Shown here: one piece after another, positions 1-64,000 of the stretch
How positions within the stretch are numbered: the first letter of the stretch is position 1
Layout of the letters: the number at the start of each line of letters is the position of its first letter
Assembly (NCBI RefSeq): GCF_041261445.1
Contig: NZ_JBGCCU010000011.1
Location: 248,001 to 312,000, forward strand
Direction of reading: 5' to 3'
DNA length: 64,000 nucleotides
Source of the DNA: Catenulispora sp. EB89
Lineage (GTDB): Bacteria; Actinomycetota; Actinomycetes; Streptomycetales; Catenulisporaceae
The notes under the pieces: model-generated
What the model saw: the letters and a program-made list of their open reading frames with translations, nothing else
Databases searched by the model: none
Told to the model about the DNA's origin: nothing
Translations under genes and position numbers: made by a program

Positions 1-1
1 C

Positions 2-880
2 CTGATGCACATCCTGGGCCAGGACTCGTACCAGCTCGAAGTGCGCAACCTGGCCGACGGCTCGCTGGTCGGCACACCGCAGGTCGTGCAGAACACGCCG
101 GGGCTGGTCATGGGCGGCCGGGTAGACTCCACGCTGCACCAGGCCTGGGTGCTGCAGTGGGCGAAGTCGGACTACCACGACGAGCTGCTGAGCGTGAACG
201 TCGGCACCGGCGCGGCGGGCACCCCGATCGAGCCCGACGCCGCGGTCAAGGCGACCCGCGCGTACTACAACGGCATCGACGTCGACGCGAGCACCGGCAC
301 CGTCCAGCTCGCGCACCTCGCCAACAGCGCCCTGTGCTTCGGCGGCGCGGCGAACGCGGTGATCAACGTCAGCGAGGCCACCGGAGCAGTCACCGCCGGC
401 ACCGGCTTCACCCCGAAGTGCGGCACCAGCTTCGCCTCGGCGCAGGACGGTTCGAAGGCCACGCTGCTGAACTACGCCAGCTTCAGCGTCAACTTCCTGA
501 GCCACACCACGCTGAACCAGGTCGACGAGAAGACCCTCGCCACCACCGGCGGCGGCACGCTGCGCCAGCAGATGGCCGGCCCGGTGGCCGTGGACAGCGC
601 GCACCACGTGGCGCTGATCGCCTACGCCAGCCCGCAGCCGCTGTCGATCTTCGGACACCCGGGCGGGGTCCTGACCGACAGCAACTCGCGCAGCCAGATC
701 GACGTGGTGGACACCGACACGGGCAAGGTGCTGAAGACCCTGTCCTCGTTCGAGTTCACGCACGGCTTCGGCGGCCCGCTGGCGTTCACCGCCGAGCCGA
801 ACGTCCAGATCGATCCGGCGACGCGGACCGGGTTCACCTACGGGCCGGGATGGAGCCAGATCGAGCAGTTCAGCTACTGA
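2..880 (+). CDS. 3' end of a beta-propeller-like protein of unknown function
   Basis: The reading frame is open to the left edge, so this is a C-terminal fragment of about 292 residues; the ATG at 5 need not be the true start. The sequence shows recurring strand-turn-strand segments ending in D-x-x-T-G or S-x-x-T-G turns (for example DVDASTG, NVSEATG, DVVDTDTG), which is how YncE/quinoprotein-amine-dehydrogenase-like propeller blades look. No catalytic motif, membrane segment or sorting signal is visible in this part. Two cysteines (CFGG and PKCGT) could form an extracellular disulfide. A secreted protein is plausible, but the N-terminus that would show this lies outside the window. Function cannot be assigned. 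Confidence 0.7.
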   Translation: MMHILGQDSYQLEVRNLADGSLVGTPQVVQNTPGLVMGGRVDSTLHQAWVLQWAKSDYHDELLSVNVGTGAAGTPIEPDAAVKATRAYYNGIDVDASTGTVQLAHLANSALCFGGAANAVINVSEATGAVTAGTGFTPKCGTSFASAQDGSKATLLNYASFSVNFLSHTTLNQVDEKTLATTGGGTLRQQMAGPVAVDSAHHVALIAYASPQPLSIFGHPGGVLTDSNSRSQIDVVDTDTGKVLKTLSSFEFTHGFGGPLAFTAEPNVQIDPATRTGFTYGPGWSQIEQFSY

Positions 881-921
881 TCGGGCGCTGATCGGGCGCT
901 GATCGGGCGCTGATCGGGCGC
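878..921. repeat. Four tandem copies of an 11-bp unit starting at a stop codon
   Basis: TGATCGGGCGC is repeated four times without error, and the first TGA is the stop codon of the upstream gene. Degenerate remnants (GATCGAATGGCG, GATCGGGCGCTAATCG) follow to about 955. Each unit carries a TGA in the same relation to the repeat, so read-through in a shifted frame would meet further stops. The remaining gap up to 1033 holds no recognisable gene. Confidence 0.9.
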
Positions 922-1033
922 TGATCGAATGGCGCAGATCGGGCGCTAATCGAATACCGGTAACCCACCGCCGCCTCGTCGGACTGCTCTCCGGAGCAGC
1001 TCGGCGGGGCGGCGTCTGCTTTGCCGCCCGCGA

Positions 1034-1966
1034 TCAGACCTTCAGCACGATCTTGCCCTGGGTGCGCCCGGACTCGATGAGCTCGTGCGCCTTGGCGGCG
1101 TCGTCCAGCGGCACCTCGTGTTCGACGTACGGCCGGAGCTTCCCGGCGTCCACGAGCGCCGCGAGGTGTTCCAGGCCCGGGTAGTCGGGCTCGACAGTCA
1201 CGCCCGCGAAGCGGCGGCCGGCCTCGATCGTCGCGGCGCGCAGCTCCATGTCGGTGCGGTCCACAATCGTCACCAGCAGGCCCCCGGGCCGCAGCACCTC
1301 GATGGACTGCCGTCCGACCGGCCCGCCGACGGTGTCCAGCACGACGTCCACGTCGCGCACGGCCCGGGTGACGTCGACCGCGCGGTAGTCCACGACCTCG
1401 TCGGCGCCGAGGCCGAGCACGAAGTCGCGCTTGGCGGCGCTGGCGGTGGCGAGCACGTACGCGCCGCGGGCCTTGGCGATCTGCACCGCCAGGTGCCCGA
1501 CCCCGCCGCCGCCGGCGTGGATCAGGACCCGGTCGCCGGCGGCGACGGCGGCGGTGTCGGCGAGCGCCTGCCAGGCGGTGAGGCCGGCCAGCGGGAGCGC
1601 GGCGGCGTGGACGTGGTCGAGGGCGGCGGGCTTGCGGGCCAGCTGGCGGGAGGGGACGGCGACGTACTCGGCGTAGCCGTTGCCGGCGCGCGGGAAGAAC
1701 GGCATGCCGTAGACCTCGTCGCCGACCGCGAAGCGGGTCACGCCGGGGACGGCTTCTTCCACGACGCCTGAGACGTCCCAGCCCAGGACGAACGGCGGCT
1801 GCCCGAGCATCGGGAAGGCTCCGGAGCGGACCATGGCGTCGACGGGGTTGACGCCGGAGGCGTGCACCCGCACCAGGACCTCGGAGGGCAGCGGGGTGGG
1901 CTTGGGCAGGTCGACGGTGTGCAGGACGCTCGGGTCGCCGAAGGAGTCCTGGGTGACAGCGCGCAT
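1034..1966 (-). CDS. NADP-dependent MDR-family oxidoreductase (quinone reductase type)
   Basis: A 310-residue medium-chain dehydrogenase/reductase without zinc ligands. The N-terminal GroES-like fold carries the HASGVNPVDAMVRSG segment typical of quinone oxidoreductases/zeta-crystallins. The nucleotide-binding motif is HAGGGGVGHLAVQIAKARG (AxxGxxG class), followed by GADEVVDY and a C-terminal GKIVLKV ending. I chose the ATG at 1966 because a GGAAGG ribosome site lies just upstream; an 18-codon extension upstream would run through the operator region. It is divergent from a TetR regulator with a near-perfect palindrome between them, so NAD(P)H-dependent reduction of a quinone/enone-type compound sensed by that regulator is likely (inference). 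The natural substrate is unknown. Confidence 0.9.
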   Translation of the reverse strand: MRAVTQDSFGDPSVLHTVDLPKPTPLPSEVLVRVHASGVNPVDAMVRSGAFPMLGQPPFVLGWDVSGVVEEAVPGVTRFAVGDEVYGMPFFPRAGNGYAEYVAVPSRQLARKPAALDHVHAAALPLAGLTAWQALADTAAVAAGDRVLIHAGGGGVGHLAVQIAKARGAYVLATASAAKRDFVLGLGADEVVDYRAVDVTRAVRDVDVVLDTVGGPVGRQSIEVLRPGGLLVTIVDRTDMELRAATIEAGRRFAGVTVEPDYPGLEHLAALVDAGKLRPYVEHEVPLDDAAKAHELIESGRTQGKIVLKV

Positions 1967-2017
1967 GGGAAGTCCTTCCACGCTTTCTGTAGTGGTCGAT
2001 ACAGAAGGACCGTACCA

Positions 2018-2043
2018 CATTCTCTAGCGATCGCTATAGAATG
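2018..2043. promoter_or_regulatory. TetR-type operator in divergent promoter
   Basis: A 26-bp inverted repeat with a single mismatched pair: outer arms CATTCT/AGAATG flank the perfect 12-mer TAGCGATCGCTA (2025-2036). It lies between the oxidoreductase (start 1966) and the TetR gene (start 2049). A TATAGA hexamer (2035-2040) sits inside it, 8 nt before the GTG of the regulator, so the palindrome probably overlaps the regulator's own -10 box and its mRNA may be leaderless or nearly so. Confidence 0.8.
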
Positions 2044-2048
2044 GGTCC

Positions 2049-2678
2049 GTGAGCACAGCGACGAGTACGGCGAACACCGCGACCACGGCAACCGCCAAGG
2101 GCCGCCCCCGCGGCTTCGACCGCGACCAGGCACTGGAAGCGGCGCTGATGGAGTTCTGGCGGCACGGGTACGAGGCCACGTCCATCTCCACCCTCACCAA
2201 GGCGATGGGGATCAACCCGCCGAGCCTCTACGCGGCCTTCGGCGACAAGCGGAAGCTGTTCAGCGCCGCGGTACAGCGCTACGCGGAGACGCACGGCGAC
2301 TACGGCACCCGGGCGCTCGGGCAGCCGACCGCGCGCGGGGTGGTGGAAACGATGCTGCGACTGGCGGCCACGGAGTACACCGCCGCCGACCACCCCCCGG
2401 GCTGCCTGGTGATCGACGCCGCGACCAACACCTCCGACGCCTCCCAGGACGTCGCCGAGGAACTGCGCGGCTACCGCGAGGACACCAAGCAGGCCATCGC
2501 CGACCGCATCACCGCCGACGTGGCGGCCGGCGCGCTGCCGCCGACAACCGACGCGCCAGCGCTGGCAACGTTCTACGCGGCGGTGATTCAGGGCATGTCG
2601 ACGCAGGCTCGGGACGGCGCCAGCGAGGCGGACTTGCAGCGGGTGGCGGATGTGGCGCTGGCGGCTTGGCCTGCTTGA
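2049..2678 (+). CDS. TetR/AcrR-family transcriptional regulator
   Basis: A 209-residue one-component repressor. After a 17-residue Ala/Thr-rich tail, residues about 18-65 form the TetR helix-turn-helix domain (GRPRGFDRDQALEAALMEFW, then SISTLTKAMGINPPSLYAAF and the recognition-helix end GDKRKLF). The C-terminal part is a ligand domain of the subclass with a CLVIDAATN core, common in regulators of oxidoreductases. The GTG start at 2049 follows directly after the operator. It probably represses itself and the divergent oxidoreductase (inference from the shared palindrome). Confidence 0.92.
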   Translation: MSTATSTANTATTATAKGRPRGFDRDQALEAALMEFWRHGYEATSISTLTKAMGINPPSLYAAFGDKRKLFSAAVQRYAETHGDYGTRALGQPTARGVVETMLRLAATEYTAADHPPGCLVIDAATNTSDASQDVAEELRGYREDTKQAIADRITADVAAGALPPTTDAPALATFYAAVIQGMSTQARDGASEADLQRVADVALAAWPA

Positions 2679-2709
2679 GGGCTATGCCTCCGGCTTGACT
2701 GCTTGAGGA

Positions 2710-3396
2710 CTAGACCGCGCGCGCCGCGGCCCGGATAACATCCAGCACGAAGTCAGGGTGCGACAGCATCGGCACGTGGCTGCTGACCACCTCGTGCGTC
2801 GAGGCGCCCATGCGCTTGGCGACGAAGCGTTCCAGGTCGGGATTCACGGTCTGGTCCTCGGCGGCCACGATGTACCAGGTCGGCTTGGTCCGCCACGCCG
2901 TCCCCGGCACCTTCTCGGTGAACAACTCGGCCGGCGGGGCCGCGTGCGTCGCCCACACCACCTTCTGCTCCGCCTCCGGCAGGTCGCCGGCGAAGCAGCG
3001 CACGCCGTCGGGCTTCATCCAGACCCGGCCGTCGGCGACCTCGACGTGCTGGAAGACCTCGGTGGTCGCGAAGCCGTCCTGGAGACTCTGCGACGTCTCG
3101 TCCTCATCGGGTGCCAGGGCCGCGATGTAGACCAGTCCCACGACCCGGTCGTCCACCCCGGCGGCGGTGATGACCGAGCCGCCGTAGGAGTGGCCTACCA
3201 GGATCGCCGGGCTCGACACCCGGCCGAGGGTCTTCTTGACCAGGTCGACGTCGTCGGCCAGCGAGCCCAGGGTGTTCTGCGCGGCGATGACCTCGTACCC
3301 CTCGGCCTGGAGCACGGGGATCACCTTGCTGAAGCTGGACCCGTCGGCCCAGATCCCGTGGACGAACACGATGCTCGGCTTCGGCTTGTCAGGCAT
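2710..3396 (-). CDS. Alpha/beta hydrolase, salicylate-esterase-like
   Basis: A 228-residue alpha/beta-hydrolase. The oxyanion-hole segment is FVHGIWADGSSF (residues 11-22), the nucleophile elbow GHSYGG (Ser70), the acid is likely the Asp of AAEDQTVN, and the base is a His near the C-terminus (SSHVPMLSHPD has two candidates). Size and motif pattern match the EstC/hydroxynitrile-lyase/salicylate methylesterase-like group often annotated as alpha/beta hydrolase in actinomycetes. The ATG at 3396 has a strong GAAGGAGC site; a longer frame upstream lacks one. It converges on the TetR gene, which ends 32 nt away. Substrate unknown. Confidence 0.9.
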   Translation of the reverse strand: MPDKPKPSIVFVHGIWADGSSFSKVIPVLQAEGYEVIAAQNTLGSLADDVDLVKKTLGRVSSPAILVGHSYGGSVITAAGVDDRVVGLVYIAALAPDEDETSQSLQDGFATTEVFQHVEVADGRVWMKPDGVRCFAGDLPEAEQKVVWATHAAPPAELFTEKVPGTAWRTKPTWYIVAAEDQTVNPDLERFVAKRMGASTHEVVSSHVPMLSHPDFVLDVIRAAARAV

Positions 3397-3515
3397 GGTC
3401 AGCTCCTTCGGATCGGGGGGCCCGGAACACTGCGGAACGTAGCAGCTCGGGCACTCCTTGATGCTTGCAGCGCGCGGCGGGGCGGGCACTCACCTGTTCA
3501 CGTGAGGCGGCCATT

Positions 3516-3556
3516 CGTGCGAGCGGCGCGGCTGGTGTTCGGCCGCCGCTCGCACG
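3516..3556. other. Hairpin-rich intergenic segment
   Basis: Perfect 13-bp arms CGTGCGAGCGGCG (3516-3528) and CGCCGCTCGCACG (3544-3556) with a 15-nt loop, followed by further degenerate copies of the GCGGC/CGTGCG motif to about 3597. It lies in the promoter-side gap between the hydrolase and the divergent ATPase. No U-tract, so not a simple terminator; role unknown. Confidence 0.6.
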
Positions 3557-3652
3557 TTGCGGCGGCTCGTGCGCGGCCATTGTTCGTGCGAAGCCGCGCC
3601 CGGATCCGCCGAGTTCCCCTCCCCCGTCCCAGAACCCTGCTACCTTCGTTCT

Positions 3653-3667
3653 TGAAAACAGTTATCA
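3653..3667 (+). promoter_or_regulatory. Fur/Zur-family-like 7-1-7 box
   Basis: TGAAAAC-A-GTTATCA: the two 7-mers are inverted copies with one mismatch, spaced by one base. This is the architecture of Fur, Zur and Nur boxes (the Fur half-site is TGATAAT, actinobacterial Zur boxes resemble TGAAAAT-n-ATTTTCA). It is AT-rich in a very GC-rich context and lies 25 nt before the ATPase start. Which metal regulator would bind is not decided by the sequence. Confidence 0.55.
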
Positions 3668-3692
3668 TCACCAACAACGGAGCACCAGCATC

Positions 3693-4664
3693 ATGAAGAT
3701 CGCGTTCGTGGGCAAGGGCGGCAGTGGCAAGACCACGTTGTCCGCGCTCTTCGCCCGACAGTTGGCCGCTGATGGGGCCGAGGTCGTCGCTGTGGATGCC
3801 GACATCAATCAGCACCTTGGCGTGGCGTTGGGCCTGAGTGAGCGCGAGGCGGCTGCGGTGCCGTCGCTTGGTGCGCGGTTGGCGGAGGCCAAGGAGTTCC
3901 TGCGGGGGGACAATCCGCGGATCGGGTCCGGGGCCGAGATGGTGAAGACCACGCCAGCCGGGCGGGGGTCGCGGTTGTTGCGGGTGGGTGGCGATGATCC
4001 GTTCCATGGCGAGTGGAGTGTAGCCGTCGCGGCGAATCTGCGGTTGGTGGCCAGTGGGCCGTTCGGGGAGGACGACCTGGGTGTCGCCTGCTACCACTCC
4101 AAGACCGGGGCCGTCGAGCTCTATCTGAACCACCTGGTCGACGTGGCCGGGGAGTATGTGGTCGTCGACATGACCGCCGGGGCCGACTGCTTCGCCTCGG
4201 GCCTGTTCACGCGCTTCGATCTCACGTTCCTGGTCGCCGAGCCGACGATGCGCGGGGTCTCCGTCTATCGCCAGTACCGGGACTACGCCGACGGGTACGA
4301 CGTCGCGCTGGCCGTCGTCGGCAACAAGGTCACCGGGCCGGGGGATGTGGATTTCCTGCGCGAGCACGTCGGCGCCGACCTGCTCGCCTGCTTCGGCGCC
4401 TCCGGCTACGTGCGCGCCGCCGAGCAGGGACGGTTCGCGCCGCTGGACGCGCTGGAGTCCGAGCACCGCGACGTGCTGCGGACGCTGGCGAGCGCTGCGG
4501 AGGCCCGCACCAAGGACTGGACCCGGTTCCAGCAGCAGGCGATCGACTTCCACCTGCGCAACGCCCGTGCCTGGGCCGACAAGGCCACCGGCACCGATCT
4601 GTCCGCGCAGGTCGACCCCGAGTTCGTGCACGGCCCGCACGCGTTGTCGGCCGTGTCCGCGTGA
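3693..4664 (+). CDS. CooC/ParA-type deviant Walker A ATPase
   Basis: A 323-residue SIMIBI P-loop ATPase. The N-terminus FVGKGGSGKTTLSALFA is a deviant Walker A with the signature lysine before GSGKTT, as in CooC, ParA/MinD and NifH. VVAVDADINQHLG is the switch I/A' region and VVVDMTAGADCFASGL the Walker B/switch II region. CooC proteins are nickel-insertion ATPases for CO dehydrogenase, but no CODH genes are present here. One Cys-x-His pair (GVACYHSKT) is a possible metal ligand. The ATG at 3693 follows ACGGAG, and the Fur/Zur-like box sits just upstream. The next gene follows 70 nt later on the same strand, probably the same transcript. A metal-related maturation or allocation role is inference only. 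Confidence 0.8.
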   Translation: MKIAFVGKGGSGKTTLSALFARQLAADGAEVVAVDADINQHLGVALGLSEREAAAVPSLGARLAEAKEFLRGDNPRIGSGAEMVKTTPAGRGSRLLRVGGDDPFHGEWSVAVAANLRLVASGPFGEDDLGVACYHSKTGAVELYLNHLVDVAGEYVVVDMTAGADCFASGLFTRFDLTFLVAEPTMRGVSVYRQYRDYADGYDVALAVVGNKVTGPGDVDFLREHVGADLLACFGASGYVRAAEQGRFAPLDALESEHRDVLRTLASAAEARTKDWTRFQQQAIDFHLRNARAWADKATGTDLSAQVDPEFVHGPHALSAVSA

Positions 4665-4734
4665 TACACCGACCGGACTAAGAGCACTGAGCGCTCAGCC
4701 CGCACCAAGAAAAGAACAGAAAGGTGGACCCCTG

Positions 4735-5127
4735 ATGTCCCTGGACGTCTCCCCGCAGCTCCTCGCCCAGGCCGAGGCCGGCGACGTGGACCCGGCAGCG
4801 TTCCTCGACACCGTCCGCACCTCGCTCCCCTATGCCTACGCGATGGTCGCCGATCTCGCACAGGACCTGAAGTCCGGCACCGCCGAGTTCGCCGACAACC
4901 AGGTGCCGCCGCCGTCCGAGGCCGAGCGCGGCCAGTTGCTGCGCGCGCTGGCCAGCGACGCCATCCGCGGCAGCCTGGAGCGGCATTTCGAGATCAAGCT
5001 CGCGTTCCAGAACTGCCACCGCGTCGCCGCGTTCCGGCCCGGCGCCGAGAGCACGCGGACGTATACGAAGTTCACCTCGCAGCGCGCGCAGCTGCTGAAC
5101 CAGTCCCCGGAGTTCCGGGACTGCTGA
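4735..5127 (+). CDS. Conserved small protein paired with the CooC-like ATPase
   Basis: A 130-residue soluble protein, no signal peptide or membrane segment. The centre is helical (PYAYAMVADLAQDL; SEAERGQLLRALASDAIRGS) and the C-terminal half has the segment FEIKLAFQNCHRVAAFRP and ends ...SPEFRDC. Cysteine and histidine occur in NCHR, and the last residue is Cys, so metal binding is possible but unproven. It has a good GAAAGGTGG site before the ATG at 4735. The gap before it contains a 12-bp palindrome CTGAGCGCTCAG (4687-4698). I do not recognise a named function; its position suggests it is a partner or client of the upstream ATPase. Confidence 0.75.
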   Translation: MSLDVSPQLLAQAEAGDVDPAAFLDTVRTSLPYAYAMVADLAQDLKSGTAEFADNQVPPPSEAERGQLLRALASDAIRGSLERHFEIKLAFQNCHRVAAFRPGAESTRTYTKFTSQRAQLLNQSPEFRDC

Positions 5128-5172
5128 GGACCGCTGAGGACCGCTGAGGACCGCTGAGGACCGCTGAGGACC
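5123..5172. repeat. Five tandem copies of a 10-bp unit at a stop codon
   Basis: GCTGAGGACC is repeated five times exactly. The first copy overlaps the last codon and the TGA stop (5125-5127) of the preceding gene. Because 10 bp is not a multiple of three, copy number changes would not alter the protein but would change the 3' UTR. Confidence 0.9.
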
Positions 5173-5204
5173 GCCAGCCAAACAAAAGACACGAGCGCGG
5201 CACC

Positions 5205-5253
5205 AAAAAAACCGCTGGTCCCGGCCCAGAAACTCCCGGGTCGGGACCAGCGG
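5205..5253 (-). terminator. Rho-independent terminator of the GH92 gene
   Basis: Perfect 12-bp arms CCGCTGGTCCCG (5212-5223) and CGGGACCAGCGG (5242-5253). Read on the minus strand the stem is followed by seven U residues (the A-run 5205-5211). It sits 40 nt after the mannosidase stop, between convergent genes, and may also stop the rightward transcript. Confidence 0.88.
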
Positions 5254-5292
5254 CCTATTCAGCCCACGCGGCCCACGAGGCCGCCGGGGCTA

Positions 5293-8200
5293 CTACCCCT
5301 CAGCCACCGCGAACACGTGCATCGCCGTGGTGTTGCTGCTGACGCCCGAGGCCACGTTCGGGAACGTGATCGAGGCCAGCGTCTTCGTCGCGTCCACCGG
5401 CACGGTCGTGGAGAACACGAACATCTGGATCGACTGCGAGCTGCCGGAATCGCTGTTCCGGTAGGGCATCGTCGCGATCGCGGCGTCCGTGGTGTCCGCG
5501 CCACTGGCCCAGTCGTTGAACGTCAGCGTCTGGGTGGTGGAGGTGCCGTCGGTGTAGGTCAGGGTGATCGGCCCGGAGGACCCGCCGTTGGTGGACGAGC
5601 CGAGCAGCCCGAGCTTGGTGGCCCCGGCCTTTCCGGTCACCAGCATGGTCTGCCCGTCGGGCAGGATGTTGTCCGCGCTGCACGCCGCGACGTTCGGCCA
5701 GGTGTAGGTCACGCCGTTCGACGTCACCGTGCCACCGGGCTTGACGCCGTTGGCGGCCAGGGCCTCAGCGGAGTAGCTGTAGCCGTCGCCGTCGAAGTTG
5801 GCGCACTTCTGGTTCGCGTCCGGCGAGGTGCCGGTGTTGCTGTAGTAGTCGGCCGGGTTGGCGGTCGGGGTCATCGGCAGCACCTGGCCGTCGGAGACCT
5901 GACCGGCGGCGTTGACCACGCTCACCGAGGCGTTCGTGCCGGCGAAGACGTGGAACATGCCGTTGGTGCCGCTCGGGGTCGGCACGGTGAAGGTGACCGC
6001 CGTGTCGCTCCAGGAGTCAACGGTGAACGTCGCGCTGTTGCCCGGCGCTCCCCAGTTGATGCCGTGGTCGCTGAAGACCACGTAGCCGGTGCCCTGCGTG
6101 GCCCCGAAGCCAGAGCCGTGCACGGTCACCTGCTGGCCGGCCGCGGCCGGGGACGGGGCGACCGAGGTGGCCACCGCGCCGGTCGGCGCGGCGGTCGAGG
6201 TGCCGACCGCGAACACGTGCAGCCGGCCCTGGTCGGTCCCGTTGGGCAGGACGACCGAGGTCAGCGTCTTGGTCGGGTCGACCGGGAACACCGTGGAGAA
6301 CACGTGCGTCGCGGTGGTGTCCTTGCCGTTCGCGCAGCTGGAGCAGTCGCGGTAGGGCAGGGTCGCGGCGTCGCCGTTGCCGAAGGACGGCTTGGCCTGG
6401 CCCGCGCCGAGCGTCCAGTCGGACAGCCCGAGCCAGTACTGGGTGGTGGTGCCGTCGGAGTAGTCCAGCGTCATCACGCCCTGACTCGGTCCGCCGTCGG
6501 CCGAGCCCAGCAGACCGAGCTGCTGCGTCCCGGCGGCCGCGGACACGGTCACCTTCTGGCCGGCCGCCACGGTGTTGTCCGGGAAGCCCGGGGCCGGCAG
6601 CGGCCAGGTGTAGGTGACGCCGCCGATGGTCACCGGCTTGCCGGGGTTCAGCCCGGCCGCGGCCAGCGCCTGCTGGGAGTAGCTGTTGCCGTCGCCGTCG
6701 TAGTTCGTGACGGTGATCTGGGTGTCGTCGGCGATGCCGTTGTTGTCGAAGGTGGACAGCAGGCTGCCGGGCGCTGCCACCAGGACGGTCAGTTTCAGCG
6801 GAGGCAGAGCCTTGCCGTTGTCGGTCAGCTGGATCGGGACTGTGTAGAACGTCTGCGCCGTCGTGGCCGGGGCCTTGACGGTCAGCGTCAGCGAGCCGTG
6901 CCCGTTCGACGAGACGTGCAGGTCCCGGGCCGACTGCTTCAGGCTCAGGCCGGAGCCGGCCGGGGCCGTCGAGCTCACCGCGATGTCCTGGTGCTGCCCG
7001 AGGACGTCCTGGGCGGACACCGTCACCTTGGCGCTGCCGCCGGGGGCGACCTGGAGCTGCTGGTCGGACAGGTAGCCGATGGCCGGCTGCTGCCCGGCGC
7101 CGAACGACGGCGGGACGTCCTTCTTGCTCGCGCCCCAGCTCTTGTTCGGGGTGGAGCCGACCTTGACGTCGAGCGTCGCGCCGGTGGTGAACGCCGAGGC
7201 CGGCAGGTACGGCGAGTGCCACTGCTGGCCGTTGAGGCGCATGCTCTGGACGTAGAAGTTCTTCACCGAGTCCGCGCCGGGCGCGTTGACGGTGATGGAC
7301 TTGCCGTTGCCCAGGTGGATGACTTCCAGCGGGAACTCAGGGCTGTTCAGCGCCATGTCCGCGGCGCCGGCGGCCTCCGGGTACATGCCGAGGATCGAGA
7401 AGACGCCCTGCGCCGAAGTGGTGCCCAGGTCGTCGTTGCCGCCCAGGCTGGTCTTCGGGTCGTCGGTGAAGATCTGGGTGCGGACGTCGTTCACGATCTT
7501 CTGCGCCTTCCACGGCGCGCCGGCCCAGTCGTACAGCCACGGCACACCCATGTCGGGCTCGTTGCCGAGGAACGCGTACGGCGAGGGCGGACCCTGGTCG
7601 AGCTGGGTGAAGAAGGTGTCCAGCTGCTTCTGCACCGCCGCGGCGCCGCCCATGGCCGACACCAGGCCGGAGAGGTTCCAGCCGATCTGCCAGCGGTACT
7701 GCGAGGCGTCGCCTTCCACGTAGTTGTCGGACGAGGTCAGCGTGGTCGGCAGGTAGGAGCCGCTCATCGTGCGCGGCTCCAGCAGGCCGGTGGCCGGGCT
7801 GAACAGGTTCTGCCAGTCCTGCGACCGGGTCTGCAGCGCGGCGGCGTCGGTCTTGTCGCCGAGTGCGCCGGCCAGCTGGCCCAGGGCGAAGTCGGCGGCG
7901 CCGTACTCCTCGGTCGTCGACACCGGGCCGTAGAAGTTGCAGCAGGTGTTGGCGGCGTCGGAGGGGACGTAGCCGTACTTCTCGAAGTCCGCCAGGTCGG
8001 GGCGGATGTTGTTCGGGGTGTTCGCCTCGGCCAACGCGTACTTCAGCGCGGAGGCGGTGTCGAAGTCCCGGGCGCCGAAGGCGTAGTAGTCGGCGAGCTC
8101 GCCGTCGGCCGGGTCGCCGACCATGACGTAGCTCTCGCCGTTGTTCATCGCCCACTTCGGCATCATGCCGTTGTTCTGCGCGGCGTCGTTGACGATCGAC

Positions 8201-9678
8201 TGCGCGGCGTTGCTGGCCATCGCCGGGTCGACAATCGCCTCCAGCTGCGCCTGCGTCCGGTAGATGTCCCAGCCGGAGTAGTTCGCGACCTGGACGTGCC
8301 CGGGCTGCACGGTGTGCACCTGGTTGTCGAACCCGACGTACTGCCCGTTGGTGTCGGAGAACGTGTTCGGGTGCAGCAGCGCGTGGTACATGCCGGTGTA
8401 GAACACCTGCTGGCGCGCCGCGGTGCCGCCGCCGATCTGGATCTTGCCCAGCTCGTCGTTCCACGCCTTGACGCCGGCGTTGTGCACGGTGTCGAAGGCG
8501 AAGCCGGTCTGCTCGGCCGCCAGGTTCGCCTGCGCGTTGGCCCCGGAGGTGAACGATATGCCGACCTTGGCCTGGACCACCTGGTTGGCGGTGGTGTCGA
8601 AGGTCAGGTACAGGCCGTCGGGGCCCGCGGCCGCCGCCTTGGCCGCCAGCTTCTGCGGGGTCGCCGGCAGCTTGCCGTGGATGGTCGGCGCGGGCAGCGC
8701 GCCCGGCTTGGCCTTCGGCGTGGCGGCCTTCGTGCCACCGGGAGCCGGGCTGGGGCTCGGCGACGCGCTGGAGCTCGGGCTCGGGCTCGCCGAGGGAGCG
8801 CCCGGGCTGGCCGCCGAACTCGGGGCCTGGGTGTTCGTGCCCTGGGTGTTCGTGCTCTGCGACTTCTGCGTCGTCTTGGCCGCGGCCGGCGCCGAACCCG
8901 GCGTGACCGTGGTGCCGGTCCAGGTGCCGTGCGCGGCGATCGGCTGGTCGAAGACGATGTCGAAGTTCAGCGTGTAGGTGTTGCTCGCACCGCAGAAGTG
9001 GCCGCTGGTGACCGAGCCCTGGACCTCGTTGGGCCCGACGACCGTGGCGCTGGTGGCCGAGTCGCCGTTCTGCGAGCCGGTCAGTTTGAACAGCAGGTTG
9101 GACTGCGCGCCGGCCGGGAACGTGAAGCGCCCGATGCCCGAGCGCGCGGTCTCGGTGAGCTCGGTCTTCACCGACGACGCCCCGGCGCCGGTGCTGACCG
9201 AGTAGTAGTCGGCCGAGGCGGACTCGGCGGAGTGGCTGAACGGCGCCGAGGCGTTCGACGGGTCGCTCGGCAGCGCGCCGACCGTCGGCAGGATCGGCAC
9301 GTCCCCGAACGCCCCGCAGCCCGGACCCGACATGTGCGTCAGGCTGAAGCCGGAGATGTTCGAGTCGTTGTAGTAGTAGCCGCCGCCCTCGGGGCGGTCG
9401 GGGGTGGTGTCCGGGCCCCACTGCATCATGCCGAAGGGCACGTCCGGACCCGGGAAGTCGTCGGCCTGGCCGCCGGCCCCGCCGTCGCCGGTGGCCAGGA
9501 ACGGGTTCACCGCCGCCGCGGGGTTCGCGACCGGGGTGACCCCGCCGGCTCCGCCGGACGCGGCGAACGCCGTCCCGGCCGCTCCGGACAAGGCTGCTGT
9601 AACGCTTAAGGCCCCTGTCAAAACGGCGGCTCCAGCCGCCCTCGCCATCTTTCGTCGGACACTTGCACGGCGCGCCAT
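5293..9678 (-). CDS. Secreted GH92 alpha-mannosidase, multidomain
   Basis: About 1461 residues. The signal peptide covers residues 1-40 (RRxxxRRK n-region, then an Ala-rich core ending near AFA). A GH92 domain follows: DVPFGMMQWGPDTT and SLTHMSGPGC near the N-terminus, the acid segment MPKWAMNNGESYVMVGD with Glu near 515, TTEEYGAADFALGQLA, and the hallmark GGNDDLGTTSAQGVFS near 746-761 whose Asp residues form the catalytic base pair. GH92 enzymes are calcium-dependent exo-alpha-mannosidases of N-glycan or mannan type. A Ser/Pro/Thr-rich linker (about 265-340) is inserted within the N-terminal half of the GH92 region. The C-terminal 550 residues hold two related domains (DGDGNSYSQQALAA and DGDGYSYSAEALAA copies) separated by an IPT/TIG-like segment. 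GTG at 9684 is an alternative start; ATG at 9678 has the better spacing from GGAGGG. Confidence 0.92.
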   Translation of the reverse strand: MARRASVRRKMARAAGAAVLTGALSVTAALSGAAGTAFAASGGAGGVTPVANPAAAVNPFLATGDGGAGGQADDFPGPDVPFGMMQWGPDTTPDRPEGGGYYYNDSNISGFSLTHMSGPGCGAFGDVPILPTVGALPSDPSNASAPFSHSAESASADYYSVSTGAGASSVKTELTETARSGIGRFTFPAGAQSNLLFKLTGSQNGDSATSATVVGPNEVQGSVTSGHFCGASNTYTLNFDIVFDQPIAAHGTWTGTTVTPGSAPAAAKTTQKSQSTNTQGTNTQAPSSAASPGAPSASPSPSSSASPSPSPAPGGTKAATPKAKPGALPAPTIHGKLPATPQKLAAKAAAAGPDGLYLTFDTTANQVVQAKVGISFTSGANAQANLAAEQTGFAFDTVHNAGVKAWNDELGKIQIGGGTAARQQVFYTGMYHALLHPNTFSDTNGQYVGFDNQVHTVQPGHVQVANYSGWDIYRTQAQLEAIVDPAMASNAAQSIVNDAAQNNGMMPKWAMNNGESYVMVGDPADGELADYYAFGARDFDTASALKYALAEANTPNNIRPDLADFEKYGYVPSDAANTCCNFYGPVSTTEEYGAADFALGQLAGALGDKTDAAALQTRSQDWQNLFSPATGLLEPRTMSGSYLPTTLTSSDNYVEGDASQYRWQIGWNLSGLVSAMGGAAAVQKQLDTFFTQLDQGPPSPYAFLGNEPDMGVPWLYDWAGAPWKAQKIVNDVRTQIFTDDPKTSLGGNDDLGTTSAQGVFSILGMYPEAAGAADMALNSPEFPLEVIHLGNGKSITVNAPGADSVKNFYVQSMRLNGQQWHSPYLPASAFTTGATLDVKVGSTPNKSWGASKKDVPPSFGAGQQPAIGYLSDQQLQVAPGGSAKVTVSAQDVLGQHQDIAVSSTAPAGSGLSLKQSARDLHVSSNGHGSLTLTVKAPATTAQTFYTVPIQLTDNGKALPPLKLTVLVAAPGSLLSTFDNNGIADDTQITVTNYDGDGNSYSQQALAAAGLNPGKPVTIGGVTYTWPLPAPGFPDNTVAAGQKVTVSAAAGTQQLGLLGSADGGPSQGVMTLDYSDGTTTQYWLGLSDWTLGAGQAKPSFGNGDAATLPYRDCSSCANGKDTTATHVFSTVFPVDPTKTLTSVVLPNGTDQGRLHVFAVGTSTAAPTGAVATSVAPSPAAAGQQVTVHGSGFGATQGTGYVVFSDHGINWGAPGNSATFTVDSWSDTAVTFTVPTPSGTNGMFHVFAGTNASVSVVNAAGQVSDGQVLPMTPTANPADYYSNTGTSPDANQKCANFDGDGYSYSAEALAANGVKPGGTVTSNGVTYTWPNVAACSADNILPDGQTMLVTGKAGATKLGLLGSSTNGGSSGPITLTYTDGTSTTQTLTFNDWASGADTTDAAIATMPYRNSDSGSSQSIQMFVFSTTVPVDATKTLASITFPNVASGVSSNTTAMHVFAVAEG

Positions 9679-9734
9679 GGGCACCGTCCCTCCACGAGTG
9701 GTCAGTTCTCGAACGGGTTCGAAGGTGACGGCGG

Positions 9735-9799
9735 TAACGTTAGCAAGGCTTCTGAGTTGCGACTATGGGTCCTGTGGGACACGTTTTCCTGTTAACGTT
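9735..9799. promoter_or_regulatory. Possible LacI-type operators upstream of the mannosidase
   Basis: Two AACGTT-centred elements, TAACGTTA (9735-9742) and GTTAACGTTC (9791-9800), lie 58 bp apart in the promoter region of the mannosidase. LacI-family regulators of sugar genes in actinomycetes often use palindromes with a central CG of this kind. No LacI gene is in the window, so this is a weak prediction. Confidence 0.35.
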
Positions 9800-9828
9800 C
9801 CCATGCTGGTCAGGCCGATCAGAGGCCT

Positions 9829-9867
9829 CAAAACAAAGTGGTCGGAGCCGATGACGGCTCCGACCAC
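9829..9867 (-). terminator. Rho-independent terminator of the flavin reductase gene
   Basis: Perfect 12-bp arms GTGGTCGGAGCC (9838-9849) and GGCTCCGACCAC (9856-9867) with a 6-nt loop. On the minus strand the stem is followed by UUUGUUUU. It lies 60 nt downstream of the reductase stop codon. Confidence 0.85.
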
Positions 9868-9927
9868 ACGTACTTCCGCGGGTTCACTACATCGCTGTAT
9901 CTGACCTCTTCAGCGACCTTTTGAGCA

Positions 9928-11481
9928 TCAGCCCCGGTATGTCTCCAAGAGTCGCAGCCAGACCTCGCCGATGGTCGGGTAGGCGGGCACGACGTGCCAC
10001 AGCCGGCGTACCGGGATCTCGGCCGCCACCGCCATCGCCGCTGAGTGCACGAGCTCTGCGACCCCGGGCCCGACGAACGTGACCCCGACCAGCACCTCCC
10101 GGTCCAGGTCAACAACAGCGCGCGCCTGCCCCCGGTAGCCGTCGGCGTAGAGCGCGGCCCCGGCGACCTGGCCCATGTCGTAGTCGACGGCGCGCACCCG
10201 CAGCCCCTGGTCCTCGGCCTGCCGCAGGGTGATGCCGACGGCGGCGGCCTCCGGGTCGGAGAACACGACCTGGGTCACGGCGTGCAGGTCCGCGGTCGCG
10301 ACGCTGCGGCCCCAGGGCTCGGTGTCCAGGACGCGGCCGAAGGCCCGGTCGCAGATCGCGCCGCCGAAGATCCGGCCCTGGTACTTGCCCTGGTGCGTGA
10401 GCAACGCGCGGTGGTTGCTGTCGCCGGCGGCGTAGAGCCACGCGCCGTCGACGCCGCGCACCAGGCCGGTGTCGTCGACCTCCAGCCAGCCGCCGGGCTT
10501 GAGGCCGACGGTGTCCAGGCCGAGGTCGCCGGTCGTAGGGCGGCGGCCGGTGGCGAACAGGACCTCGTCGGCGGTGAGGGTGCCGCCACCGGCCAGGGTG
10601 AGCTCGACCGTGCCGTCGTCGCGGCGGTGCACGGCGGTGGCGGACTCGCCGAAGCGCACGTCCACTCCGTCAGCACGCAGATTCTCCGTGACGAGCTCGC
10701 CGACGAACGGCTCCATCGCGCCCAGCAGCCGGTCGTCGCGGATCAGCATCGTGACCTCGCTGCCCAGCGCCCGCCACGCGGTCGCCATCTCCACGGCCAC
10801 CACGCCGCCGCCGATCACGGCCAGCCGTCCCGGCACGTGCTTGGCGCTGGTCGCCTCGCGGCTGGTCCAGACGCCAGCCCCGGCCACACCGGGCAGGTCC
10901 GGGACGGAGGCCTGGGTCCCGGTGCACAGCGCCACGGCGTGCCGCGCGGTCAGGACACGCTCGGTGCCCTCGGGGGTGCGGACCACGACCCGCTTCTCGC
11001 CGTCGAGCCGGGCGTGCCCGCGCACCAGGCAGAGGCCCGCTTTGGCGAGCCAGTCGACCTGGCCGTCGTCCTTCCAGTTCGAGGCGAACTCGTCACGCCG
11101 GGCCAAGACCGCCGCGACGTCCAGGTCGCCGGTGACCGCCTGCCGCGCGCCGGCCACATGGCGGGCGTCGGCCACCGCGGCGACCGGCCGCAGCAGCGCC
11201 TTGCTGGGCATGCAGGCCCAGTACGAGCACTCGCCGCCGACGAGTTCGTGCTCGACGACGGCCACGCTCAGCCCGCCGGCGTGCGCCCGGTCGGCCAGGT
11301 TCTCCCCGGTCGGGCCGCCGCCCACGACGATGACGTCGAACACGTCGCCGTCGGCCGGGTCGATGGTGTCGACCTCGCCGTCGTCGCCGACGGAGGGCGC
11401 CGCGCCGTGCGGGAAAACCGGGGCGCCTTCGGCCACCATGTCCTCGGCGGCCTGCACGATGTTCTCGTCCGGGGCTTCCAT
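9928..11481 (-). CDS. Pyridine nucleotide-disulfide oxidoreductase (class I, Lpd/MerA-like)
   Basis: About 517 residues with an extra 45-residue N-terminal tail. The FAD site is VVGGGPTGENLADRA (about 52-66), the redox-active disulfide is GGECSYWACMPSKALL (Cys85 and Cys90, C-x4-C as in lipoamide dehydrogenase), and the NAD(P) site is AVIGGGVVAVEMATAWRALG. ATGRRPTTGDLGLD and the AAGD segment near YAAGDSN complete the FAD domain. The dimerisation domain ends in AYPTIGEVW where classical family members have a catalytic His-Pro-Thr...Glu; the His is Tyr here, so classical disulfide exchange chemistry is doubtful. Start at ATG 11481 because AGGAG precedes it. Physiological substrate unknown. Confidence 0.88.
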   Translation of the reverse strand: MEAPDENIVQAAEDMVAEGAPVFPHGAAPSVGDDGEVDTIDPADGDVFDVIVVGGGPTGENLADRAHAGGLSVAVVEHELVGGECSYWACMPSKALLRPVAAVADARHVAGARQAVTGDLDVAAVLARRDEFASNWKDDGQVDWLAKAGLCLVRGHARLDGEKRVVVRTPEGTERVLTARHAVALCTGTQASVPDLPGVAGAGVWTSREATSAKHVPGRLAVIGGGVVAVEMATAWRALGSEVTMLIRDDRLLGAMEPFVGELVTENLRADGVDVRFGESATAVHRRDDGTVELTLAGGGTLTADEVLFATGRRPTTGDLGLDTVGLKPGGWLEVDDTGLVRGVDGAWLYAAGDSNHRALLTHQGKYQGRIFGGAICDRAFGRVLDTEPWGRSVATADLHAVTQVVFSDPEAAAVGITLRQAEDQGLRVRAVDYDMGQVAGAALYADGYRGQARAVVDLDREVLVGVTFVGPGVAELVHSAAMAVAAEIPVRRLWHVVPAYPTIGEVWLRLLETYRG

Positions 11482-11542
11482 GTCACTCCTCACACTGCGG
11501 GCTGCGAGCTGATTGTTGTGTCAATGATCTCAGTGCCAGATC

Positions 11543-12025
11543 TCAGTGCTGGACGAGACCGCCCACCGGCACCGGGGCGACGTGGCCGGTCGCCGGTGTG
11601 CTCAGCGCGAGCGCCAGACCCACGTCCACCAGCCCGGACCGGCTCAGCGATGCCACGTCGGCGAAGGGGGTCCACACCGACTCGGGCGTCACGCCGTTCG
11701 GCTCCGGCCGCAGCTCGCCGCCGGTGATCCGGACCCGGTAGAAGATGCCGACGTTCTGGTGCGGGACCGGGCCGGGCACCCGCAGCTCGGCCACCGGGAT
11801 GGTCCGGGAGTCCACGCCGAGCAGGCGCTCGACCACCGCCTCGTAGCCGGTCTCCTCGGCGACCTCGCGGATCACGGTGTCGAACGGGTCCTCGGTGTGC
11901 TCGACCCCGCCGCCGGGGAGCGTCCACGTGCTCTGGCCGTCCGGGGACAGGCAGCGTGCGAGCAGGATTCGGTCGTCGTCGAGGCAGACGGCGTAGGCGG
12001 CCAGGCGGAAGCTCATTCGTGCCAC
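11543..12025 (-). CDS. Nudix hydrolase
   Basis: A 160-residue protein with a complete Nudix box (G-x5-E-x7-R-E-V-A-E-E-T-G-Y) starting at GGGVEHTEDPFDTVIREV and ending EETGYE, preceded by WTLPGG. Nudix enzymes hydrolyse nucleoside diphosphates linked to another moiety with Mg2+ held by the RExxEE glutamates. The C-terminal half contains a WTPFADVASL segment typical of ADP-ribose/NTP pyrophosphatase-type members. The start is uncertain: GTG at 12025 or ATG at 12016, neither with an obvious ribosome site. It lies 62 nt upstream of the flavin reductase on the same strand and may be cotranscribed. Substrate unknown. Confidence 0.88.
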   Translation of the reverse strand: MARMSFRLAAYAVCLDDDRILLARCLSPDGQSTWTLPGGGVEHTEDPFDTVIREVAEETGYEAVVERLLGVDSRTIPVAELRVPGPVPHQNVGIFYRVRITGGELRPEPNGVTPESVWTPFADVASLSRSGLVDVGLALALSTPATGHVAPVPVGGLVQH

Positions 12026-12102
12026 GGTATACGGCCCCGCATACGAAGGCCCGGCTCGGTGCGCTCACCGAGCGACCGAACCGGACCACGCGCACGACGG
12101 CG

Positions 12103-12825
12103 TCAGCTGCTCTTCGCAGCCGAACCCTTCTCACTGCCGGCCTCGCGGGCCGCGGCCTCACCGGCGGCCCGCGCCGGCGAGGGCGGACCCGGCTTCGGGA
12201 CCGGGCCCGGCTTGGGCGGACCGGGCTTCGGGGCCGGGGTCGGGGTGGGCTGCGGCGCCCCGGCCGTGGCCGCTCCCGCCGTCGCTCCCGTCGTCGCCGC
12301 ACCCGCCGCCGCTCCCGCTCCCGGCTTCGCCTGCGCCTCCTCCTCGGCGAACGCCTCGCGCAGCTGCGCCTCCTGCTCGGCCGACAGGTTCGTCTTGATC
12401 AGCTCGGCGCCGGCCCGCTCGAACGTCGGCAGCACCCGGTCCTCGACCTCGTCGGTGGACAGCACGAACAGCGCCGAGGTCCCCGGCGTGACCTTCGCCT
12501 TCACCTGCTCGATGAAGTCCTTGTCGATGCCGACGTTGGCCATCGAGCCGCCGAGCGCGCCGGCCGCCGCGCCGACCGCCAGGCCCAGCAGGGGGACGAA
12601 GAACAACAGCCCGAACAGGAAGCCCCAGAAGGCGCCGCCGAGCGCCCCGCGCCCGGTCATGTCGGCCAGCTGGGACGTGCGCGGCCGCTTGGCCTCGGCC
12701 GGCCAGCTGACCACGGCCCCGTCGAGCACCTTGAGCAGGGCTTGTTTCTGCAGCCCCTCCAGTTCGGCCAGCACCTTCTCGGCGCCGTCGGGGTCGTCGA
12801 ACTTCCACACGGTCAGGGTCGCCAC
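12103..12825 (-). CDS. DUF1269-family membrane-associated protein
   Basis: A 240-residue protein starting at GTG 12825 after GGAGG. The N-terminal 45 residues (VWKFDDPDGAEKVLAELEGL) and the central glycine-rich hydrophobic hairpin GALGGAFWGFLFGLLFFVPL followed by GAAAGALGGSMANVGID are the DUF1269/TIGR-type signature seen in many actinomycete proteins; the hairpin likely inserts in the membrane. Residues about 100-155 form an alpha/beta domain (ALFVLSTDEVEDRVLP). The last 75 residues are Ala/Pro/Lys-rich low complexity (PTPAPKPGPPKPGPVPKPG), probably disordered. Biochemical role unknown. Confidence 0.85.
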   Translation of the reverse strand: MATLTVWKFDDPDGAEKVLAELEGLQKQALLKVLDGAVVSWPAEAKRPRTSQLADMTGRGALGGAFWGFLFGLLFFVPLLGLAVGAAAGALGGSMANVGIDKDFIEQVKAKVTPGTSALFVLSTDEVEDRVLPTFERAGAELIKTNLSAEQEAQLREAFAEEEAQAKPGAGAAAGAATTGATAGAATAGAPQPTPTPAPKPGPPKPGPVPKPGPPSPARAAGEAAAREAGSEKGSAAKSS

Positions 12826-12900
12826 GGGTCCTCCTTCGGAAATGGCATCCCGACCAGTCTGCGTCGGTGATCGCGGACCCGCCTGTCGGCGCCGGACGCG

Positions 12901-12934
12901 GCGGCGGGCCGTCCCGCGTGGGGACGGCCCGCCG
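12901..12934 (-). terminator. Strong GC hairpin after the ABC transporter operon
   Basis: A 14-bp stem, CGGCGGGCCGTCCC (12902-12915) with GGGACGGCCCGCCG (12921-12934), and a 5-nt loop, starting 19 nt after the permease stop on the minus strand. There is no U-tract; such tail-less hairpins are common at actinomycete transcript ends, so termination is inferred. Confidence 0.6.
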
Positions 12935-12952
12935 TGCGGTGTCTCGACGCGC

Positions 12953-13858
12953 CTACTTGGCCAGCCGTCCCAGCAGCGCCGAGGCCGCGGCGATGCCGGC
13001 CACGGCCGCGCCGGCCAGCACCGCGAAGTCCAGCGGCAGGTGCGAGGGCGTGCCGATCAGCAGCCCGCGCAGCGCGTCCACCTCATAGCTCAGCGGGTTG
13101 CCCTTGCTGATCGTCCGCAGCCAGCCCGGCATGAGCGAGACCGGGTAGAGCGCGTTCGAGCCGAAGAACAGCGGCATGGTGATGGCCTGCCCGATGCCCA
13201 TCAGCCGGTCGCGGGTCAGCACGATCCCGGCGATGCAGATGGACAGGCAGGAGAAGAACGCCGAGGCGAGCACCACGGCCGCGGCCACGCCGAGCAGCTT
13301 CAGCGGGTTCCAGGTCAGCGACACCCCGAGCAGCGCGGCCAGCACCACCACCACGACCGCCTGGATCACCGACTTCACCCCGGCGGCGAACGCCTTGCCG
13401 GCCACCAGCGCGGCCCGCGGCGTCGGGGTGACCAGCAGTTTGGTCAGCACCCCGGAGTCCCGCTCCCAGATGATCATGATGCCGTAGAAGATCGCGATGA
13501 ACATCGCGGACTGCGCGATGATGCCCGGCGCCAGGTAGTCCAGGTACGGCAGGCCGCCGGTGGGGATCGCGTGCAGCCGGGTGAAGGTCTCGCCGAAGAT
13601 CAGCAGCCACAGCGCCGGCTGGACCGCACGGGTGTAGAGCTCGGTGCGGTCGTGGCGCAGCTTCTGGATCTCCACCGCGCACATCGCCGCCATGCGCGTG
13701 GGCAGCACGCGCCAGCCGGTGCGGACCTCCGCGGGCTGGTAGAGCAGGCGGGGCCGGGCCGGTGTGACGGCTGCGTCGGCACCGGCGCCGGCAGGCACGG
13801 CACCGGCGGGCACGGCGTCAGCCGACACGGGAGGCGGTGTTACGGGAACGGCGGACAT
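12953..13858 (-). CDS. ABC-2 type transporter permease (DrrB-like)
   Basis: A 301-residue membrane protein. After an Ala/Pro-rich cytoplasmic tail and VRTGWRVLPTRMAAMCAVEI, it has six predicted membrane segments (for example LWLLIFGETF, IIAQSAMFIAIFYGIMII, VVVVLAALLGVSL, VVLASAFFSCLSICIAGIVL, ITMPLFFGSNALYPVSL, AVLAGAAVAGIAAASALL). The ERDSGVLTKLLVTPTPRAAL cytoplasmic motif and the FGSNALYPVSLMPGWL segment are typical of daunorubicin-resistance (DrrB) exporters. It overlaps the ATPase gene by 41 nt and pairs with it as a drug or lipid exporter. Confidence 0.92.
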   Translation of the reverse strand: MSAVPVTPPPVSADAVPAGAVPAGAGADAAVTPARPRLLYQPAEVRTGWRVLPTRMAAMCAVEIQKLRHDRTELYTRAVQPALWLLIFGETFTRLHAIPTGGLPYLDYLAPGIIAQSAMFIAIFYGIMIIWERDSGVLTKLLVTPTPRAALVAGKAFAAGVKSVIQAVVVVVLAALLGVSLTWNPLKLLGVAAAVVLASAFFSCLSICIAGIVLTRDRLMGIGQAITMPLFFGSNALYPVSLMPGWLRTISKGNPLSYEVDALRGLLIGTPSHLPLDFAVLAGAAVAGIAAASALLGRLAK

Positions 13859-14678
13859 CGCGGAAACTCCCTCCGTCTTGGTCGCCCAGCAGTTCGCTGT
13901 CGGCGATGTGGCGGAACACGTCCTCGAGCGTCGGCTCGCCGTCGCGGCCCGCGTCGCGCCAGGCCTGGGCCAGGTCCTGCTTCAGGCTCTCCGGCGTGCC
14001 GGTGGCCCGGATCCGGCCCTGGTGCATCAGGGCCAGGCGGTCGCAGTACTGGTCGGCCTCGTCCATGTAGTGCGTCGTGACCAGCACCGTCATCCCGGTC
14101 GCGGCCCGCACGTCGTCGATGCGCTCCCAGACGCTGGTCCGCGCGATCGGGTCCAGGCCGATCGTCGGCTCGTCCAGGATCAGCAGCCGCGGCGCGCTCA
14201 CCAGCGCCTGAGCCAGCTCCAGCCGCCGCACCATGCCGCCGGAGTAGGTGCCCGCCATCCGGTCGGCGACATCGGCGAGCCCGACGATGTCCAGCGCCTC
14301 GGCGACCCGCTCGGCCCGCTCCCGGCGCGCGATGTCGAAGACCCGCGCGAACAGCGCGACGTTCTCCCGGCCGGTCAGACCGCTGTCGGCGGACAGCTGC
14401 TGCGGGACGTAGCCGAGCAGCCGGCGCACCCCCATCCGGTCGCGGGCCACGTCGTGCCCGAACACGCTGATCATCCCCGGCGGCACCTTGAGCAGGGTGG
14501 TCATGGCGCGGATCGCGGTGGTCTTGCCGGCGCCGTTCGGGCCGAGCAGGCCGAACACCTTCCCGGCCGGGACGGTCAGGTCGATGCCGTCCACGGCCCG
14601 GGTCTGGCCGAAGGCGTAGACCAGACCGGTGACGGCGATCGCCGGGATGTCGGCGGAGTCGGCGGAGTCGGCGGTCAT
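13818..14678 (-). CDS. ABC transporter ATP-binding protein (DrrA-like)
   Basis: A 286-residue ATPase. Walker A is GPNGAGKTTAIR, the Q-loop lies in YVPQQLSAD, the ABC signature is SGGMVRRLELAQAL, Walker B is LLILDEPTIGLDP, and the switch His is in VTTHYMDEAD. The C-terminal extension (GEPTLEDVFRHIA) is the usual regulatory tail of DrrA-type exporters. The ATG at 14678 overlaps the MarR stop (ATGA), so the two are translationally coupled, and GAGGAAGG precedes it. With the permease it should form an export pump, controlled by the MarR repressor encoded first in the operon. Confidence 0.93.
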   Translation of the reverse strand: MTADSADSADIPAIAVTGLVYAFGQTRAVDGIDLTVPAGKVFGLLGPNGAGKTTAIRAMTTLLKVPPGMISVFGHDVARDRMGVRRLLGYVPQQLSADSGLTGRENVALFARVFDIARRERAERVAEALDIVGLADVADRMAGTYSGGMVRRLELAQALVSAPRLLILDEPTIGLDPIARTSVWERIDDVRAATGMTVLVTTHYMDEADQYCDRLALMHQGRIRATGTPESLKQDLAQAWRDAGRDGEPTLEDVFRHIADSELLGDQDGGSFRDVRRSRNTASRVG

Positions 14679-15175
14679 ATGCCTTCCTCGCCGATCTCGG
14701 CAAGCTCGTGACTCTCGGCGGACCCGTTCTCGGCCTCCTCGTGCAGCGACGCGGAAAGCGCGCGCAACGCCGGCAGCGCCGCGTCGAGGGCTTCCCGGTG
14801 GGCGTCGGACAGCCGGTCGATGTGCGAGCGGACCAGCACAGAGCGGCGGTCCTGCCACTCCTGCAGCCGGTGCTCGGCCTCGGGGGTGATGCGCAGCAGC
14901 GTGGCCCGGCCGTCGGCGGGATCGGCGGAGCGCTCCAGCATGCCGAGCTCCACCAACCCCTTGACCAGCGTGGACACCGAGTTCCCGGCCAGCCCGAGTT
15001 CCTTCGCCGCCTCGGACACCCGCAGTCCCGGCTGCCCGCGCACCAACCGCAGCAGCTCGACCTCGGCGCCGCGCAGGCGCGGCGTCCGCAGGCCCGCGCG
15101 CAGCCGGCGGCGGATCAGCCGGTTGAGCCCGGCCAGGACGTTCTCCAGCTCCGATGGTTCGGTGGCACCGTTCAT
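14675..15175 (-). CDS. MarR-family regulator of the ABC exporter operon
   Basis: A 166-residue winged-helix protein. Residues 38-100 form the MarR DNA-binding domain (GAEVELLRLVRGQPGLRVSE, AAKELGLAGNSVSTLVKGLV recognition helix, wing with RSADPADGRATLLRIT). First gene of the MarR-ATPase-permease operon, with ATGA overlap to the ATPase. A perfect 10-3-10 inverted repeat 9 nt upstream of the start should be its own operator, so it probably represses the whole exporter operon and is relieved by an exported compound (inference). Confidence 0.93.
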   Translation of the reverse strand: MNGATEPSELENVLAGLNRLIRRRLRAGLRTPRLRGAEVELLRLVRGQPGLRVSEAAKELGLAGNSVSTLVKGLVELGMLERSADPADGRATLLRITPEAEHRLQEWQDRRSVLVRSHIDRLSDAHREALDAALPALRALSASLHEEAENGSAESHELAEIGEEGI

Positions 15176-15183
15176 GATTCCAT

Positions 15184-15206
15184 TTTAGCTCTGATACAGA
15201 GCTAAA
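15184..15206. promoter_or_regulatory. MarR operator
   Basis: Perfect inverted repeat TTTAGCTCTG-ATA-CAGAGCTAAA immediately upstream of the MarR start (15175). Size and position fit autoregulation; it also lies next to the end of the converging-direction epimerase gene. Confidence 0.85.
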
Positions 15207-15224
15207 TGAAGGGCCACTTATCTC

Positions 15225-16199
15225 TTACCGGTCCAGCAGCCCCAGGTCGCGCAGACTCTCGGCGGACTCCACGATCGAGGTCTCGACCGGCCGCGGACGC
15301 CAGCCCAGCTCCTCGCGCGCCCGCTCGTTGTGGATCACCGGCCGCGGCAGCTCCGGGCCGTCGGCCTCGGCGGTCGGGGCGAGTGCCGCGAGATCGCCGA
15401 GGCGGTCGCGCAGGATCGCGGCAAGTTCCACGAAGCTGCGCGTCGGGCCGTCGGCCACCGCCAGGTACCGTTTGCCGGCGGCCTGCGGTGCGGCCATCGC
15501 GCGCAGGTGCAGGTCTGCGACGTCGCGCACGTCGACGACGCCGAACCTCATGCGCGGCGCGACCGTCATCGTGCCGTCCAGCAGGGCCTTGATGAAGGCC
15601 ATCGACGAGCCCAGGACCGGGCTGAGCGTGGGCCCGAAGATCGCCGTCGGGTTGACGGTGACCAGTTCGGTGTCGCCGTCGGCCATCAGGTCCCAGGCCG
15701 CGCGCTCGGCGATCGCCTTCGACCGCGGATAGGCCGCGAGACCCGGCATGTCTGGGTCGGTCCAGTCGGCCTCGGTGTACTCGGCTCCGGGCTTGGGCGT
15801 GTAGCCGACGGCCGCGAACGACGAGGTCAGCACCACGCGCCGGACCCCGGCGTCGCGGGCCGCGCGCAGGACCCGCAGCGTGCCCTCGCGGGCCGGGACG
15901 ATCAGCTCGTCGGGGTCGTCGGGCTGCGTCACCGGGATCGGGGAGGCGACGTGGTGGACCTCCTCGACGCCGGCCACCGCCTCCTTCCAGCCCGCGTCGG
16001 CCAGCAGCTCGGCCGCGACCACCTCCAGGCCGGCGTCGTCGGCGCCGCCTCGGCGGACCGCTTCGCGCAGGCCGGCCTCGCGGCTCAGCGAACGCACCGT
16101 GGCGCGCACGTCCCGGCCGTCGCGCAACAACGCGGCGACCACCTGACTCCCCAGGTAGCCGGACCCGCCGGTCACCAGAACACGATTCATCGCACTCAT
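15225..16199 (-). CDS. NAD-dependent epimerase/dehydratase (extended SDR, aldehyde-reductase-like)
   Basis: A 324-residue extended SDR. The Rossmann motif is VTGGSGYLGSQVVAAL (TGxxGxxG), the active-site Ser lies in VVLTSSFAAVGY, and Tyr/Lys in AAYPRSKAIAE (YxxxK). The pattern of HHVASPIP and NPTAIFGPTLSP matches plant DFR/cinnamoyl-CoA reductase-like and yeast aldehyde-reductase-like members, which reduce carbonyl groups with NAD(P)H. The ATG at 16199 overlaps the MerR stop (ATGA), so both are made from one mRNA. Expression is likely controlled by MerR and its operator upstream of 16633. Substrate not determined. Confidence 0.9.
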   Translation of the reverse strand: MSAMNRVLVTGGSGYLGSQVVAALLRDGRDVRATVRSLSREAGLREAVRRGGADDAGLEVVAAELLADAGWKEAVAGVEEVHHVASPIPVTQPDDPDELIVPAREGTLRVLRAARDAGVRRVVLTSSFAAVGYTPKPGAEYTEADWTDPDMPGLAAYPRSKAIAERAAWDLMADGDTELVTVNPTAIFGPTLSPVLGSSMAFIKALLDGTMTVAPRMRFGVVDVRDVADLHLRAMAAPQAAGKRYLAVADGPTRSFVELAAILRDRLGDLAALAPTAEADGPELPRPVIHNERAREELGWRPRPVETSIVESAESLRDLGLLDR

Positions 16200-16633
16200 C
16201 GCACTGCCTCCAGACTTTTCTTCACGGCCACCAGTCGCTCGGTGGACGCGGCTTCGGCGACGGCGTCACCCCGGTCGCGGGCGTCCCACAACTCGGCCTT
16301 CTCGCGCAGGTAGCCCAGCCGCGCGTGCTGCGCGGCGATCTCGGCCTCGACCCGCTCGGCGTGGCGCAGCAGCAGGTCGCGCTGCTCGGCGGCGCGGGTC
16401 CGGCCGGCGCGGCGGTTGGCCAGGTAGGCGCGCATGTCGTCGATGCCCATGCCGACCGCGCGCAGACAGGACAGGACCTCGATGGTGTCCACGTCGCCCT
16501 CGCCGTAGCGGCGGTGGCCGCTGCTGCCGTCCCGGTCGATCGGGCCCACCAGGCCGACTTCCTCGTAGTAGCGGAGGGTCGGCTCGGTCAGGCCGCTTTG
16601 CCGGGATACCTCCTGGATGGTGAAAGCCGTCAT
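16196..16633 (-). CDS. MerR-family transcriptional regulator
   Basis: A 145-residue regulator: N-terminal MerR helix-turn-helix (FTIQEVSRQSGLTEPTLRYYEEVGLVGP), the wing (SSGHRRYGEGDVDTIEVLSCLRAVGMGIDDMRAYL), then an antiparallel coiled-coil dimerisation helix rich in Arg/Glu. There is no cysteine metal- or redox-binding loop, so it belongs to the small-molecule sensing branch. It is the first gene of an operon with the epimerase. The 18-bp palindrome 16 nt upstream is the expected operator. Confidence 0.93.
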   Translation of the reverse strand: MTAFTIQEVSRQSGLTEPTLRYYEEVGLVGPIDRDGSSGHRRYGEGDVDTIEVLSCLRAVGMGIDDMRAYLANRRAGRTRAAEQRDLLLRHAERVEAEIAAQHARLGYLREKAELWDARDRGDAVAEAASTERLVAVKKSLEAVR

Positions 16634-16649
16634 GAAGGCAGCTGACCAT

Positions 16650-16667
16650 ACTTCAAGCGCTTGAAGT
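16650..16667. promoter_or_regulatory. MerR operator
   Basis: Perfect 18-bp palindrome ACTTCAAGCGCTTGAAGT. This ACTTCAAG/CTTGAAGT form is the classic MerR operator for aldehyde/SoxR-like clades, normally placed between -35 and -10 boxes. It lies 17-34 nt upstream of the MerR start. Confidence 0.88.
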
Positions 16668-16705
16668 CAACCGATGGCCGGGAGGCTCGGCCATCGGTTG
16701 ACTTC
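16663..16705 (-). terminator. Long hairpin overlapping the MerR operator
   Basis: Perfect 18-bp arms (16663-16680 and 16688-16705; arm sequence GAAGTCAACCGATGGCCG) with loop GGAGGCT. It starts 34 nt after the SDR stop on the minus strand, so it is placed to end the SDR transcript. Its distal arm shares GAAGT with the MerR palindrome, so the two structures overlap. No U-tract. Confidence 0.65.
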
Positions 16706-16738
16706 CACGGTGGCAATCAGTGCTGCTTCAGGTCCCGG

Positions 16739-17464
16739 TCAGCTGGCGGTCAGCAGCAAGCCGCCGTCGACCGTGATCACCGTCCCGGTCACGAACCCGT
16801 TCTCCATCAGGTACAGGTGCGTCGCGGCGATCTGCTCCGCCTCCCCGATCGCGCCGGTCAGCGTCCGCTGTGCCATCGACGCGAACAGCGCCTGGCGCTG
16901 CGCCTCCGGCACCGCCTCCCACATCGGCGTGCGGACCGCGCCGGCGCGGACCACGTTCACGCGGATCGGCGCCAGTTCCACCGCCAGGCCGCGGGCCAGG
17001 CCCTCGGTGGCGCCGACGCCGGCCGCGGCGAGCGCGAAGCCCGGCACCGGACGGACGCCGACCGTGCCGGTGGTCAGCGAGATCGAGCCGTGCGGGCTCA
17101 TGCGCGGCGCCGCGTGCTTGACCGCCGCGACCGCGCCCCAGAAGCGCACGTCGAGCTTGCGGCGGGCCTCGTCGAGCGACTGGTCGACCAGCGGGCGCGG
17201 GGCCACGGAGTCACCCGCGGTGTAGACGAGGTGGTCCAGCTCGCCGACGTGCTCGAACAGCGCCGCGATGGCGTCCTCGTCGGTGGTGTCGACGACCACC
17301 GCCTCGGCGCTTTCCGGCAGCGTGGCGAGCGCCGTGTCCAGGCGGTCTTTGCTGCTCGACGCGATGGTCACGCTCGCGCCGGCGTGCGCCGCGGCCTGTG
17401 CCGTGGCCAGTCCCATGCCCGAACTGCCTCCGATGACGACGACCTTCTGCCCGGTCAGTGTCAT
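16739..17464 (-). CDS. SDR-family protein lacking the YxxxK pair
   Basis: A 241-residue classical-SDR-fold protein. The cofactor motif VVVIGGSSGMGLATAQ, the YTAG segment (NNAG position) and the C-terminal VTGTVITVDGG are intact. Where the catalytic Tyr-x3-Lys should be, the sequence reads VPGFALAAAGVGATEGLARG: neither Tyr nor Lys is present. NADP binding is likely kept, but standard SDR hydride transfer chemistry is doubtful; members like this form a known actinobacterial subgroup. It is divergent from a TetR gene with two shared operators, so it is probably the main target of that regulator. Confidence 0.85.
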   Translation of the reverse strand: MTLTGQKVVVIGGSSGMGLATAQAAAHAGASVTIASSSKDRLDTALATLPESAEAVVVDTTDEDAIAALFEHVGELDHLVYTAGDSVAPRPLVDQSLDEARRKLDVRFWGAVAAVKHAAPRMSPHGSISLTTGTVGVRPVPGFALAAAGVGATEGLARGLAVELAPIRVNVVRAGAVRTPMWEAVPEAQRQALFASMAQRTLTGAIGEAEQIAATHLYLMENGFVTGTVITVDGGLLLTAS

Positions 17465-17526
17465 GATCCGTCCTCCGTTGAACGCGGCTGAATGCCGCTG
17501 GATGCGGCCGCCGATCGGGCGGCCGA

Positions 17527-17580
17527 GTGATGTCTCACTGAGACATCACCATAGCGCGTGATGTCTCACTGTGTCATCAC
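17527..17580. promoter_or_regulatory. Two tandem TetR operators
   Basis: First copy 17527-17549 is a perfect 11-1-11 inverted repeat (arms GTGATGTCTCA and TGAGACATCAC). Second copy 17558-17580 has the same left arm and a right arm TGTGTCATCAC with two changes. The copies are 31 bp apart, about three helical turns, in the region between the SDR and the TetR genes. Confidence 0.87.
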
Positions 17581-17595
17581 TGCTAGAATCGCGGC

Positions 17596-18195
17596 ATGCC
17601 GCGCTGGGAGCCGAGTGCCGAGGACCGCCTCCGCGAGTCCGCGCTCGCGCTGTTCCTGGAGCGCGGGTACGAGAACGTCACGGTCAGCGACATCACCGAC
17701 CACGCGGGCCTGACCCGCCGCACGTTCTCCCGCTACTTCGCCGACAAGCGCGACGTGCTGTTCGTCGGCTCCGAGCGGCTGCCGGCGGTCATCTCGCAGG
17801 CGGTCCGCGACGCCGATCCGGCGCTCGGTCCGGCCGAGGCGCTGATCGCCGGACTGGCCGACACCGCCGCGCTGCTGGCCAAGCAGGTCCCCCGCTCCCC
17901 CGAGCGCCGCCGCGTCGTGGCCGGCAGCACCGAGCTGCGGGAGCGCGAGCTCGGCAAGTTCGTCGCCGTCACCGACGCCCTCGCCGAGACGCTGCGGGCC
18001 CGCGGCGCGACCGAGGTCGGCGCGCGCATGCTGGCCGAGGTCGGCGTCGCGGTGTTCCGGGCCGCGTTCGCGCGCTGGACCGAGGAGCCGGACGGGGCCG
18101 ATTTCCCGGTCTACATCATGGAGGCCGCGTCCGAGCTGATCGGTGCATTGCGGCCGATCGCCGATCAGCCGATCAGCCCAGGTGAACGGCGTTGA
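17596..18195 (+). CDS. TetR-family transcriptional regulator
   Basis: A 199-residue regulator with N-terminal TetR domain (ESALALFLERGYENVTVSDI, TDHAGLTRRTFSRYFADKRD). The C-terminal domain is of the TetR_C type with a TAALLAKQVPRSPERRRVVA segment found in MftR-like members. The ATG at 17596 follows the double operator. It probably controls itself and the divergent SDR gene. Its 3' end overlaps that of the convergent azlD gene by 23 nt. Confidence 0.92.
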   Translation: MPRWEPSAEDRLRESALALFLERGYENVTVSDITDHAGLTRRTFSRYFADKRDVLFVGSERLPAVISQAVRDADPALGPAEALIAGLADTAALLAKQVPRSPERRRVVAGSTELRERELGKFVAVTDALAETLRARGATEVGARMLAEVGVAVFRAAFARWTEEPDGADFPVYIMEAASELIGALRPIADQPISPGERR

Positions 18196-18505
18196 CCAGG
18201 ACGACGTAGACGACCGTTCCGCCGACGATGCTCAGCAGAGCGCTGCGACGCCACAGGTGCACGCCGACCGTGACGGCGAGCGCGACCAGCGGCGCCACCA
18301 GCCGCGCGGGATGCGTCACGGGCAGGTCGCGCAGGCAGTAGCACAGCAGGATCACCATGACGCCGGCCGGCATCCGCGCGCTCAAGTCGCGCACGACAGC
18401 GCTGGAGCGCAGCGCGTTCAGCGCGGCGAAGGGCAGCGCGCGCAAGGCCCAGGTCACCGCGGCGGCGACGCCGGCCGCGGCGAAGAGGTAGCCGGTGTCA
18501 GGCAT
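18173..18505 (-). CDS. azlD: AzlD-type branched-chain amino acid exporter subunit
   Basis: A 110-residue membrane protein with four hydrophobic segments (LFAAAGVAAAVTWALRALPF, MPAGVMVILLCYCL, RLVAPLVALAVTVGVHLW, LLSIVGGTVVYVVLV). The TWALRALPFA and MPAGVMVILLCY motifs are AzlD hallmarks. The ATG at 18505 has a GGGGGAG ribosome site; it overlaps the azlC stop by 8 nt. AzlC and AzlD together export branched-chain amino acids or analogues. Confidence 0.9.
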   Translation of the reverse strand: MPDTGYLFAAAGVAAAVTWALRALPFAALNALRSSAVVRDLSARMPAGVMVILLCYCLRDLPVTHPARLVAPLVALAVTVGVHLWRRSALLSIVGGTVVYVVLVNAVHLG

Positions 18506-19304
18506 CCGCACTCCCCCGGGACGCGGTGCCGGCGAGCAGGCGGCGCGCCGTCAGCCCGGCGGTGAACAGCACGAACGCGGCCAGCAGGAACTGTTCGGGG
18601 AACAGCCATCGGGCGATCAGCGCGCTGAGTACTGCCAGCACCGGTGTCGGGAGGTCCTTTTGCCGGTCGCGCAGCGCGTCGAGTGCCAGGACCGTGAACA
18701 GCGCGGTCATGGCGAAGTCCAGGCCGTTGAGGCTGCTGGGGATCAGGGTGCTGAGCAGCGCCCCGACGGTGGCGCCGAGGACCCAGTAGAGCTGCAGGAG
18801 CACCTGGAGCCACACGATCCGGCGGCCGTGCCAGTCGCGGGCGTTGTCGGCGGTGCTCAGGGCGTAGGCCTCGTCGGTCATGGCGAAGGTGCTGTAGGCC
18901 TTGGCCAGGCGGCCGTTCACGCGGTGCAGCGGGAAGGACAGGGAGTAGAAGACGTGGCGGACGTTGACCAGGAACGCGGTGAGCGCCACGGTCGCCAGCG
19001 GGACCGCCGCCACGGCCAGCGGGACCAGGAGGAATTCGAGCGAGCCGGCGTAGACGGTGCTGGTGAACAGGACGGCGCACCACCACGGGAGGCCCGCGTG
19101 CGTGACGACCACGCCGAACGCCAGGCCGAGCGGCACCAGCCCGAGCCCGACCGACGCCGAGTCGCGGAGGGCGGCGGCGATGTCGGCGCGGCGGGGGCTC
19201 GGGGCGGTGGCCGGTGGCGGTATCAGTGCCGGTATCAGCTCCGGTGCCGGTATCGGCCCCGGTATCGCCGGGGCGTCGACCGCTGCGGCAGCAACAGTTC
19301 CCAT
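18498..19304 (-). CDS. azlC: AzlC-type branched-chain amino acid exporter subunit
   Basis: A 268-residue membrane protein. After a Pro/Ala/Ile-rich cytoplasmic tail encoded by a GGTATC-rich repeat stretch, the AzlC domain starts at ADIAAALRDSASVGLGLVPL and contains LAFGVVVTHAGLPWWCAVLF, TVYAGSLEFLLVPL and FLVNVRHVFYSLSFPL, all typical for the family. The large subunit of the AzlCD exporter; it precedes azlD with overlapping ends. A Lrp/AsnC gene is divergent 62 nt away, the usual partner and regulator of azlCD in bacteria. Confidence 0.92.
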   Translation of the reverse strand: MGTVAAAAVDAPAIPGPIPAPELIPALIPPPATAPSPRRADIAAALRDSASVGLGLVPLGLAFGVVVTHAGLPWWCAVLFTSTVYAGSLEFLLVPLAVAAVPLATVALTAFLVNVRHVFYSLSFPLHRVNGRLAKAYSTFAMTDEAYALSTADNARDWHGRRIVWLQVLLQLYWVLGATVGALLSTLIPSSLNGLDFAMTALFTVLALDALRDRQKDLPTPVLAVLSALIARWLFPEQFLLAAFVLFTAGLTARRLLAGTASRGSADA

Positions 19305-19366
19305 GGCGAAATTCTAGAAAGAATCGCGCCTAATATGGTTTCCGATTATGGCTCTAGAATGCTCCT

Positions 19367-19825
19367 GTGAGCAACGAACTGGCACTCGACGCCATCGATC
19401 GTGAAATTCTGTTCCAGCTCCGCACGGACGGTCGCCTGACCAACGTCGAACTCGCCAAGCGCGTCGGCCTGACCCCGCCGCCGTGCCTGCGCCGGGTCAA
19501 GCGCCTGGAGGACGCCGGGGTCATCAGCGGCTACCGGGCGGTCATCGACCCCGTGGCGCTGGGGCGCGCGCTGGAGGTGCTGGTGGACGTCGAGGTGAGT
19601 GCGACCGACCGGAAGACCTTCGAAGAGTTCGAACGCATCGTGAGCTCCTACGAGGAGGTCACCGAACTGCGGCGGCTGTTCGGGAGACCCGACTACTTCA
19701 TCCGCGTCGCGGTCGCCGACCACGCCGCGTACGAGGAGTTCCTGACCACGAAGCTCAGCGGGCTGCCGGGGGTACTGCGGCTGACCTCGCATCTAACGAT
19801 GAAGGAGATCAAAACCGGCGCATGA
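19367..19825 (+). CDS. Lrp/AsnC-family regulator
   Basis: A 152-residue protein: N-terminal helix-turn-helix (LDAIDREILFQLRTDGRLTN, VELAKRVGLTPPPCLRRVKR) and C-terminal RAM ligand domain (VLVDVEVSATDRKTFEEFER, FGRPDYFIRVAVADHAAYEE, GVLRLTSHLTMKEIKTG). GTG start at 19367. Divergent from azlCD; AT-rich imperfect repeats (TTCTAGAAAGAATC and CTCTAGAATG) lie in the 62-nt gap and are candidate binding sites. Probably activates or represses azlCD in response to amino acids. Confidence 0.93.
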   Translation: MSNELALDAIDREILFQLRTDGRLTNVELAKRVGLTPPPCLRRVKRLEDAGVISGYRAVIDPVALGRALEVLVDVEVSATDRKTFEEFERIVSSYEEVTELRRLFGRPDYFIRVAVADHAAYEEFLTTKLSGLPGVLRLTSHLTMKEIKTGA

Positions 19826-19832
19826 GCGGGTT

Positions 19833-20336
19833 CTACCGCGCCGGCGAGTCGATCCGCTGCAGAATCCGCTCCGCGTCCTGCCCGAGCCGGCGCAGGCGCT
19901 CGGGCGACAGGTTGTCGATCACCGCGTGCCGCACGAAGGCCACGTGCGCCGGTGCCGACTCCTCCATCTTCTGCCGACCGGCCGGCAGAAGGATCGCGTT
20001 CGTGAAGCGTCCGTCGGCCGGGTCCGGTTCGCGGCGGACGTAGCCGCGTGCCTCCAGGCGCTTGACCATATGCGACAGCCGCGACAGCGAGACGCTGGCC
20101 TCCTCGGCCAGGGTGCTCATGCGCATCGTCCAGTCCGGGGCCTCGCCGAGCATCGCCATCGTCATGTACTCGACCATGCTCAGGTCCGAGTCGCGCTGCA
20201 GCTGCCCCTCGATGGCCCACGGCAGCCGCGTCATCAGGCGCACCACCGACAGCCACGAGTCCAGCTCGCCGGAGGAGAGCCACCGGGCTTCGGGCTCGTC
20301 GGCACCTGGTGACTGTTCCGTGGCGGCCATTCCCAT
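19833..20336 (-). CDS. MarR-family transcriptional regulator
   Basis: About 167 residues with a MarR winged helix: LDSWLSVVRLMTRLPWAIEG, DLSMVEYMTMAMLGEAPDW, TLAEEASVSLSRLSHMVKRL (recognition helix) and wing VRREPDPADGRFTNAILLPA. The start is unclear: ATG 20336, ATG 20330 or GTG 20351, none with a strong ribosome site. It lies convergent to the Lrp gene with a 7-nt gap and 30 nt downstream of the SARP regulator on the same strand, so may be read through from it. Target unknown. Confidence 0.85.
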   Translation of the reverse strand: MGMAATEQSPGADEPEARWLSSGELDSWLSVVRLMTRLPWAIEGQLQRDSDLSMVEYMTMAMLGEAPDWTMRMSTLAEEASVSLSRLSHMVKRLEARGYVRREPDPADGRFTNAILLPAGRQKMEESAPAHVAFVRHAVIDNLSPERLRRLGQDAERILQRIDSPAR

Positions 20337-20366
20337 ACTGTAGACCGCCACGACGGCGACGCACCG

Positions 20367-22196
20367 TCAGGCCGCCTCCACATCCAGGTGCTCGCGCAGG
20401 CCCGGGATCCACGCAGTCACGAGCGACCACGCCCCGGTGTCGACCCCGTCCTCGACGGCCCGCTCCGCCGCCCGCTCCCGCGACACCCCGGCCAGGCTGG
20501 CCGCGGCCGAGACGCTGATGCCGGGCCCCGGCCGCAGGCTCTGGAACCGGAGCAGACGCGCCGCCTCCTCGGACAACGCGCTGTACGACCACGAGAACAC
20601 CGCGCGCAGATCGGTCCGGTGGTCGCCGCCGTCCAGGGCCTCGAACGTCGTGGCGGCCTTCCCGAGATCGACCGCGTACTCGGCGATCGGCAGCCGCGGA
20701 TGCGTGGCGGCCCAGGCGCCGGCGAGGCTGATCGCCAACGGCAGGCCTTCGCAGCTCTCGATGACGCCGCGGACCGGCCCCGGCTCGGCGGCCAGGCGCG
20801 CCGGACCCAGCCGACGTTCCAGCAAAGCGTGCGCGTCCTGCGGGGACAGCAGGTCCAGCGGGATCGCCGTGGCGCCCTCGCACGCCACCAGCGAGGCCAG
20901 CGGATTCCTGCTGGTGACCAGCACCAGGCAGCCGGGGGCGCCGGGCAGCAGCGGCCGGATCTGCTCGGCGTCCCGGACGTTGTCCAGCACGATCAGCGCC
21001 CGCCGCTCGGCCAGCACGCCGCGGAACAGCGCGGCGCGCGCCGCGGGGTCCGAGGGGATCCGCTCTCGCGGCACGCCCAGCGCGACGAGGAACGCCCGCA
21101 GCGTCTGCCCGGTCTGGACCGCGGTCGCGCCGGCGCCGAACCCGGAGCCGTGCAGGTCGACGTACAGCTGGCCGTCCGGGAACGACCCGGCGACGCTCCG
21201 GGCCCAGTGCACGGCGAGCGCCGTCTTGCCGATCCCGGCCATCCCGGTGATCGCGGCGATCGCCGCCGGACTCGACGGATCGGCGTCCGCGACCCGCTCG
21301 GCCAGCGCGTCCAGGGTCCGGATCTGCGGGTCCCGGCCGACGATGTGCACCGAGCCGGGCAGCTGAGCCGGAGCCGGCGCCGACTCCCGCTCTGGCTCGC
21401 GCTCAGGCTCCCGTTCCGACCCCCGCTCAGTCTCCCGCTCCGACTCCGCCGACGACGGCCGCCGCAGCACGTCAGCGTCCTGCCGCAGGATCGCGGCCTC
21501 CAGCTCGCGCAGCGCCGAGCCGGGGTCCAGGCCGAGCTCCTCGCGCAATCCGCTGCTGGTCTCGCGGTACACGGCCAGCGCGTCGACCTGCCGCCCGGCC
21601 CGGTAGAGCGCTCGCATCAGCAGGCCTGCGGACTCCTCGTGCAGCCGGTTCTCGTGCCAGAGCTCCTGGGCGTCCTGGACCGCCTGGTTGACCCGGCCCA
21701 GGGTCAACAGGCAGTCGATGAGCAGTCGCCGAGCCCTGACCCGGAGGTCGTCCAGCCGTTGCGCCCAGCCGTGGAACGCCGCCAGATCCGCCACGTCCGC
21801 CAACGCCGGACCGCGCCACAGCGCGACCGCCTCCTGCGCGCGGGCCGTACGGCGGGCCGGGTCCTCCTCCCGCGCGGCCTCCTGGATCAGACGCCCGGCC
21901 GCTTCGGCGTCGGTCGCCTCGACGCCGAGCCGCAGCAGGTATCCCGGCGACACCGCCCGGATGGCGTCCGGATCGCCGAAAGCCCGCCGCAGGTAGGAAA
22001 TGTGCGCCTGGAGCGTGTTGCGGACCGTGGTCGGCGCCTGCCCGTCCCACACGGCCGCGGCCAGCCGTTCGGTGCTGACCACCCGGCCGGGTTCCACCGC
22101 CAGCGCCGCCAGCACCGCCTTGCGGCGCAGCCCCGAGACCTCGCACGAACCCTCCGGACCGGCGATCTCGATGGGTCCCAGAATCCTTACCTGCAT
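20367..22196 (-). CDS. AfsR/SARP-type regulator with NB-ARC ATPase domain
   Basis: A 609-residue regulator. Residues 1-95: OmpR-type winged helix of SARPs (MQVRILGPIEIAG, GLRRKAVLAALAVEPGRVVS, YLRRAFGDPDAIRAVSPGYL). Residues 96-242: bacterial transcriptional activator domain (ARQ/BTAD). Residues 250-275: a Glu/Arg/Ser charged linker. Residues 283-600: NB-ARC STAND NTPase with P-loop GMAGIGKTALA (318-328), Walker B ALIVLDNV and GLPLAI motif. It lacks the C-terminal TPR array of full AfsR (about 990 residues), so is a short form. The ATG at 22196 follows GGACGGAAG. SARPs bind direct heptamer repeats and activate secondary metabolite genes; the NRPS cluster is 20 kb away and the nearest divergent target is the oligopeptide operon, so the target is open. 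Confidence 0.9.
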   Translation of the reverse strand: MQVRILGPIEIAGPEGSCEVSGLRRKAVLAALAVEPGRVVSTERLAAAVWDGQAPTTVRNTLQAHISYLRRAFGDPDAIRAVSPGYLLRLGVEATDAEAAGRLIQEAAREEDPARRTARAQEAVALWRGPALADVADLAAFHGWAQRLDDLRVRARRLLIDCLLTLGRVNQAVQDAQELWHENRLHEESAGLLMRALYRAGRQVDALAVYRETSSGLREELGLDPGSALRELEAAILRQDADVLRRPSSAESERETERGSEREPEREPERESAPAPAQLPGSVHIVGRDPQIRTLDALAERVADADPSSPAAIAAITGMAGIGKTALAVHWARSVAGSFPDGQLYVDLHGSGFGAGATAVQTGQTLRAFLVALGVPRERIPSDPAARAALFRGVLAERRALIVLDNVRDAEQIRPLLPGAPGCLVLVTSRNPLASLVACEGATAIPLDLLSPQDAHALLERRLGPARLAAEPGPVRGVIESCEGLPLAISLAGAWAATHPRLPIAEYAVDLGKAATTFEALDGGDHRTDLRAVFSWSYSALSEEAARLLRFQSLRPGPGISVSAAASLAGVSRERAAERAVEDGVDTGAWSLVTAWIPGLREHLDVEAA

Positions 22197-22471
22197 CTTC
22201 CGTCCATCCCCCCGTAGCAGTGAATCTGCCTTCTGCGATCCGAAACGCACGCGGACGTGATCGGGTTCGCCCGGCTGGTTCGGGTGACGGCCACCGAGCC
22301 GTGTGCGCTGCCTCACACCGATACCGGTTCCGGCCCGAACCTCATCGCATGATCCTGACTTGTCATGGGAATAACCGCGCCATGCCTTGTGGCCATCCCG
22401 GCGCGATGATCTCGGCCCGGGCACCTCCCGGTAACGATCGCATCAAGGTCTTGTCCATATACCGGGCTGGT

Positions 22472-22501
22472 TTGACCCTCCCCGGAATCCCGACCTACCT
22501 T
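22472..22501 (+). promoter_or_regulatory. Sigma-70-like promoter giving a leaderless transcript
   Basis: TTGACC (22472-22477) and TACCTT (22496-22501) with an 18-bp spacer. The -10 ends 6 nt before an ATG at 22508, so transcription should start at or next to that ATG and the small ORF would be translated from a leaderless mRNA. The rest of the gap 22197-22471 holds the divergent regulator's promoter region and no recognisable gene. Confidence 0.7.
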
Positions 22502-22507
22502 CTAGAC

Positions 22508-22603
22508 ATGTCCTCGATCATCACGGCCCGCATGGCGTTCCTGGAACGCGCGCTGCTCGCGGTGACGAACCACTGCGTCGCGGACATCCTCTGTAGCCGC
22601 TAG
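22508..22603 (+). CDS. 31-residue putative cysteine-responsive leader peptide (uORF)
   Basis: The ORF encodes MSSIITARMAFLERALLAVT followed by NHCVADILCSR and a TAG stop. Actinobacteria have many short leaderless ORFs that end in a Cys-containing tail a few codons before the stop and act as attenuators sensing cysteine through ribosome stalling (established in mycobacteria). Here Cys codons are at positions 23 and 29 of 31, the promoter predicts a leaderless start, and an oligopeptide ABC operon begins 135 nt downstream. A weak hairpin (GCCCG/CGGGC, 22632-22651) followed by a U-richer stretch lies in the interval. The attenuator role is inference; the ORF could also be a chance frame. Confidence 0.55.
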   Translation: MSSIITARMAFLERALLAVTNHCVADILCSR

Positions 22604-22738
22604 CCGGACCCCAGCCGTTGATCGGCTTTCCGCCCGTGTTCCCGCGCGGGCCTGTGCTAAAGCGTTTTCTCGTCAGTGCGCGCCTCCCCGGCACGCACCG
22701 CTTTCCCACGTCTTCCCCCTCGTCCGAGAGGTCTTCCC

Positions 22739-24451
22739 ATGCGGAGAATATCCGTCCTTTCGGCTGCCCTGGCGCTGGTCGCCGCAGGTGCGGCCGCGTG
22801 CTCGTCGTCGGCGGGCCACTCCTCGTCCGGCGCCGCGGGCTCGGCCGCCTTCGACCCCAAGACGTGCCAGGGCGGCACGCTGGAGGTCCTGAACCAGGGC
22901 AGCATCAGCAAGCTGGACCCGGCGCGCATCTACACCTCCGGCGGCGGCAACATCCCCTCGCTGCTGTTCCGCACGCTCACCACGCGCAACCGGGAGCCCG
23001 GGCAGGACGGCGCCAAGGCCGCCCCGGACCTGGCCACCGACCTCGGGACGCCGAGCGACGGCGCGCAGACGTGGACGTACCACCTGAAGGACAACATCTT
23101 CTTCGAGGACGGCACGCCGATCACCTCGGCCGACATCAAGTACGGCATCGAGCGCTCGTTCGCGCCGGAACTGCCCGGCGGCGCCCCGTACCTGCGCGAC
23201 TGGCTGGTGAACGCGGCGAACTACCAGGGCCCCTACAAGGACCCGGACGGCATCGCGGCGATCCAGACGCCGGATGCGAAGACCATCATCTTCAAGCTGC
23301 GCAAGCCCGAGGGCGACTTCCCGCTGCTGGCCACCGCCACCCAGTTCGCCCCGGTGCCCAAGGCCAAGGACACCGGCGTCGACTACGAGAAGCACCCGAT
23401 CTCCTCCGGCCCGTACATGGTCGCCAGCTACGACAAGGGCAAGTCCCTGGACCTGGTGCGCAACCCGCACTGGTCCTCCGCCAGCGACACCCTGCGCTAC
23501 GCCTGCCCGGACAAGATCGACATCACCTCGGGCCTGAACCCGGCGGTGATCAACCAGCGCATCGCCACCGGCACCGGCCAGGACGCGAACGCGGTCACCA
23601 CCGACACCACCATCGGCCCGGACCAGCTGGCGCAGCTGAACAGCAACCCGGCGCTGGCCAAGCGGGTGGCGCACGGCGAGTTCCCGGCGACCTACTACAT
23701 CGCCTTCAACCCCAAGGTGAAGCCGTTCGACGACATCCGCGTGCGCGAGGCGATCTCCTACGCCGTCAACCGCACCACCGCGGTCAACTCCGCCGGCGGC
23801 ACCGCCGTGGCCGGCGCCTCGACCACCTTCCTGCCGCCGCAGAAGGCGCTGGGCTACCAGCCCTACGACTACTTCCCGGCCGGCGCCACCGGCGACCCGG
23901 CCAAGGCCAAGCAGCTGCTGGCGCAGGCCGGCTACCCCAACGGCCTGACGGTCACGCTGTTCCACCAGGCCGACGACGCCAACAACTTCGGCCCCAAGCT
24001 GGCCGCCTCGATCCAGGACGCGCTCAAGGCCGCCGGCATCACGGTGAACCTGAACCCGGTCGACGACAACAGCTACTCGGACGTGACCAACAAGCCCAGC
24101 ACCGAGCCCGGCATGTCGCTGCAGTACTGGGGCGCCGACTGGCCCTCCGGCGCGCCGTTCCTGATCCCGATCTTCGACGGCCGGCAGATCGTCACCAGCG
24201 GCGGCAACTTCAACCTGGCGCAGCTGAACGACCCAAGCGTGAACGCCGAGATCGACGCGATCAACGCCATCACCGACCCGCAGCAGGCCCAGGCCCGCTG
24301 GGGCGCGCTGGACGCCAAGCTCGGGCAGCAGGCGCTGACCGTGCCGCTGATGTACGAGAAGGACGTCGCGCTGTTCGGCAAGAACGTGAAGAACGCCGTC
24401 CCCGACGGCTGGCGCGGCCAGTACGACCTTGCCCGCGTGTCGGTCAAGTAA
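22739..24451 (+). CDS. Oligopeptide ABC transporter substrate-binding lipoprotein
   Basis: A 570-residue SBP family 5 (DppA/OppA) protein. The signal peptide MRRISVLSAALALVAAGAAAC has a lipobox ending at Cys21, giving a lipid-anchored binding protein. The mature protein shows the family-5 signature: QGGTLEVLNQGSISKLDPAR, YHLKDNIFFEDGTPITSADI, DPDGIAAIQTPDAKTIIFKL, HPISSGPYMVASYDKGKSLD, DIRVREAISYAVNRT. Start ATG 22739 after GAGAGG. It opens a four-gene uptake operon (SBP, two permeases, fused ATPase). Ligand could be a peptide, nickel chelate or other small molecule; nothing in the sequence decides this, but the Cys-rich uORF upstream would fit a sulfur-containing ligand (inference). Confidence 0.93.
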   Translation: MRRISVLSAALALVAAGAAACSSSAGHSSSGAAGSAAFDPKTCQGGTLEVLNQGSISKLDPARIYTSGGGNIPSLLFRTLTTRNREPGQDGAKAAPDLATDLGTPSDGAQTWTYHLKDNIFFEDGTPITSADIKYGIERSFAPELPGGAPYLRDWLVNAANYQGPYKDPDGIAAIQTPDAKTIIFKLRKPEGDFPLLATATQFAPVPKAKDTGVDYEKHPISSGPYMVASYDKGKSLDLVRNPHWSSASDTLRYACPDKIDITSGLNPAVINQRIATGTGQDANAVTTDTTIGPDQLAQLNSNPALAKRVAHGEFPATYYIAFNPKVKPFDDIRVREAISYAVNRTTAVNSAGGTAVAGASTTFLPPQKALGYQPYDYFPAGATGDPAKAKQLLAQAGYPNGLTVTLFHQADDANNFGPKLAASIQDALKAAGITVNLNPVDDNSYSDVTNKPSTEPGMSLQYWGADWPSGAPFLIPIFDGRQIVTSGGNFNLAQLNDPSVNAEIDAINAITDPQQAQARWGALDAKLGQQALTVPLMYEKDVALFGKNVKNAVPDGWRGQYDLARVSVK

Positions 24452-24461
24452 GGCCCCTGCG

Positions 24462-25430
24462 TTGACCACCACCATCGAGGCGGCGGCGGGCTCCGGCCCG
24501 TCGTCGCCCCCGCCGCTCCCGTCCCCGCCGCGTCCGCGCGGCGCGCTGTGGCGGCGCCTGCGCAAGGACAAGGCCGCCGCGGCCGGCATGGTCATCATCA
24601 CGGTGATGGTGCTGGTCGCGGTGTTCGCCCCGGTCCTGACCGCCCTGGAGGGCCAGGACACCACCTCCCAGCACCCGGAGCTGGTCGACTCGGCCACCGG
24701 CGGCACTCCCCTGGGCTCCTTCGGCGGCATCAGCGCGAGCCACTGGCTCGGTGTGGAGCCGCAGACCGGCCGCGACCTGTTCGCCCGACTCGTCTACGGC
24801 GCCCGGATCTCGCTCGGCGTCGCGATCGGCGCCACCGCGCTGCAGGTGCTCATCGGCTTGTCGGTGGGCATCGCCGCCGGGCTCGGCGGCCGGGTCACCG
24901 ACGGCATCCTGAGCCGGCTGACCGACCTGTCGCTGGCCTTCCCCTCGGTGCTGTTCGCGATCGGGCTGATGGCGATCGTCCCGGCCTCGATCCCGCGGCC
25001 GCTGATCCTGGCCGTGGTCATCGCGCTGCTCGGCTGGGGCAGCACGGCGCGGCTGGCGCGCGGCCAGGCGCTGTCGCTGCGCACCCGCGACTACGTGGCC
25101 GCCGCCAAGCTCTCCGGCGCGCCGCCGCTGCGCGTGGCCCGCCGGGAGATCCTGCCCGGGCTGGTGACCCCGATCCTGACCTACGCCGCGCTGCTGGTGC
25201 CGAGCAACATGGTCGCCGAGGCCGGGCTGTCGTTCCTGGGCGTCGGCGTGCGGCCGCCGACGCCGTCGTGGGGCCAGATGCTCTCCGGCGGCACCACCTG
25301 GTTCCGGCCCGACGTGATGTACGTGCTCGTCCCCGGCGGCGCGCTGTTCCTGACGCTGCTGGCGTTCACGCTCCTGGCCGACGGCGTCCGCCGGGTCCTG
25401 GACCCGCGCAACACGGAGGTGGCGGCGTGA
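24462..25430 (+). CDS. ABC transporter permease, DppC-like
   Basis: About 322 residues, BPD-type permease with a Pro-rich cytoplasmic head. The first membrane helix is AAGMVIITVMVLVAVFAPVL, then the periplasmic HWLGVEPQTGRDLFARLVYG segment typical of DppC/OppC, five core helices and the EAA loop DYVAAAKLSGAPPLRVARRE-ILPG. A TTG at 24462, 10 nt after the SBP stop, is the likely start (AAGG upstream). It overlaps the next permease (GTGA). In most dpp operons dppB precedes dppC; here the order is reversed. Confidence 0.9.
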   Translation: MTTTIEAAAGSGPSSPPPLPSPPRPRGALWRRLRKDKAAAAGMVIITVMVLVAVFAPVLTALEGQDTTSQHPELVDSATGGTPLGSFGGISASHWLGVEPQTGRDLFARLVYGARISLGVAIGATALQVLIGLSVGIAAGLGGRVTDGILSRLTDLSLAFPSVLFAIGLMAIVPASIPRPLILAVVIALLGWGSTARLARGQALSLRTRDYVAAAKLSGAPPLRVARREILPGLVTPILTYAALLVPSNMVAEAGLSFLGVGVRPPTPSWGQMLSGGTTWFRPDVMYVLVPGGALFLTLLAFTLLADGVRRVLDPRNTEVAA

Positions 25431-26416
25431 TCGGCTACCTCATCCGCCGGGTCGTCGGCGCGGCGATCGTGCTGCTGGCGTTGTCGGCGATCGTCTACGC
25501 GCTCTTCTACGCCGGCCCCTCCGACCCGGCACTGCTGGCCTGCGGCAAGGGCTGCACGCCGGACCGGCTGGCGGTCGTGAAGTCCTCGATGGGGCTGGAC
25601 AAGCCGCTGGTCGACCAGTACTTCTCGTTCCTGTACGGGATCTTCTTCGGGCACGACTACTCCTCCGGGCCCAGCGTCCAGCACTGCCCGGCGCCGTGCC
25701 TGGGCTACTCCTTCGAGACCGACCAGCCGGTGACCACGATCCTGGGCAGCGCACTGCCGGTGTCGGCGTCGCTGGCCATCGGCGCCATGACGCTGTCGCT
25801 GCTGCTGGGCATCGGCGCCGGCCTGGTGACGGTGCTCAGCCGTCAGCGCTGGCTGGACCGCGCGCTGAACGCGGTCGTCCTGGTCGGGTACGCCACGCCG
25901 GTGTTCCTGGTCGCGTTGGTGCTGCTCATCGTGTTCTGCGCCGACCTGCAGTGGCTGCCGTTCCCGACGTACGTGCCGCTGACGCAGGACCCGGCCGGCT
26001 GGGCGCAGAACCTGCTGCTGCCCTGGATCGCTCTGGCGCTGATCCTGGCCGCCGCCTACGCGCGGATGACCCGGGCGCAGACGCTGGAGACGCTGAGCGA
26101 GGACCACGTCCGCACGGCGCGCGCCTACGGCCTGCCCGAGCACCGGGTCATCACCCGGCACGTGCTGCGCGGCGCGCTCACCCCGCTGGTCACCATGGCC
26201 GCGATCGACCTGGCCGCGGTGATGACCTCGGCGGTGCTCACCGAGACCATGTTCGGGCTGCCGGGCATCGGGCAGGCGCTGGTCAGCGCGGTCGGGAGCA
26301 CCGACCTGCCGGTGATCGTCGGCGTGACGCTCACCGCCGGGGCGGTGTACGTCGTGGCCAACGCCCTGGCCGACGTCCTGTACGCGGCGATCGACCCCCG
26401 AGTGGAGCTGACATGA
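25427..26416 (+). CDS. ABC transporter permease, DppB-like
   Basis: A 329-residue permease starting at GTG 25427, overlapping the previous stop. N-terminus VIGYLIRRVVGAAIVLLALS and the motif RLAVVKSSMGLDKPLVDQYF are the DppB/OppB signature; the EAA loop is DHVRTARAYGLPEHRVITRH. The periplasmic loop contains four cysteines (LLACGKGCTPD and HCPAPCLG), unusual for this family and possibly two disulfides. It ends in ATGA overlap with the ATPase gene. Confidence 0.92.
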   Translation: MIGYLIRRVVGAAIVLLALSAIVYALFYAGPSDPALLACGKGCTPDRLAVVKSSMGLDKPLVDQYFSFLYGIFFGHDYSSGPSVQHCPAPCLGYSFETDQPVTTILGSALPVSASLAIGAMTLSLLLGIGAGLVTVLSRQRWLDRALNAVVLVGYATPVFLVALVLLIVFCADLQWLPFPTYVPLTQDPAGWAQNLLLPWIALALILAAAYARMTRAQTLETLSEDHVRTARAYGLPEHRVITRHVLRGALTPLVTMAAIDLAAVMTSAVLTETMFGLPGIGQALVSAVGSTDLPVIVGVTLTAGAVYVVANALADVLYAAIDPRVELT

Positions 26417-28251
26417 CCGCGACGGAACCTGATTCGACGGAGCCGGTGTCGACGGAGCCGGTGTTGGAGGTCAAGGGCCTGACGATCGACTTCCCGGTCC
26501 GGGGCGGCGAGGTCGTGCACGCGGTCAAGGACCTGAGCTTCTCAGTCCGGGCGGGCTCGGCGCTGGGCATCGTCGGCCAGTCCGGCTCGGGCAAGAGCGC
26601 CACCGCGCTGTCCCTGCTGGGGCTGCACCGCGGCACCTCAGCCCGGGTGTCCGGGCAGGTCCTGGTCGACGGCGTGGACCTGGTCTCGGCCACCGACACC
26701 GAGGTGCGCAAGCTGCGCGCCTCGAAGATCGCGATGGTGTTCCAGGACCCCCTGACCGCGCTGGACCCGTTCCACACCATCGGCGACCAGATCTCCGAGG
26801 TGTACCGGCTGCACACCGGCGCGTCCCGGGCCGCGGCGCGGGCGCGCACGATCGAGGTGCTGGAGCAGGTGCGGATCCCGGACGCCGGGCGGCGCCTGCG
26901 GGCGCACCCGCACGAGTTCTCCGGCGGGATGCGGCAGCGTGCGCTGATCGCGATGGCGCTGGCCTGCCGGCCGGCGGTGCTGGTCGCGGACGAGCCGACG
27001 ACGGCGCTGGACGTGACGGTGCAGGCGCAGATCCTGGACCTGCTGGCCGAGGTGCAGAGCGAGACCGGGATGGCGCTGGTGCTGATCAGCCACGACCTCG
27101 GGGTGGTCGCCGGGACCGCCGACGAGGTGGTGGTGATGCATCGGGGGGTCGCGGTGGAGAGCGGGTCTGCGGAGCAGGTTTTGCTCGATCCGCAGCATGC
27201 TTATACGCAGGGGTTGTTGGCGGCGATGCCTCGGCTGGATTCGCCGCTGCCGGAGCGGGGGCCGGTGCGGGAGCGGGAGCGGGAGCAGGAGCGGGTTGCC
27301 TTGGCGGACGGCGATCGCGTCGACGGCGACGCTGGTGCTGGTGCTGGTGCTGGTTCCGGTGCTAGTGCTAGTGCTAGTGCTAGTGCTGCCGATCGCGTCG
27401 ACGCCGAGCCGGACGTCCTGGTGCGCATCGAAGGCGTCGCCAAGCACTACCGGCGCGGCGGCGCACTGCTCGGCCGCCGTACCGAGCCCCTGCGCGCGGT
27501 GGACGGCGTCAGCCTGGAGCTGCGGGCCGGCGAAACCCTCGGCCTGGTCGGCGAGAGCGGCAGCGGCAAGACCACCTTGGCGCGCATGCTCGTACGCCTG
27601 CTGGAGCCGTCGGCCGGAAGCGTGGTGTTCAGCGGCACCGACATCTCGGCGATCCCCGAGCGTCAACTCCGGCCGCTGCGCCGCGACCTGCAGATGGTCT
27701 TCCAGGACCCGCTGTCCTCGCTGAACCCGCGCCGCTCGGTCGGCGAAACCATCGCCGACCCGCTGCGCATAGCGGGAGGTTCCTCGGACGCCGAGATCCG
27801 CACCGCCGTCCGCGAGCTCATGACGAACGTCGGCCTGGACCCCGAGTCCTACGAGCGCTTCCCGCACGAGTTCTCCGGCGGCATGCGCCAACGCGTCGGC
27901 ATCGCCCGCGCCCTGGCCCTGCGCCCGAAGCTGCTGGTCTGCGACGAACCGGTGGCCTCCCTGGACGTCTCAACCCAGGCGGTGATCCTCGACCTGCTGC
28001 GCGACGTCCAGCGCGAGTACGGCCTCACCGTGGTGTTCGTCGCCCACGACCTGGCCGTGGTCCGCCAGATCGCGGACCGCGTGGCGGTGATGCGGCACGG
28101 CCGCATCGTCGAACTCGCGGACGCCGCGACCCTGTTCGACGCCCCACAGCACGAGTACACGCGCACGCTACTGGACGCGGTGCCGATCCTGGACCCGGCG
28201 GCGGCCCGGGCACAGCGCGCGCGGCGACGGGAGGCTTTGGCGGCGGCGTGA
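26413..28251 (+). CDS. Fused DppD-DppF dual ABC ATPase
   Basis: A 612-residue protein with two complete oligopeptide-type ATPase halves. Half 1: Walker A GQSGSGKS (55-62), signature [16 protein letters not shown], Walker [13 protein letters not shown], switch SHDLG. Half 2: Walker A GESGSGKT, signature [16 protein letters not shown], Walker [13 protein letters not shown], switch AHDLA. Each has the C-terminal [12 protein letters not shown] or [12 protein letters not shown] zinc/oligopeptide-type tail segment. The halves are joined by a low-complexity linker with (GA)n and (SA)n repeats. It completes a self-sufficient ABC importer with the three upstream genes. Confidence 0.94.
27313..27403. 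repeat. Repeat-built linker inside the dual ATPase
   Basis: Runs of GGTGCT and AGTGCT (27333-27387, encoding Gly-Ala and Ser-Ala repeats) are framed by a direct repeat GATCGCGTCGACG at 27313-27325 and 27391-27403 (Asp-Arg-Val-Asp in the protein). All units are multiples of three, keeping the frame. Confidence 0.85.
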
Positions 28252-28360
28252 GGAGGACGCCCACCCAAACTCCCCGGAATTTCGCCGATCAGGCGGGCCC
28301 AGCCAGAACCGGCAATGCTGGAGGGAACCAGCGCCGCGGAAGGAAGGGAAGGTGGTCCGC

Positions 28361-28609
28361 GTGGCGACCTTCATGGATGTACACAAGGGGTTCGTCGGGG
28401 TGACCGGTGACCAGTTGCAGGAGGCGCATGCGGCCGACCTCGCCATTGAGGCGAGTGAGGGCGTGCACTTCGAGAAGGCCTGGCTCGATCCCGAGTCCGG
28501 GATGGTCTTCTGCCTGTCCACCGGGCCGAGCAAGGAAGCTGTGATGCGGGTTCACGAGCGTGCCGGCCATCCGGCCGACGAGGTCTACGAGGTGCCGATC
28601 ACGGCGTGA
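28361..28609 (+). CDS. DUF4242 (SCO4226-like) small protein
   Basis: An 82-residue ferredoxin-like-fold protein. FMDVHKGFVGVTGDQLQEAH and FEKAWLDPESGMVFCLSTGP, then EAVMRVHERAGHPADEVYEV are the DUF4242 signature; SCO4226 of this family was described as a nickel-binding protein. His residues in DVHKG, VHERAGHP are the conserved ones. GTG at 28361 is preferred because the purine-rich AGGAAGGGAAGG site is 9 nt upstream; GTG 28352 is too close to it. Single gene, physiological role unclear. Confidence 0.85.
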   Translation: MATFMDVHKGFVGVTGDQLQEAHAADLAIEASEGVHFEKAWLDPESGMVFCLSTGPSKEAVMRVHERAGHPADEVYEVPITA

Positions 28610-28619
28610 GGGCGGCTAG

Positions 28620-29729
28620 CTAACTCTCCCCACCCTCAGCACCCTCAGCACCTTCAGTGGCGGCGGCCGCTTCGCTGCGCGCGACCGGCCGCCGCAGCCG
28701 CCATCCCGCGTACGCCACAGCGCCCAAAGGGATCGGCAGCACGTACGTCAGCGCCCTGGCGAGCAGCACCGCCGCCGTGACCCGCGCGGCGCCGGCGGGG
28801 TCCAGGCCGATGGCCAGGTAGGCCGTCAGTCCCAGCTCGATCACGCCGACGCCGCCCGGCGTCACCGGCACCGCCGAGAGCACCCGTGCGAGGGCGAAGC
28901 CCGCCAGGCAGCGGCTCCACGGGACCTGCGACTGCGGTACGCCGCAGGCCAGCAGGCAGGTCTGGAACACCAGCAGCCAGCCCAGGTCGTTGCCGATGCT
29001 GGCCAGGGTCAGCCGCCGGCTGCGGGCCCGGAGCAGCTCCACCGAGTCGTCGCGGAAGCGCACCACCGCGGCGGCGATCGTGGTCGGAGCCGTGCGGTGC
29101 GCCAGGCGGAAGGCGCGGTCGGCCCAACGTTGGGCGCCACGGCCGACCGCGTGGGCCGCGCGTTCGTCGCGCAGCGAGCGGCGGACCAGCGCCACGCCGG
29201 CGATAAAGGCACCGGCGCAGATCGCCGCGCCCAGGCACAGTGTCGCGACGGCGCCGTTGCCCGAGGTCAGCCGTCCGGTGCCGGCCAGCACCAGCACCAC
29301 CACGGCCGGCGTCGCCAGCTTGGCCAGGGTGCTCCAGACACCGGTGACGCCGGTGTAGACCGCGAACGAGCGCCGGCTCAGCCCCCAGCTGGACAGCATC
29401 CGCCAGCTCACCCCGACCGACACCGCGCCACCGGCCGGCACCGTGTTCGCCACCGCCGTCGAAGCCAGGTTCACCGCGGCCGCACGCCGCAACGGCAGGC
29501 CGGGAATCGCGGCGGCGATGAAGACCCAGTTCGCGAGCAGGTTCACCGCGGCGGCGGCCAGCACCACGACCGCCCAGCCGGAGGTCAGCGCCCGGAAGGT
29601 ACCCAGCACGCCGTGATACGGCGCGAGCTTGGGCAGCCCGTAGCCGAAAGCGGCGACGCACACGGCCGCCGGCACCAGCACCGCGGCCGCACGCCGTCCC
29701 CGAGCACCAGCCCTCCCCATGACAGCCAC
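28620..29729 (-). CDS. YbhN/UPF0104-type integral membrane protein (LPG-synthase-like fold)
   Basis: A 369-residue polytopic protein with about eight hydrophobic segments (for example AAVLVPAAVCVAAFGYGLPK, AVVVLAAAAVNLLANWVFIA, VVVLVLAGTGRLTSG, GAAICAGAFIAGVALV). The motif VPAGGAVSVGVSWRMLSSWG and the C-terminal AVPVTPGGVGVIELGLTAYL are the landmarks of the lysylphosphatidylglycerol synthetase N-terminal-like / YbhN family (flippase-like). GTG start at 29729, eight nt after GGAGG. No synthetase (C-terminal) domain is attached. It probably moves a lipid or lipid-linked compound; substrate unknown. Confidence 0.85.
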   Translation of the reverse strand: MAVMGRAGARGRRAAAVLVPAAVCVAAFGYGLPKLAPYHGVLGTFRALTSGWAVVVLAAAAVNLLANWVFIAAAIPGLPLRRAAAVNLASTAVANTVPAGGAVSVGVSWRMLSSWGLSRRSFAVYTGVTGVWSTLAKLATPAVVVLVLAGTGRLTSGNGAVATLCLGAAICAGAFIAGVALVRRSLRDERAAHAVGRGAQRWADRAFRLAHRTAPTTIAAAVVRFRDDSVELLRARSRRLTLASIGNDLGWLLVFQTCLLACGVPQSQVPWSRCLAGFALARVLSAVPVTPGGVGVIELGLTAYLAIGLDPAGAARVTAAVLLARALTYVLPIPLGAVAYAGWRLRRPVARSEAAAATEGAEGAEGGES

Positions 29730-29750
29730 GTCAGCCCCCTCCGGCCTCTG

Positions 29751-29810
29751 ACAAGAGCACTCACAAGAACACCGACAAGAGCATTAACAAGAGCCCTGAC
29801 AAGAACACTC
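29751..29810. repeat. Five 12-bp tandem repeats upstream of the YbhN-like gene
   Basis: Units ACAAGAGCACTC, ACAAGAACACCG, ACAAGAGCATTA, ACAAGAGCCCTG, ACAAGAACACTC run back to back in the 5' region of the YbhN-like gene. The constant part is ACAAGARC. The rest of the gap to 30122 has a GGAGG (29820) before ATG 29846 but no convincing coding pattern. Confidence 0.85.
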
Positions 29811-30122
29811 TGATATCGAAGGAGGTTAACGGAACGGGCATAACTATGCGGGGGCATTGCTCCGGCCGCACCGAAAAGACACGAATGTGCCGAGCGACGA
29901 CAGTGGACATCTGCCATGCGCTCTGCCAGCGCGACGAACTGTCGGCGGGCAGTCGGCGGCCCCGACCGTCACCATTGCCCGCGCTACCGGACCTGGCGTT
30001 TTCTCTTCGGTTCGGACATGTTCCGCAGGGCTCGAGTGATAGCTTGTCCCTGCTCAGCCACGGAATATCGCCCTCGGTCCGTCCAGATGGGATCGCCCGT
30101 GCATTTTCGTCTGACCCCGCGC

Positions 30123-32597
30123 ATGAGCGAACCCGCGGCAGCCGTGGCGGAAACGCTGGTGAAAACGCTCGCGGTCTACCTGATCCCGCAGGCGTGGATC
30201 GCGACTCTGGCGGCCGAGGCCGCGGCGGCGGCCGCGGGTGGCACCCTGCGCGGCAGCGAGGAACGCAGGAACCGCCAAGAGCTCGAGAAGGTGGCGGACG
30301 GCATCGCCCGGACTTCCGTCACGGTCCTCCAGCTCGCCGGTCCGAACGAGGACCTGACCGGGGCCGTCTACGCGGTGCGCGACACGCTCGACGCCGTGCC
30401 GGTGGGGCCGGAGCTGATCTCCGAAACGGGGTTCTCGGCCGATCGTCTTTACCACTACTACCTGGAAAAGGACCCGGGCAGAACAACCAAGGCGATGCTC
30501 GGCGAGACCGACTGGGCCTACCATCGGATGCTTCGCGAAGTCAGCGTCAGGATGATCGGAGTGCTTCAGCGTTCTGATGCGGCACAGAGCATCCTGATCG
30601 GCACCCTGGCCGATCAGGTCCGCCACATCACCGAGGCCCTGGACTACCCGCTGACCCTGCATCGGGGCATTAAGCAGATCGACGACGCCCACAGCTTCCT
30701 CCTCTACCGGGACTACGCCGGCCGCCGGCTCGCCTCGCGGCAGCTCCGGCTGAACACCAGAACGGTGGCCATTCCCGTGCAGGCCACCTACGTCGAACCC
30801 CGGGCGCTGGTCAACGGCGTCGCCGCGCCCTTGACCGAGGTCCTCGGGACGAACCGGCGAGTCCTGATCACCGGTGGCCCGGGCTCCGGCAAGACGATGC
30901 TCCTGCAGCACCTGTTCCACCGAACCCTGGCCCACGAGCGCCTCGACGGCACGCCGAGCTGGAACTCGATCGTCCCGATCTACGTCGATCTGAAGGACCG
31001 GGCCGGCCTGCCGCCGTTGGGAGACGTCCCGAAGGAGCTCTACAGCCCGCTGGTCCACATACCCGGCTGGTGGGCCCAGGACCGTGCGTACGACGGTAAG
31101 GCCGTGATCCTCCTCGACGGCGTCGAGTCGGCTCTGGCCAACACCGGGCGCGGACCCGAGAACCTCGCGGACCTCGAAGACTGGCTGACCACCTCGGCCA
31201 CGAAATCGGCGTTCGTCATCGCGGCGCGCCATGGCACGGTCCAGCAGGATTGGCTCTCAGCGCACGGATTCACCGTCGCCGAACTCCAGCCGCTGCACAT
31301 CGACGACCTCCATCGGCTGGTGGCTCAGTGGCACGGCGCGGTGGCGGACCAGTTCGTGACGGTGGACGAGCGCCAAGCCGTGCTGGACAGAGGCGAGCAG
31401 CTGATCACCGGTCTCGGCAAAGTCTCAGTCCTGGCCGAGATGATGTGCACTCCGCTGATCGCGACGCTGGTCTGCGAGGAGTTCCTCGAGTCCGACCTGG
31501 ACTTGCCCCAGGACTGGATCGACCTCGTCGACAGCGTCCTGAGGAAGATGGCCGCACGGGACGCGGGCAACACACCCGCACCGGCCGGCCAGAGCCCGAA
31601 GCTCGCGATCGATGTCCACCGGTGGATCGCGGAATGGTGCCTGCACAACAGCGCCTCCATGGACCCGGCTCTGCTTTCCGAAACCATGGCCAGTTTCACC
31701 AAGACCGACCCGCCACCCGGCGCCGCCGCCTTCCTCGACCAGGTGTTCGCGCACTACTCGATTCTGCGTCATACCGACGACGGCATGTCGTTCGTGAGCG
31801 ACGCCGTCCGCGATCACCTGGCAGCCCGCGCGCTCGTGGACAAGAAGTACGTCGGGTTCTTCAGGGACGAGGCTCAGACACCGCGGCACGCGAAGGTCGC
31901 GGTCGCCGGCGCCGGGCGGTTGAATCAGGACTCCGCCTCGCAGCTCATCACCACACTGCTGAACGAGGTCGACGAAGGCGGCCCGGGGGCGGCGGCGCTG
32001 GCGGCCGTGGCGTGCTGCGCGGCCCAAGCCTCGCGCACCATCAAGCCCGCCGTCCTCAAGCGCGCCGTCGAGACCGCGCGTCGGTTGATACCTCCGGCGA
32101 ACGGCGACTGCGCCGGGCTCCTCGACGTCGCGACACATGTGCTCGACACGTTGACCAGCGTCCACCTCGACGACGAGGTCTGCGCCGACGAGGTCGTGGC
32201 GTGCGCCGTCGCCGTCGCCCGACACATCGGCGATCCCGCTCTGTTGGCGCTGAAAGTGATCGCGGCCAAAGCGAGTCCGGAAGGCCAGGAGCTGTTGTGG
32301 GGTGCCTGGACCTCCTTCGGGCGGCAGCCCTATGCGCGACTGGTGCTCTCCCAACTCCACGCTCCCCCGGGCCCGCTGGCCATCCACGATTCGGACGAAG
32401 CCGAGGCATTACGCTATCTGCCCGACGTCACGACCATCGAGCTCACCGAGCCGCTCCCAGCGGTTCTGTTCAACGGCCGTACCGATCTCACCATCCGCGT
32501 GGCACGGCTGGATCTGATCCTCGACCCGCAACCGCGCGACCCCGCCATCACCATCGAGCTGGTCGGAGAGAACGAAGGTCATCATGGGGTTTCTTGA
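30123..32597 (+). CDS. NACHT-type STAND NTPase with degenerate Walker B (conflict-system candidate)
   Basis: About 824 residues. Residues 1-220: an all-helical N-terminal domain with an Ala-rich hydrophobic segment (IPQAWIATLAAEAAAAAAGG), of the kind found before NACHT modules in actinomycetes. Residues 246-400: NACHT core with Walker A GGPGSGKT (251-258). The Walker B region reads KAVILLDGVES, where NACHT proteins have hhhhDG(I/L)DE, so the second and third acidic residues are Glu and Ser. The rest (400-824) is helical, rich in Ala/Leu, with a sandwich-like end (LTIRVARLDLILDP). Start uncertain: ATG 30123 or 30087, no clear ribosome site. It overlaps the next NACHT gene by 14 nt, so the two are made together. 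Bacterial NACHT proteins act in antiphage defence; role here is inference. Confidence 0.85.
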   Translation: MSEPAAAVAETLVKTLAVYLIPQAWIATLAAEAAAAAAGGTLRGSEERRNRQELEKVADGIARTSVTVLQLAGPNEDLTGAVYAVRDTLDAVPVGPELISETGFSADRLYHYYLEKDPGRTTKAMLGETDWAYHRMLREVSVRMIGVLQRSDAAQSILIGTLADQVRHITEALDYPLTLHRGIKQIDDAHSFLLYRDYAGRRLASRQLRLNTRTVAIPVQATYVEPRALVNGVAAPLTEVLGTNRRVLITGGPGSGKTMLLQHLFHRTLAHERLDGTPSWNSIVPIYVDLKDRAGLPPLGDVPKELYSPLVHIPGWWAQDRAYDGKAVILLDGVESALANTGRGPENLADLEDWLTTSATKSAFVIAARHGTVQQDWLSAHGFTVAELQPLHIDDLHRLVAQWHGAVADQFVTVDERQAVLDRGEQLITGLGKVSVLAEMMCTPLIATLVCEEFLESDLDLPQDWIDLVDSVLRKMAARDAGNTPAPAGQSPKLAIDVHRWIAEWCLHNSASMDPALLSETMASFTKTDPPPGAAAFLDQVFAHYSILRHTDDGMSFVSDAVRDHLAARALVDKKYVGFFRDEAQTPRHAKVAVAGAGRLNQDSASQLITTLLNEVDEGGPGAAALAAVACCAAQASRTIKPAVLKRAVETARRLIPPANGDCAGLLDVATHVLDTLTSVHLDDEVCADEVVACAVAVARHIGDPALLALKVIAAKASPEGQELLWGAWTSFGRQPYARLVLSQLHAPPGPLAIHDSDEAEALRYLPDVTTIELTEPLPAVLFNGRTDLTIRVARLDLILDPQPRDPAITIELVGENEGHHGVS

Positions 32598-34920
32598 TCC
32601 CGCCGCGATCATGGTCGGCGATCAGTTCGCGCGCACACTCGCGGAGATGTTGCTGCTGGGACGTCGGCATGGCCCGAACGCAAAAATCTCCGAAGTGGTC
32701 GCCGAGCAGGTGCCCGACGTGATGGACCGCCGACGGGTGACCCGCCAACTCGAGACCGCCGCGGAGACAGTCGCCGCCCGGCTGGTCTCCGACCCCGTGG
32801 AGTTCCGAGGCCTGGCAGACGCGGAGCGTTTGGAGGCGATGACCGCCGTCGCGGAGAGCTGGGCCGCAGCGGAGCTCACCGTGCAGGACGTCATCGAGGC
32901 GGACATGGACCCGGTGTCCGTCGCCGATCTCATCAGGCGCCGCTCCGGCAGGGACGAACGGCACCGGCTGAGCGGGCCCGCCCAGTCGTTCTACGACTTC
33001 CTTCTGCGGGAAACCACGGCTGTCCTGATCGCCGTCGTCACCGGACTCCCGACGTTCCCCTCACATGCGCTCACGACCTTGCTTCGGCGCGAGGGAGAGC
33101 TTTCGGAGATCGTGGACGGCGCCGTTTCCCGCCTTTCGGATGGGACCGTACAGACCGCCGAGCCCGAGGCGTCGTACCGATCCACCGTCGCCGACGTACT
33201 GGACCGGGTCGAGCTCTTCGGTTTCGACGTCGCCGCGACGGTTCAGCACCAGCGCCTGACCGACACCTTCGCCCAGCCCACGGTCCAGATCCAGCGCACC
33301 GACCTGCCCCTGGACTGGGCCGTGTGCGACAACCGGCTGCTGTTCCTGCACGGGCCGGCCGGATCGGGCAAGACCAGCATCCTCAAGTGGCTCGCCGTCT
33401 CCAGCGCCCGGCGGGCGCACAGTGGCCTGCTCACACCCCTCAACGACCTGTTGCCCCTCTACGTCCAGGCACGAGGCCTGCGCAACGAGGCCGACTTCCC
33501 GGCCGACATCCACGCCCTCACCCGGCTCGCGCTTCCCGCCGCGACCACCCACGCTACGGAATCGGCGATCAGACGGCGCGCCGCCGAGGGCGGCCTGCTC
33601 ATCCTCATCGACGGAATCGACGAGACGTCCCCCGAAGTACAAAAGCGAACCCTGTCGTGGCTTGAGCACATCATCGGCTCATATCCCGCGTGTCAGTATG
33701 TGGTGACCTCGCGCCATGGTGGACGGTGGGCCCCGTTCCTGGAGTCACGGTCGTTCGCGATCGCCGAGGTTCTACCGCTCGATCGCAGCGCGACGACACA
33801 GCTCGTGCGGCAATGGTTCGGTCTTCTCGGTGGTGGCGAACCGACCAGCGAGACGAACCGCCTCCTGGACATCATCGAAGCGGACAGCCGACTCCGCGAC
33901 ATCGCCTCGACTCCACTCATGTGCACGCTGGCCTGCCTGCTGTTCAGAGAACAGGGTGAACTGGCCTTTCACGGGTTCGAGATCTACCGCGCGTTCATCG
34001 AGATGTTCGTCGAACGCCGCGACGTCCAGCGCGCGATCAGCGGCTCCCGCGGCCTTCCGCGCCACGAGACACTGCTGCTGCTCGGCCGGCTCGCGCTCCA
34101 GATGGTCCTGGCCGACGTGACCGAACTCAGCAAGGAACAGGCGGTCCACTACCTCGACGAGGAGCGGATGGCCCTGCCGCGGGCCCTCCTGTCCTCCGAG
34201 GTGACGTACGACTACCTGGTCCAACGCAGCGGCATGCTCATCGAACCGGCTCCCGACCGGGTCCAGTTCGTCCACCGCTCCTTCATGGAGTACCTGTGCG
34301 CGGAGAGCTTCCTCGATCACCACAGTGTCGACGAGCTCGTACGCAACGCGCACAAGCCGACATGGCGCGGGATCGTTCCGATGACGACAGCGCTCTCGCA
34401 CGGCCGCCAGACGGAGGAGATCGTCCACGGGCTCCTCGAGCGCTACCGGAGAGAACCGCTGCGCCGGACCGTCCTGGACCCGGTCCTGCAAGCCTGCATG
34501 GTCGGCGTCTCCCGGCTCGACCCGGAGATCCGCCACGAAGTCGACCTCGTCCGGCGCCGAAATCCGCTCACCGCGAAAGGATCCCAGCAACTCACCTTGC
34601 GGCTGGCGGACGAGAACGACCTACGCAGACTCCACGAGTGGCTGTATTCGGAGTCGGTGGAGCCTTTCGGCCATCCGGCCGTCGTCAGCGACATCGGTCC
34701 GGACGACACGATCACCCTGACCAGCTCGGCCGCCCTGAGCATCGGGGAAGTCGTCCAGGTGATCTTCCGCTGGTTGCGGCTGAACAGCAGCCGTATCAGC
34801 AGCACGGTCGAGGTCGTCATGGGCGACGGCGTCAAAGTCACGATCGGCCCGGCCGACCCGGACTCCGACGCCGCGGCCGAGTCGCACAGGCGCCACTCCG
34901 GTGATTGGGGCACTGACTAG
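32584..34920 (+). CDS. NACHT-type STAND NTPase with EACC1-like C-terminal domain
   Basis: A 778-residue protein. Residues 1-215: helical N-terminal domain (segments SGPAQSFYDFLLRETTAVLI, TFPSHALTTLLRREGELSEI) like those preceding actinomycete NACHT modules. Residues 250-410: NACHT with Walker A GPAGSGKT (257-264), intact Walker B LLILIDGIDE (338-347) and sensor ASRHG-like VVTSRHGG. Residues 410-670: helical arm including FVHRSFMEYLCAESFLDHH, the usual NACHT-associated element. Residues 672-770 (DENDLRRLHEWLYSES, SSAALSIGEVVQVIFRWLR, STVEVVMGDGVKVTI) resemble the effector-associated constant component EACC1 of actinobacterial conflict systems. It partners with the overlapping upstream NACHT gene. 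Confidence 0.88.
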   Translation: MGFLDPAAIMVGDQFARTLAEMLLLGRRHGPNAKISEVVAEQVPDVMDRRRVTRQLETAAETVAARLVSDPVEFRGLADAERLEAMTAVAESWAAAELTVQDVIEADMDPVSVADLIRRRSGRDERHRLSGPAQSFYDFLLRETTAVLIAVVTGLPTFPSHALTTLLRREGELSEIVDGAVSRLSDGTVQTAEPEASYRSTVADVLDRVELFGFDVAATVQHQRLTDTFAQPTVQIQRTDLPLDWAVCDNRLLFLHGPAGSGKTSILKWLAVSSARRAHSGLLTPLNDLLPLYVQARGLRNEADFPADIHALTRLALPAATTHATESAIRRRAAEGGLLILIDGIDETSPEVQKRTLSWLEHIIGSYPACQYVVTSRHGGRWAPFLESRSFAIAEVLPLDRSATTQLVRQWFGLLGGGEPTSETNRLLDIIEADSRLRDIASTPLMCTLACLLFREQGELAFHGFEIYRAFIEMFVERRDVQRAISGSRGLPRHETLLLLGRLALQMVLADVTELSKEQAVHYLDEERMALPRALLSSEVTYDYLVQRSGMLIEPAPDRVQFVHRSFMEYLCAESFLDHHSVDELVRNAHKPTWRGIVPMTTALSHGRQTEEIVHGLLERYRREPLRRTVLDPVLQACMVGVSRLDPEIRHEVDLVRRRNPLTAKGSQQLTLRLADENDLRRLHEWLYSESVEPFGHPAVVSDIGPDDTITLTSSAALSIGEVVQVIFRWLRLNSSRISSTVEVVMGDGVKVTIGPADPDSDAAAESHRRHSGDWGTD

Positions 34921-34923
34921 ACA

Positions 34924-34947
34924 TAGGCCGCGCATAGATGCGGCCTA
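34924..34947 (+). terminator. Hairpin after the NACHT pair
   Basis: TAGGCCGC (34924-34931) and GCGGCCTA (34940-34947) with an 8-nt loop, just after the stop of the second NACHT gene and before the end of a convergent gene. No U-tract; a modest terminator candidate. Two direct CTACAGGCAC repeats follow (34951-34970). Confidence 0.5.
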
Positions 34948-34986
34948 CGTCTACAGGCACCTACAGGCACACTCGGCGGCCAGGCC

Positions 34987-35910
34987 TTACGCCCCGCCCA
35001 CCCGAGCGTTGTGCACCCGAAGCCGCACCGCCACCGCCCCCAGCAGCGGCACCGCGACGCCCAGCGCCTCGGCGCGCGCCACCAGGTCGCCGAAGATCTG
35101 CTCGGCCTCGACCGGGAGGCCGACGGACAGGTCGCGGAACAGCGAAGAGGTGTCGTCGCTGCCCTGCTCGGTGAGCATGCCGCGGTAGACGTCCAGTTCC
35201 TTGTCCGAGACCGGGTATCCGGCCGCCGCCGCGACCGAGGCGCCCTCGGTCAGGACCGCGTCGGCCAGTGCCGTGCCGCCGGGGACGGCCGCGACCTCGC
35301 CGACGGTGCCGTTGCCGAGGACGCAGACCGCGCCGAGGGCGGAGATGAACGTCCACTTCGACCACATGCCCGACAGGATCCGCTCGGACAGCGCGGTGTC
35401 GAAGCCGGCGTCGGACAGCTCGGCGTGGACGGCCTGGATGCGGTCGTCGAGGCTTCCGTCGCGGCGGCCGTAGGCCAGGCGGTGCATCGGGGCCAGGCGC
35501 AGGATGTCGCCGTCGGCGTCGAGCGTGGTCATGACGTAGGCGATGCCGCCGAGCACCGCGTCCTCGCCGAACCGCTCGACCAGCACGTCGATCTGTCGCA
35601 TCCCGTTGAGCACCGGCAGGATCAGGGTGTCCGGGCCGACGGCGGGCGCCAGGTCGGCCACGGCGCCGAGCAGGCCGGACTCCTTCACGGTGAGCAGCAC
35701 CAGGTCGTAGGGGCCCTCGACGGTGTCGGCGGTGACCAGCTTCGGCTCCAGCACGGTCTGCTCGCCGAGCCCGACGATCCGCAGGCCGCGCTCGCGCAGC
35801 GTCCGCGCCCGGGCCTCGCGGACCAGGAACGTCACGTCGCGCCCGGCCTGGGCCAGCCGCCCGCCGAAGTACCCGCCGGTGGCCCCGGCTCCGACGACGA
35901 GAATCCGCAT
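34987..35910 (-). CDS. Ketopantoate reductase-like oxidoreductase (ApbA/PanE family)
   Basis: A 307-residue protein. N-terminal Rossmann domain MRILVVGAGATGGYFGGRLA, then VLLTVKESGLLGAVADLAPA, LPVLNGMRQIDVLVERFG and a C-terminal helical domain with the catalytic Lys in SGMWSKWTFISALGAVCVL. ApbA/PanE enzymes reduce 2-dehydropantoate with NADPH in pantothenate synthesis, but paralogues of this size act on other 2-oxo acids. ATG 35910 follows AGGAGG. The gene stands alone, convergent with the NACHT pair, so pantothenate synthesis is not supported by neighbours. Confidence 0.9.
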   Translation of the reverse strand: MRILVVGAGATGGYFGGRLAQAGRDVTFLVREARARTLRERGLRIVGLGEQTVLEPKLVTADTVEGPYDLVLLTVKESGLLGAVADLAPAVGPDTLILPVLNGMRQIDVLVERFGEDAVLGGIAYVMTTLDADGDILRLAPMHRLAYGRRDGSLDDRIQAVHAELSDAGFDTALSERILSGMWSKWTFISALGAVCVLGNGTVGEVAAVPGGTALADAVLTEGASVAAAAGYPVSDKELDVYRGMLTEQGSDDTSSLFRDLSVGLPVEAEQIFGDLVARAEALGVAVPLLGAVAVRLRVHNARVGGA

Positions 35911-36035
35911 TTCGCACCCCTCCTGGGAAACAACAGTGGTCCTCAGCGGGCAACCACGGCGGGGCGGTGATCATTCCCATCCGTTCGGAGCAACGAATGC
36001 GGCGGCCGGCCCGGCGGATGGCGAGTCTGGAGGGC

Positions 36036-36287
36036 ATGAAGTCACTCGTCAGTCCCCGAACCCTCGCGCGCCTGGCCGCCGCCTGCGTCGTCGCCGCTTC
36101 ACTCGCGCCGGCCACGGCCGCCGCGTCGACCCACGACCTCTGCGACGGCCACAAGTGGTCGCTGTTCGGCTGCCGCCACGACCTGGGGCACCACCGGGTC
36201 CACCAGCCCGGGGCGCCGCTGCCGGGATCAGGCCTCGCGGTCGGTGCGGCGGCGCGCGGCGCGGACGGTACCGATGCCGGCGAGTAG
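36036..36287 (+). CDS. Small putative secreted peptide
   Basis: An 83-codon ORF with a convincing signal peptide (MKSLVSPRTLARLAAACVVA, then ASLAPATAAA) and a short mature part with two Cys (DLCDGHKWSLFGCRHDLGHH) that could form a disulfide. GGAGG lies close to the ATG. Its last 60 nt overlap the end of the convergent aspartic protease gene. It may be real, but overlap and short length leave doubt; no homologous family recognised. Confidence 0.45.
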   Translation: MKSLVSPRTLARLAAACVVAASLAPATAAASTHDLCDGHKWSLFGCRHDLGHHRVHQPGAPLPGSGLAVGAAARGADGTDAGE

Positions 36288-37658
36288 TGCGGTCAGCGCG
36301 GTGACCGCCCCGAGGGCTGCTGACATGGGGACTCCGGTGTCGGGGAGGCTGTGGGCCTTCTTGCCGGCCTTGTGGAAGGGCAGCGTCGGGTAGCGCTTCT
36401 TGGGCGTCGCGTGCTTGGGCGTCGCGTGCTTGGGCGTCGCGTGCTTGGGCGCGGCGGGTGTCGTCGCAGAGTGCTGAGGCGCGGCTGCGGGCACGGCGAC
36501 CGGGGCCGACGCCGGAACCACGGCCGCCGGAGCAACCGGGGCCTCGACCAGGCCGCGCTGCTGTGGCGCCGACGCCAGTGCCGTCCCCAGCTCCGAGTGC
36601 ATCGGGAAGCCGACAGTCCCGGCCTCCAGGTCGAAGCGGATCGGCCCCTGCGCGAACGCCGGGAACCCGATCAGGGTGCCGGAGGTCGTGGTCGAAGGCG
36701 CGTCGGCCACGGTGACGCCGGTCCCGGCCCCGGTGCCGTAAGCAGCCGTCCAGCCGGCCTCCGGGACGCCGACGAGCAGCGAGCGCCCCGCCGGCCAGGT
36801 GCCCGCCGGACCGCCGGGGACGTTCAGCGCGAACTCCGGCGTGCCGGTGTCGAACATCGCCGGGCCGCAGGTCTTCGCCAGCGCGGCGCCCTCGACGCAG
36901 GTCTGCACGGCGCGCGGGTTCCACGACGGCGGCGCGGCCGGCAGCAGCGCCGAGCGCACGTGCCGGTGGCTGCCCGCCGGGGTCCTCGGCAGCCGCGCCA
37001 GGCCGTAGCCGGCGGCCGGGACGTTCAGCTGGATCTCGCCGCTGACCTGCGACGGGTCGTAGCTCACCGCGAACTGCCGGCCGATGTGGTGTCCCGCGGC
37101 GTCGTGCAGCGCCCACAGCGGGTTCACCAGCCCGGAGATCTCCTCGGGGCTGACGCCCATGATGCCGTCCAGGACGCCGCCGAACATCGCGGGCTTGGCG
37201 CCGTGCGCGGCCGGACAGTCGGGCTTGTCCGCGAAGCAGTCGGTCCAGCGGACCAGCTCGATCGGCAGCGGACCGGTGTGGTAGCCGTTCATGACCACGT
37301 CGGCGTCGGCCTGGTCGCCGTGCAGCTGGATGCCGCTGCCGTAGCCGTAGGCCGCGGCCGGGCCGGTGACGGTGACCGCGCCGGAGGGGATCTTGTCGGC
37401 CGCCACGCGGATGCCGGTCGAGCCGGTGTCCAGCAGCATCAGCAGCTGCACGCCGCCGATCTCGATCGTGACCACCGGGCGGGGCGCGGTGTCCGGGTCG
37501 GCGACCGAGTAGGGGATGGCGCCCGAGCCCGCCGCCGGACCTAAGGGCACCGGACGCGCCGCCGCCGTCGCCGCCGTCGCCGCACCCACCGGCGAGGCGG
37601 CGAGCACCCCGCCCACCAGCCCGATCGCCGCCGCCGTTGCCGAGAACCGTGTGGCCAA
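36228..37658 (-). CDS. Secreted, LPDTG-anchored pepsin-like aspartic protease
   Basis: A 476-residue protein. Residues 1-35: signal peptide (MATRFSATAAAIGLVGGVLA...). Two lobes each hold a catalytic-type motif, LMLLDTGSTGIRV (Asp77) and AMFDTGTPEFALN (Asp270), as in A1 pepsin-like enzymes. Four cysteines (CFADKPDC, TCVEGAALAKTC) suggest two disulfides. Residues 380-435 are a Pro/Ala/Lys-rich stalk with KHATP repeats, followed by SLPDTG (438-442), a hydrophobic segment and an Arg-rich tail, the classical sortase sorting signal. So it should be cleaved and linked to the cell wall. TTG start at 37658 behind GGACGG. Substrate unknown. Confidence 0.82.
   Translation of the reverse strand: MATRFSATAAAIGLVGGVLAASPVGAATAATAAARPVPLGPAAGSGAIPYSVADPDTAPRPVVTIEIGGVQLLMLLDTGSTGIRVAADKIPSGAVTVTGPAAAYGYGSGIQLHGDQADADVVMNGYHTGPLPIELVRWTDCFADKPDCPAAHGAKPAMFGGVLDGIMGVSPEEISGLVNPLWALHDAAGHHIGRQFAVSYDPSQVSGEIQLNVPAAGYGLARLPRTPAGSHRHVRSALLPAAPPSWNPRAVQTCVEGAALAKTCGPAMFDTGTPEFALNVPGGPAGTWPAGRSLLVGVPEAGWTAAYGTGAGTGVTVADAPSTTTSGTLIGFPAFAQGPIRFDLEAGTVGFPMHSELGTALASAPQQRGLVEAPVAPAAVVPASAPVAVPAAAPQHSATTPAAPKHATPKHATPKHATPKKRYPTLPFHKAGKKAHSLPDTGVPMSAALGAVTALTALLAGIGTVRAARRRTDREA
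36400..36444. repeat. Three 15-bp repeats in the protease stalk
   Basis: TTGGGCGTCGCGTGC occurs three times exactly and a partial fourth follows. On the coding (minus) strand it encodes Lys-His-Ala-Thr-Pro repeats of the wall-spanning stalk. Confidence 0.9.
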
Positions 37659-37804
37659 GGTCCGAATCCGTCCGCCCGAGGTTGCCGAAGACGCGCCTAC
37701 TCTGGGCGATCAGGACCCGGAGACACGAATCGCTTGCGCTGAACGGATGAAGGGGTCCCGGTTTCCGCTCGCGGGCCCCCGTACGACGTGGAAACCTGGC
37801 CCGC

Positions 37805-38581
37805 ATGAGGCCGTCCGAAGCAGCCATCGGCGCACCGTGCTGGGCCGAACTCGGCACCCCCGACGTCCCGAAGTCGGGCGAGTTCTACGCCGCGCTGTTC
37901 GGCTGGACCGTCGCCACGGACCCGCGCGCCGAAGCCGGCGGCTACACCATGGCGGCGCTGGAGGAGATCCCGGTCGCGTCCATGTCCCCGCTCTACGCCC
38001 CGGGCCAGCCGGTCGCCTGGACGGTCTCCTTCGCGGTCCTGGACGCCGACGCCACCGCCGCCCGGGCCGCCGAGGAAGGCGGCGAGGTCCTGATGGCCCC
38101 GATGGACATCTTCGACAACGGCCGCTTCGCCGTCCTGCGCGACCCCGCCGGCGCGATGTTCACCATCTGGCAGCCCCGCACCTTCCACGGCTTCGGCCTC
38201 TGGGACGAGCCCGGCGCTCCGTGCTGGGCGGAGCTGGCGACCCGCGACGTGCCCGCCGCGAACGCCTTCTACCAGGCGCTGTTCGGCTGGTCGATCAGCG
38301 ACGACGCCTACGCGCACCTCAGCGCCGGGGACCGGCGGTTCGGCGGCGTACAGGACATGAGCGCCTCGGGCATCGCCGACGACGTGCCGCCGCACTGGCT
38401 GCTGTACTTCCGGACGGACGACGCCGCGGCGGCCGCCGAGCAGGCCGCCGAGCTGGGCGCACAGACCCTGACCCCGGCGTTCCGCCTGCCCGGCACGGGC
38501 TACTTCGCGACGCTGCGGGATCCGCAGGGGGCTGTGTTCGCGCTCTACGAAGCCGAACGCGAGGACGCCACCGCGGCCTGA
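37805..38581 (+). CDS. Two-domain VOC/glyoxalase-superfamily protein
   Basis: A 258-residue protein with two VOC (beta-alpha-beta-beta-beta) domains: GAPCWAELGTPDVPKSGEFY ... RFAVLRDPAGAMFTIWQP and GAPCWAELATRDVPAANAFY ... YFATLRDPQGAVFALYEA. The paired CWAEL starts and DPxGA...F ends are typical of actinomycete hydroxylase-type VOC proteins linked to antibiotic resistance or dioxygenase activity. Metal ligands are incomplete in the N-terminal domain, so a catalytic role is not certain. Single gene, convergent with the phosphonate-type operon. Confidence 0.9.
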   Translation: MRPSEAAIGAPCWAELGTPDVPKSGEFYAALFGWTVATDPRAEAGGYTMAALEEIPVASMSPLYAPGQPVAWTVSFAVLDADATAARAAEEGGEVLMAPMDIFDNGRFAVLRDPAGAMFTIWQPRTFHGFGLWDEPGAPCWAELATRDVPAANAFYQALFGWSISDDAYAHLSAGDRRFGGVQDMSASGIADDVPPHWLLYFRTDDAAAAAEQAAELGAQTLTPAFRLPGTGYFATLRDPQGAVFALYEAEREDATAA

Positions 38582-38594
38582 GCCGGCGTCAGCG

Positions 38595-39164
38595 TCAGCG
38601 GACCAGTTCCTCCAGCAGCGGCCGGTAGTACTCGAAGTCCGGGACGACGGCCTCGGGATCCTTCGCCTCCTCGTCCCAGCGGCGCAGCGCCACCGCCTGG
38701 ACCGCGTACTCGCCGGCGGCGAACCGCTCGGCCTCCTCGGCACTCATCGGACCGCCCTGCACCTGCAGGGTGTAGACGGACGCCTCCGACAGCTTCTCGA
38801 AGTACCCGGGCTCGGTGGCGCACAGGTACCGCTTCGCGGCGACGTGCAGCCGCACCGGCTCGGTGACCGACTCCGGGAACCAGATGCCGAGCCAGTCCGC
38901 GCCGACGTGGCTGTGCCGGTTGTCCGTGCCGGACATCAGGTCCTCGCCGCTCACCGGGCCGGTGAAGTGTCCGACGTCGTGCAGCAGGGCGGCGGCCACC
39001 AGCGCGGCCGGGGCGCCCGCGGCTTCGGCGAGCGCCGCGGCCTGGAGCATGTGCGCGGACTGGGTCACGGCCTCGCCGAGGTAGTCGTTCGCGCCTTGCT
39101 CGGCGAACAGGGTCGCGATGGTGTCGACCGGATTCGCTGCGTTCGCTGCGTTCGCTGCGTTCAT
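38595..39164 (-). CDS. HD-domain mixed-valent diiron oxygenase, TmpB/PhnZ-like
   Basis: A 189-residue HD-domain protein. After a NAANAANAAN repeat head, the motifs follow PhnZ/TmpB order: NDYLGEAVTQSAHMLQAA (Tyr28, Glu31, His38), LLHDVGHF (His62, Asp63), NRHSHVGADWL (His86), VRLHVAAKRYL (His107) and a late Asp in LRRWDEEAKD. PhnZ and TmpB oxidise an alpha-hydroxyphosphonate and cleave the C-P bond, releasing phosphate and glycine or glycine betaine. The ATG overlaps the stop of the upstream 2OG oxygenase (ATGA), exactly the expected TmpA partner. Assignment as TmpB rather than PhnZ rests on that partner; substrate not shown. Confidence 0.82.
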   Translation of the reverse strand: MNAANAANAANPVDTIATLFAEQGANDYLGEAVTQSAHMLQAAALAEAAGAPAALVAAALLHDVGHFTGPVSGEDLMSGTDNRHSHVGADWLGIWFPESVTEPVRLHVAAKRYLCATEPGYFEKLSEASVYTLQVQGGPMSAEEAERFAAGEYAVQAVALRRWDEEAKDPEAVVPDFEYYRPLLEELVR

Positions 39165-40255
39165 CGTGCCGCTCCGTTCGTTTCGATGGATCCGCGGCGC
39201 AGGACCGCGAGTTCGCTGTACGCGCCGTCCAGATCGGCGTAGCAGCCTTGCAGGTGACGTGCGCCGCCGGCGCGGAAGCCGGTGCGCGCATGCAGGACGC
39301 GGGTGTTGTCGAACACGACGCAGTCCCCGGGCTCCAGCCTGAAGGTGAGCTGCGCTTCGGCACTGTAAAGGATTTCGGCGAACCGCCGGTAGGCCGCGTA
39401 GAAGGCGGCGATCTGATCGGCCGGCAGCACGATCGGCCGCATCGAGCGGTTGTTGAAACGGATCTCGCGGATCCGGCCGACCGGGTCCAGGCCGATGAGG
39501 GGCCGGGTCGCGGACAGCTCCGTCGCCGCGTCGGCGTAGCGGAAGGTCACTGGGGTTCGGGCGAGTAGATCGAAGGCGGCGGGATCCGCAGCTCGCAGCA
39601 GCGCTGCCGCCGCGAAGCCGTCCACCAGGCCGGAGTCCCCGCCGTCGGCGGCGTTCACCAGGCAGTGCAGCAGCTGGATGGTCGGGACGGGATCGCGGTA
39701 GGGGTTGTCGGTGTGCGGCGTGATCGGGAGGCTGCTGAAGGCCAGGTTCGTGGGCTGGTCCTCGACCCGGACCTCGAAGAGTTCGCCGTAGTTGGTGCGG
39801 CGCACGTAGCCGAAGGACTCGGCCACCGTCAGGACCGCACCGCCAGTCACCGGGACGCCTCGCAGCAGGAAGAATCCCCGGTTCAGCAAGGCCTCCAGTC
39901 CCGCGGCGCGCTCGATCGGGTCCTGCTGAAACTCCGGCCAAGAACCGGCGGGTATCGAGTCGGCCAGATCAGCGGCCTGCCACAGCTGCTTGGCGTCCTC
40001 GGCGCGGTTGTCGGCCAAGGCACCGTCGAGCCGATGCGCCGCCAGCCAGGCGTGGGTGAAGCGGCTGCGGTGGTCGTCCGGTGCGAAGACGACGACCACG
40101 GCGTCCTCGTCCTCTTCGATCCGGGCTATGCGCGTGTCCGGCGCCAGGTCGGTGATGCCGTGGAGCTTCTGCTCGGTACCCGGTGCCACGCAGTCGGCGC
40201 AGGAGCAGTTGTCGCGCAGCCAGAGCGCGGGGTAGTCGGTGACGGGCAGCGTCAT
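39161..40255 (-). CDS. Fe(II)/2-oxoglutarate oxygenase, TmpA/gamma-butyrobetaine-hydroxylase-like
   Basis: A 364-residue protein. Residues 10-75 form the zinc-binding N-terminal domain of the butyrobetaine hydroxylase group (LWLRDNCSCADCVAPGTEQK, Cys17, Cys19, Cys22, and a downstream His). Residues 110-350 are the TauD fold with iron ligands His181 and Asp183 in ITPHTDNPY and a distal His in VVFDNTRVLHARTGF with the 2OG-binding Arg after it. In the described pathway TmpA hydroxylates 2-(trimethylamino)ethylphosphonate at C1 for TmpB. It starts at ATG 40255, overlapping the GntR stop. Could alternatively act on another quaternary amine such as gamma-butyrobetaine; the HD oxygenase next to it argues for a phosphonate. 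Confidence 0.82.
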   Translation of the reverse strand: MTLPVTDYPALWLRDNCSCADCVAPGTEQKLHGITDLAPDTRIARIEEDEDAVVVVFAPDDHRSRFTHAWLAAHRLDGALADNRAEDAKQLWQAADLADSIPAGSWPEFQQDPIERAAGLEALLNRGFFLLRGVPVTGGAVLTVAESFGYVRRTNYGELFEVRVEDQPTNLAFSSLPITPHTDNPYRDPVPTIQLLHCLVNAADGGDSGLVDGFAAAALLRAADPAAFDLLARTPVTFRYADAATELSATRPLIGLDPVGRIREIRFNNRSMRPIVLPADQIAAFYAAYRRFAEILYSAEAQLTFRLEPGDCVVFDNTRVLHARTGFRAGGARHLQGCYADLDGAYSELAVLRRGSIETNGAAR

Positions 40256-41004
40256 GAGCGGTCCTTCGTGACGTGGTCGCGCGCCAGCGGAGCGGCGCCG
40301 AGGGAGTTGCGGATGGAGAAGGCGACGGCGTCGCCGCGGTAGACGTCCTCGGACCATTCCAGCGGCCGGCCGTCGTGGTCGGTGGTGCGCCGCCGCTCCC
40401 GCAGCAGGGCCTCGCCGGGCCCGATCGCCAGGAGCGCGGCGTCTTCGGCGGAGGCGTTGACGGCCTCGATGGTGTGCTGCGCGTGGGCGAAGAAGATGCC
40501 GTACTCCTCCAGCCGCTCGCACACCGACTCCCGCTCCAGGTCGACGAGCCCGAGCAGGGACCCGGCCCGGTCGGCGTACGCGGTGCGCTCGATCATCACC
40601 GGCCGGCCGGAGAGCAGGCGCAGGCGGACCAGGTACACCACCTGCTCCCCCGCCGCCAGAGCCAGCTGCTGAGCCTCGACCTCGGTGGCGGCCCGCCGTT
40701 CCAGCAGCACCACCCGGCCGGAGGGCACCTCGCCGATGGAGCGTGCCCAGCGCGAGAACGATCGCAGCTCACTGAAACTCTGCACGCGGGGTTCGGCCAG
40801 CACAATGCGGCGCGCGCCCTGATGCGAGGAGATCAGGCCGTCCTGGCTCAGCGCGGCGAAGGCCCGCCGGACGGTGTTGCGCGAGGCGCCGTAGCGCTCG
40901 GAGACCTCGTGCTCGGAGGGCAGGCGGGAGCCGGGCGGGAAGCTGCCGTCGGCGATGGCGTCGCGCAGGGTCGCGGCCAGGTCCTGGTACATGGCTGCCG
41001 GCAT
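40252..41004 (-). CDS. GntR/HutC-family regulator of the tmpAB-like operon
   Basis: A 250-residue regulator. Winged helix at 6-70 (QDLAATLRDAIADGSFPPGS, RLPSEHEVSERYGASRNTVR, RAFAALSQDGLI) and a UTRA ligand domain (LRSFSRWARSIGEVPSGRV ... TAYADRAGSLLGLVDLERES ... ERRRTTDHDGRPLEWSEDVY). HutC/PhnF-type regulators respond to small metabolites including phosphonates. It is the first gene of the operon and overlaps the next (ATGA). A 34-bp interrupted inverted repeat upstream is the likely operator. Start ATG 41004 after GAGGAG. Confidence 0.92.
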   Translation of the reverse strand: MPAAMYQDLAATLRDAIADGSFPPGSRLPSEHEVSERYGASRNTVRRAFAALSQDGLISSHQGARRIVLAEPRVQSFSELRSFSRWARSIGEVPSGRVVLLERRAATEVEAQQLALAAGEQVVYLVRLRLLSGRPVMIERTAYADRAGSLLGLVDLERESVCERLEEYGIFFAHAQHTIEAVNASAEDAALLAIGPGEALLRERRRTTDHDGRPLEWSEDVYRGDAVAFSIRNSLGAAPLARDHVTKDRS

Positions 41005-41044
41005 GGCGTCTGCTCTCCTCGGGATCGGTCACCGGTCCGTGAAA

Positions 41045-41078
41045 CTTGTAGGACCAAGTTCTGTCTTGGTGGAACAAG
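41045..41078. promoter_or_regulatory. GntR operator candidate
   Basis: CTTGTAGGACCAAG (41045-41058) and CTTGGTGGAACAAG (41065-41078) are inverted copies (11 of 14 positions match; the three mismatches are the central AGG/TGG bases), separated by TTCTGT. Each arm is itself partly palindromic (CTTG...CAAG). It lies 41 nt upstream of the GntR start. Confidence 0.7.
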
Positions 41079-41099
41079 CTACTCGGCGACGCCGGCTCG

Positions 41100-41498
41100 G
41101 TGGGTGAACGGCGGGTGAAGACTCCCCCCGCGACTCCCATGACGAAGGCCGGCACCCCCGACGACATGGCCGCACTGGCCGGAGCCGACGGCGCGTTCCA
41201 CCGCACGATCGCGCAGGCCAGCCGCAACAGTCTGCTGATCGAGGTCTACGACTACCTCGGCACGGCCCGGGACCGGCCGCACCGCGTGGTGTCGCCGGGG
41301 CTGCTGACCGGCGTCGGGGCGCTGCTGCCGACGATCCAGCACGACAAGGGCGTCTCGGAGGCGTGGAGCGGCGTGCTCACCACGCTGCCGCTGGTGGCGC
41401 GCGCGTCGCACCGCTTCGGCACCGCGAAGCTGCTGGTCGCGGCGCTCAGCGTGCTGATGGCCGGCGCCGGTACGAGGCCGGGCGCGACCGGCTGGTGA
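41100..41498 (+). pseudogene. Relic of an FCD-type GntR regulator fused to a fragment of an MFS (CynX-like) transporter
   Basis: An open frame of 132 codons whose first half (DDMAALAGADGAFHRTIAQA, then SRNSLLIEVYDYL) reads like the FCD ligand domain of FadR-type regulators, and whose second half (TGVGALLPTIQHDKGVSEAW, SGVLTTLPLVARAS, HRFGTAKLLVAALSVLMAGA) reads like the first helices of a CynX/NimT MFS transporter with an internal deletion. Neither domain is complete: no winged helix upstream and only two membrane helices. The simplest reading is two neighbouring genes joined and eroded by deletion. The stretch 41499-41706 shows nothing I can identify. Confidence 0.55.
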
Positions 41499-41706
41499 GG
41501 CGCTGAGACGCCCAGGGCCGGCGGCCCTCACCCGAGCGCCGCGCCGACCCCACGCCGACCACCTTCGGCGCCTGATCCTCGGCGATCTGCCGAGTGCACG
41601 GCGGTGCCAAGATCCGGGCTGCCCGCCTGGCAGATGTCGACCGCGATATGGCTCTGCATGTCGGCGGTCGCGCACTGGAGGTCCATGGGCACCGCCGCCA
41701 GTGGTT

Positions 41707-43047
41707 TCAGCCCCTTGAGCCGGCCCCGCCCGACCGCCGCGCCCGGTGCTCCGAGGCGATCCGTTCCAGCTCCGGCACCAGCTCGTCGGGGGTGGGATGC
41801 CCCAGCGCCTCCTGCCGGAGCCGCTCCGCGCCCTCGCGGAACGCGTCGTCCTTGATCAGGCTCGTGATGTGGTCGCGCATGACCGGGCCGGAGAACGCGT
41901 CCAGGGTCAGGGACACCCCGGCTCCGGTCTCGTGCAGCATCCGGCGCTTGGCGATGGCGTCGACGGAGCCCTCGACGATGATCTGCGGGATCCCGTAGAC
42001 CATCGCGCTGTTGAAGCAGCCTGCCCCGCCGTGGTGGATCACGGCGGTGCAGGTGGGCAGCAGGACGTTCATGGGCACGAACTCGACGACGCGGGTGTTC
42101 TTCGGGACGCCGCGGAGCCGGTCGCGGTCCTCCTTCGGGAGGGTGACGATCAGCTCGACGTCGAGGTCGGCCGCCGCGTCCAGCATCTCCTGGACGTGGT
42201 CTCGCGTCATCTCCACCGCGTCGACCCACTCCACCCGGGAGATGCCGAACGTCATCAGGACGCGCGGGGCGCGCGGCGGCTCGGTGAGCCAGGACGGTAC
42301 GACCGAGGGGCCGTTGAAGGGCACGTACCGCATCGACAGCGTCCGGTCGTGCGGTTCCAGGCGCCAGCGCTCGGGCAGGACGTTGACCGCGAACTGCCCG
42401 GTGATCGTCTCCTCGGTGAACGGGCGTCCGTACTGCTCCGCCCAGCCCTCGTACCAGCCGCGGACGTGGTCCGGTTCGGCGGGCCGCCGCCGCTGGGCGC
42501 TCAGCAGGTCGCGGCGGACCCGGTGGAAGGTGTCGTTCCAGCCCATGACGCGCCCGTGCGCCGCGCCGACGACGTCCGCGGCCACCCCGCCGGCGTGCGC
42601 CACCACGTCGCGCAGCACGAGGTCGGGCTGCCAGAAGCGGCAGTAGTCGACCAGGTCCTCGACCATCTCGTCGTTGACCATCCACATCGCCGGCAGCAGG
42701 GTGGCCAGCAGGAACGCCAGCTCCTCGGGGTTCAGCTCCTCCCGGGGACCGCCTCCGAGGTGGAACAGCGCGTCCTGGAAGTGCGTACCGGCCATGAAGG
42801 CCGGGACCTGGGCCGACATCTTCGGCGCGTCGGCGCCCCGGGCGCGCTGGAAGCGCTCCGCCAGGCTCTCGTCCGACCCGACGGGGACCGCGATCAGCCC
42901 GGTCTCGGCGATGCTGCCGGCGAATCCGCGGTCGGCGGCGACCCGCACCTCGTGCCCCGCCGACTGCAGGGCCCAGGCGAGCGGGACCATCTGGTACAGG
43001 TGCGACTTCCACGCGCCGGTGACGAGCAGGACTCTCAAGCGATTCAC
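41707..43047 (-). CDS. Glycosyltransferase, GT1 macrolide/antibiotic type
   Basis: About 446 residues, GT-B fold of the EryCIII/DesVII-type family. N-terminal acceptor domain: RVLLVTGAWKSHLYQMVPLA, WALQSAGHEVRVAADRGFAG. C-terminal sugar-nucleotide domain: VLMTFGISRVEW, NTRVVEFVPMNVLLPTCTAV and the PSPG-like IHHGGAGCFNSAMVYGIPQI. These enzymes move (often deoxy-)sugars from dTDP-sugars to natural products. Start GTG 43047 is partly arbitrary; AGGGG overlaps it. It lies beside the carrier protein and hydroxylases of the NRPS locus, so it probably glycosylates the peptide or a hydroxylated residue in it. No deoxysugar genes and no DesVIII-like activator protein are in the window. Confidence 0.9.
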   Translation of the reverse strand: MNRLRVLLVTGAWKSHLYQMVPLAWALQSAGHEVRVAADRGFAGSIAETGLIAVPVGSDESLAERFQRARGADAPKMSAQVPAFMAGTHFQDALFHLGGGPREELNPEELAFLLATLLPAMWMVNDEMVEDLVDYCRFWQPDLVLRDVVAHAGGVAADVVGAAHGRVMGWNDTFHRVRRDLLSAQRRRPAEPDHVRGWYEGWAEQYGRPFTEETITGQFAVNVLPERWRLEPHDRTLSMRYVPFNGPSVVPSWLTEPPRAPRVLMTFGISRVEWVDAVEMTRDHVQEMLDAAADLDVELIVTLPKEDRDRLRGVPKNTRVVEFVPMNVLLPTCTAVIHHGGAGCFNSAMVYGIPQIIVEGSVDAIAKRRMLHETGAGVSLTLDAFSGPVMRDHITSLIKDDAFREGAERLRQEALGHPTPDELVPELERIASEHRARRSGGAGSRG

Positions 43048-43156
43048 CCCTAGGTCGGTACCCTGTGACGACGGCTGGACGGCGGCAGGTCGATGGCAGC
43101 CGGACGACGGCCGCACGACGGCAGCCGGGCGGCCGTGACCGGCGGGTTCGCACCGG

Positions 43157-43405
43157 TCACACCCCGGCGCGCGCCTGCTCGATCAGCTCGGCGACCCGGG
43201 CCGGGGTCTGCGCCAGGTAGAAGGCGCGGACCGAGAGGTCCACGCCGTACTCCCCGGCCACCCGCTCGATGATCTTTATGCCGATCAGCGAATTGCCGCC
43301 GAGTTCGAAGAAGTTGTCGTCGGCCTCGACCGCGCCGTCATTGAGGTATTCCCCCCACAGCGCCGAGATCTCGCGCACGAGTGACATGGGCAGCCCCGAT
43401 TCCAT
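43157..43405 (-). CDS. Free-standing peptidyl carrier protein
   Basis: An 82-residue PCP with the phosphopantetheine site NFFELGGNSLIGIKIIERVA (Ser in GGNSL). Start ATG 43405 or the internal ATG 43387. Discrete carriers in NRPS clusters usually hold one amino acid while a hydroxylase or P450 modifies it, or serve as a loading module. It lacks its own A domain here, so it must be charged in trans. It precedes the glycosyltransferase by 109 nt in the same direction and diverges from the two oxygenase genes. Confidence 0.88.
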   Translation of the reverse strand: MESGLPMSLVREISALWGEYLNDGAVEADDNFFELGGNSLIGIKIIERVAGEYGVDLSVRAFYLAQTPARVAELIEQARAGV

Positions 43406-43614
43406 TGCCGGCGGTTGTCCCGCCAACGGGACACAAGCGTATGGTCCGATCCTGGCCCGGGAGCACGGCTGATGTCACCGGTCGCGCCCGGCGGCGCCGA
43501 AGCCGCCGGCCCGTGCGTTGCCCGCGGTATCTCGGGGGAATTACCGTTGCTGCTCGGAATAATGACGCCCATCTGTGTCGGATCCTCCGGCCAGTATGCG
43601 TGGGGAGGATTTCG
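43406..43614. promoter_or_regulatory. Divergent promoter region of the tailoring genes
   Basis: A 209-bp gap between the carrier protein and the hydroxylase genes. It is less GC-rich near the rightward start (GGAATAATGACG, 43557-43568) and ends in the GGGGAGGATTTCG ribosome site. I found no clear inverted repeat or sigma consensus in it. Confidence 0.4.
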
Positions 43615-44451
43615 TTGCTAAAATCGCAACGGCTCGCGGTGCTGCCGATTACCTCGTACGATCTGGAATCCGAGCTGGCCGTCGTGGACGGCCACGAGTA
43701 CCCCGGTGAGTACGACGCCCTGACCTTCGGATCATGGTCCTGCCACGTTCTGGCGAACGGCAGCGGCACCGACTCCGATATCGCCTTCCGCCCGCACGGT
43801 GACGAACTGGCTCTCACCGAACTGGGCAAGCGGCTGCCGACCATCATGTCCATCGTGACCAATCACTTCTCCCTCGACCGGCTGCAATGGGTGCGTATCT
43901 TCGCGCTCCGCGACGGGGGAATGGCGCCGCATGTGGATTTCCTGGAATTCGAGGAACCGGGTACCAGGCTGCAGGTCCCACTGCGCACCAGCGAAGAGTC
44001 GCTCCATTCGGAGAACAACATCGTCTATCACCTCCGCCGCGGTGAAGTGTGGAAGATCCACACCACCGATCCGCATTCGGCGGGCAGCACTTCCACCATC
44101 GCCCGGCTGAATCTGTGTCTGGACTACGCGGACTCGGAAAAGCCGGTCGAGATCCGCGGCGACATTCCCGCGACCGAGCCGGTCCGCATCATGGAGCGGC
44201 CCGAGCCGACCGAGGAAGAGCGCGAAGAACTGCTGGACTCCTGCCGGCGGCTGACCGCCGCGACCATGCGGCCGGCCTTCCGCCGGTTCGCCGAGACCCA
44301 CTTCTCACGGCACGTGCACGCCCGGGAGGTCTTCGACTGGTACGTCGAGGCCGCCAGGCGTTCCGGCGACGAGGACATGGTGGCCAAGGCCCGGGCTTTC
44401 CGCACCTACTGCATCGAGAAGCGGAGCCTGGGCGAGACGTTCGAGTGGTGA
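43615..44451 (+). CDS. Proline-3-hydroxylase-like Fe(II)/2OG amino acid hydroxylase
   Basis: A 278-residue protein of the Asp/Asn/Pro beta-hydroxylase superfamily. Iron ligands fit the cis-3-proline hydroxylase pattern: MAPHVDFLEFEE (His106, Asp108), DPHSAGSTST (His154), with Arg164 after it for 2OG. The C-terminal segment VHAREVFDWYVEAARRSGDE, then DMVAKARAFRTY is the Pro_3_hydrox_C-type helical tail. Relatives hydroxylate free proline, pipecolate or similar residues for peptide antibiotics. TTG start at 43615 with GGAGGA 5 nt upstream; ATG starts are missing. It should supply a hydroxylated building block; whether the substrate is free or bound to the neighbouring carrier is open. Confidence 0.85.
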   Translation: MLKSQRLAVLPITSYDLESELAVVDGHEYPGEYDALTFGSWSCHVLANGSGTDSDIAFRPHGDELALTELGKRLPTIMSIVTNHFSLDRLQWVRIFALRDGGMAPHVDFLEFEEPGTRLQVPLRTSEESLHSENNIVYHLRRGEVWKIHTTDPHSAGSTSTIARLNLCLDYADSEKPVEIRGDIPATEPVRIMERPEPTEEEREELLDSCRRLTAATMRPAFRRFAETHFSRHVHAREVFDWYVEAARRSGDEDMVAKARAFRTYCIEKRSLGETFEW

Positions 44452-44514
44452 TTTCGAGTGGTGATGAGGGCCGCCGGACCGGGCGACTCCCGACATAGGA
44501 GACGGAGCTGATGT

Positions 44515-45441
44515 ATGGACACGCTTGACGACGGCGTGCTGAAGAAAGCCGCGGAGGAATACGCCGAGCAGGGCTTCTCCATCATCCGCGGCGTCGTGCC
44601 GCCGGAGGTCCTGGACGAGGTGCGCGGCCACGTGGACTGGCTCACCGACAAGTACCCGGACCTGCGTCCGGAGCACTTCCACCACCCGCTGATCCGCAAC
44701 GACGCCTTCTGGGCGCGCCTGGTCTCGGACCCGCGGCTGGTGGACATCGCCGAGTACTTCCTCGGCCCGGACCTGGCCTGCTTCACCGCGCACTACATCT
44801 GCAAGCCCCCGTACGACGGCCAGCCGGTGCTGTGGCACCAGGACGGCGCGTACTGGGCCCTGGAGCCGATGCGGGCGCTGACGGTGTGGCTGGCCGTCGA
44901 CGAGAGCAGCACCGAGAACGGCTGCCTGCGGATGATCCCGGGCAGCCACCAGATCCCGCTGTACAAGCCGTCCTCCCGCACCGACCAGCCCAACATGCTG
45001 TTCTCCGCCACCGACGAGGGTCTGGTGAAGGAGTGGTCGGAGAAGGCCGGGATCGTCGACATCGAACTCAAGCCGGGCGACGTGTCGATCCACCACCCGC
45101 ACCTGCTGCACGGCTCGGAGGCGAACACCTCCCCCAAGCGGCGCTGCGGCCTGGACATCGGCTACATCGCGACGACCACGCGGATCCAGAGCTCGGGGAT
45201 CTACCTCGACCCGCTGCTGGTCCGCGGCTCCGACACCGGCAACGGCAACCGCTACCGCCGGTTCCCGGCCTACCAGGAGAACGAGACCATCCCGTTCGCC
45301 GGGCAGGACGAGTGGAACGAGAAGGTGTCCGTGCTCAACGCGGCGCTGCCGGAGGATTCGGCCGGCCTCCCGACGGAGAGCCCGATCGAGTCCACCCGGC
45401 ACATGATCGACCGGCTGCGCGAAGGCACCGTGAAGTACTGA
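44515..45441 (+). CDS. PhyH-family Fe(II)/2OG dioxygenase
   Basis: A 308-residue phytanoyl-CoA-dioxygenase-like enzyme. EQGFSIIRGVVPPEVLDEV opens the fold; iron ligands are His108 and Asp110 in LWHQDGAYWALE and His199 in HHPHLLHGSEAN, with Arg residues in SPKRRCGLD for 2OG. PhyH members in antibiotic clusters hydroxylate amino acids, often while tethered to a carrier protein. AGGAGACGGAG precedes ATG 44515, and the gene follows the proline-hydroxylase-like gene by 63 nt, so they form one operon. Substrate unknown. Confidence 0.88.
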   Translation: MDTLDDGVLKKAAEEYAEQGFSIIRGVVPPEVLDEVRGHVDWLTDKYPDLRPEHFHHPLIRNDAFWARLVSDPRLVDIAEYFLGPDLACFTAHYICKPPYDGQPVLWHQDGAYWALEPMRALTVWLAVDESSTENGCLRMIPGSHQIPLYKPSSRTDQPNMLFSATDEGLVKEWSEKAGIVDIELKPGDVSIHHPHLLHGSEANTSPKRRCGLDIGYIATTTRIQSSGIYLDPLLVRGSDTGNGNRYRRFPAYQENETIPFAGQDEWNEKVSVLNAALPEDSAGLPTESPIESTRHMIDRLREGTVKY

Positions 45442-45457
45442 GCTCGGCCGCATACCG

Positions 45458-45493
45458 AAACGCCCCCGAACACCAACGTGTTCGGGGGCGTTT
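45458..45493. terminator. Bidirectional terminator between the oxygenase and NRPS operons
   Basis: Perfect 15-bp arms AAACGCCCCCGAACA (45458-45472) and TGTTCGGGGGCGTTT (45479-45493) with loop CCAACG. A-run on the left and T-run (TTTT) on the right make it work for both converging transcripts (PhyH and P450). Confidence 0.92.
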
Positions 45494-45521
45494 TCATGGG
45501 TCCCGCTATATCAACAGTCGC

Positions 45522-46790
45522 TCACATGCGTACGGGCAGCGCCGTCAACAGCCGCGGGGCTGCACCCGGCGCCGGGTCGCGGTACCGCAGCTCGCTGCGG
45601 CTCACGGCCACCTTGACGCTGTCGCGCTTCAACATCAGGTGGTCGATGGCCACCTCGCCCTCCAGGCTCGCCAGCGTCGCCCCAATGCACCGGTGCGGCC
45701 CGGCCCCGAACGACAGGTGGCCCTCCGCCGCCTTCGTCCGGCGCCCGATGTCGCACTGCTCGGGCCGGGGGAAGTAGCGGGGGTCGTAGTTGGCGGAATG
45801 GATGGAGCCGGTCAGCGCGTCGCCCTGGCGGACCCGGACGCCGGCGAACTCCAGGTCCGTGGTCGCGTAGCGGGTCCCGGCCAGCGCGATGGAGGATCCG
45901 ACCCGCAGCAGCTCCTCCACGGCGTGCGGCAGCGCCTCCGGGTTGGCCCGGAGCCGGGCCAGCTGCTCCGGGTTGTCCTCCAGGACCAGGACCGAGTTGA
46001 CGATGAAGTCGTTGACCGCGTGGTAGGCCGCGTTCACCACCGTCACGACGAGCGAGATCGCGTCCGGCTCGCTGAGCCGCACGTCCTCGGCGTCCATGGC
46101 CTGGGCCAGGGTGGAGATCAGGTCGTCCGCCGGTTCGGCCCGGCGCCGCGCCAGCAGCTCCTTGAGATACCGGCACACGCCGAGCAGGCCGGCGGCGAAG
46201 TCGGCCGTGAGGTTGATGTACTCGGCCAGCCATTCCCGGACCTGCGGCCGGTCCGCCTCGTCGATGCCGATCAGCTCGCAGATGACGGCGGTGGTGAGCG
46301 GTCCGGCGTACTCGTTGAGGAGGTCGCCGGAGCCCTTGCGGTCCAGGTCCCGCAGCAGCCGGGCCGAGACCTCCTCGACCCGAGGCCGCAGCGCCTGGAT
46401 GCGCCGGACGGTGAACGCCGGCGCGAGCACCCGGCGCAGCCGCACGTGGCTCTGGCCGTCCTCGAGCATCAGGTTCGCGCCGAAGTAGCCGCGCAGCTCG
46501 TCGGCGACATCGTCCTCGACGTCGAACATCGCGAACATCTGCTCGGTGATGCTCGGGCCCTCGTGGCCGTCGACCTTGGCCGCGTCCACGACGAAGCGCG
46601 GATCGCTCATCACCTTCCTGATGTCCTCGCTGCGCGTCACCAGCCACACCCGCGCGCCGCCGGGGTACCCGACGCGCACCAGCGGGGATTTCTCCCGCAG
46701 GCGCGCCAAGGCCCCGATGGGATCCTCCTCGAACTCCGGGGACAGCAGGCTGACGACCTGCTCATCCAGATCCGACTCGTGAATAGTCAT
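45522..46790 (-). CDS. Cytochrome P450 with atypical I helix
   Basis: A 422-residue bacterial P450. ExxR motif EELLR (292-296), heme loop FGAGPHRCIG with Cys368, and a HSANYDPRYFPRP meander are intact. The I-helix oxygen-activation region reads VVTVVNAAYHAVNDFIVN: the usual (A/G)Gx(D/E)T pair is missing, as in some P450s that use substrate-assisted oxygen activation or act on carrier-bound substrates. Start ATG 46790 behind AAGGGAAG. It is the last gene of the leftward NRPS operon, 17 nt after the thioesterase, and likely hydroxylates or cross-links the peptide or a carrier-bound residue. Confidence 0.92.
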   Translation of the reverse strand: MTIHESDLDEQVVSLLSPEFEEDPIGALARLREKSPLVRVGYPGGARVWLVTRSEDIRKVMSDPRFVVDAAKVDGHEGPSITEQMFAMFDVEDDVADELRGYFGANLMLEDGQSHVRLRRVLAPAFTVRRIQALRPRVEEVSARLLRDLDRKGSGDLLNEYAGPLTTAVICELIGIDEADRPQVREWLAEYINLTADFAAGLLGVCRYLKELLARRRAEPADDLISTLAQAMDAEDVRLSEPDAISLVVTVVNAAYHAVNDFIVNSVLVLEDNPEQLARLRANPEALPHAVEELLRVGSSIALAGTRYATTDLEFAGVRVRQGDALTGSIHSANYDPRYFPRPEQCDIGRRTKAAEGHLSFGAGPHRCIGATLASLEGEVAIDHLMLKRDSVKVAVSRSELRYRDPAPGAAPRLLTALPVRM

Positions 46791-46807
46791 GGACTTGCTT
46801 CCCTTTC

Positions 46808-47524
46808 TCAGATCGCCGCGGAGGCCGCCCCCGGGGTGGCGAACTCCGCCGCGATGACATCGAGCACTTCTCGGGCACTGTCGACCAGAAACATGTGATC
46901 GCCAGGGAACTCCGCGTACCGGAAGGCGTCCGTGGTCGCCAGCCGCCACTCCTGCGCCTGCTCCGCCGTGACCAGCCCGTCGGAGCATCCGCGCATCGAA
47001 CAAACAGGGACGGGCAGGGGGTCGTCCCGACTCGGGACGTAGTTCTCGTGCATCTCGCAGTCGGCCCGCAGCACCGGGAGAATCAAGTCGCGCATCTCCG
47101 GATGGTCCAGGGCCTCGTGCCGGAAGCCTGCGAACTCCTCGACCCGAACCAGGAACTCTTCGTCGGGCAGGCCTGTCGCCCGTCTCTCCCGCTGCGTCCA
47201 GGGCCCCGGGGAGCCGCTGACGACCAGGCCCTCGACGGTGACGCCGCGGTCGAGGAGCAGGTGCGCGAGCTCGTAGGCGAGCACCGCGCCGAGACTGTGC
47301 CCGAACAACAGGACCGACTCCCCGTCGCCCAGGCCCGCGACGACGTCGCCGACGCTGTCGCGGGCCGCCTCCGCCACGTCCCGGAACGGCGTCTCCAGGA
47401 TCCGCTTCTCCCGGCCGGGCAGTTCGACCGGGAGCACCCGCCACCGGCCGGCCGCCGGCTCCCGCCACGGGTGGAAGAACGAGGGGCCGGCCCCCGCGAA
47501 CGGGACACACACCAGTACCGTCAT
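46808..47524 (-). CDS. Type II thioesterase
   Basis: A 238-residue alpha/beta hydrolase of the GrsT/RifR type: VCVPFAGAGPSFFHPWREPA, LPVELPGREKRILETPF, nucleophile GHSLGA, acid in SMRGCSDGLV and catalytic His in FPGDHMFL. Type II thioesterases remove wrong or stalled acyl groups from carrier domains. It lies 19 nt after the terminal NRPS gene and 17 nt before the P450, in the same operon. Confidence 0.93.
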   Translation of the reverse strand: MTVLVCVPFAGAGPSFFHPWREPAAGRWRVLPVELPGREKRILETPFRDVAEAARDSVGDVVAGLGDGESVLLFGHSLGAVLAYELAHLLLDRGVTVEGLVVSGSPGPWTQRERRATGLPDEEFLVRVEEFAGFRHEALDHPEMRDLILPVLRADCEMHENYVPSRDDPLPVPVCSMRGCSDGLVTAEQAQEWRLATTDAFRYAEFPGDHMFLVDSAREVLDVIAAEFATPGAASAAI

Positions 47525-47543
47525 CTGCGAACGACCTCGATCC

Positions 47544-50500
47544 TCAGGCCAGCCGGGGGGCGATGACCCGCATGACCTGCGCGGCGGGCTTGGGCATGTG
47601 CATGTACTCGTGCGTGGAGTCCACCTCGAACTCCTCGATGTCGCCCTGGATGTAGTCCCGCCACGAGGGCGCATAGGAGCCCCAGTCCTTGCCCTGGTTC
47701 GCGTGGAAGTAGAGCAGGTCGCCGCGGTACACGGGCGAATCGAAGTCCTTCATCACGGACCTGTTGTTGGCGCCGACCCGGCCCATGATGTCCAGCATCT
47801 CGCGGACGTTCTCGGGGTTCATGAACTCGCTGAGGAAGTCCTCGACCTCCTTCCGGTAGGAGTCCGGGTCCAGAGCGGGCAGATCCTTGAACCCGGGCGA
47901 CGGCGTGGCGTCCAGGACCGCCAGCAGGCCCACCTCGTGCCCGCGCCGGTCCAGGTTGTCGGCCAGGGCGTGCACGAGCGGGCCGCTCAGCGACCAGCCG
48001 ACCAGGTTGTAGGGACCCTCCGGCTGGATCCGGAGGATCTGCTCGGCGTAGTCCGCGACCATGTCCTGGACCGACTCGGCCAGCGGGTCGACGCCGTTGC
48101 AGCCGCGGGCCTGCAGGGCGTAGGCCGGACGGTCCTGGACGAAGGGCGCGAACGAGAAGTACACCCAGCCCAGACCGCCGCCGCCGTGCAGGAACCACAC
48201 CGGCGGCTTGCCGGTGCCCGGGTCGTCGTGCAGGGGCAGCACGGGGGCGTACGGATCGAGGTGGTCGCCCAGGACGGCGCCGTTCATCGTCAGCGCGGCC
48301 AGCTCGGCCACGGTGGGATACCGGACGATCGTCCGCAGCGGCACGTCGACGCCCAGCTGCTTGCGGATCTTGGCGCTGAGCCGCGCGGCCAGCAGCGAGT
48401 GTCCGCCGAGGACGAAGAAGTCGTCGTCGATCCCGACGTTCTCCACGCGGAGCACTTCACTGAAGACGGCGCACAGCTTCTCTTCGAAGACGTTGCGCGG
48501 TTGCCCGCCGCGGCTGGCCACGCGCTCCACCGGCAGCGCCTGCCGGTCGAGCTTGCCGGCCGCGTTCACCGGCAGCTCCGACAGCAGGACCACCGAGGCC
48601 GGGACCATGTAGCCCGGCAGCCGGTCGCGCAGATAGCCGGGGAGCTCGGCCGCCAGCGGGCCGACCGCGGCGCTGAGCGCGGGGGCGTTGGTCCCGCTGC
48701 GCCCCGCCGCCGCGCCGGGTACGAATCCGCCCCGGACTGCCTGCCACCCGACCTGATGCCCGGCTTGGTGCCCTGCTTGCTGCCCTGCCTGCTGCCCGGC
48801 CTGCGAAGCAGGCAGCAGCACCGCATCAAAACCATGCGGCGCCTCGCCCGACCAGGTGAGAACCGGCTCGAAGCCCCGCTGCCGCGCCCACTCGGCGAGT
48901 TCCTGCGGGTCCAACGGCGCCCCGGACAGGACGGTCTGCCCCGACGCGCTGGACGAAGCCGCGGCGACGGCCTCGGCCACCAGCCGCGCGTTGGGGATGC
49001 CGCTCACGCGCACCGGATCGGCTCCGGCCCGGATGAGCCGGTCGGCCAGAGCGTCGAGGCCTGCGACCTCCCGGCCCCACCGGAGCCCGGGCACGCCGAC
49101 CAGATCGACGGCGTCGACCGGCTCCTGGTGCAGCACGACTTCATACCGGTGCCGCGTCAGCTCGTTGTGCGCCTGGCCGGCCTTCAACCGGATGTCGACG
49201 CCGAGCCCGTGGTCGGCGGCCCAGTCGGCGAACCACTCCGGGGCGACCGCCAGCTCGCGCTCGGTGAGCAGCGCCTGTTCCACCAGGGCCCGGATCTCCT
49301 CGGTCGAGGCCTGCGGCTGAGCCGCCCGCTGCGCGGCCGTCACCAGGAGCCGCAGGGTGCGGGCGTTGCGGACGTCTCCGACGATCACCCGGCCGCCGGG
49401 CGCGAGCAGCTCAAGGGCCTGGCTCAGCACCCGGTCCAGGTATCCGGCGCTCGGGAAGTACTGCACCACGGAGTTGAGCAGCACGGTGTCGAACCCGCCC
49501 CGGGGCAGCCCGGAGACGTCGTCGGCGGCCTGGACGCTGAGCCGGACCCGGTCGGCGTAAGCCTGCTGATCCACGTGCCGGCGCAGCCCGTCCACCGCCG
49601 CGGCCGAGATGTCGGTGCCCCAGTACTCCTCGACGGAATCGGCGATCCCGGCCAGCAGGAGTCCGGACCCGGCGCCGATCTCCAGCACCCGCCGCGGCGC
49701 GAAGCCCAGCACCTGCGCCACCGCCGCGTCGCGCCATTCCCGCATCTCCTCCAGCGGGATCGGCTCACCGGCGGAGCTGGAGTCCTGGCCGCGGAAGTCC
49801 TCGCCCCAGGGCGCGCCGTCGGCCTCGGCGTACTTGTCGTCGCGGACGCGGCGCCACTCCTCCAGCCGGTCGCCGGTGGCGACCACCGCGGCGTCCGGAT
49901 CCGGCACCGCGTAGGCCACGAGGTGCGCGTCGCCGCGCTCGTCGGACCGAGCCACCACCGCCGCCCGGGCCACCGCCGGATGACCGGCGAGCACGTTCTC
50001 GATCTCCCCGAGCTCGATGCGGATCCCGCGCAGCTTGACCTGGAAGTCGGTCCGGCCGATGAACTCCAGCGCGCCGTCCCGGTTCCAGCGCACCAGGTCT
50101 CCGGTACGGTACATGCGCGCGCCGGGCTCGCCGAAAGGACAGGCGACGAACCGGTGGGAGGTCAGCGCGGTGTGCCCGAGGTAGCCCCGGGCGCTTCCGG
50201 CCCCGGACAGGTACAGCTCGCCGGGAACCCCGGGCGCGACCGGACGCAGCTGCTCGTCCAGGACGTAGACCCGGGTGTTCCAGATCGGCGTGCCGATCGG
50301 GACCCGGTCGGCGCCGGGCACGTGCAGGTGCGCGGTGACCCCCGCGGTGGTCTCGGTCGGGCCGTAGCAGTTGTAGACGTCGCAACCGGGCAGCAGCTCG
50401 GTGACCGTGTTCGCGAGCACCGCCGGGAACGCCTCGCCGATGACCTCCATCCAGCGCAGGCCGGTGCACTTCTTCGCGGCCGGCTCGTTGATGAAGGCGT

Positions 50501-52562
50501 CGAGCAGCGAGGGCACGAAGAACGCGCCGGTCACGCCCTCCTTCTGGATCAGCTCCGCGAGATAGGCCGGCTCGCGGCGCCCGCCCTCGCGGGCCACGAC
50601 GATGGCCGCGCCCATCTGGAGCATGACGAACAGCTCCGGCACCGACGCGTCGAAGCTCGTCGAGGAGCCCAGCAGGAACCGGTCCTCGGGCGTGACGCCG
50701 AAGTAGGCCAGGAACCACTTGAGGTAGTTCATGATCGACCGGTGCGGCACCTGCACGCCCTTGGGGCCGCCGGTCGAGCCGGAGGTGTAGATCACGTACG
50801 CGGCGTTGTCCGGCGACAGCACGCGCTGGGGCGCAGAGTCCGGATACGCCGACACGTCCGGCAGGGTCTCGTCCAGGACCAGCAGCGGCCGGGAACTGTC
50901 CAGCAGCTGCCGCACCCGGTCCTCGGGCGCCTCGATGTCGATCGGGACGTAGGCGGCGCCGGCCTTGACCACCGCGTAGATCGCCACCACCAGCTCGACC
51001 GAGCGCGGCATGCGCACCGCGACCAGTTGCTCCGGTCCGGCGCCCTGCGCGAGGAGCCAGTGCGCCAGCCGGTTGGCGCGCCGGTCCAGCTCGCCGTAGG
51101 TCAGCGTCTCCTGTTCGGCGATCACCGCCACCCGGTCCGGGTCGCGCCGGACCTGCGCCTCGAACGCGTCCGGCAGCGTGCCGGCGGTCCCGGCGTAGGC
51201 GGTGTCGTTGACCGCCCGGAGCAGCCGCTCGCGCTCGGCCGGCAGCAGCACGTCGACCGTGCCGATCGGGGCCAGCGGATCGGCGGCCAACTGCTCCAGG
51301 ACCCGCCCGAACCGGGCCGCGATCGCCTCGGCGGTCTCCCGGTCGAACAGCTGCGTGGCGTACATCAGGTCGCCCCAGACCTTGCCCGAGTCGTCCATGG
51401 CCATGCTCAGGAAGAGGTCGGAGATGGTGGCCTCGACCAGGTGCTGCTCGAACTCCACCTGCAGGCCGACCAGGCCGTAGTCCCAGCGGGCCCAGTTCTG
51501 CCAGGCGAAGGCCACCTGGAACAGCGGCTGGTAGGCCATGGAGCGGTTCGGGTTGATCAGCTCGACCAGCATCTCGAACGGCAGGTCCTGGTGCTCGTAG
51601 GCGGTCAGCGCCTTCTCCCGCACCCGGGCCAGCACGTCCACGAACGACGGGCCGCCGGACAGGTCCACCCGCAGCACCTGGGTGTTGACGAAGAACCCCA
51701 CCAGATCGGTCAGCGCCTCGTCGGTCCGGCCGGCGATCGGGCCGCCGATGGTGATGTCCTCGCCGCCGCCGAGCGCGCCCAGCAGCACCGCCAGGCCCGC
51801 CTGCATGACCATCGCCATGGTCATCCCGTGCTCGTCGGCCAGCCCGGCGAGCCGGGCCGCGGCCTGCGGGGCCACGTCGACGCGCACCGTGTCGCCGTGC
51901 AGGTTCCGCTGCTCGGGCCGCGGGCGGTCCAGCGGGAGGCTGAGCGGCTGCGGCACCCCGTCGAGCTCCCTGCGCCAGTAGTCGGCCTGCCGGGCGGCCA
52001 GGCTGGCCGGGTCCGTCACGTCGCCGAGCAGTTCGCGCTGCCACAGCGCGTAGTCCTTGTACTGCACCTCCAGCGGAGCCCACGCCGGCGCCGCATCCTC
52101 CAGGCGGGCGGCGTAGGCGGTGGCCAGGTCCCGGGACAGCGGCCCGCCGGAGACGCCGTCGGAGGAGATGTGCTGGATGACCAGGAGCAGGACGTGCTCC
52201 TCCGGGCCGCAGCGGTACAGGTGCGCGCGCAGCGGGATCTCCGCGGCCAGGTCGAAGTGGTGCGCGATGGCCTGCTTGATCGCGGCCGGCAGGTCGTCCG
52301 CCGCGACGTCCCGCACCTCCACCTCGACCAGCGACTGCCCGGCCGGCAGGATCTGCTGGTAGGGCTCGTCGTTCTCATCGGTCACGTACCGGGTGCGCAG
52401 GGTCTCGTGCCGGTCGACCACGTCGTTGATCGCCGCGATCATCGCGGCGGCGTCCAGCGGGCCGGTCAGCCGGAACGTCGGGGAGATGTTGTAGGTCTCC
52501 GCCTTGTCCTCGATCTGGTTCGTCAGCCACATGCGGCGTTGTGCGTATGAAAGCGGAATCAC
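47544..52562 (-). CDS. NRPS, termination module C-A-MT-PCP-TE
   Basis: A 1672-residue single-module synthetase. C domain (about 52562-51250) has QHISSDG in place of HHxxxDG; the catalytic second His is kept. A domain core motifs: [45 protein letters not shown] methyltransferase (SAM motif VLEIGAGSGLLLAGI, about 49880-48850) is inserted between A8 and A10, the position of N-methyltransferases. PCP has [11 protein letters not shown]; the TE has GWSLSG. My manual reading of the A-domain pocket is D-A-P-F-E-I-C-A-G, which I cannot assign. Start GTG 52562, only 3 nt after the previous gene's stop, with GAGGAG upstream. It adds an N-methyl residue and releases the peptide by hydrolysis or cyclisation. 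Confidence 0.93.
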   Translation of the reverse strand: MIPLSYAQRRMWLTNQIEDKAETYNISPTFRLTGPLDAAAMIAAINDVVDRHETLRTRYVTDENDEPYQQILPAGQSLVEVEVRDVAADDLPAAIKQAIAHHFDLAAEIPLRAHLYRCGPEEHVLLLVIQHISSDGVSGGPLSRDLATAYAARLEDAAPAWAPLEVQYKDYALWQRELLGDVTDPASLAARQADYWRRELDGVPQPLSLPLDRPRPEQRNLHGDTVRVDVAPQAAARLAGLADEHGMTMAMVMQAGLAVLLGALGGGEDITIGGPIAGRTDEALTDLVGFFVNTQVLRVDLSGGPSFVDVLARVREKALTAYEHQDLPFEMLVELINPNRSMAYQPLFQVAFAWQNWARWDYGLVGLQVEFEQHLVEATISDLFLSMAMDDSGKVWGDLMYATQLFDRETAEAIAARFGRVLEQLAADPLAPIGTVDVLLPAERERLLRAVNDTAYAGTAGTLPDAFEAQVRRDPDRVAVIAEQETLTYGELDRRANRLAHWLLAQGAGPEQLVAVRMPRSVELVVAIYAVVKAGAAYVPIDIEAPEDRVRQLLDSSRPLLVLDETLPDVSAYPDSAPQRVLSPDNAAYVIYTSGSTGGPKGVQVPHRSIMNYLKWFLAYFGVTPEDRFLLGSSTSFDASVPELFVMLQMGAAIVVAREGGRREPAYLAELIQKEGVTGAFFVPSLLDAFINEPAAKKCTGLRWMEVIGEAFPAVLANTVTELLPGCDVYNCYGPTETTAGVTAHLHVPGADRVPIGTPIWNTRVYVLDEQLRPVAPGVPGELYLSGAGSARGYLGHTALTSHRFVACPFGEPGARMYRTGDLVRWNRDGALEFIGRTDFQVKLRGIRIELGEIENVLAGHPAVARAAVVARSDERGDAHLVAYAVPDPDAAVVATGDRLEEWRRVRDDKYAEADGAPWGEDFRGQDSSSAGEPIPLEEMREWRDAAVAQVLGFAPRRVLEIGAGSGLLLAGIADSVEEYWGTDISAAAVDGLRRHVDQQAYADRVRLSVQAADDVSGLPRGGFDTVLLNSVVQYFPSAGYLDRVLSQALELLAPGGRVIVGDVRNARTLRLLVTAAQRAAQPQASTEEIRALVEQALLTERELAVAPEWFADWAADHGLGVDIRLKAGQAHNELTRHRYEVVLHQEPVDAVDLVGVPGLRWGREVAGLDALADRLIRAGADPVRVSGIPNARLVAEAVAAASSSASGQTVLSGAPLDPQELAEWARQRGFEPVLTWSGEAPHGFDAVLLPASQAGQQAGQQAGHQAGHQVGWQAVRGGFVPGAAAGRSGTNAPALSAAVGPLAAELPGYLRDRLPGYMVPASVVLLSELPVNAAGKLDRQALPVERVASRGGQPRNVFEEKLCAVFSEVLRVENVGIDDDFFVLGGHSLLAARLSAKIRKQLGVDVPLRTIVRYPTVAELAALTMNGAVLGDHLDPYAPVLPLHDDPGTGKPPVWFLHGGGGLGWVYFSFAPFVQDRPAYALQARGCNGVDPLAESVQDMVADYAEQILRIQPEGPYNLVGWSLSGPLVHALADNLDRRGHEVGLLAVLDATPSPGFKDLPALDPDSYRKEVEDFLSEFMNPENVREMLDIMGRVGANNRSVMKDFDSPVYRGDLLYFHANQGKDWGSYAPSWRDYIQGDIEEFEVDSTHEYMHMPKPAAQVMRVIAPRLA
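48754..48812. repeat. QAGQ/QAGH repeat in the MT-A10 linker
   Basis: Imperfect 12-bp repeats (GCCTGCTGCCCG-like) encode AGQQAGQQAGHQAGHQVG between the methyltransferase and the A10 motif, a flexible linker built by tandem duplication. Confidence 0.75.
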
Positions 52563-52565
52563 TGG

Positions 52566-55500
52566 TCACTCCTCAACGGTCATCTTGCGCATGCGGGGAC
52601 GAAGGGGAACGGCGGACTCTTCCGTCCACGCGGCGAGCGCGGAGACGGTCGGCAGGTCGAAGATCGTGCGGATGGGGATCTCAATGCCCAGACCGGCCCG
52701 GGCCCGGGTGATCAGCCGGGCGGCCAGCAGGGAGTGCCCGCCGAGCGCGAAGAAGGCGTCGTCGACGCCGACCCGGTCGACCCCGAGCACTTCGGCGAAC
52801 AGCCGGCACAGCCCCTCCTCGCGGGGCGTGCGGGGCGCCCGGTAGGCGGTGGTGGGAGTGACCTCGGGAACCGGCAGCCGGCCGTGGTCGAGCTTGCCGT
52901 TGGGCGAGAGCGGCAGCCGGTCCAGCGGCACGAACGCGGCCGGGACCATGTAGTCGGGCAGCCGCTCGGCCAGGTGCTCGCGCAGCCGTCCGGCGTCGGG
53001 GACGGTCTGGCCGGTCGCGGGCACCAGGTACGCCGCCAGGTAGCGCGCGCCGCCGTTGTCCCGGGGCACGACCGCCGCCTGCGCCACGTCCGGATGCGCG
53101 GTCAGCGCGGCCTCGACCTCGCCGGGCTCGATCCGGTAGCCGCGGATCTTCACCTGGTCGTCGATGCGGCCCAGGTGGTGCAGCTCGCCGTCGGCGGACA
53201 GGCTGGCCAGGTCGCCGGTGCGGTACATGCGGCTGCCGGGCCGCCCGAAGGGGTCGGCGACGAAGCGGTCGGCGGTGAGCGCGGCCTGGTTGGGATAGCC
53301 GCGTCCGGCGCCGGCGAGGTAGAGCTCGCCGGCGGTGCCCGGCGGCAGCAGGGTCAGGCCCGGGCCGAGGATGTAGGCGCGCACGCCGGGGAAGGGCCGG
53401 CCGATCGGCACGTCCGGGTCGTACGTCCGGTCGGGGCCGAGCAGGTGGGCGGTGGCGTAGAAGGTCTCGCTGGGGCCGTAGCTGTTGATGACCCGGGCCC
53501 CGGGCCACAGCGAGCGCACGCGGTCGGCCAGCGCCGGGGTCAGCACCTCCCCGGAGATGTTCAGCGCCGTGGGCCGGAGCCGGTCGCCGAGCTGGCCGAC
53601 GAGTTCGGCCCAGGCCGAGGGCACCGAGCAGACCACGTCGACGTCCCAGCTGTCGCGTTCGGCGAGCTCCAGCACGTCGCGCACGATCTCGGCGCTGCCG
53701 CCGGTGGTGAGCGCGGCGAACAGCTCGAAGGTGGCGACGTCGAACCCGAAGGAGGCGGCGAGCAGGATCCGCCGGCCGGGGCCGGTCCCGGTCGTCCCCG
53801 CCATCCCGGCCTGCGCGACCATGGTGTCCACGGCGGCCACGACCGTGGTGTGGGCGATGCCCACGCCCTTGGGCACGCCGGTGGAGCCGGAGGTGTAGAC
53901 GACGAAGGCGAGGTTGTCGGGTCCGGCCTTGCGCCGCGGGGTCGCCGGGCTCTCGGGGTCCGCAAGGCTCGCGGGGTTCGCAGGGTTCGCAGTCTCCTCG
54001 GCGGGCGCGGCGGGCGCGGCGAGCAGGTCGTCCAGGACGACCACGGGGATGTCCGTCTCCGGGATGAGCCCGCGGGTCTCGGCGTCCACCAGCACCAGGT
54101 GCGGCCGGGCGCCGGGCAGGATCCGCGGCAGCCGGGCGCGGGCGAACGCGGGGTCCACCGGCAGATAGGCGCCGCCGGCCTTGAGGATGCCGAGCAGCGT
54201 CACCACCATGGTCAGGCCGCGCGGCAGGACCACGCTGACCAGCGTCTCCGGGCCCACCGCGCGGGCGACCAGCCGGGCGGCGAGCTGTTCGGCGCGCGCG
54301 TCCAGTTCGGCATACGTCAGCGAGGCGCCCCCGGCCACCACGGCGACCGCGTCAGGGCTCTGCGCCGCCTGGGCCTCGAAGCGTTCGACGAGCGTGGTGT
54401 CGGCGGACCGGAGCGCCGGGTGGCTCAGGTCGCTGAGCAGCCAAGCGCGTTCGGCCGCGGTCAGGATGTCGACGTGCGCGACGGTGCCGTCGAGGCCGGC
54501 CGCCATCCGGCGCAGGATGCCGACGAGGCGGGTCGCGTAGGTCTCGGCGGTGCCCCGGTCGACGACCCCCGGCGCGTACTGCAGGGCGAGTTCGAGGTGG
54601 TCGCCGATCCCCGCCGTCAGGCACAGCGGGTAGTTGTTCCCGGCGAAGGGCCGGAAGCCGGTGAAGGTGATCCCGTCCGCGGCCTCGCCGGCGGCGGACA
54701 GCCCCTCGCGGTCGATCGGGTAGGACTCGAAGACGACCAGCGTGTCGAACAGCGCCGGCACGCCGGCCGCCTGCTGGATGTCCGCGAGCCCGTGGTGGTG
54801 GAAGTCCGCGAGCGCCGCCTGCCGGCCCTGGAGCGCGGTGACTACCTCGGCGAAGGTGTCGCCGGGCGCGTGCCGCACCCGGACCGGCACGGTGTTGATG
54901 AACATCCCGACCATCGACTCGACGTCCGGCACCGCGGGCGGGCGGCCGGAGACCGTGGCCCCGAACACCACGTCCTGACGGCCGGTGAGCAGGCTCAGCA
55001 GCAGCGCCCACGCGCCCTGGACCAGGCTGTTGACGGTGACGCCGAGCTCGGCGGCGCGCCGGACCAGGTCCCGGGCCTGCTCAGGGGGCAGCGCGACGGC
55101 GACCTCGGCGCGGCCCGCGCCGTCGGCGCCGGCGGCGTCCGGGACCAGCAGCGTCGGCCCGTCGAGCCCGTCGAGCTCCGCGGCCCAGACCCGGGCCGCC
55201 TCCTGCTTGTCCTGCCGGGCGAGCCAGGCCAGGAACTCGCCGGGGTCGCCGGGCCGGGACATGCCGGACGGATCGCCGCCGGCGGCGTAGAGCAGCAGCA
55301 GGTCCTGCATCAGCAGCGGGGTCGACCAGCCGTCGAACAGCAGGTGGTGGAAGGTCAGGACCAGCTCGGCCCGGTCCGGTCCGAGGTCGGCCAGCGCCAG
55401 CCGGAACAGCGGCGGAGCGCCGGGGTCGAAGTAGTCGGTCCGGTCCTGGGCCAGGAAGCGTTCGAAGGTCTCAGTGCGCTGCGTCTCGCTGCGGGCGCTG

Positions 55501-58500
55501 AGGTCAAGGTACTGCCACGGCAGGGTCACCTTCTGCGGGATCACCTGGGCCACGTCGCCGTCGGTCCGGTCGGCGAACGCCGCGCGCAGGCCGAGGTGGC
55601 GGTCCAGCAGCGCCTGTCCGGCGCGGCGCATCCGTTCCGGATCGACCCTTCCGGACAGCTGGAAGGCCATCTGGATGTGGTACGGGTCGTAGCCCGCCTC
55701 GGCCTGCTTGGCGTGGAACAGGATCCCGGCCTGCACCGGGGTCATCGGCCACAGCGCGGTCAGCGGGCCGAAGCGGCGCTCCCAGGCGTCGATCTCCTCC
55801 TGCCGCACCGGGATCAGCGGCGCGTCGCCGGGGGTGAGCCCGCCGGCCTCGGGAGCGGCGGCGTGCCGGGCCAGCGCGGTCAGCGCCCGCACCCACAGCC
55901 CGGCCAGCTCGCTCACTTCGGCGCGGGACAGCACGCCGGTGGCGAAGCCGAAGTACGCCGTCAGCACCTCCGCCTCGGCGGTGGCCACGGCCACGGTGTT
56001 GATCTCCAGCTCCGAGAGCACCGGCATGTCGGCGTCGGGCGCGGCGATCAGGTCCTGGGTGTCGTCCGCGTCCCAGCCCAGGTTCCGCAGCTCCCCCGGC
56101 AGGTCCGCGCCGGAGGCCTTGCCGAGGTAGTTGAAGCCGATCCGCGGTTCGCGCGCCTCGGCCAGGACCGCGCCGGTCTCGCTGTTCAGGTGGCGGAGCA
56201 GCCCGTAGCCCAGGCCATCGTCCGGCACCGCCAGCAGCTGTTCCTTGACCGCTTTGAGCGCCCGCCCGGCGGCCGGACCGCCGGCGAAGGCTTCGGCCAG
56301 GTCGATGCCGGCCAGGTCCAGCCGGACCGGGAACATCGCGGTGAACCAGCCGAGGGTACCGGACAGGTCCGCGCCGGGGACCAGGTGGTCTTCCCGGCCG
56401 TGCCCTTCCAGCCGGACCAGGGTCGAGGGCGCGGCCTGGCCGCGCGTCGAGCGCCACTGCGCCACCGCTAGGGCGAGCGCGGTCAGCAGCCCGTCGTCGA
56501 CGCCGGCGTGGAAGGCCGCGGGCAGCGTGGTCAGCAGGATCCGCGTGACGTCGGCCGACACCTCGACGCGGACGGTGTCCACGGTCGCCGCGACGTCGCG
56601 CGTCAGGTCCAGTTCTCGCACGCCGAGCGGCGGCTCGTCGTCGGCCAGGATCCGTTGCCAGACGGGCAGTTCGGCGACCCGCTGCGCACCGGCGGCCTCG
56701 TCGGCCAAGGCGTGCGTCCAGCGCCGCAGCGAAGTCCCGGCGACCGCCGGTTCGGCCGGGCCGCCCTCGCGCACCCGCTGCCAGGCCGAGATCAGGTCCG
56801 GCAGCAGGATCCGCCACGACACGCCGTCGACGACCAGGTGGTGCAGCACGATGAGCAACCGGTCCGCGCCACGGCCTGAGGTGAGCCAGACGAACTGCGC
56901 CATGACGCCGGTGTCAGGGTCCAGACGAGCGGCGGCCGCGTCCAGCTCGGCCTGCACGTCGGCCTCGGGACCGGCGACCGTGCGCAGCAGCTCGTCGGCC
57001 ACCACCGCGCCGACCGGTGCCATCCACAGGCCCGGCCGCGCGCGGTCAAGCCGGGAGCGCAGCGCGTCGTGCCGGTCCAGCAGCGCCTGAAGCGCCGCGA
57101 CCAGGCCGGCCCGGTCGACGCCGGCCGGCAGGTTCAGCAGCATCGACATGCAGAACCGGCCGATGCCGCCGCCGCGGGCGAGCACGTGCGCCGCCGTCGG
57201 CGGCAGCGGGGCCCAGCCGACGCCGCCGCCGGGCAGCTCGGGCAGCGTCGCGCGCACCTGGTCCGACCGGCCCTGGACGAGCTCTGCCAGCCGGGCCACC
57301 GAGCGGCGCTCGAAGACCTCCCGCGTGCTGATCTCGACGCCGCGCGTCCGGGCCCGCGCCACGACCTGGATGGAGCGGATGCTGTCGCCGCCGATGGCGA
57401 AGAAGTCGTCGTCGACGCCCACCTGCTCGGCGTCCAGGACGTCGGCGTACACCTCGGCCAGAACCTGCTCGGCCACGCCGTGCGGCGCCCGGTACTCCGG
57501 GGCGTCGAGCTTGGGCTCCGGGAGCGCGGCGACGTCGAGCTTCCCGGTCGGGGTCAGCGGCATCCGGTCCAGGACCACGAACCGGGTCGGGACCATGTAG
57601 TCCGGCAGCCGCTCGGCCACGAACCGCCGCAACTGCTCGGTCGGCACCTCGGCGCCGGACGGCGCCACGTAGGCGATGAGCCGGGCCCGGCCGGTGTGGT
57701 CCTCGCGCACCGTGACGGCGGCCCGGGCGACCCCGGGATGCCCGGCGATGACGGTCTCGACCTCGACCGGCTCGACCCGGATGCCGTTCACCTTCGCCTG
57801 CGCGTCGACCCGCCCCGCGTACGAGAGCCCGCCGTCGGCGTCCCACCGGGCCAGGTCCCCGGTGCGGTACAGGCGCGCGCCGGCCGGGCCGAAGGGGCTG
57901 GCGACGAAGCGCTCGGCGGTGGCCGCGCCGTTGCGGTGGTAGCCGCGGGCGAGCACACCGCCGACGTACAGCTCACCGGTCACGCCCGGCGGAACCGGGG
58001 CGAGCTCGGGCCCCAGGACGTAGGCGCGCATGTTGGCCAGCGGCCGTCCGACCGGGATCGCCGAGATGCCGGTCGATCGCGACGGCAGCGTGTAGGTGGA
58101 GGCGTAGAAGCTCTCTGTCTGTCCGTAGGCGTTGATGACGCGCACCCCGGGCAGGGCGTCGTGGACCCGGCGGACCAGCTCGGCCGAGAGCGCCTCGCCG
58201 GCGAAAACAACGGTCTCGATGTCCAGCTCGATCTGCTCCGAGCCTGCGGTGACCTGGTCCAGCAGCGCCGAGAACACCGAGGGCACGGCGCTGACGGTGC
58301 TGCCCGACCAGCCGCCGCGCTCGCCGACCTCCAGCACGTCGCGGACGATCTCGACGCTCGCTCCGGTGGTGAGGGCGGTGAAGACCTCGAACACCGAGAC
58401 GTCGAAGTTCACCGAGCTGGCGGCCAGCATCCGCGAGCCCGGCCCGACGTGCACGCGCCGCCGCAGGTCCAGGACGCCGTTGACGACGCCGGCGTGCGTG

Positions 58501-60373
58501 ATGGCCACGCCCTTGGGGACACCGGTCGAGCCGGACGTGAACATCACGTAGGCCAGGTTGTCCGGCGTGATGCCGGGGTCTGCGTTGTCGAGATCTGTGT
58601 TGTCGAGATCTGTGTCATCGAGGCCATCGAGGTCATCGAGGTACAGGACCGGCGACCGGGTCCCGGCCACCATCGCGGCCGTCGCGCGGTCGGTCAGGAT
58701 CAGCGCCGGATCGGCGGTGTCCAGCAGCAGCCCGACGCGCGCCGATGGGAAGGCCGGGTCGACCGGCAGGTAGGCGCCGCCGGCCTTGAGCACCGCCAGC
58801 AGCGCGACCACCAGGTCCGCCGAGCGCGGCAGCGCCACGGCGGTCAGCACGTCCGGGCCGACGCCCCGCGCACGCAGCACCGCGGCGAGCCGTCCGGCCC
58901 GGGCCTCCAGGTCGCGGTAGGAGAGCTCGGTCCCGCCGCAGACCACCGCCGCGGCGTCCGGGGTCCGCACCGCCTGGGCGGCCACCAGCTCCGGGAGCGT
59001 CGCGGCCGGCACCGGCGCCGCGGTGGCGTTCAGCCGGTCCAGCTGCTCCCGCTCGGCACCGGTGAGCACGTCCACCCGGCCCAGCGGCGTCCCGGGGTCG
59101 GCGACGACCTGTCGCAGCACCCGGACGTACCGCTCGACCAGGCTCTGCGCGGTGGCCCGGTCGAACAGCTCAGTCGCGTACTCCAGGCGTCCGTACCCGC
59201 CGCCGGACTCGGTCGGGATGATGTTCAGGACCAGGTCGAACTTGGCGGTGCCGGTGCTCGCGGACAGCGGCGTGACCCGCAGCCCGGGCATCTCGACCCG
59301 CGACCACTCGAACTGCCAGGCCAGCATCACCTGGAACAGGGGCTGGTAGGAGGTGGTGCGCTCCGGGCCGAGCAGTTCCACCAGGCGCTCGAACGGCACG
59401 TCCTGGTTGTCGTAGGCGGCCAGCGCGCGGTCGCGCACCTGCTGGAGCAGCCCGGCGAACGACGGGTCGCCGGCCAGGTCCACGCGCAGCACCCAGGTGT
59501 TCGCGAAGAAGCCGATCAGCTCGTCGAGCTGTTCGTCGGCGCGGCCCTCGATCGGGCTGCCGATGGTCAGGTCGTTGCCCGCGCCGAGGTGGTGCAGCAG
59601 CACGGCGAGCGCCGCCTGCGCGGCCATCGGCGGCGTGGCGCCGTTGTCGGCGGCGAGCTTGCGCAGCCCGCCGAGCAGGTCCGGTTCCAGCTCGAAGTCG
59701 GTGTACGCGCCGCGGTGGTCGGGGCTGGTCGGCCGCGGCCGGTCCAGCGGCAGCTGCACCGGCTGGCGCGATCCGGCCAGTTCCCGGCGCCAGTAGTCCA
59801 GCTGTGCGGCGGCGATGCTGCCCGGGTCGGCCTCGTCGCCGAGCAGCTGCCGCTGCCAGAGCGTGTAGTCCCGGTACTGCACCGGAAGCGGTTTCCAGTC
59901 CGGCGCACTCCCCCGGTGGCGGGCCGTGTACGCGGACACCAGGTCGCGCAGGAACGGCCCCATCGACGCGCCGTCCGAGGCGACGTGGTGGAACACGAAC
60001 ACCAGCACGTGCTCCTGCGGGCCGGTGCGGAGCACGGTCGTGCGCAGCGGCAGGTCCGTGTCCAGCTGGAAGGTCTCCGAGGCGGCCAGGTGCATCGCGG
60101 AGTCCAGTGCGCCGGCGGAGACGTCCACGACCCGCAGCGCGACGGTCGCCTCGGCCGGGGGCAGGATCCGCTGCTCCGGCCGGCCGTCCGCGTCCTCCAC
60201 GATCAGGGTCCGCAGACTCTCGTGCCGGGTCACGATGTCCTGCACCGCCGCGGCCAGGGCCGCGGTGTCCAGCGGCCCCTCCAGGCGCAGCGCGAACGGG
60301 ATGTTGTAGGTGGCGGACGGGCCTTCGAGCCGGTGCAGGAACCACAGCCGGCTCTGGGCGAAGGACAGGGGGG

Positions 60374-60377
<4 letters not shown>
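52566..60377 (-). CDS. NRPS, two modules C-A-PCP-E / C-A-PCP
   Basis: A 2603-residue synthetase. Module 1: C with HHVASDG (LCL type), A with [18 protein letters not shown] with the GGDSIRS form that precedes epimerases, E domain with [13 protein letters not shown] and the NYLGKAS end segment. Module 2: C with HHLLFDGWS (DCL type, after the D-residue), A with [28 protein letters not shown]. Pocket residues read by eye: D-V-F-A-V-A-A-Y-A (module 1) and D-V-F-S-N-S-S-Y-A (module 2), not assigned. The ATG at 60377 overlaps the previous stop (ATGA). The protein ends [11 protein letters not shown], very close to the tail of the preceding NRPS. Module 1 installs a D-amino acid. Confidence 0.94.
58585..58641. 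repeat. Asp/Leu repeat in an A domain
   Basis: Two exact 15-bp copies of TTGTCGAGATCTGTG followed by three CATCGAGG-type units encode an acidic Leu-Asp-Asp/Asn stretch on the minus strand. It is inserted in the loop before the A3 phosphate-binding motif of the first A domain of this protein. Confidence 0.8.

Positions 60378-64000
<3,623 letters not shown>

Follow-up and report, generated by a model that had tools for sequence, protein, structure and literature searches.

A family of Cys-rich leader peptides is already named (NF042937, the Ms4533A family) and has been placed before sulfate importers in mycobacteria-type genomes. In M. smegmatis, leaderless ORFs with Cys codons control downstream genes (Canestrari 2020, as summarised in PMC9031893 and PMC13236596). 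The leaders of another family, NF042934, read HVDL...SA[IL]C; they are short ORFs in which conserved residues precede a UGU Cys codon, and sulfur genes lie downstream. In the tna operon, TnaC exerts peptide-dependent control through arrest at its stop codon.

Here we describe a leader ORF in Catenulispora sp. EB89, located in a 64,000-nucleotide stretch of contig NZ_JBGCCU010000011.1 (the window, numbered from its first letter). Judged from sequence comparison, this ORF is a good candidate for an attenuator that works through the ribosome, responds to cysteine and controls a peptide-type importer for sulfur scavenging, and we consider this its likely role. It resembles the NF042937 family in scoring above the cut-off, in its length of about 30 residues, in its predicted leaderless start and Cys near the stop codon, and in being the first ORF of an ABC importer operon. 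Unlike the mycobacterial cases it has no Cys run, and the hairpin at its stop codon is weak in the genus; where mycobacteria-type genomes have a sulfate importer, the operon here encodes a peptide-type (family-5) one. The polycysteine attenuators of M. smegmatis are also short Cys-codon ORFs before operons, and the ORF shares their leaderless start by prediction, whereas its two Cys codons are separated and a Shine-Dalgarno (SD)-masking model is not supported. The NF042934 leaders, which also occur before orthologs of the substrate-binding protein (SBP) described below, are likewise short and have conserved residues before a UGU Cys codon, but the peptide sequence is unrelated and does not match their profile. 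The likeness to TnaC lies in the proposed peptide-dependent control at the end of the ORF and in a C-rich leader suited to Rho; the signal and sequence differ.

Organization of the locus

Read from the sequence, the locus consists of TTGACC, an 18-nt spacer, TACCTT, 6 nt and an ATG that opens a 31-codon ORF, followed by an SBP-OppC-OppB-OppDF operon. Its features, all on the plus strand, are:

22430..22463, genus-conserved block (GGTAACGATCRCRTCAAGGTCTTGTCCATATACC, with a few changes), about 34 nt long, ahead of the -35 element
22472..22477, -35 element TTGACC, read directly and kept in the genus alignment
22496..22501, -10 element TACCTT (TAnnnT), read directly; consensus in PMC8079986
22508..22603, leader ORF of 31 codons plus TAG (22601-22603), predicted leaderless, NF042937 Ms4533A family
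22535..22597, conserved peptide core, AFLERALLAVTNHCVADILCS, from the alignment and pN/pS
22574..22576, TGC for the first Cys, replaced by Ser or Ala in some aligned relatives
22592..22594, TGT for the Cys of the VADxxC motif, unchanged among relatives, two codons ahead of the stop codon
22739..24451, family-5 substrate-binding lipoprotein (SBP_bac_5, Pfam PF00496)
24462..25430, OppC/DppC-type permease, start uncertain
25427..26416, OppB/DppB-type permease
26413..28251, fused OppD-OppF-type ATPase

The first-pass annotation had pointed to this promoter and to a 31-residue peptide from ATG 22508 (MSSIITARMAFLERALLAVTNHCVADILCSR), and both are borne out: the elements and the ORF are read directly, the -35/-10/ATG geometry is kept in all nine loci with the leader among the 10 same-genus genomes, and the peptide is conserved and matches NF042937. 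The published consensus for leaderless genes of S. lividans is given in PMC8079986 as TTGACn and TAnnnT. A scan for the strict sigma-70 consensus called no promoter upstream of the leader ORF, because TACCTT fits only the looser TAnnnT. The transcript is predicted to be leaderless. Since the frame stays open upstream as well (GTG at 22220), we place the start at ATG 22508 from promoter geometry and conservation. The block at 22430..22463 is a possible regulator site. It was rejected as a regulon motif: it is the sole mismatch-free match in the genome, and the other six matches carry 2 mismatches, a count no higher than the six obtained with a reversed control pattern.

Pfam assignments place a peptide-type importer after the leader, as had been proposed. 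The SBP starts at ATG 22739; among proteins of known structure, OppA2 from the clavulanic acid cluster (2wok) is closest to it in sequence. All 12 chosen loci show this gene order, one of them with part of the ATPase only. No Cys leader was found at 23 of 36 named SBP loci (the upstream sequence of one locus in this search was partly N, and another was checked with a strict rule only), so the importer does not depend on the leader everywhere.

Conservation of the leader peptide and its cysteine codons

The leader peptide scores 37.5 bits against NF042937 (cut-off 31), its sole match in an NCBIfam search up to E 1, in which NF042934 was not matched. In a six-frame search of the genome with NF042937 the leader ORF scores 35.2 bits; the 13 other matches are all at E 0.95 or worse and under the cut-off, and further leader copies were rejected on that basis. 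A 79% DNA match on contig C12 lies inside a nonribosomal peptide synthetase-like gene and was taken as chance. Against NF042937, each of the nine same-genus peptides reaches E 0.01 or better, and the nine genomes with a leader are the same nine that carry an SBP ortholog (84-100%); the tenth lacks the leader, and its SBP relative is only 41%. Three genomes of a second genus have SBP orthologs (58%), each with a shorter relative of the leader, one of which was tested against NF042937 and falls under the cut-off (26.8 bits). Among 394 genomes of the class, 17 of the streptomycete type have a leader match (E 0.001 or better), and the set with an SBP match (E 1e-130 or better) consists of these 17.

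Selection is concentrated in the peptide core. Within the genus pN/pS is 0.033 in the core versus 1.61 at the N-terminus, and in streptomycete-type leaders the values are 0.47 and 1.26. These comparisons indicate that the leader is not a chance ORF and that its core is under amino-acid-level selection. Comparing the peptide C-terminus and the Cys codons across orthologous operons had been suggested as a check; the peptide core proves conserved in the genus, and the Cys codon of the VADxxC motif is invariant in relatives.

We examined 115 leaders, a set that counts one genome twice; of the 103 order-level matches, a part was fetched. By translated search, the gene after the leader is the window-type SBP in 79 of 81 streptomycete-type leaders, the other two having no SBP match under the filter, and is of the sulfate-binding SubI type in 21 of 21 mycobacteria-type leaders, one confirmed by NCBIfam. 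Overall, 112 of the 115 leaders lie directly upstream of one of the two importer genes; one leader from another lineage had neither under the same filter. Earlier, simple ORF picking had found the SBP in 22 of 33 streptomycete-type loci, the remaining picks being in the wrong frame. Start codons in this set were chosen with a preference for starts with a -10-like hexamer, which biases the promoter spacing tally.

The leader had been described as having Cys codons at its C-terminus. Two such codons are indeed present there, but they are a single TGC and a single TGT six codons apart, with no contiguous Cys codons. The absence of a Cys run, unlike in the mycobacterial cases, was counted against an attenuator. 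The Cys of the VADxxC motif is encoded by UGU in 120 of 120 leaders (115 of 115, plus all five fetched profile matches that fall outside the VAD regular expression and read VSD). The background share of UGU is 14.5% in window genes and 10.9% in the streptomycete-type loci. The Cys six codons before it is encoded by UGC in 65 of 68 cases. This constant use of a rare codon, often for the sole Cys of the peptide (21 of 81 streptomycete-type and 3 of 3 second-genus leaders), is new here. In 111 of 115 leaders, 0 to 2 codons separate the UGU from the stop codon. An extra Cys follows the aligned UGU in 27 of 115 (UGC in streptomycete-type leaders; UGU, then sometimes UGC, in mycobacteria-type ones), and the last Cys of the peptide is therefore not always UGU. 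We propose TGT 22592..22594 as the sensing codon.

Codon supply alone would not call for a conserved peptide, and the conservation seen here hints at something more. The nascent chain, with LALxxV...VAD(I/V)xC in the exit tunnel, could make the ribosome hypersensitive at the UGU or the nearby stop codon; the molecule sensed might be cysteine itself, Cys-tRNA or some other thiol. The purifying selection seen at non-Cys residues, a core common to several lineages while codons differ, the many members with one Cys and the UGU close to the stop codon all agree with such an arrest. On the other hand, the reasoning on tunnel contacts draws on general background, members with Cys runs fit codon supply alone, and constraint is weaker in the residues immediately ahead of VAD (pN/pS 0.78 in streptomycete-type and 0.85 in mycobacteria-type leaders). 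We consider arrest a plausible but not the favored reading.

RNA between the leader ORF and the importer

The following features, all on the plus strand, separate the leader from the SBP gene:

22604..22725, untranslated leader, C-rich, G-poor and A-poor
22613..22627, predicted hairpin AGCCG/CGGCU right after the leader ORF
22659..22704, predicted hairpin AAAGCG...CGCUUU with inner GUGCG/CGCAC
22726..22731, GAGAGG, the SD sequence for the SBP, in a short predicted CUC/GAG local hairpin

The C/G ratio of 22604-22726 is 1.74, a value reached by 0.9% of same-size windows on both strands; such a C-rich, G-poor leader would suit Rho. The fold of 22604-22741 beats 199 of 200 shuffles (z -4.28). Segment 22655-22708 has z -3.28, and the stop-region segment 22592-22640, folded by itself, does not beat shuffles (z -0.57). 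The hairpin at 22659..22704 is conserved in the genus with covariation not above shuffles, and in three alignments covariation never exceeded shuffles (a fourth aligned too poorly to fold and was left out). No terminator-like site was found in the window, including between the leader and the first gene, and a classical terminator-type attenuator was rejected. Rfam gave no match over the window at the gathering score; below it, a single match lies on the opposite strand (E 0.47).

Could a stalled ribosome instead act on the SD sequence? In one streptomycete-type subgroup GACGACC would pair with the SD region AGGUCGUC, and a stalled ribosome would release the upstream arm and free the SD. GACGACC occurs in 29 of 38 streptomycete-type leaders with the SD GGTCGTC versus 2 of 31 with other SDs (12 further leaders without the SD pattern were left out), where shuffles predict 2.8 of 69, and one leader pairs GAAGACC with GGTCTTC. 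The stop hairpin has a mean z of -2.35 in streptomycete-type and -2.08 in mycobacteria-type leaders, versus -0.86 in the window's genus. However, the GACGACC count is inflated by related sequences; double-sided pair changes number 2 versus 0.6 in shuffles (39 of 500 reach 2) in one alignment and 0 in the other; and covariation scores in both streptomycete-type alignments are not above shuffles. In the model the SD is mostly paired, to about the same degree as in shuffled leaders (nine genus leaders and the first 14 of each streptomycete-type subgroup). Hiding the ribosome footprint left it unexposed: access rose by more than 0.1 in 0 of 9 genus leaders and in 3 of 27 and 1 of 42 streptomycete-type leaders, and fell in two genus leaders and in 7 and 0 of the same two groups. 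The anti-SD is not found in the window's genus, for which these models gave an RNA switch no support, whether by SD masking or by covariation. We regard SD masking as rather unlikely. The weak stop hairpin, the lack of a terminator, SD masking close to that of shuffles and covariation not above shuffles were counted against an attenuator.

Sulfur links and proposed mechanism

Orthologs of the SBP are associated with sulfur control in other lineages, which supports the association between importer and sulfur that had been drawn from the window. Four of them, three in Actinoallomurus and one in a strain named Actinomadura sp. DC4, carry the unrelated HVDL-SALC leader, which also uses UGU; one of these leaders was tested against NF042934 and is over the cut-off. 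The Catenulispora genome itself has five HVDL-SALC-type leaders, before SsuE, ThiS-like plus cysteine synthase, DmoA-type and NMT1-type genes. An Actinomadura SBP ortholog with no leader has a promoter motif common to sulfite-dehydrogenase-like, TauD and sulfatase genes. Both the HVDL-SALC leaders before the SBP in Actinoallomurus and this promoter motif are new here, and they suggest that different lineages have brought the same transporter under sulfur control by dissimilar means. It is improbable that the importer takes ordinary peptides and the leader senses a signal other than sulfur, a reading that draws on the kinship of the SBP with OppA2 and is opposed by these different sulfur-linked devices. 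Even less credible is a small protein with its own function (a transporter subunit or a thiol sensor in trans), which amino-acid-level selection would allow but which sits poorly with the position of 112 of 115 leaders directly upstream of an importer gene and with an invariant UGU choice that is meaningless for a mature protein.

The architecture, the curated family NF042937 and its usual sulfur context support reading the ORF as a Cys leader. Starting from the observed architecture, family, conservation, codon choice and leader-importer association, we propose the following course for the cysteine-responsive attenuator. Transcription would begin at A22508 or right beside it, and translation is predicted to start with a 70S ribosome on the leaderless AUG. 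When Cys-tRNA is scarce, the ribosome would pause with the UGU near the stop codon in the A site, and the conserved nascent chain may help this pause. While paused there, the ribosome would cover the first part of the C-rich leader; Rho would then not stop transcription, or an inhibitory RNA structure would be absent, or both, and the importer would be made. When cysteine is plentiful, the ribosome would leave quickly and operon expression would be low. The importer is probably part of a sulfur-scavenging response, its ligand being peptides or another organic sulfur compound.

UGU is read by a single tRNA-Cys through a G34:U3 wobble, which perhaps makes its decoding more sensitive than that of any other codon to the supply of Cys-tRNA. 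We tentatively suggest, as a broader view that we put forward with some reserve, that cysteine sensing by the Cys leaders of actinobacteria depends on the nascent chain and works through one rare UGU near the stop codon. UGU would then be a hallmark of at least two unrelated families (VAD-x-x-C and HVDL-SA-x-C), and peptide import would join the sulfur-starvation network in Streptomycetales and related orders.

Cysteine shortage is thus the likely signal for a peptide-type importer common to many streptomycete-type genomes and Catenulispora, and peptide uptake would thereby be linked to sulfur supply. A UGU in a VADxxC motif near a stop codon offers a testable rule for finding Cys leaders and taking them apart experimentally, and the conservation of the amino acids raises the question whether such leaders act as arrest peptides, beyond counting codons.

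The leader ORF, its promoter and its family

The first-pass annotation had described TTGACC-18-TACCTT-6-ATG followed by a 31-codon Cys-containing ORF ahead of a peptide importer, and this layout is borne out by reading of the sequence.

Features around the leader ORF (those from the -35 to the SBP start were read from the sequence)
20367-22193, minus strand: SARP/AfsR-like regulator with BTAD and NB-ARC domains, divergent upstream neighbour of the operon
22430-22463, plus strand: conserved block just upstream of the -35
22472-22477, plus strand: -35 TTGACC, 18 nt to the -10
22496-22501, plus strand: -10 TACCTT, 6 nt to the ATG
22508 (ATG) to 22601-22603 (TAG), plus strand: leader ORF, 31 codons
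22574, plus strand: Cys codon TGC
22592, plus strand: Cys codon TGT
22726, plus strand: Shine-Dalgarno sequence (SD) GAGAGG
22739, plus strand: start of the substrate-binding protein (SBP) gene

The leader encodes MSSIITARMAFLERALLAVTNHCVADILCSR. A C-rich stretch of 122 nt lies between the ORF and the SD of the SBP gene (SBP_bac_5), which is followed in the operon by OppC-type, OppB-type and fused OppDF-type ATPase genes. A strict sigma-70 scan detected no promoter ahead of the leader ORF; an S. lividans study gives TTGACn plus TAnnnT as the consensus for leaderless genes (PMC8079986). The -35/-10/start geometry is maintained in all nine loci from the window's own genus. The block at 22430-22463, also strongly kept in these nine, has no second perfect match to its core pattern anywhere in the own genome and is a possible binding site for a regulator. 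Among six named Catenulispora-type loci, the SARP/AfsR-like neighbour adjoins the operon only in Catenulispora rubra; several of the others stop at contig ends.

On comparative sequence evidence, the leader ORF is a real gene. Of 14 family genomes, nine encode the peptide, and these all belong to the own genus (10 genomes); the SBP ortholog (84-100% identity) is present in those nine; in the tenth genome the best SBP relative reaches only 41%. Three genomes of a second genus carry a 58% SBP ortholog together with a shorter leader relative, MNLSAPRPTTHEVVLIGMSAHSVADILC or near variants, likewise preceded by TTTGACC and a -10-like hexamer. No such leader was found at seven paralogous SBP loci (≤43% identity). 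Taking as core the stretch that starts 14 codons ahead of the V of the VAD motif and ends 4 codons past it, pN/pS in the core and N-terminus is 0.033 versus 1.61 in the own genus, 0.47 versus 1.26 in 78 distinct leaders of f2 and 0.48 versus 0.95 in 21 leaders of f5 (f2 and f5 being groups of class genomes, which we infer to be streptomycete-type and mycobacteria-type, respectively). This contrast indicates that selection on the leader acts at the amino-acid level. Inside the core, the segment right before VAD is loose (0.78 in f2, 0.85 in f5) and the VAD segment tight (0.28 and 0.22).

The sole NCBIfam match of the peptide is NF042937, the Ms4533A family of Cys-rich leader peptides (37.5 bits, cut-off 31); because NCBI curators already recognise this family, the leader itself is not new. 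All nine own-genus peptides match at E 0.01 or better, and one second-genus leader scored 26.8 bits, under the cut-off. Forty of 394 class genomes match at E 0.001 or better (the own genome, 17 in f2, 21 in f5 and one in a further group, f19), 36 of them above the cut-off; at order level, 103 of 293 genomes contain a profile match with E ≤ 0.01. In f2, the leader and an SBP match with E ≤ 1e-130 pick out exactly the same 17 genomes. Using translated search with a filter on 115 fetched leaders, we found the window-type SBP downstream in 9/9 own-genus, 3/3 second-genus and 79/81 f2 cases, and a sulfate-binding type in 21/21 f5 cases; NCBIfam confirms this assignment for one of the latter. In another lineage, a VAD-type leader (L159 in genome G185, VFRSTRVTTHRLALFAVASHCVADISCRRVAR) has neither a peptide-type nor a sulfate SBP downstream under the filter used.

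A UGU codon at the motif cysteine

The comparison across orthologous operons finds the peptide conserved with its C-terminal part and Cys codon (9/9 in the own genus), as expected from the first-pass reading. When 115 leaders are aligned on VAD-x-x-C, the motif Cys is coded TGT in every one, as it is in five additional leaders reading VSD; of the 68 leaders with a Cys six codons upstream of it, 65 code that residue TGC. The background TGT share of Cys codons is 19/131 in window genes and 18/165 in f2 loci. The motif TGT lies 0 to 2 codons ahead of the stop in 111/115 leaders and is the only Cys in 21/81 f2 and 3/3 second-genus leaders. A further Cys follows in 27/115: TGC in nine f2 leaders, TGT (17) then TGC (5) in f5, and one distant TGT in the own genus. 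In one leader (L011, genome G011), the ORF extends 14 codons beyond the usual stop, adding another UGU Cys codon.

The codon right after the motif Cys is NGC, encoding Arg, Ser or Cys, in 81/81 f2 leaders as first grouped, and begins a hairpin at the leader end. The mean z of this hairpin is -2.35 in f2 and -2.08 in f5 (control stretches 60 nt on, -0.28 and -0.08); for the own genus the mean is -0.86, and the control stretch there folds more strongly (-1.98). The U of UGU is base-paired in 26/28 leaders of one f2 subgroup. In another it is unpaired in the drawn hairpin, yet still U, so hairpin pairing alone seems insufficient to explain the choice of UGU. HVDL-type leaders, whose peptide is unrelated, also have TGT at the Cys in 9/9 examined. 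By eye, Ala often stands four residues ahead of the UGU Cys in both types (A-x-x-x-C), possibly a common stalling feature.

From the leader to the importer genes

The 138 nt from leader stop to SBP start fold far beyond shuffles (z -4.28), into three hairpins. Covariation is no higher than in shuffles in the own genus and two f2 subgroups; in one f2 subgroup two pairs are altered on both sides, which 39 of 500 shuffles reach. The SD is poorly accessible, near the level of shuffled leaders (own genus, 0.14 versus 0.13; f2, 0.15 and 0.13 versus 0.17), and modelled accessibility does not rise after removing the stretch under a stalled ribosome. Among the 69 of 81 f2 leaders with an SD pattern, GACGACC, complementary to the SD region, occurs in 29/38 with the matching SD versus 2/31 with another SD, counts that ignore kinship. 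One f2 leader has a matching double change of anti-SD and SD, and the consensus fold of 35 of these f2 leaders pairs GACGACC with the arm of the stop hairpin. These observations hint at an alternative pairing there.

In the window, we slightly prefer Rho as the effector step. No terminator-like site was found in the leader, whose sequence is rich in C and poor in G (C/G 1.74, attained by 0.9% of windows), a combination that suits Rho. Mycobacterial cys operons are likewise preceded by leader peptides with Cys runs and lack conserved terminators, according to a 2005 study that suggested Rho (PMC1262725).

Links to sulfur and to known leaders

Four observations tie the leader or its SBP to sulfur. 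First, the f5 members of the leader family sit before sulfate-binding genes.

Second, the own genome has five candidate HVDL-SA[IL]C leaders, recognised by motif (E 6e-4 to 0.8; L219-L223 on contigs C19, C7, C23, C29 and C8), all with their Cys coded UGU and all before sulfur-type genes: two DmoA-type monooxygenases (one above the NCBIfam cut-off, one just below), SsuE together with an NMT1-type SBP, a ThiS-like protein plus a cysteine synthase, and a further NMT1-type SBP.

Third, among 36 named loci with the window SBP or a relative, nine have a VAD-type leader (six Catenulispora-type; two Actinocatenispora, one scoring 33.8 for NF042937, above the cut-off; one Actinopolymorpha, 18.4, below) and four an HVDL leader before the SBP (three Actinoallomurus and a strain named Actinomadura sp. 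DC4), of which the one scored passes NF042934 at 31.7 (cut-off 27). No Cys leader was found at the other 23, six of them relatives at ≤43%. The Actinoplanes-type orthologs (L189-L198, L209) have no Cys leader; several carry inverted-repeat-like promoter elements such as CCTATCGATCCGATAGG or GATAGCATACAAA-CCATAGA no more than about 150 nt ahead of the SBP start, and a sulfur regulator may bind there.

Fourth, the Actinomadura macrotermitis SBP ortholog has the motif RGTAGGRAWAGTTG in place of a leader. Allowing one mismatch, its genome holds eight matches versus four for the reversed control: at the SBP promoter (L234), a sulfite-dehydrogenase-like gene (L236), a TauD dioxygenase (L238; one mismatch, opposite orientation), a sulfatase (L241; one mismatch), the end of the SBP operon, and three places without an evident gene. 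These genes are a candidate sulfur regulon; the enrichment in counts is modest and the gene identities carry the weight. Among proteins of solved structure, the closest to the window SBP by sequence is OppA2 from the clavulanic acid cluster.

Cys-rich leaderless ORFs are described in mycobacteria (PMC4633059), including those of M. smegmatis (Canestrari 2020, as summarised in PMC9031893, PMC13236596 and PMC9094748). Titles and abstract openings in the open-access collection searched yielded no paper on the present leader before a peptide importer or on the UGU rule. The S. lividans study lists eight leader peptides, none ascribed to cysteine; that of metL, MSTTSDRTPATEATTTPGARCMCRRMCAF before metNIQ, is published as a methionine leader and has three Cys codons (PMC8079986). 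It may sense cysteine instead.

The first-pass interpretation, uptake of a sulfur-containing ligand controlled by cysteine supply, is in part supported and is sharpened, with membership of the Cys-leader family NF042937 and the sulfur links of relatives and orthologs now added to it.
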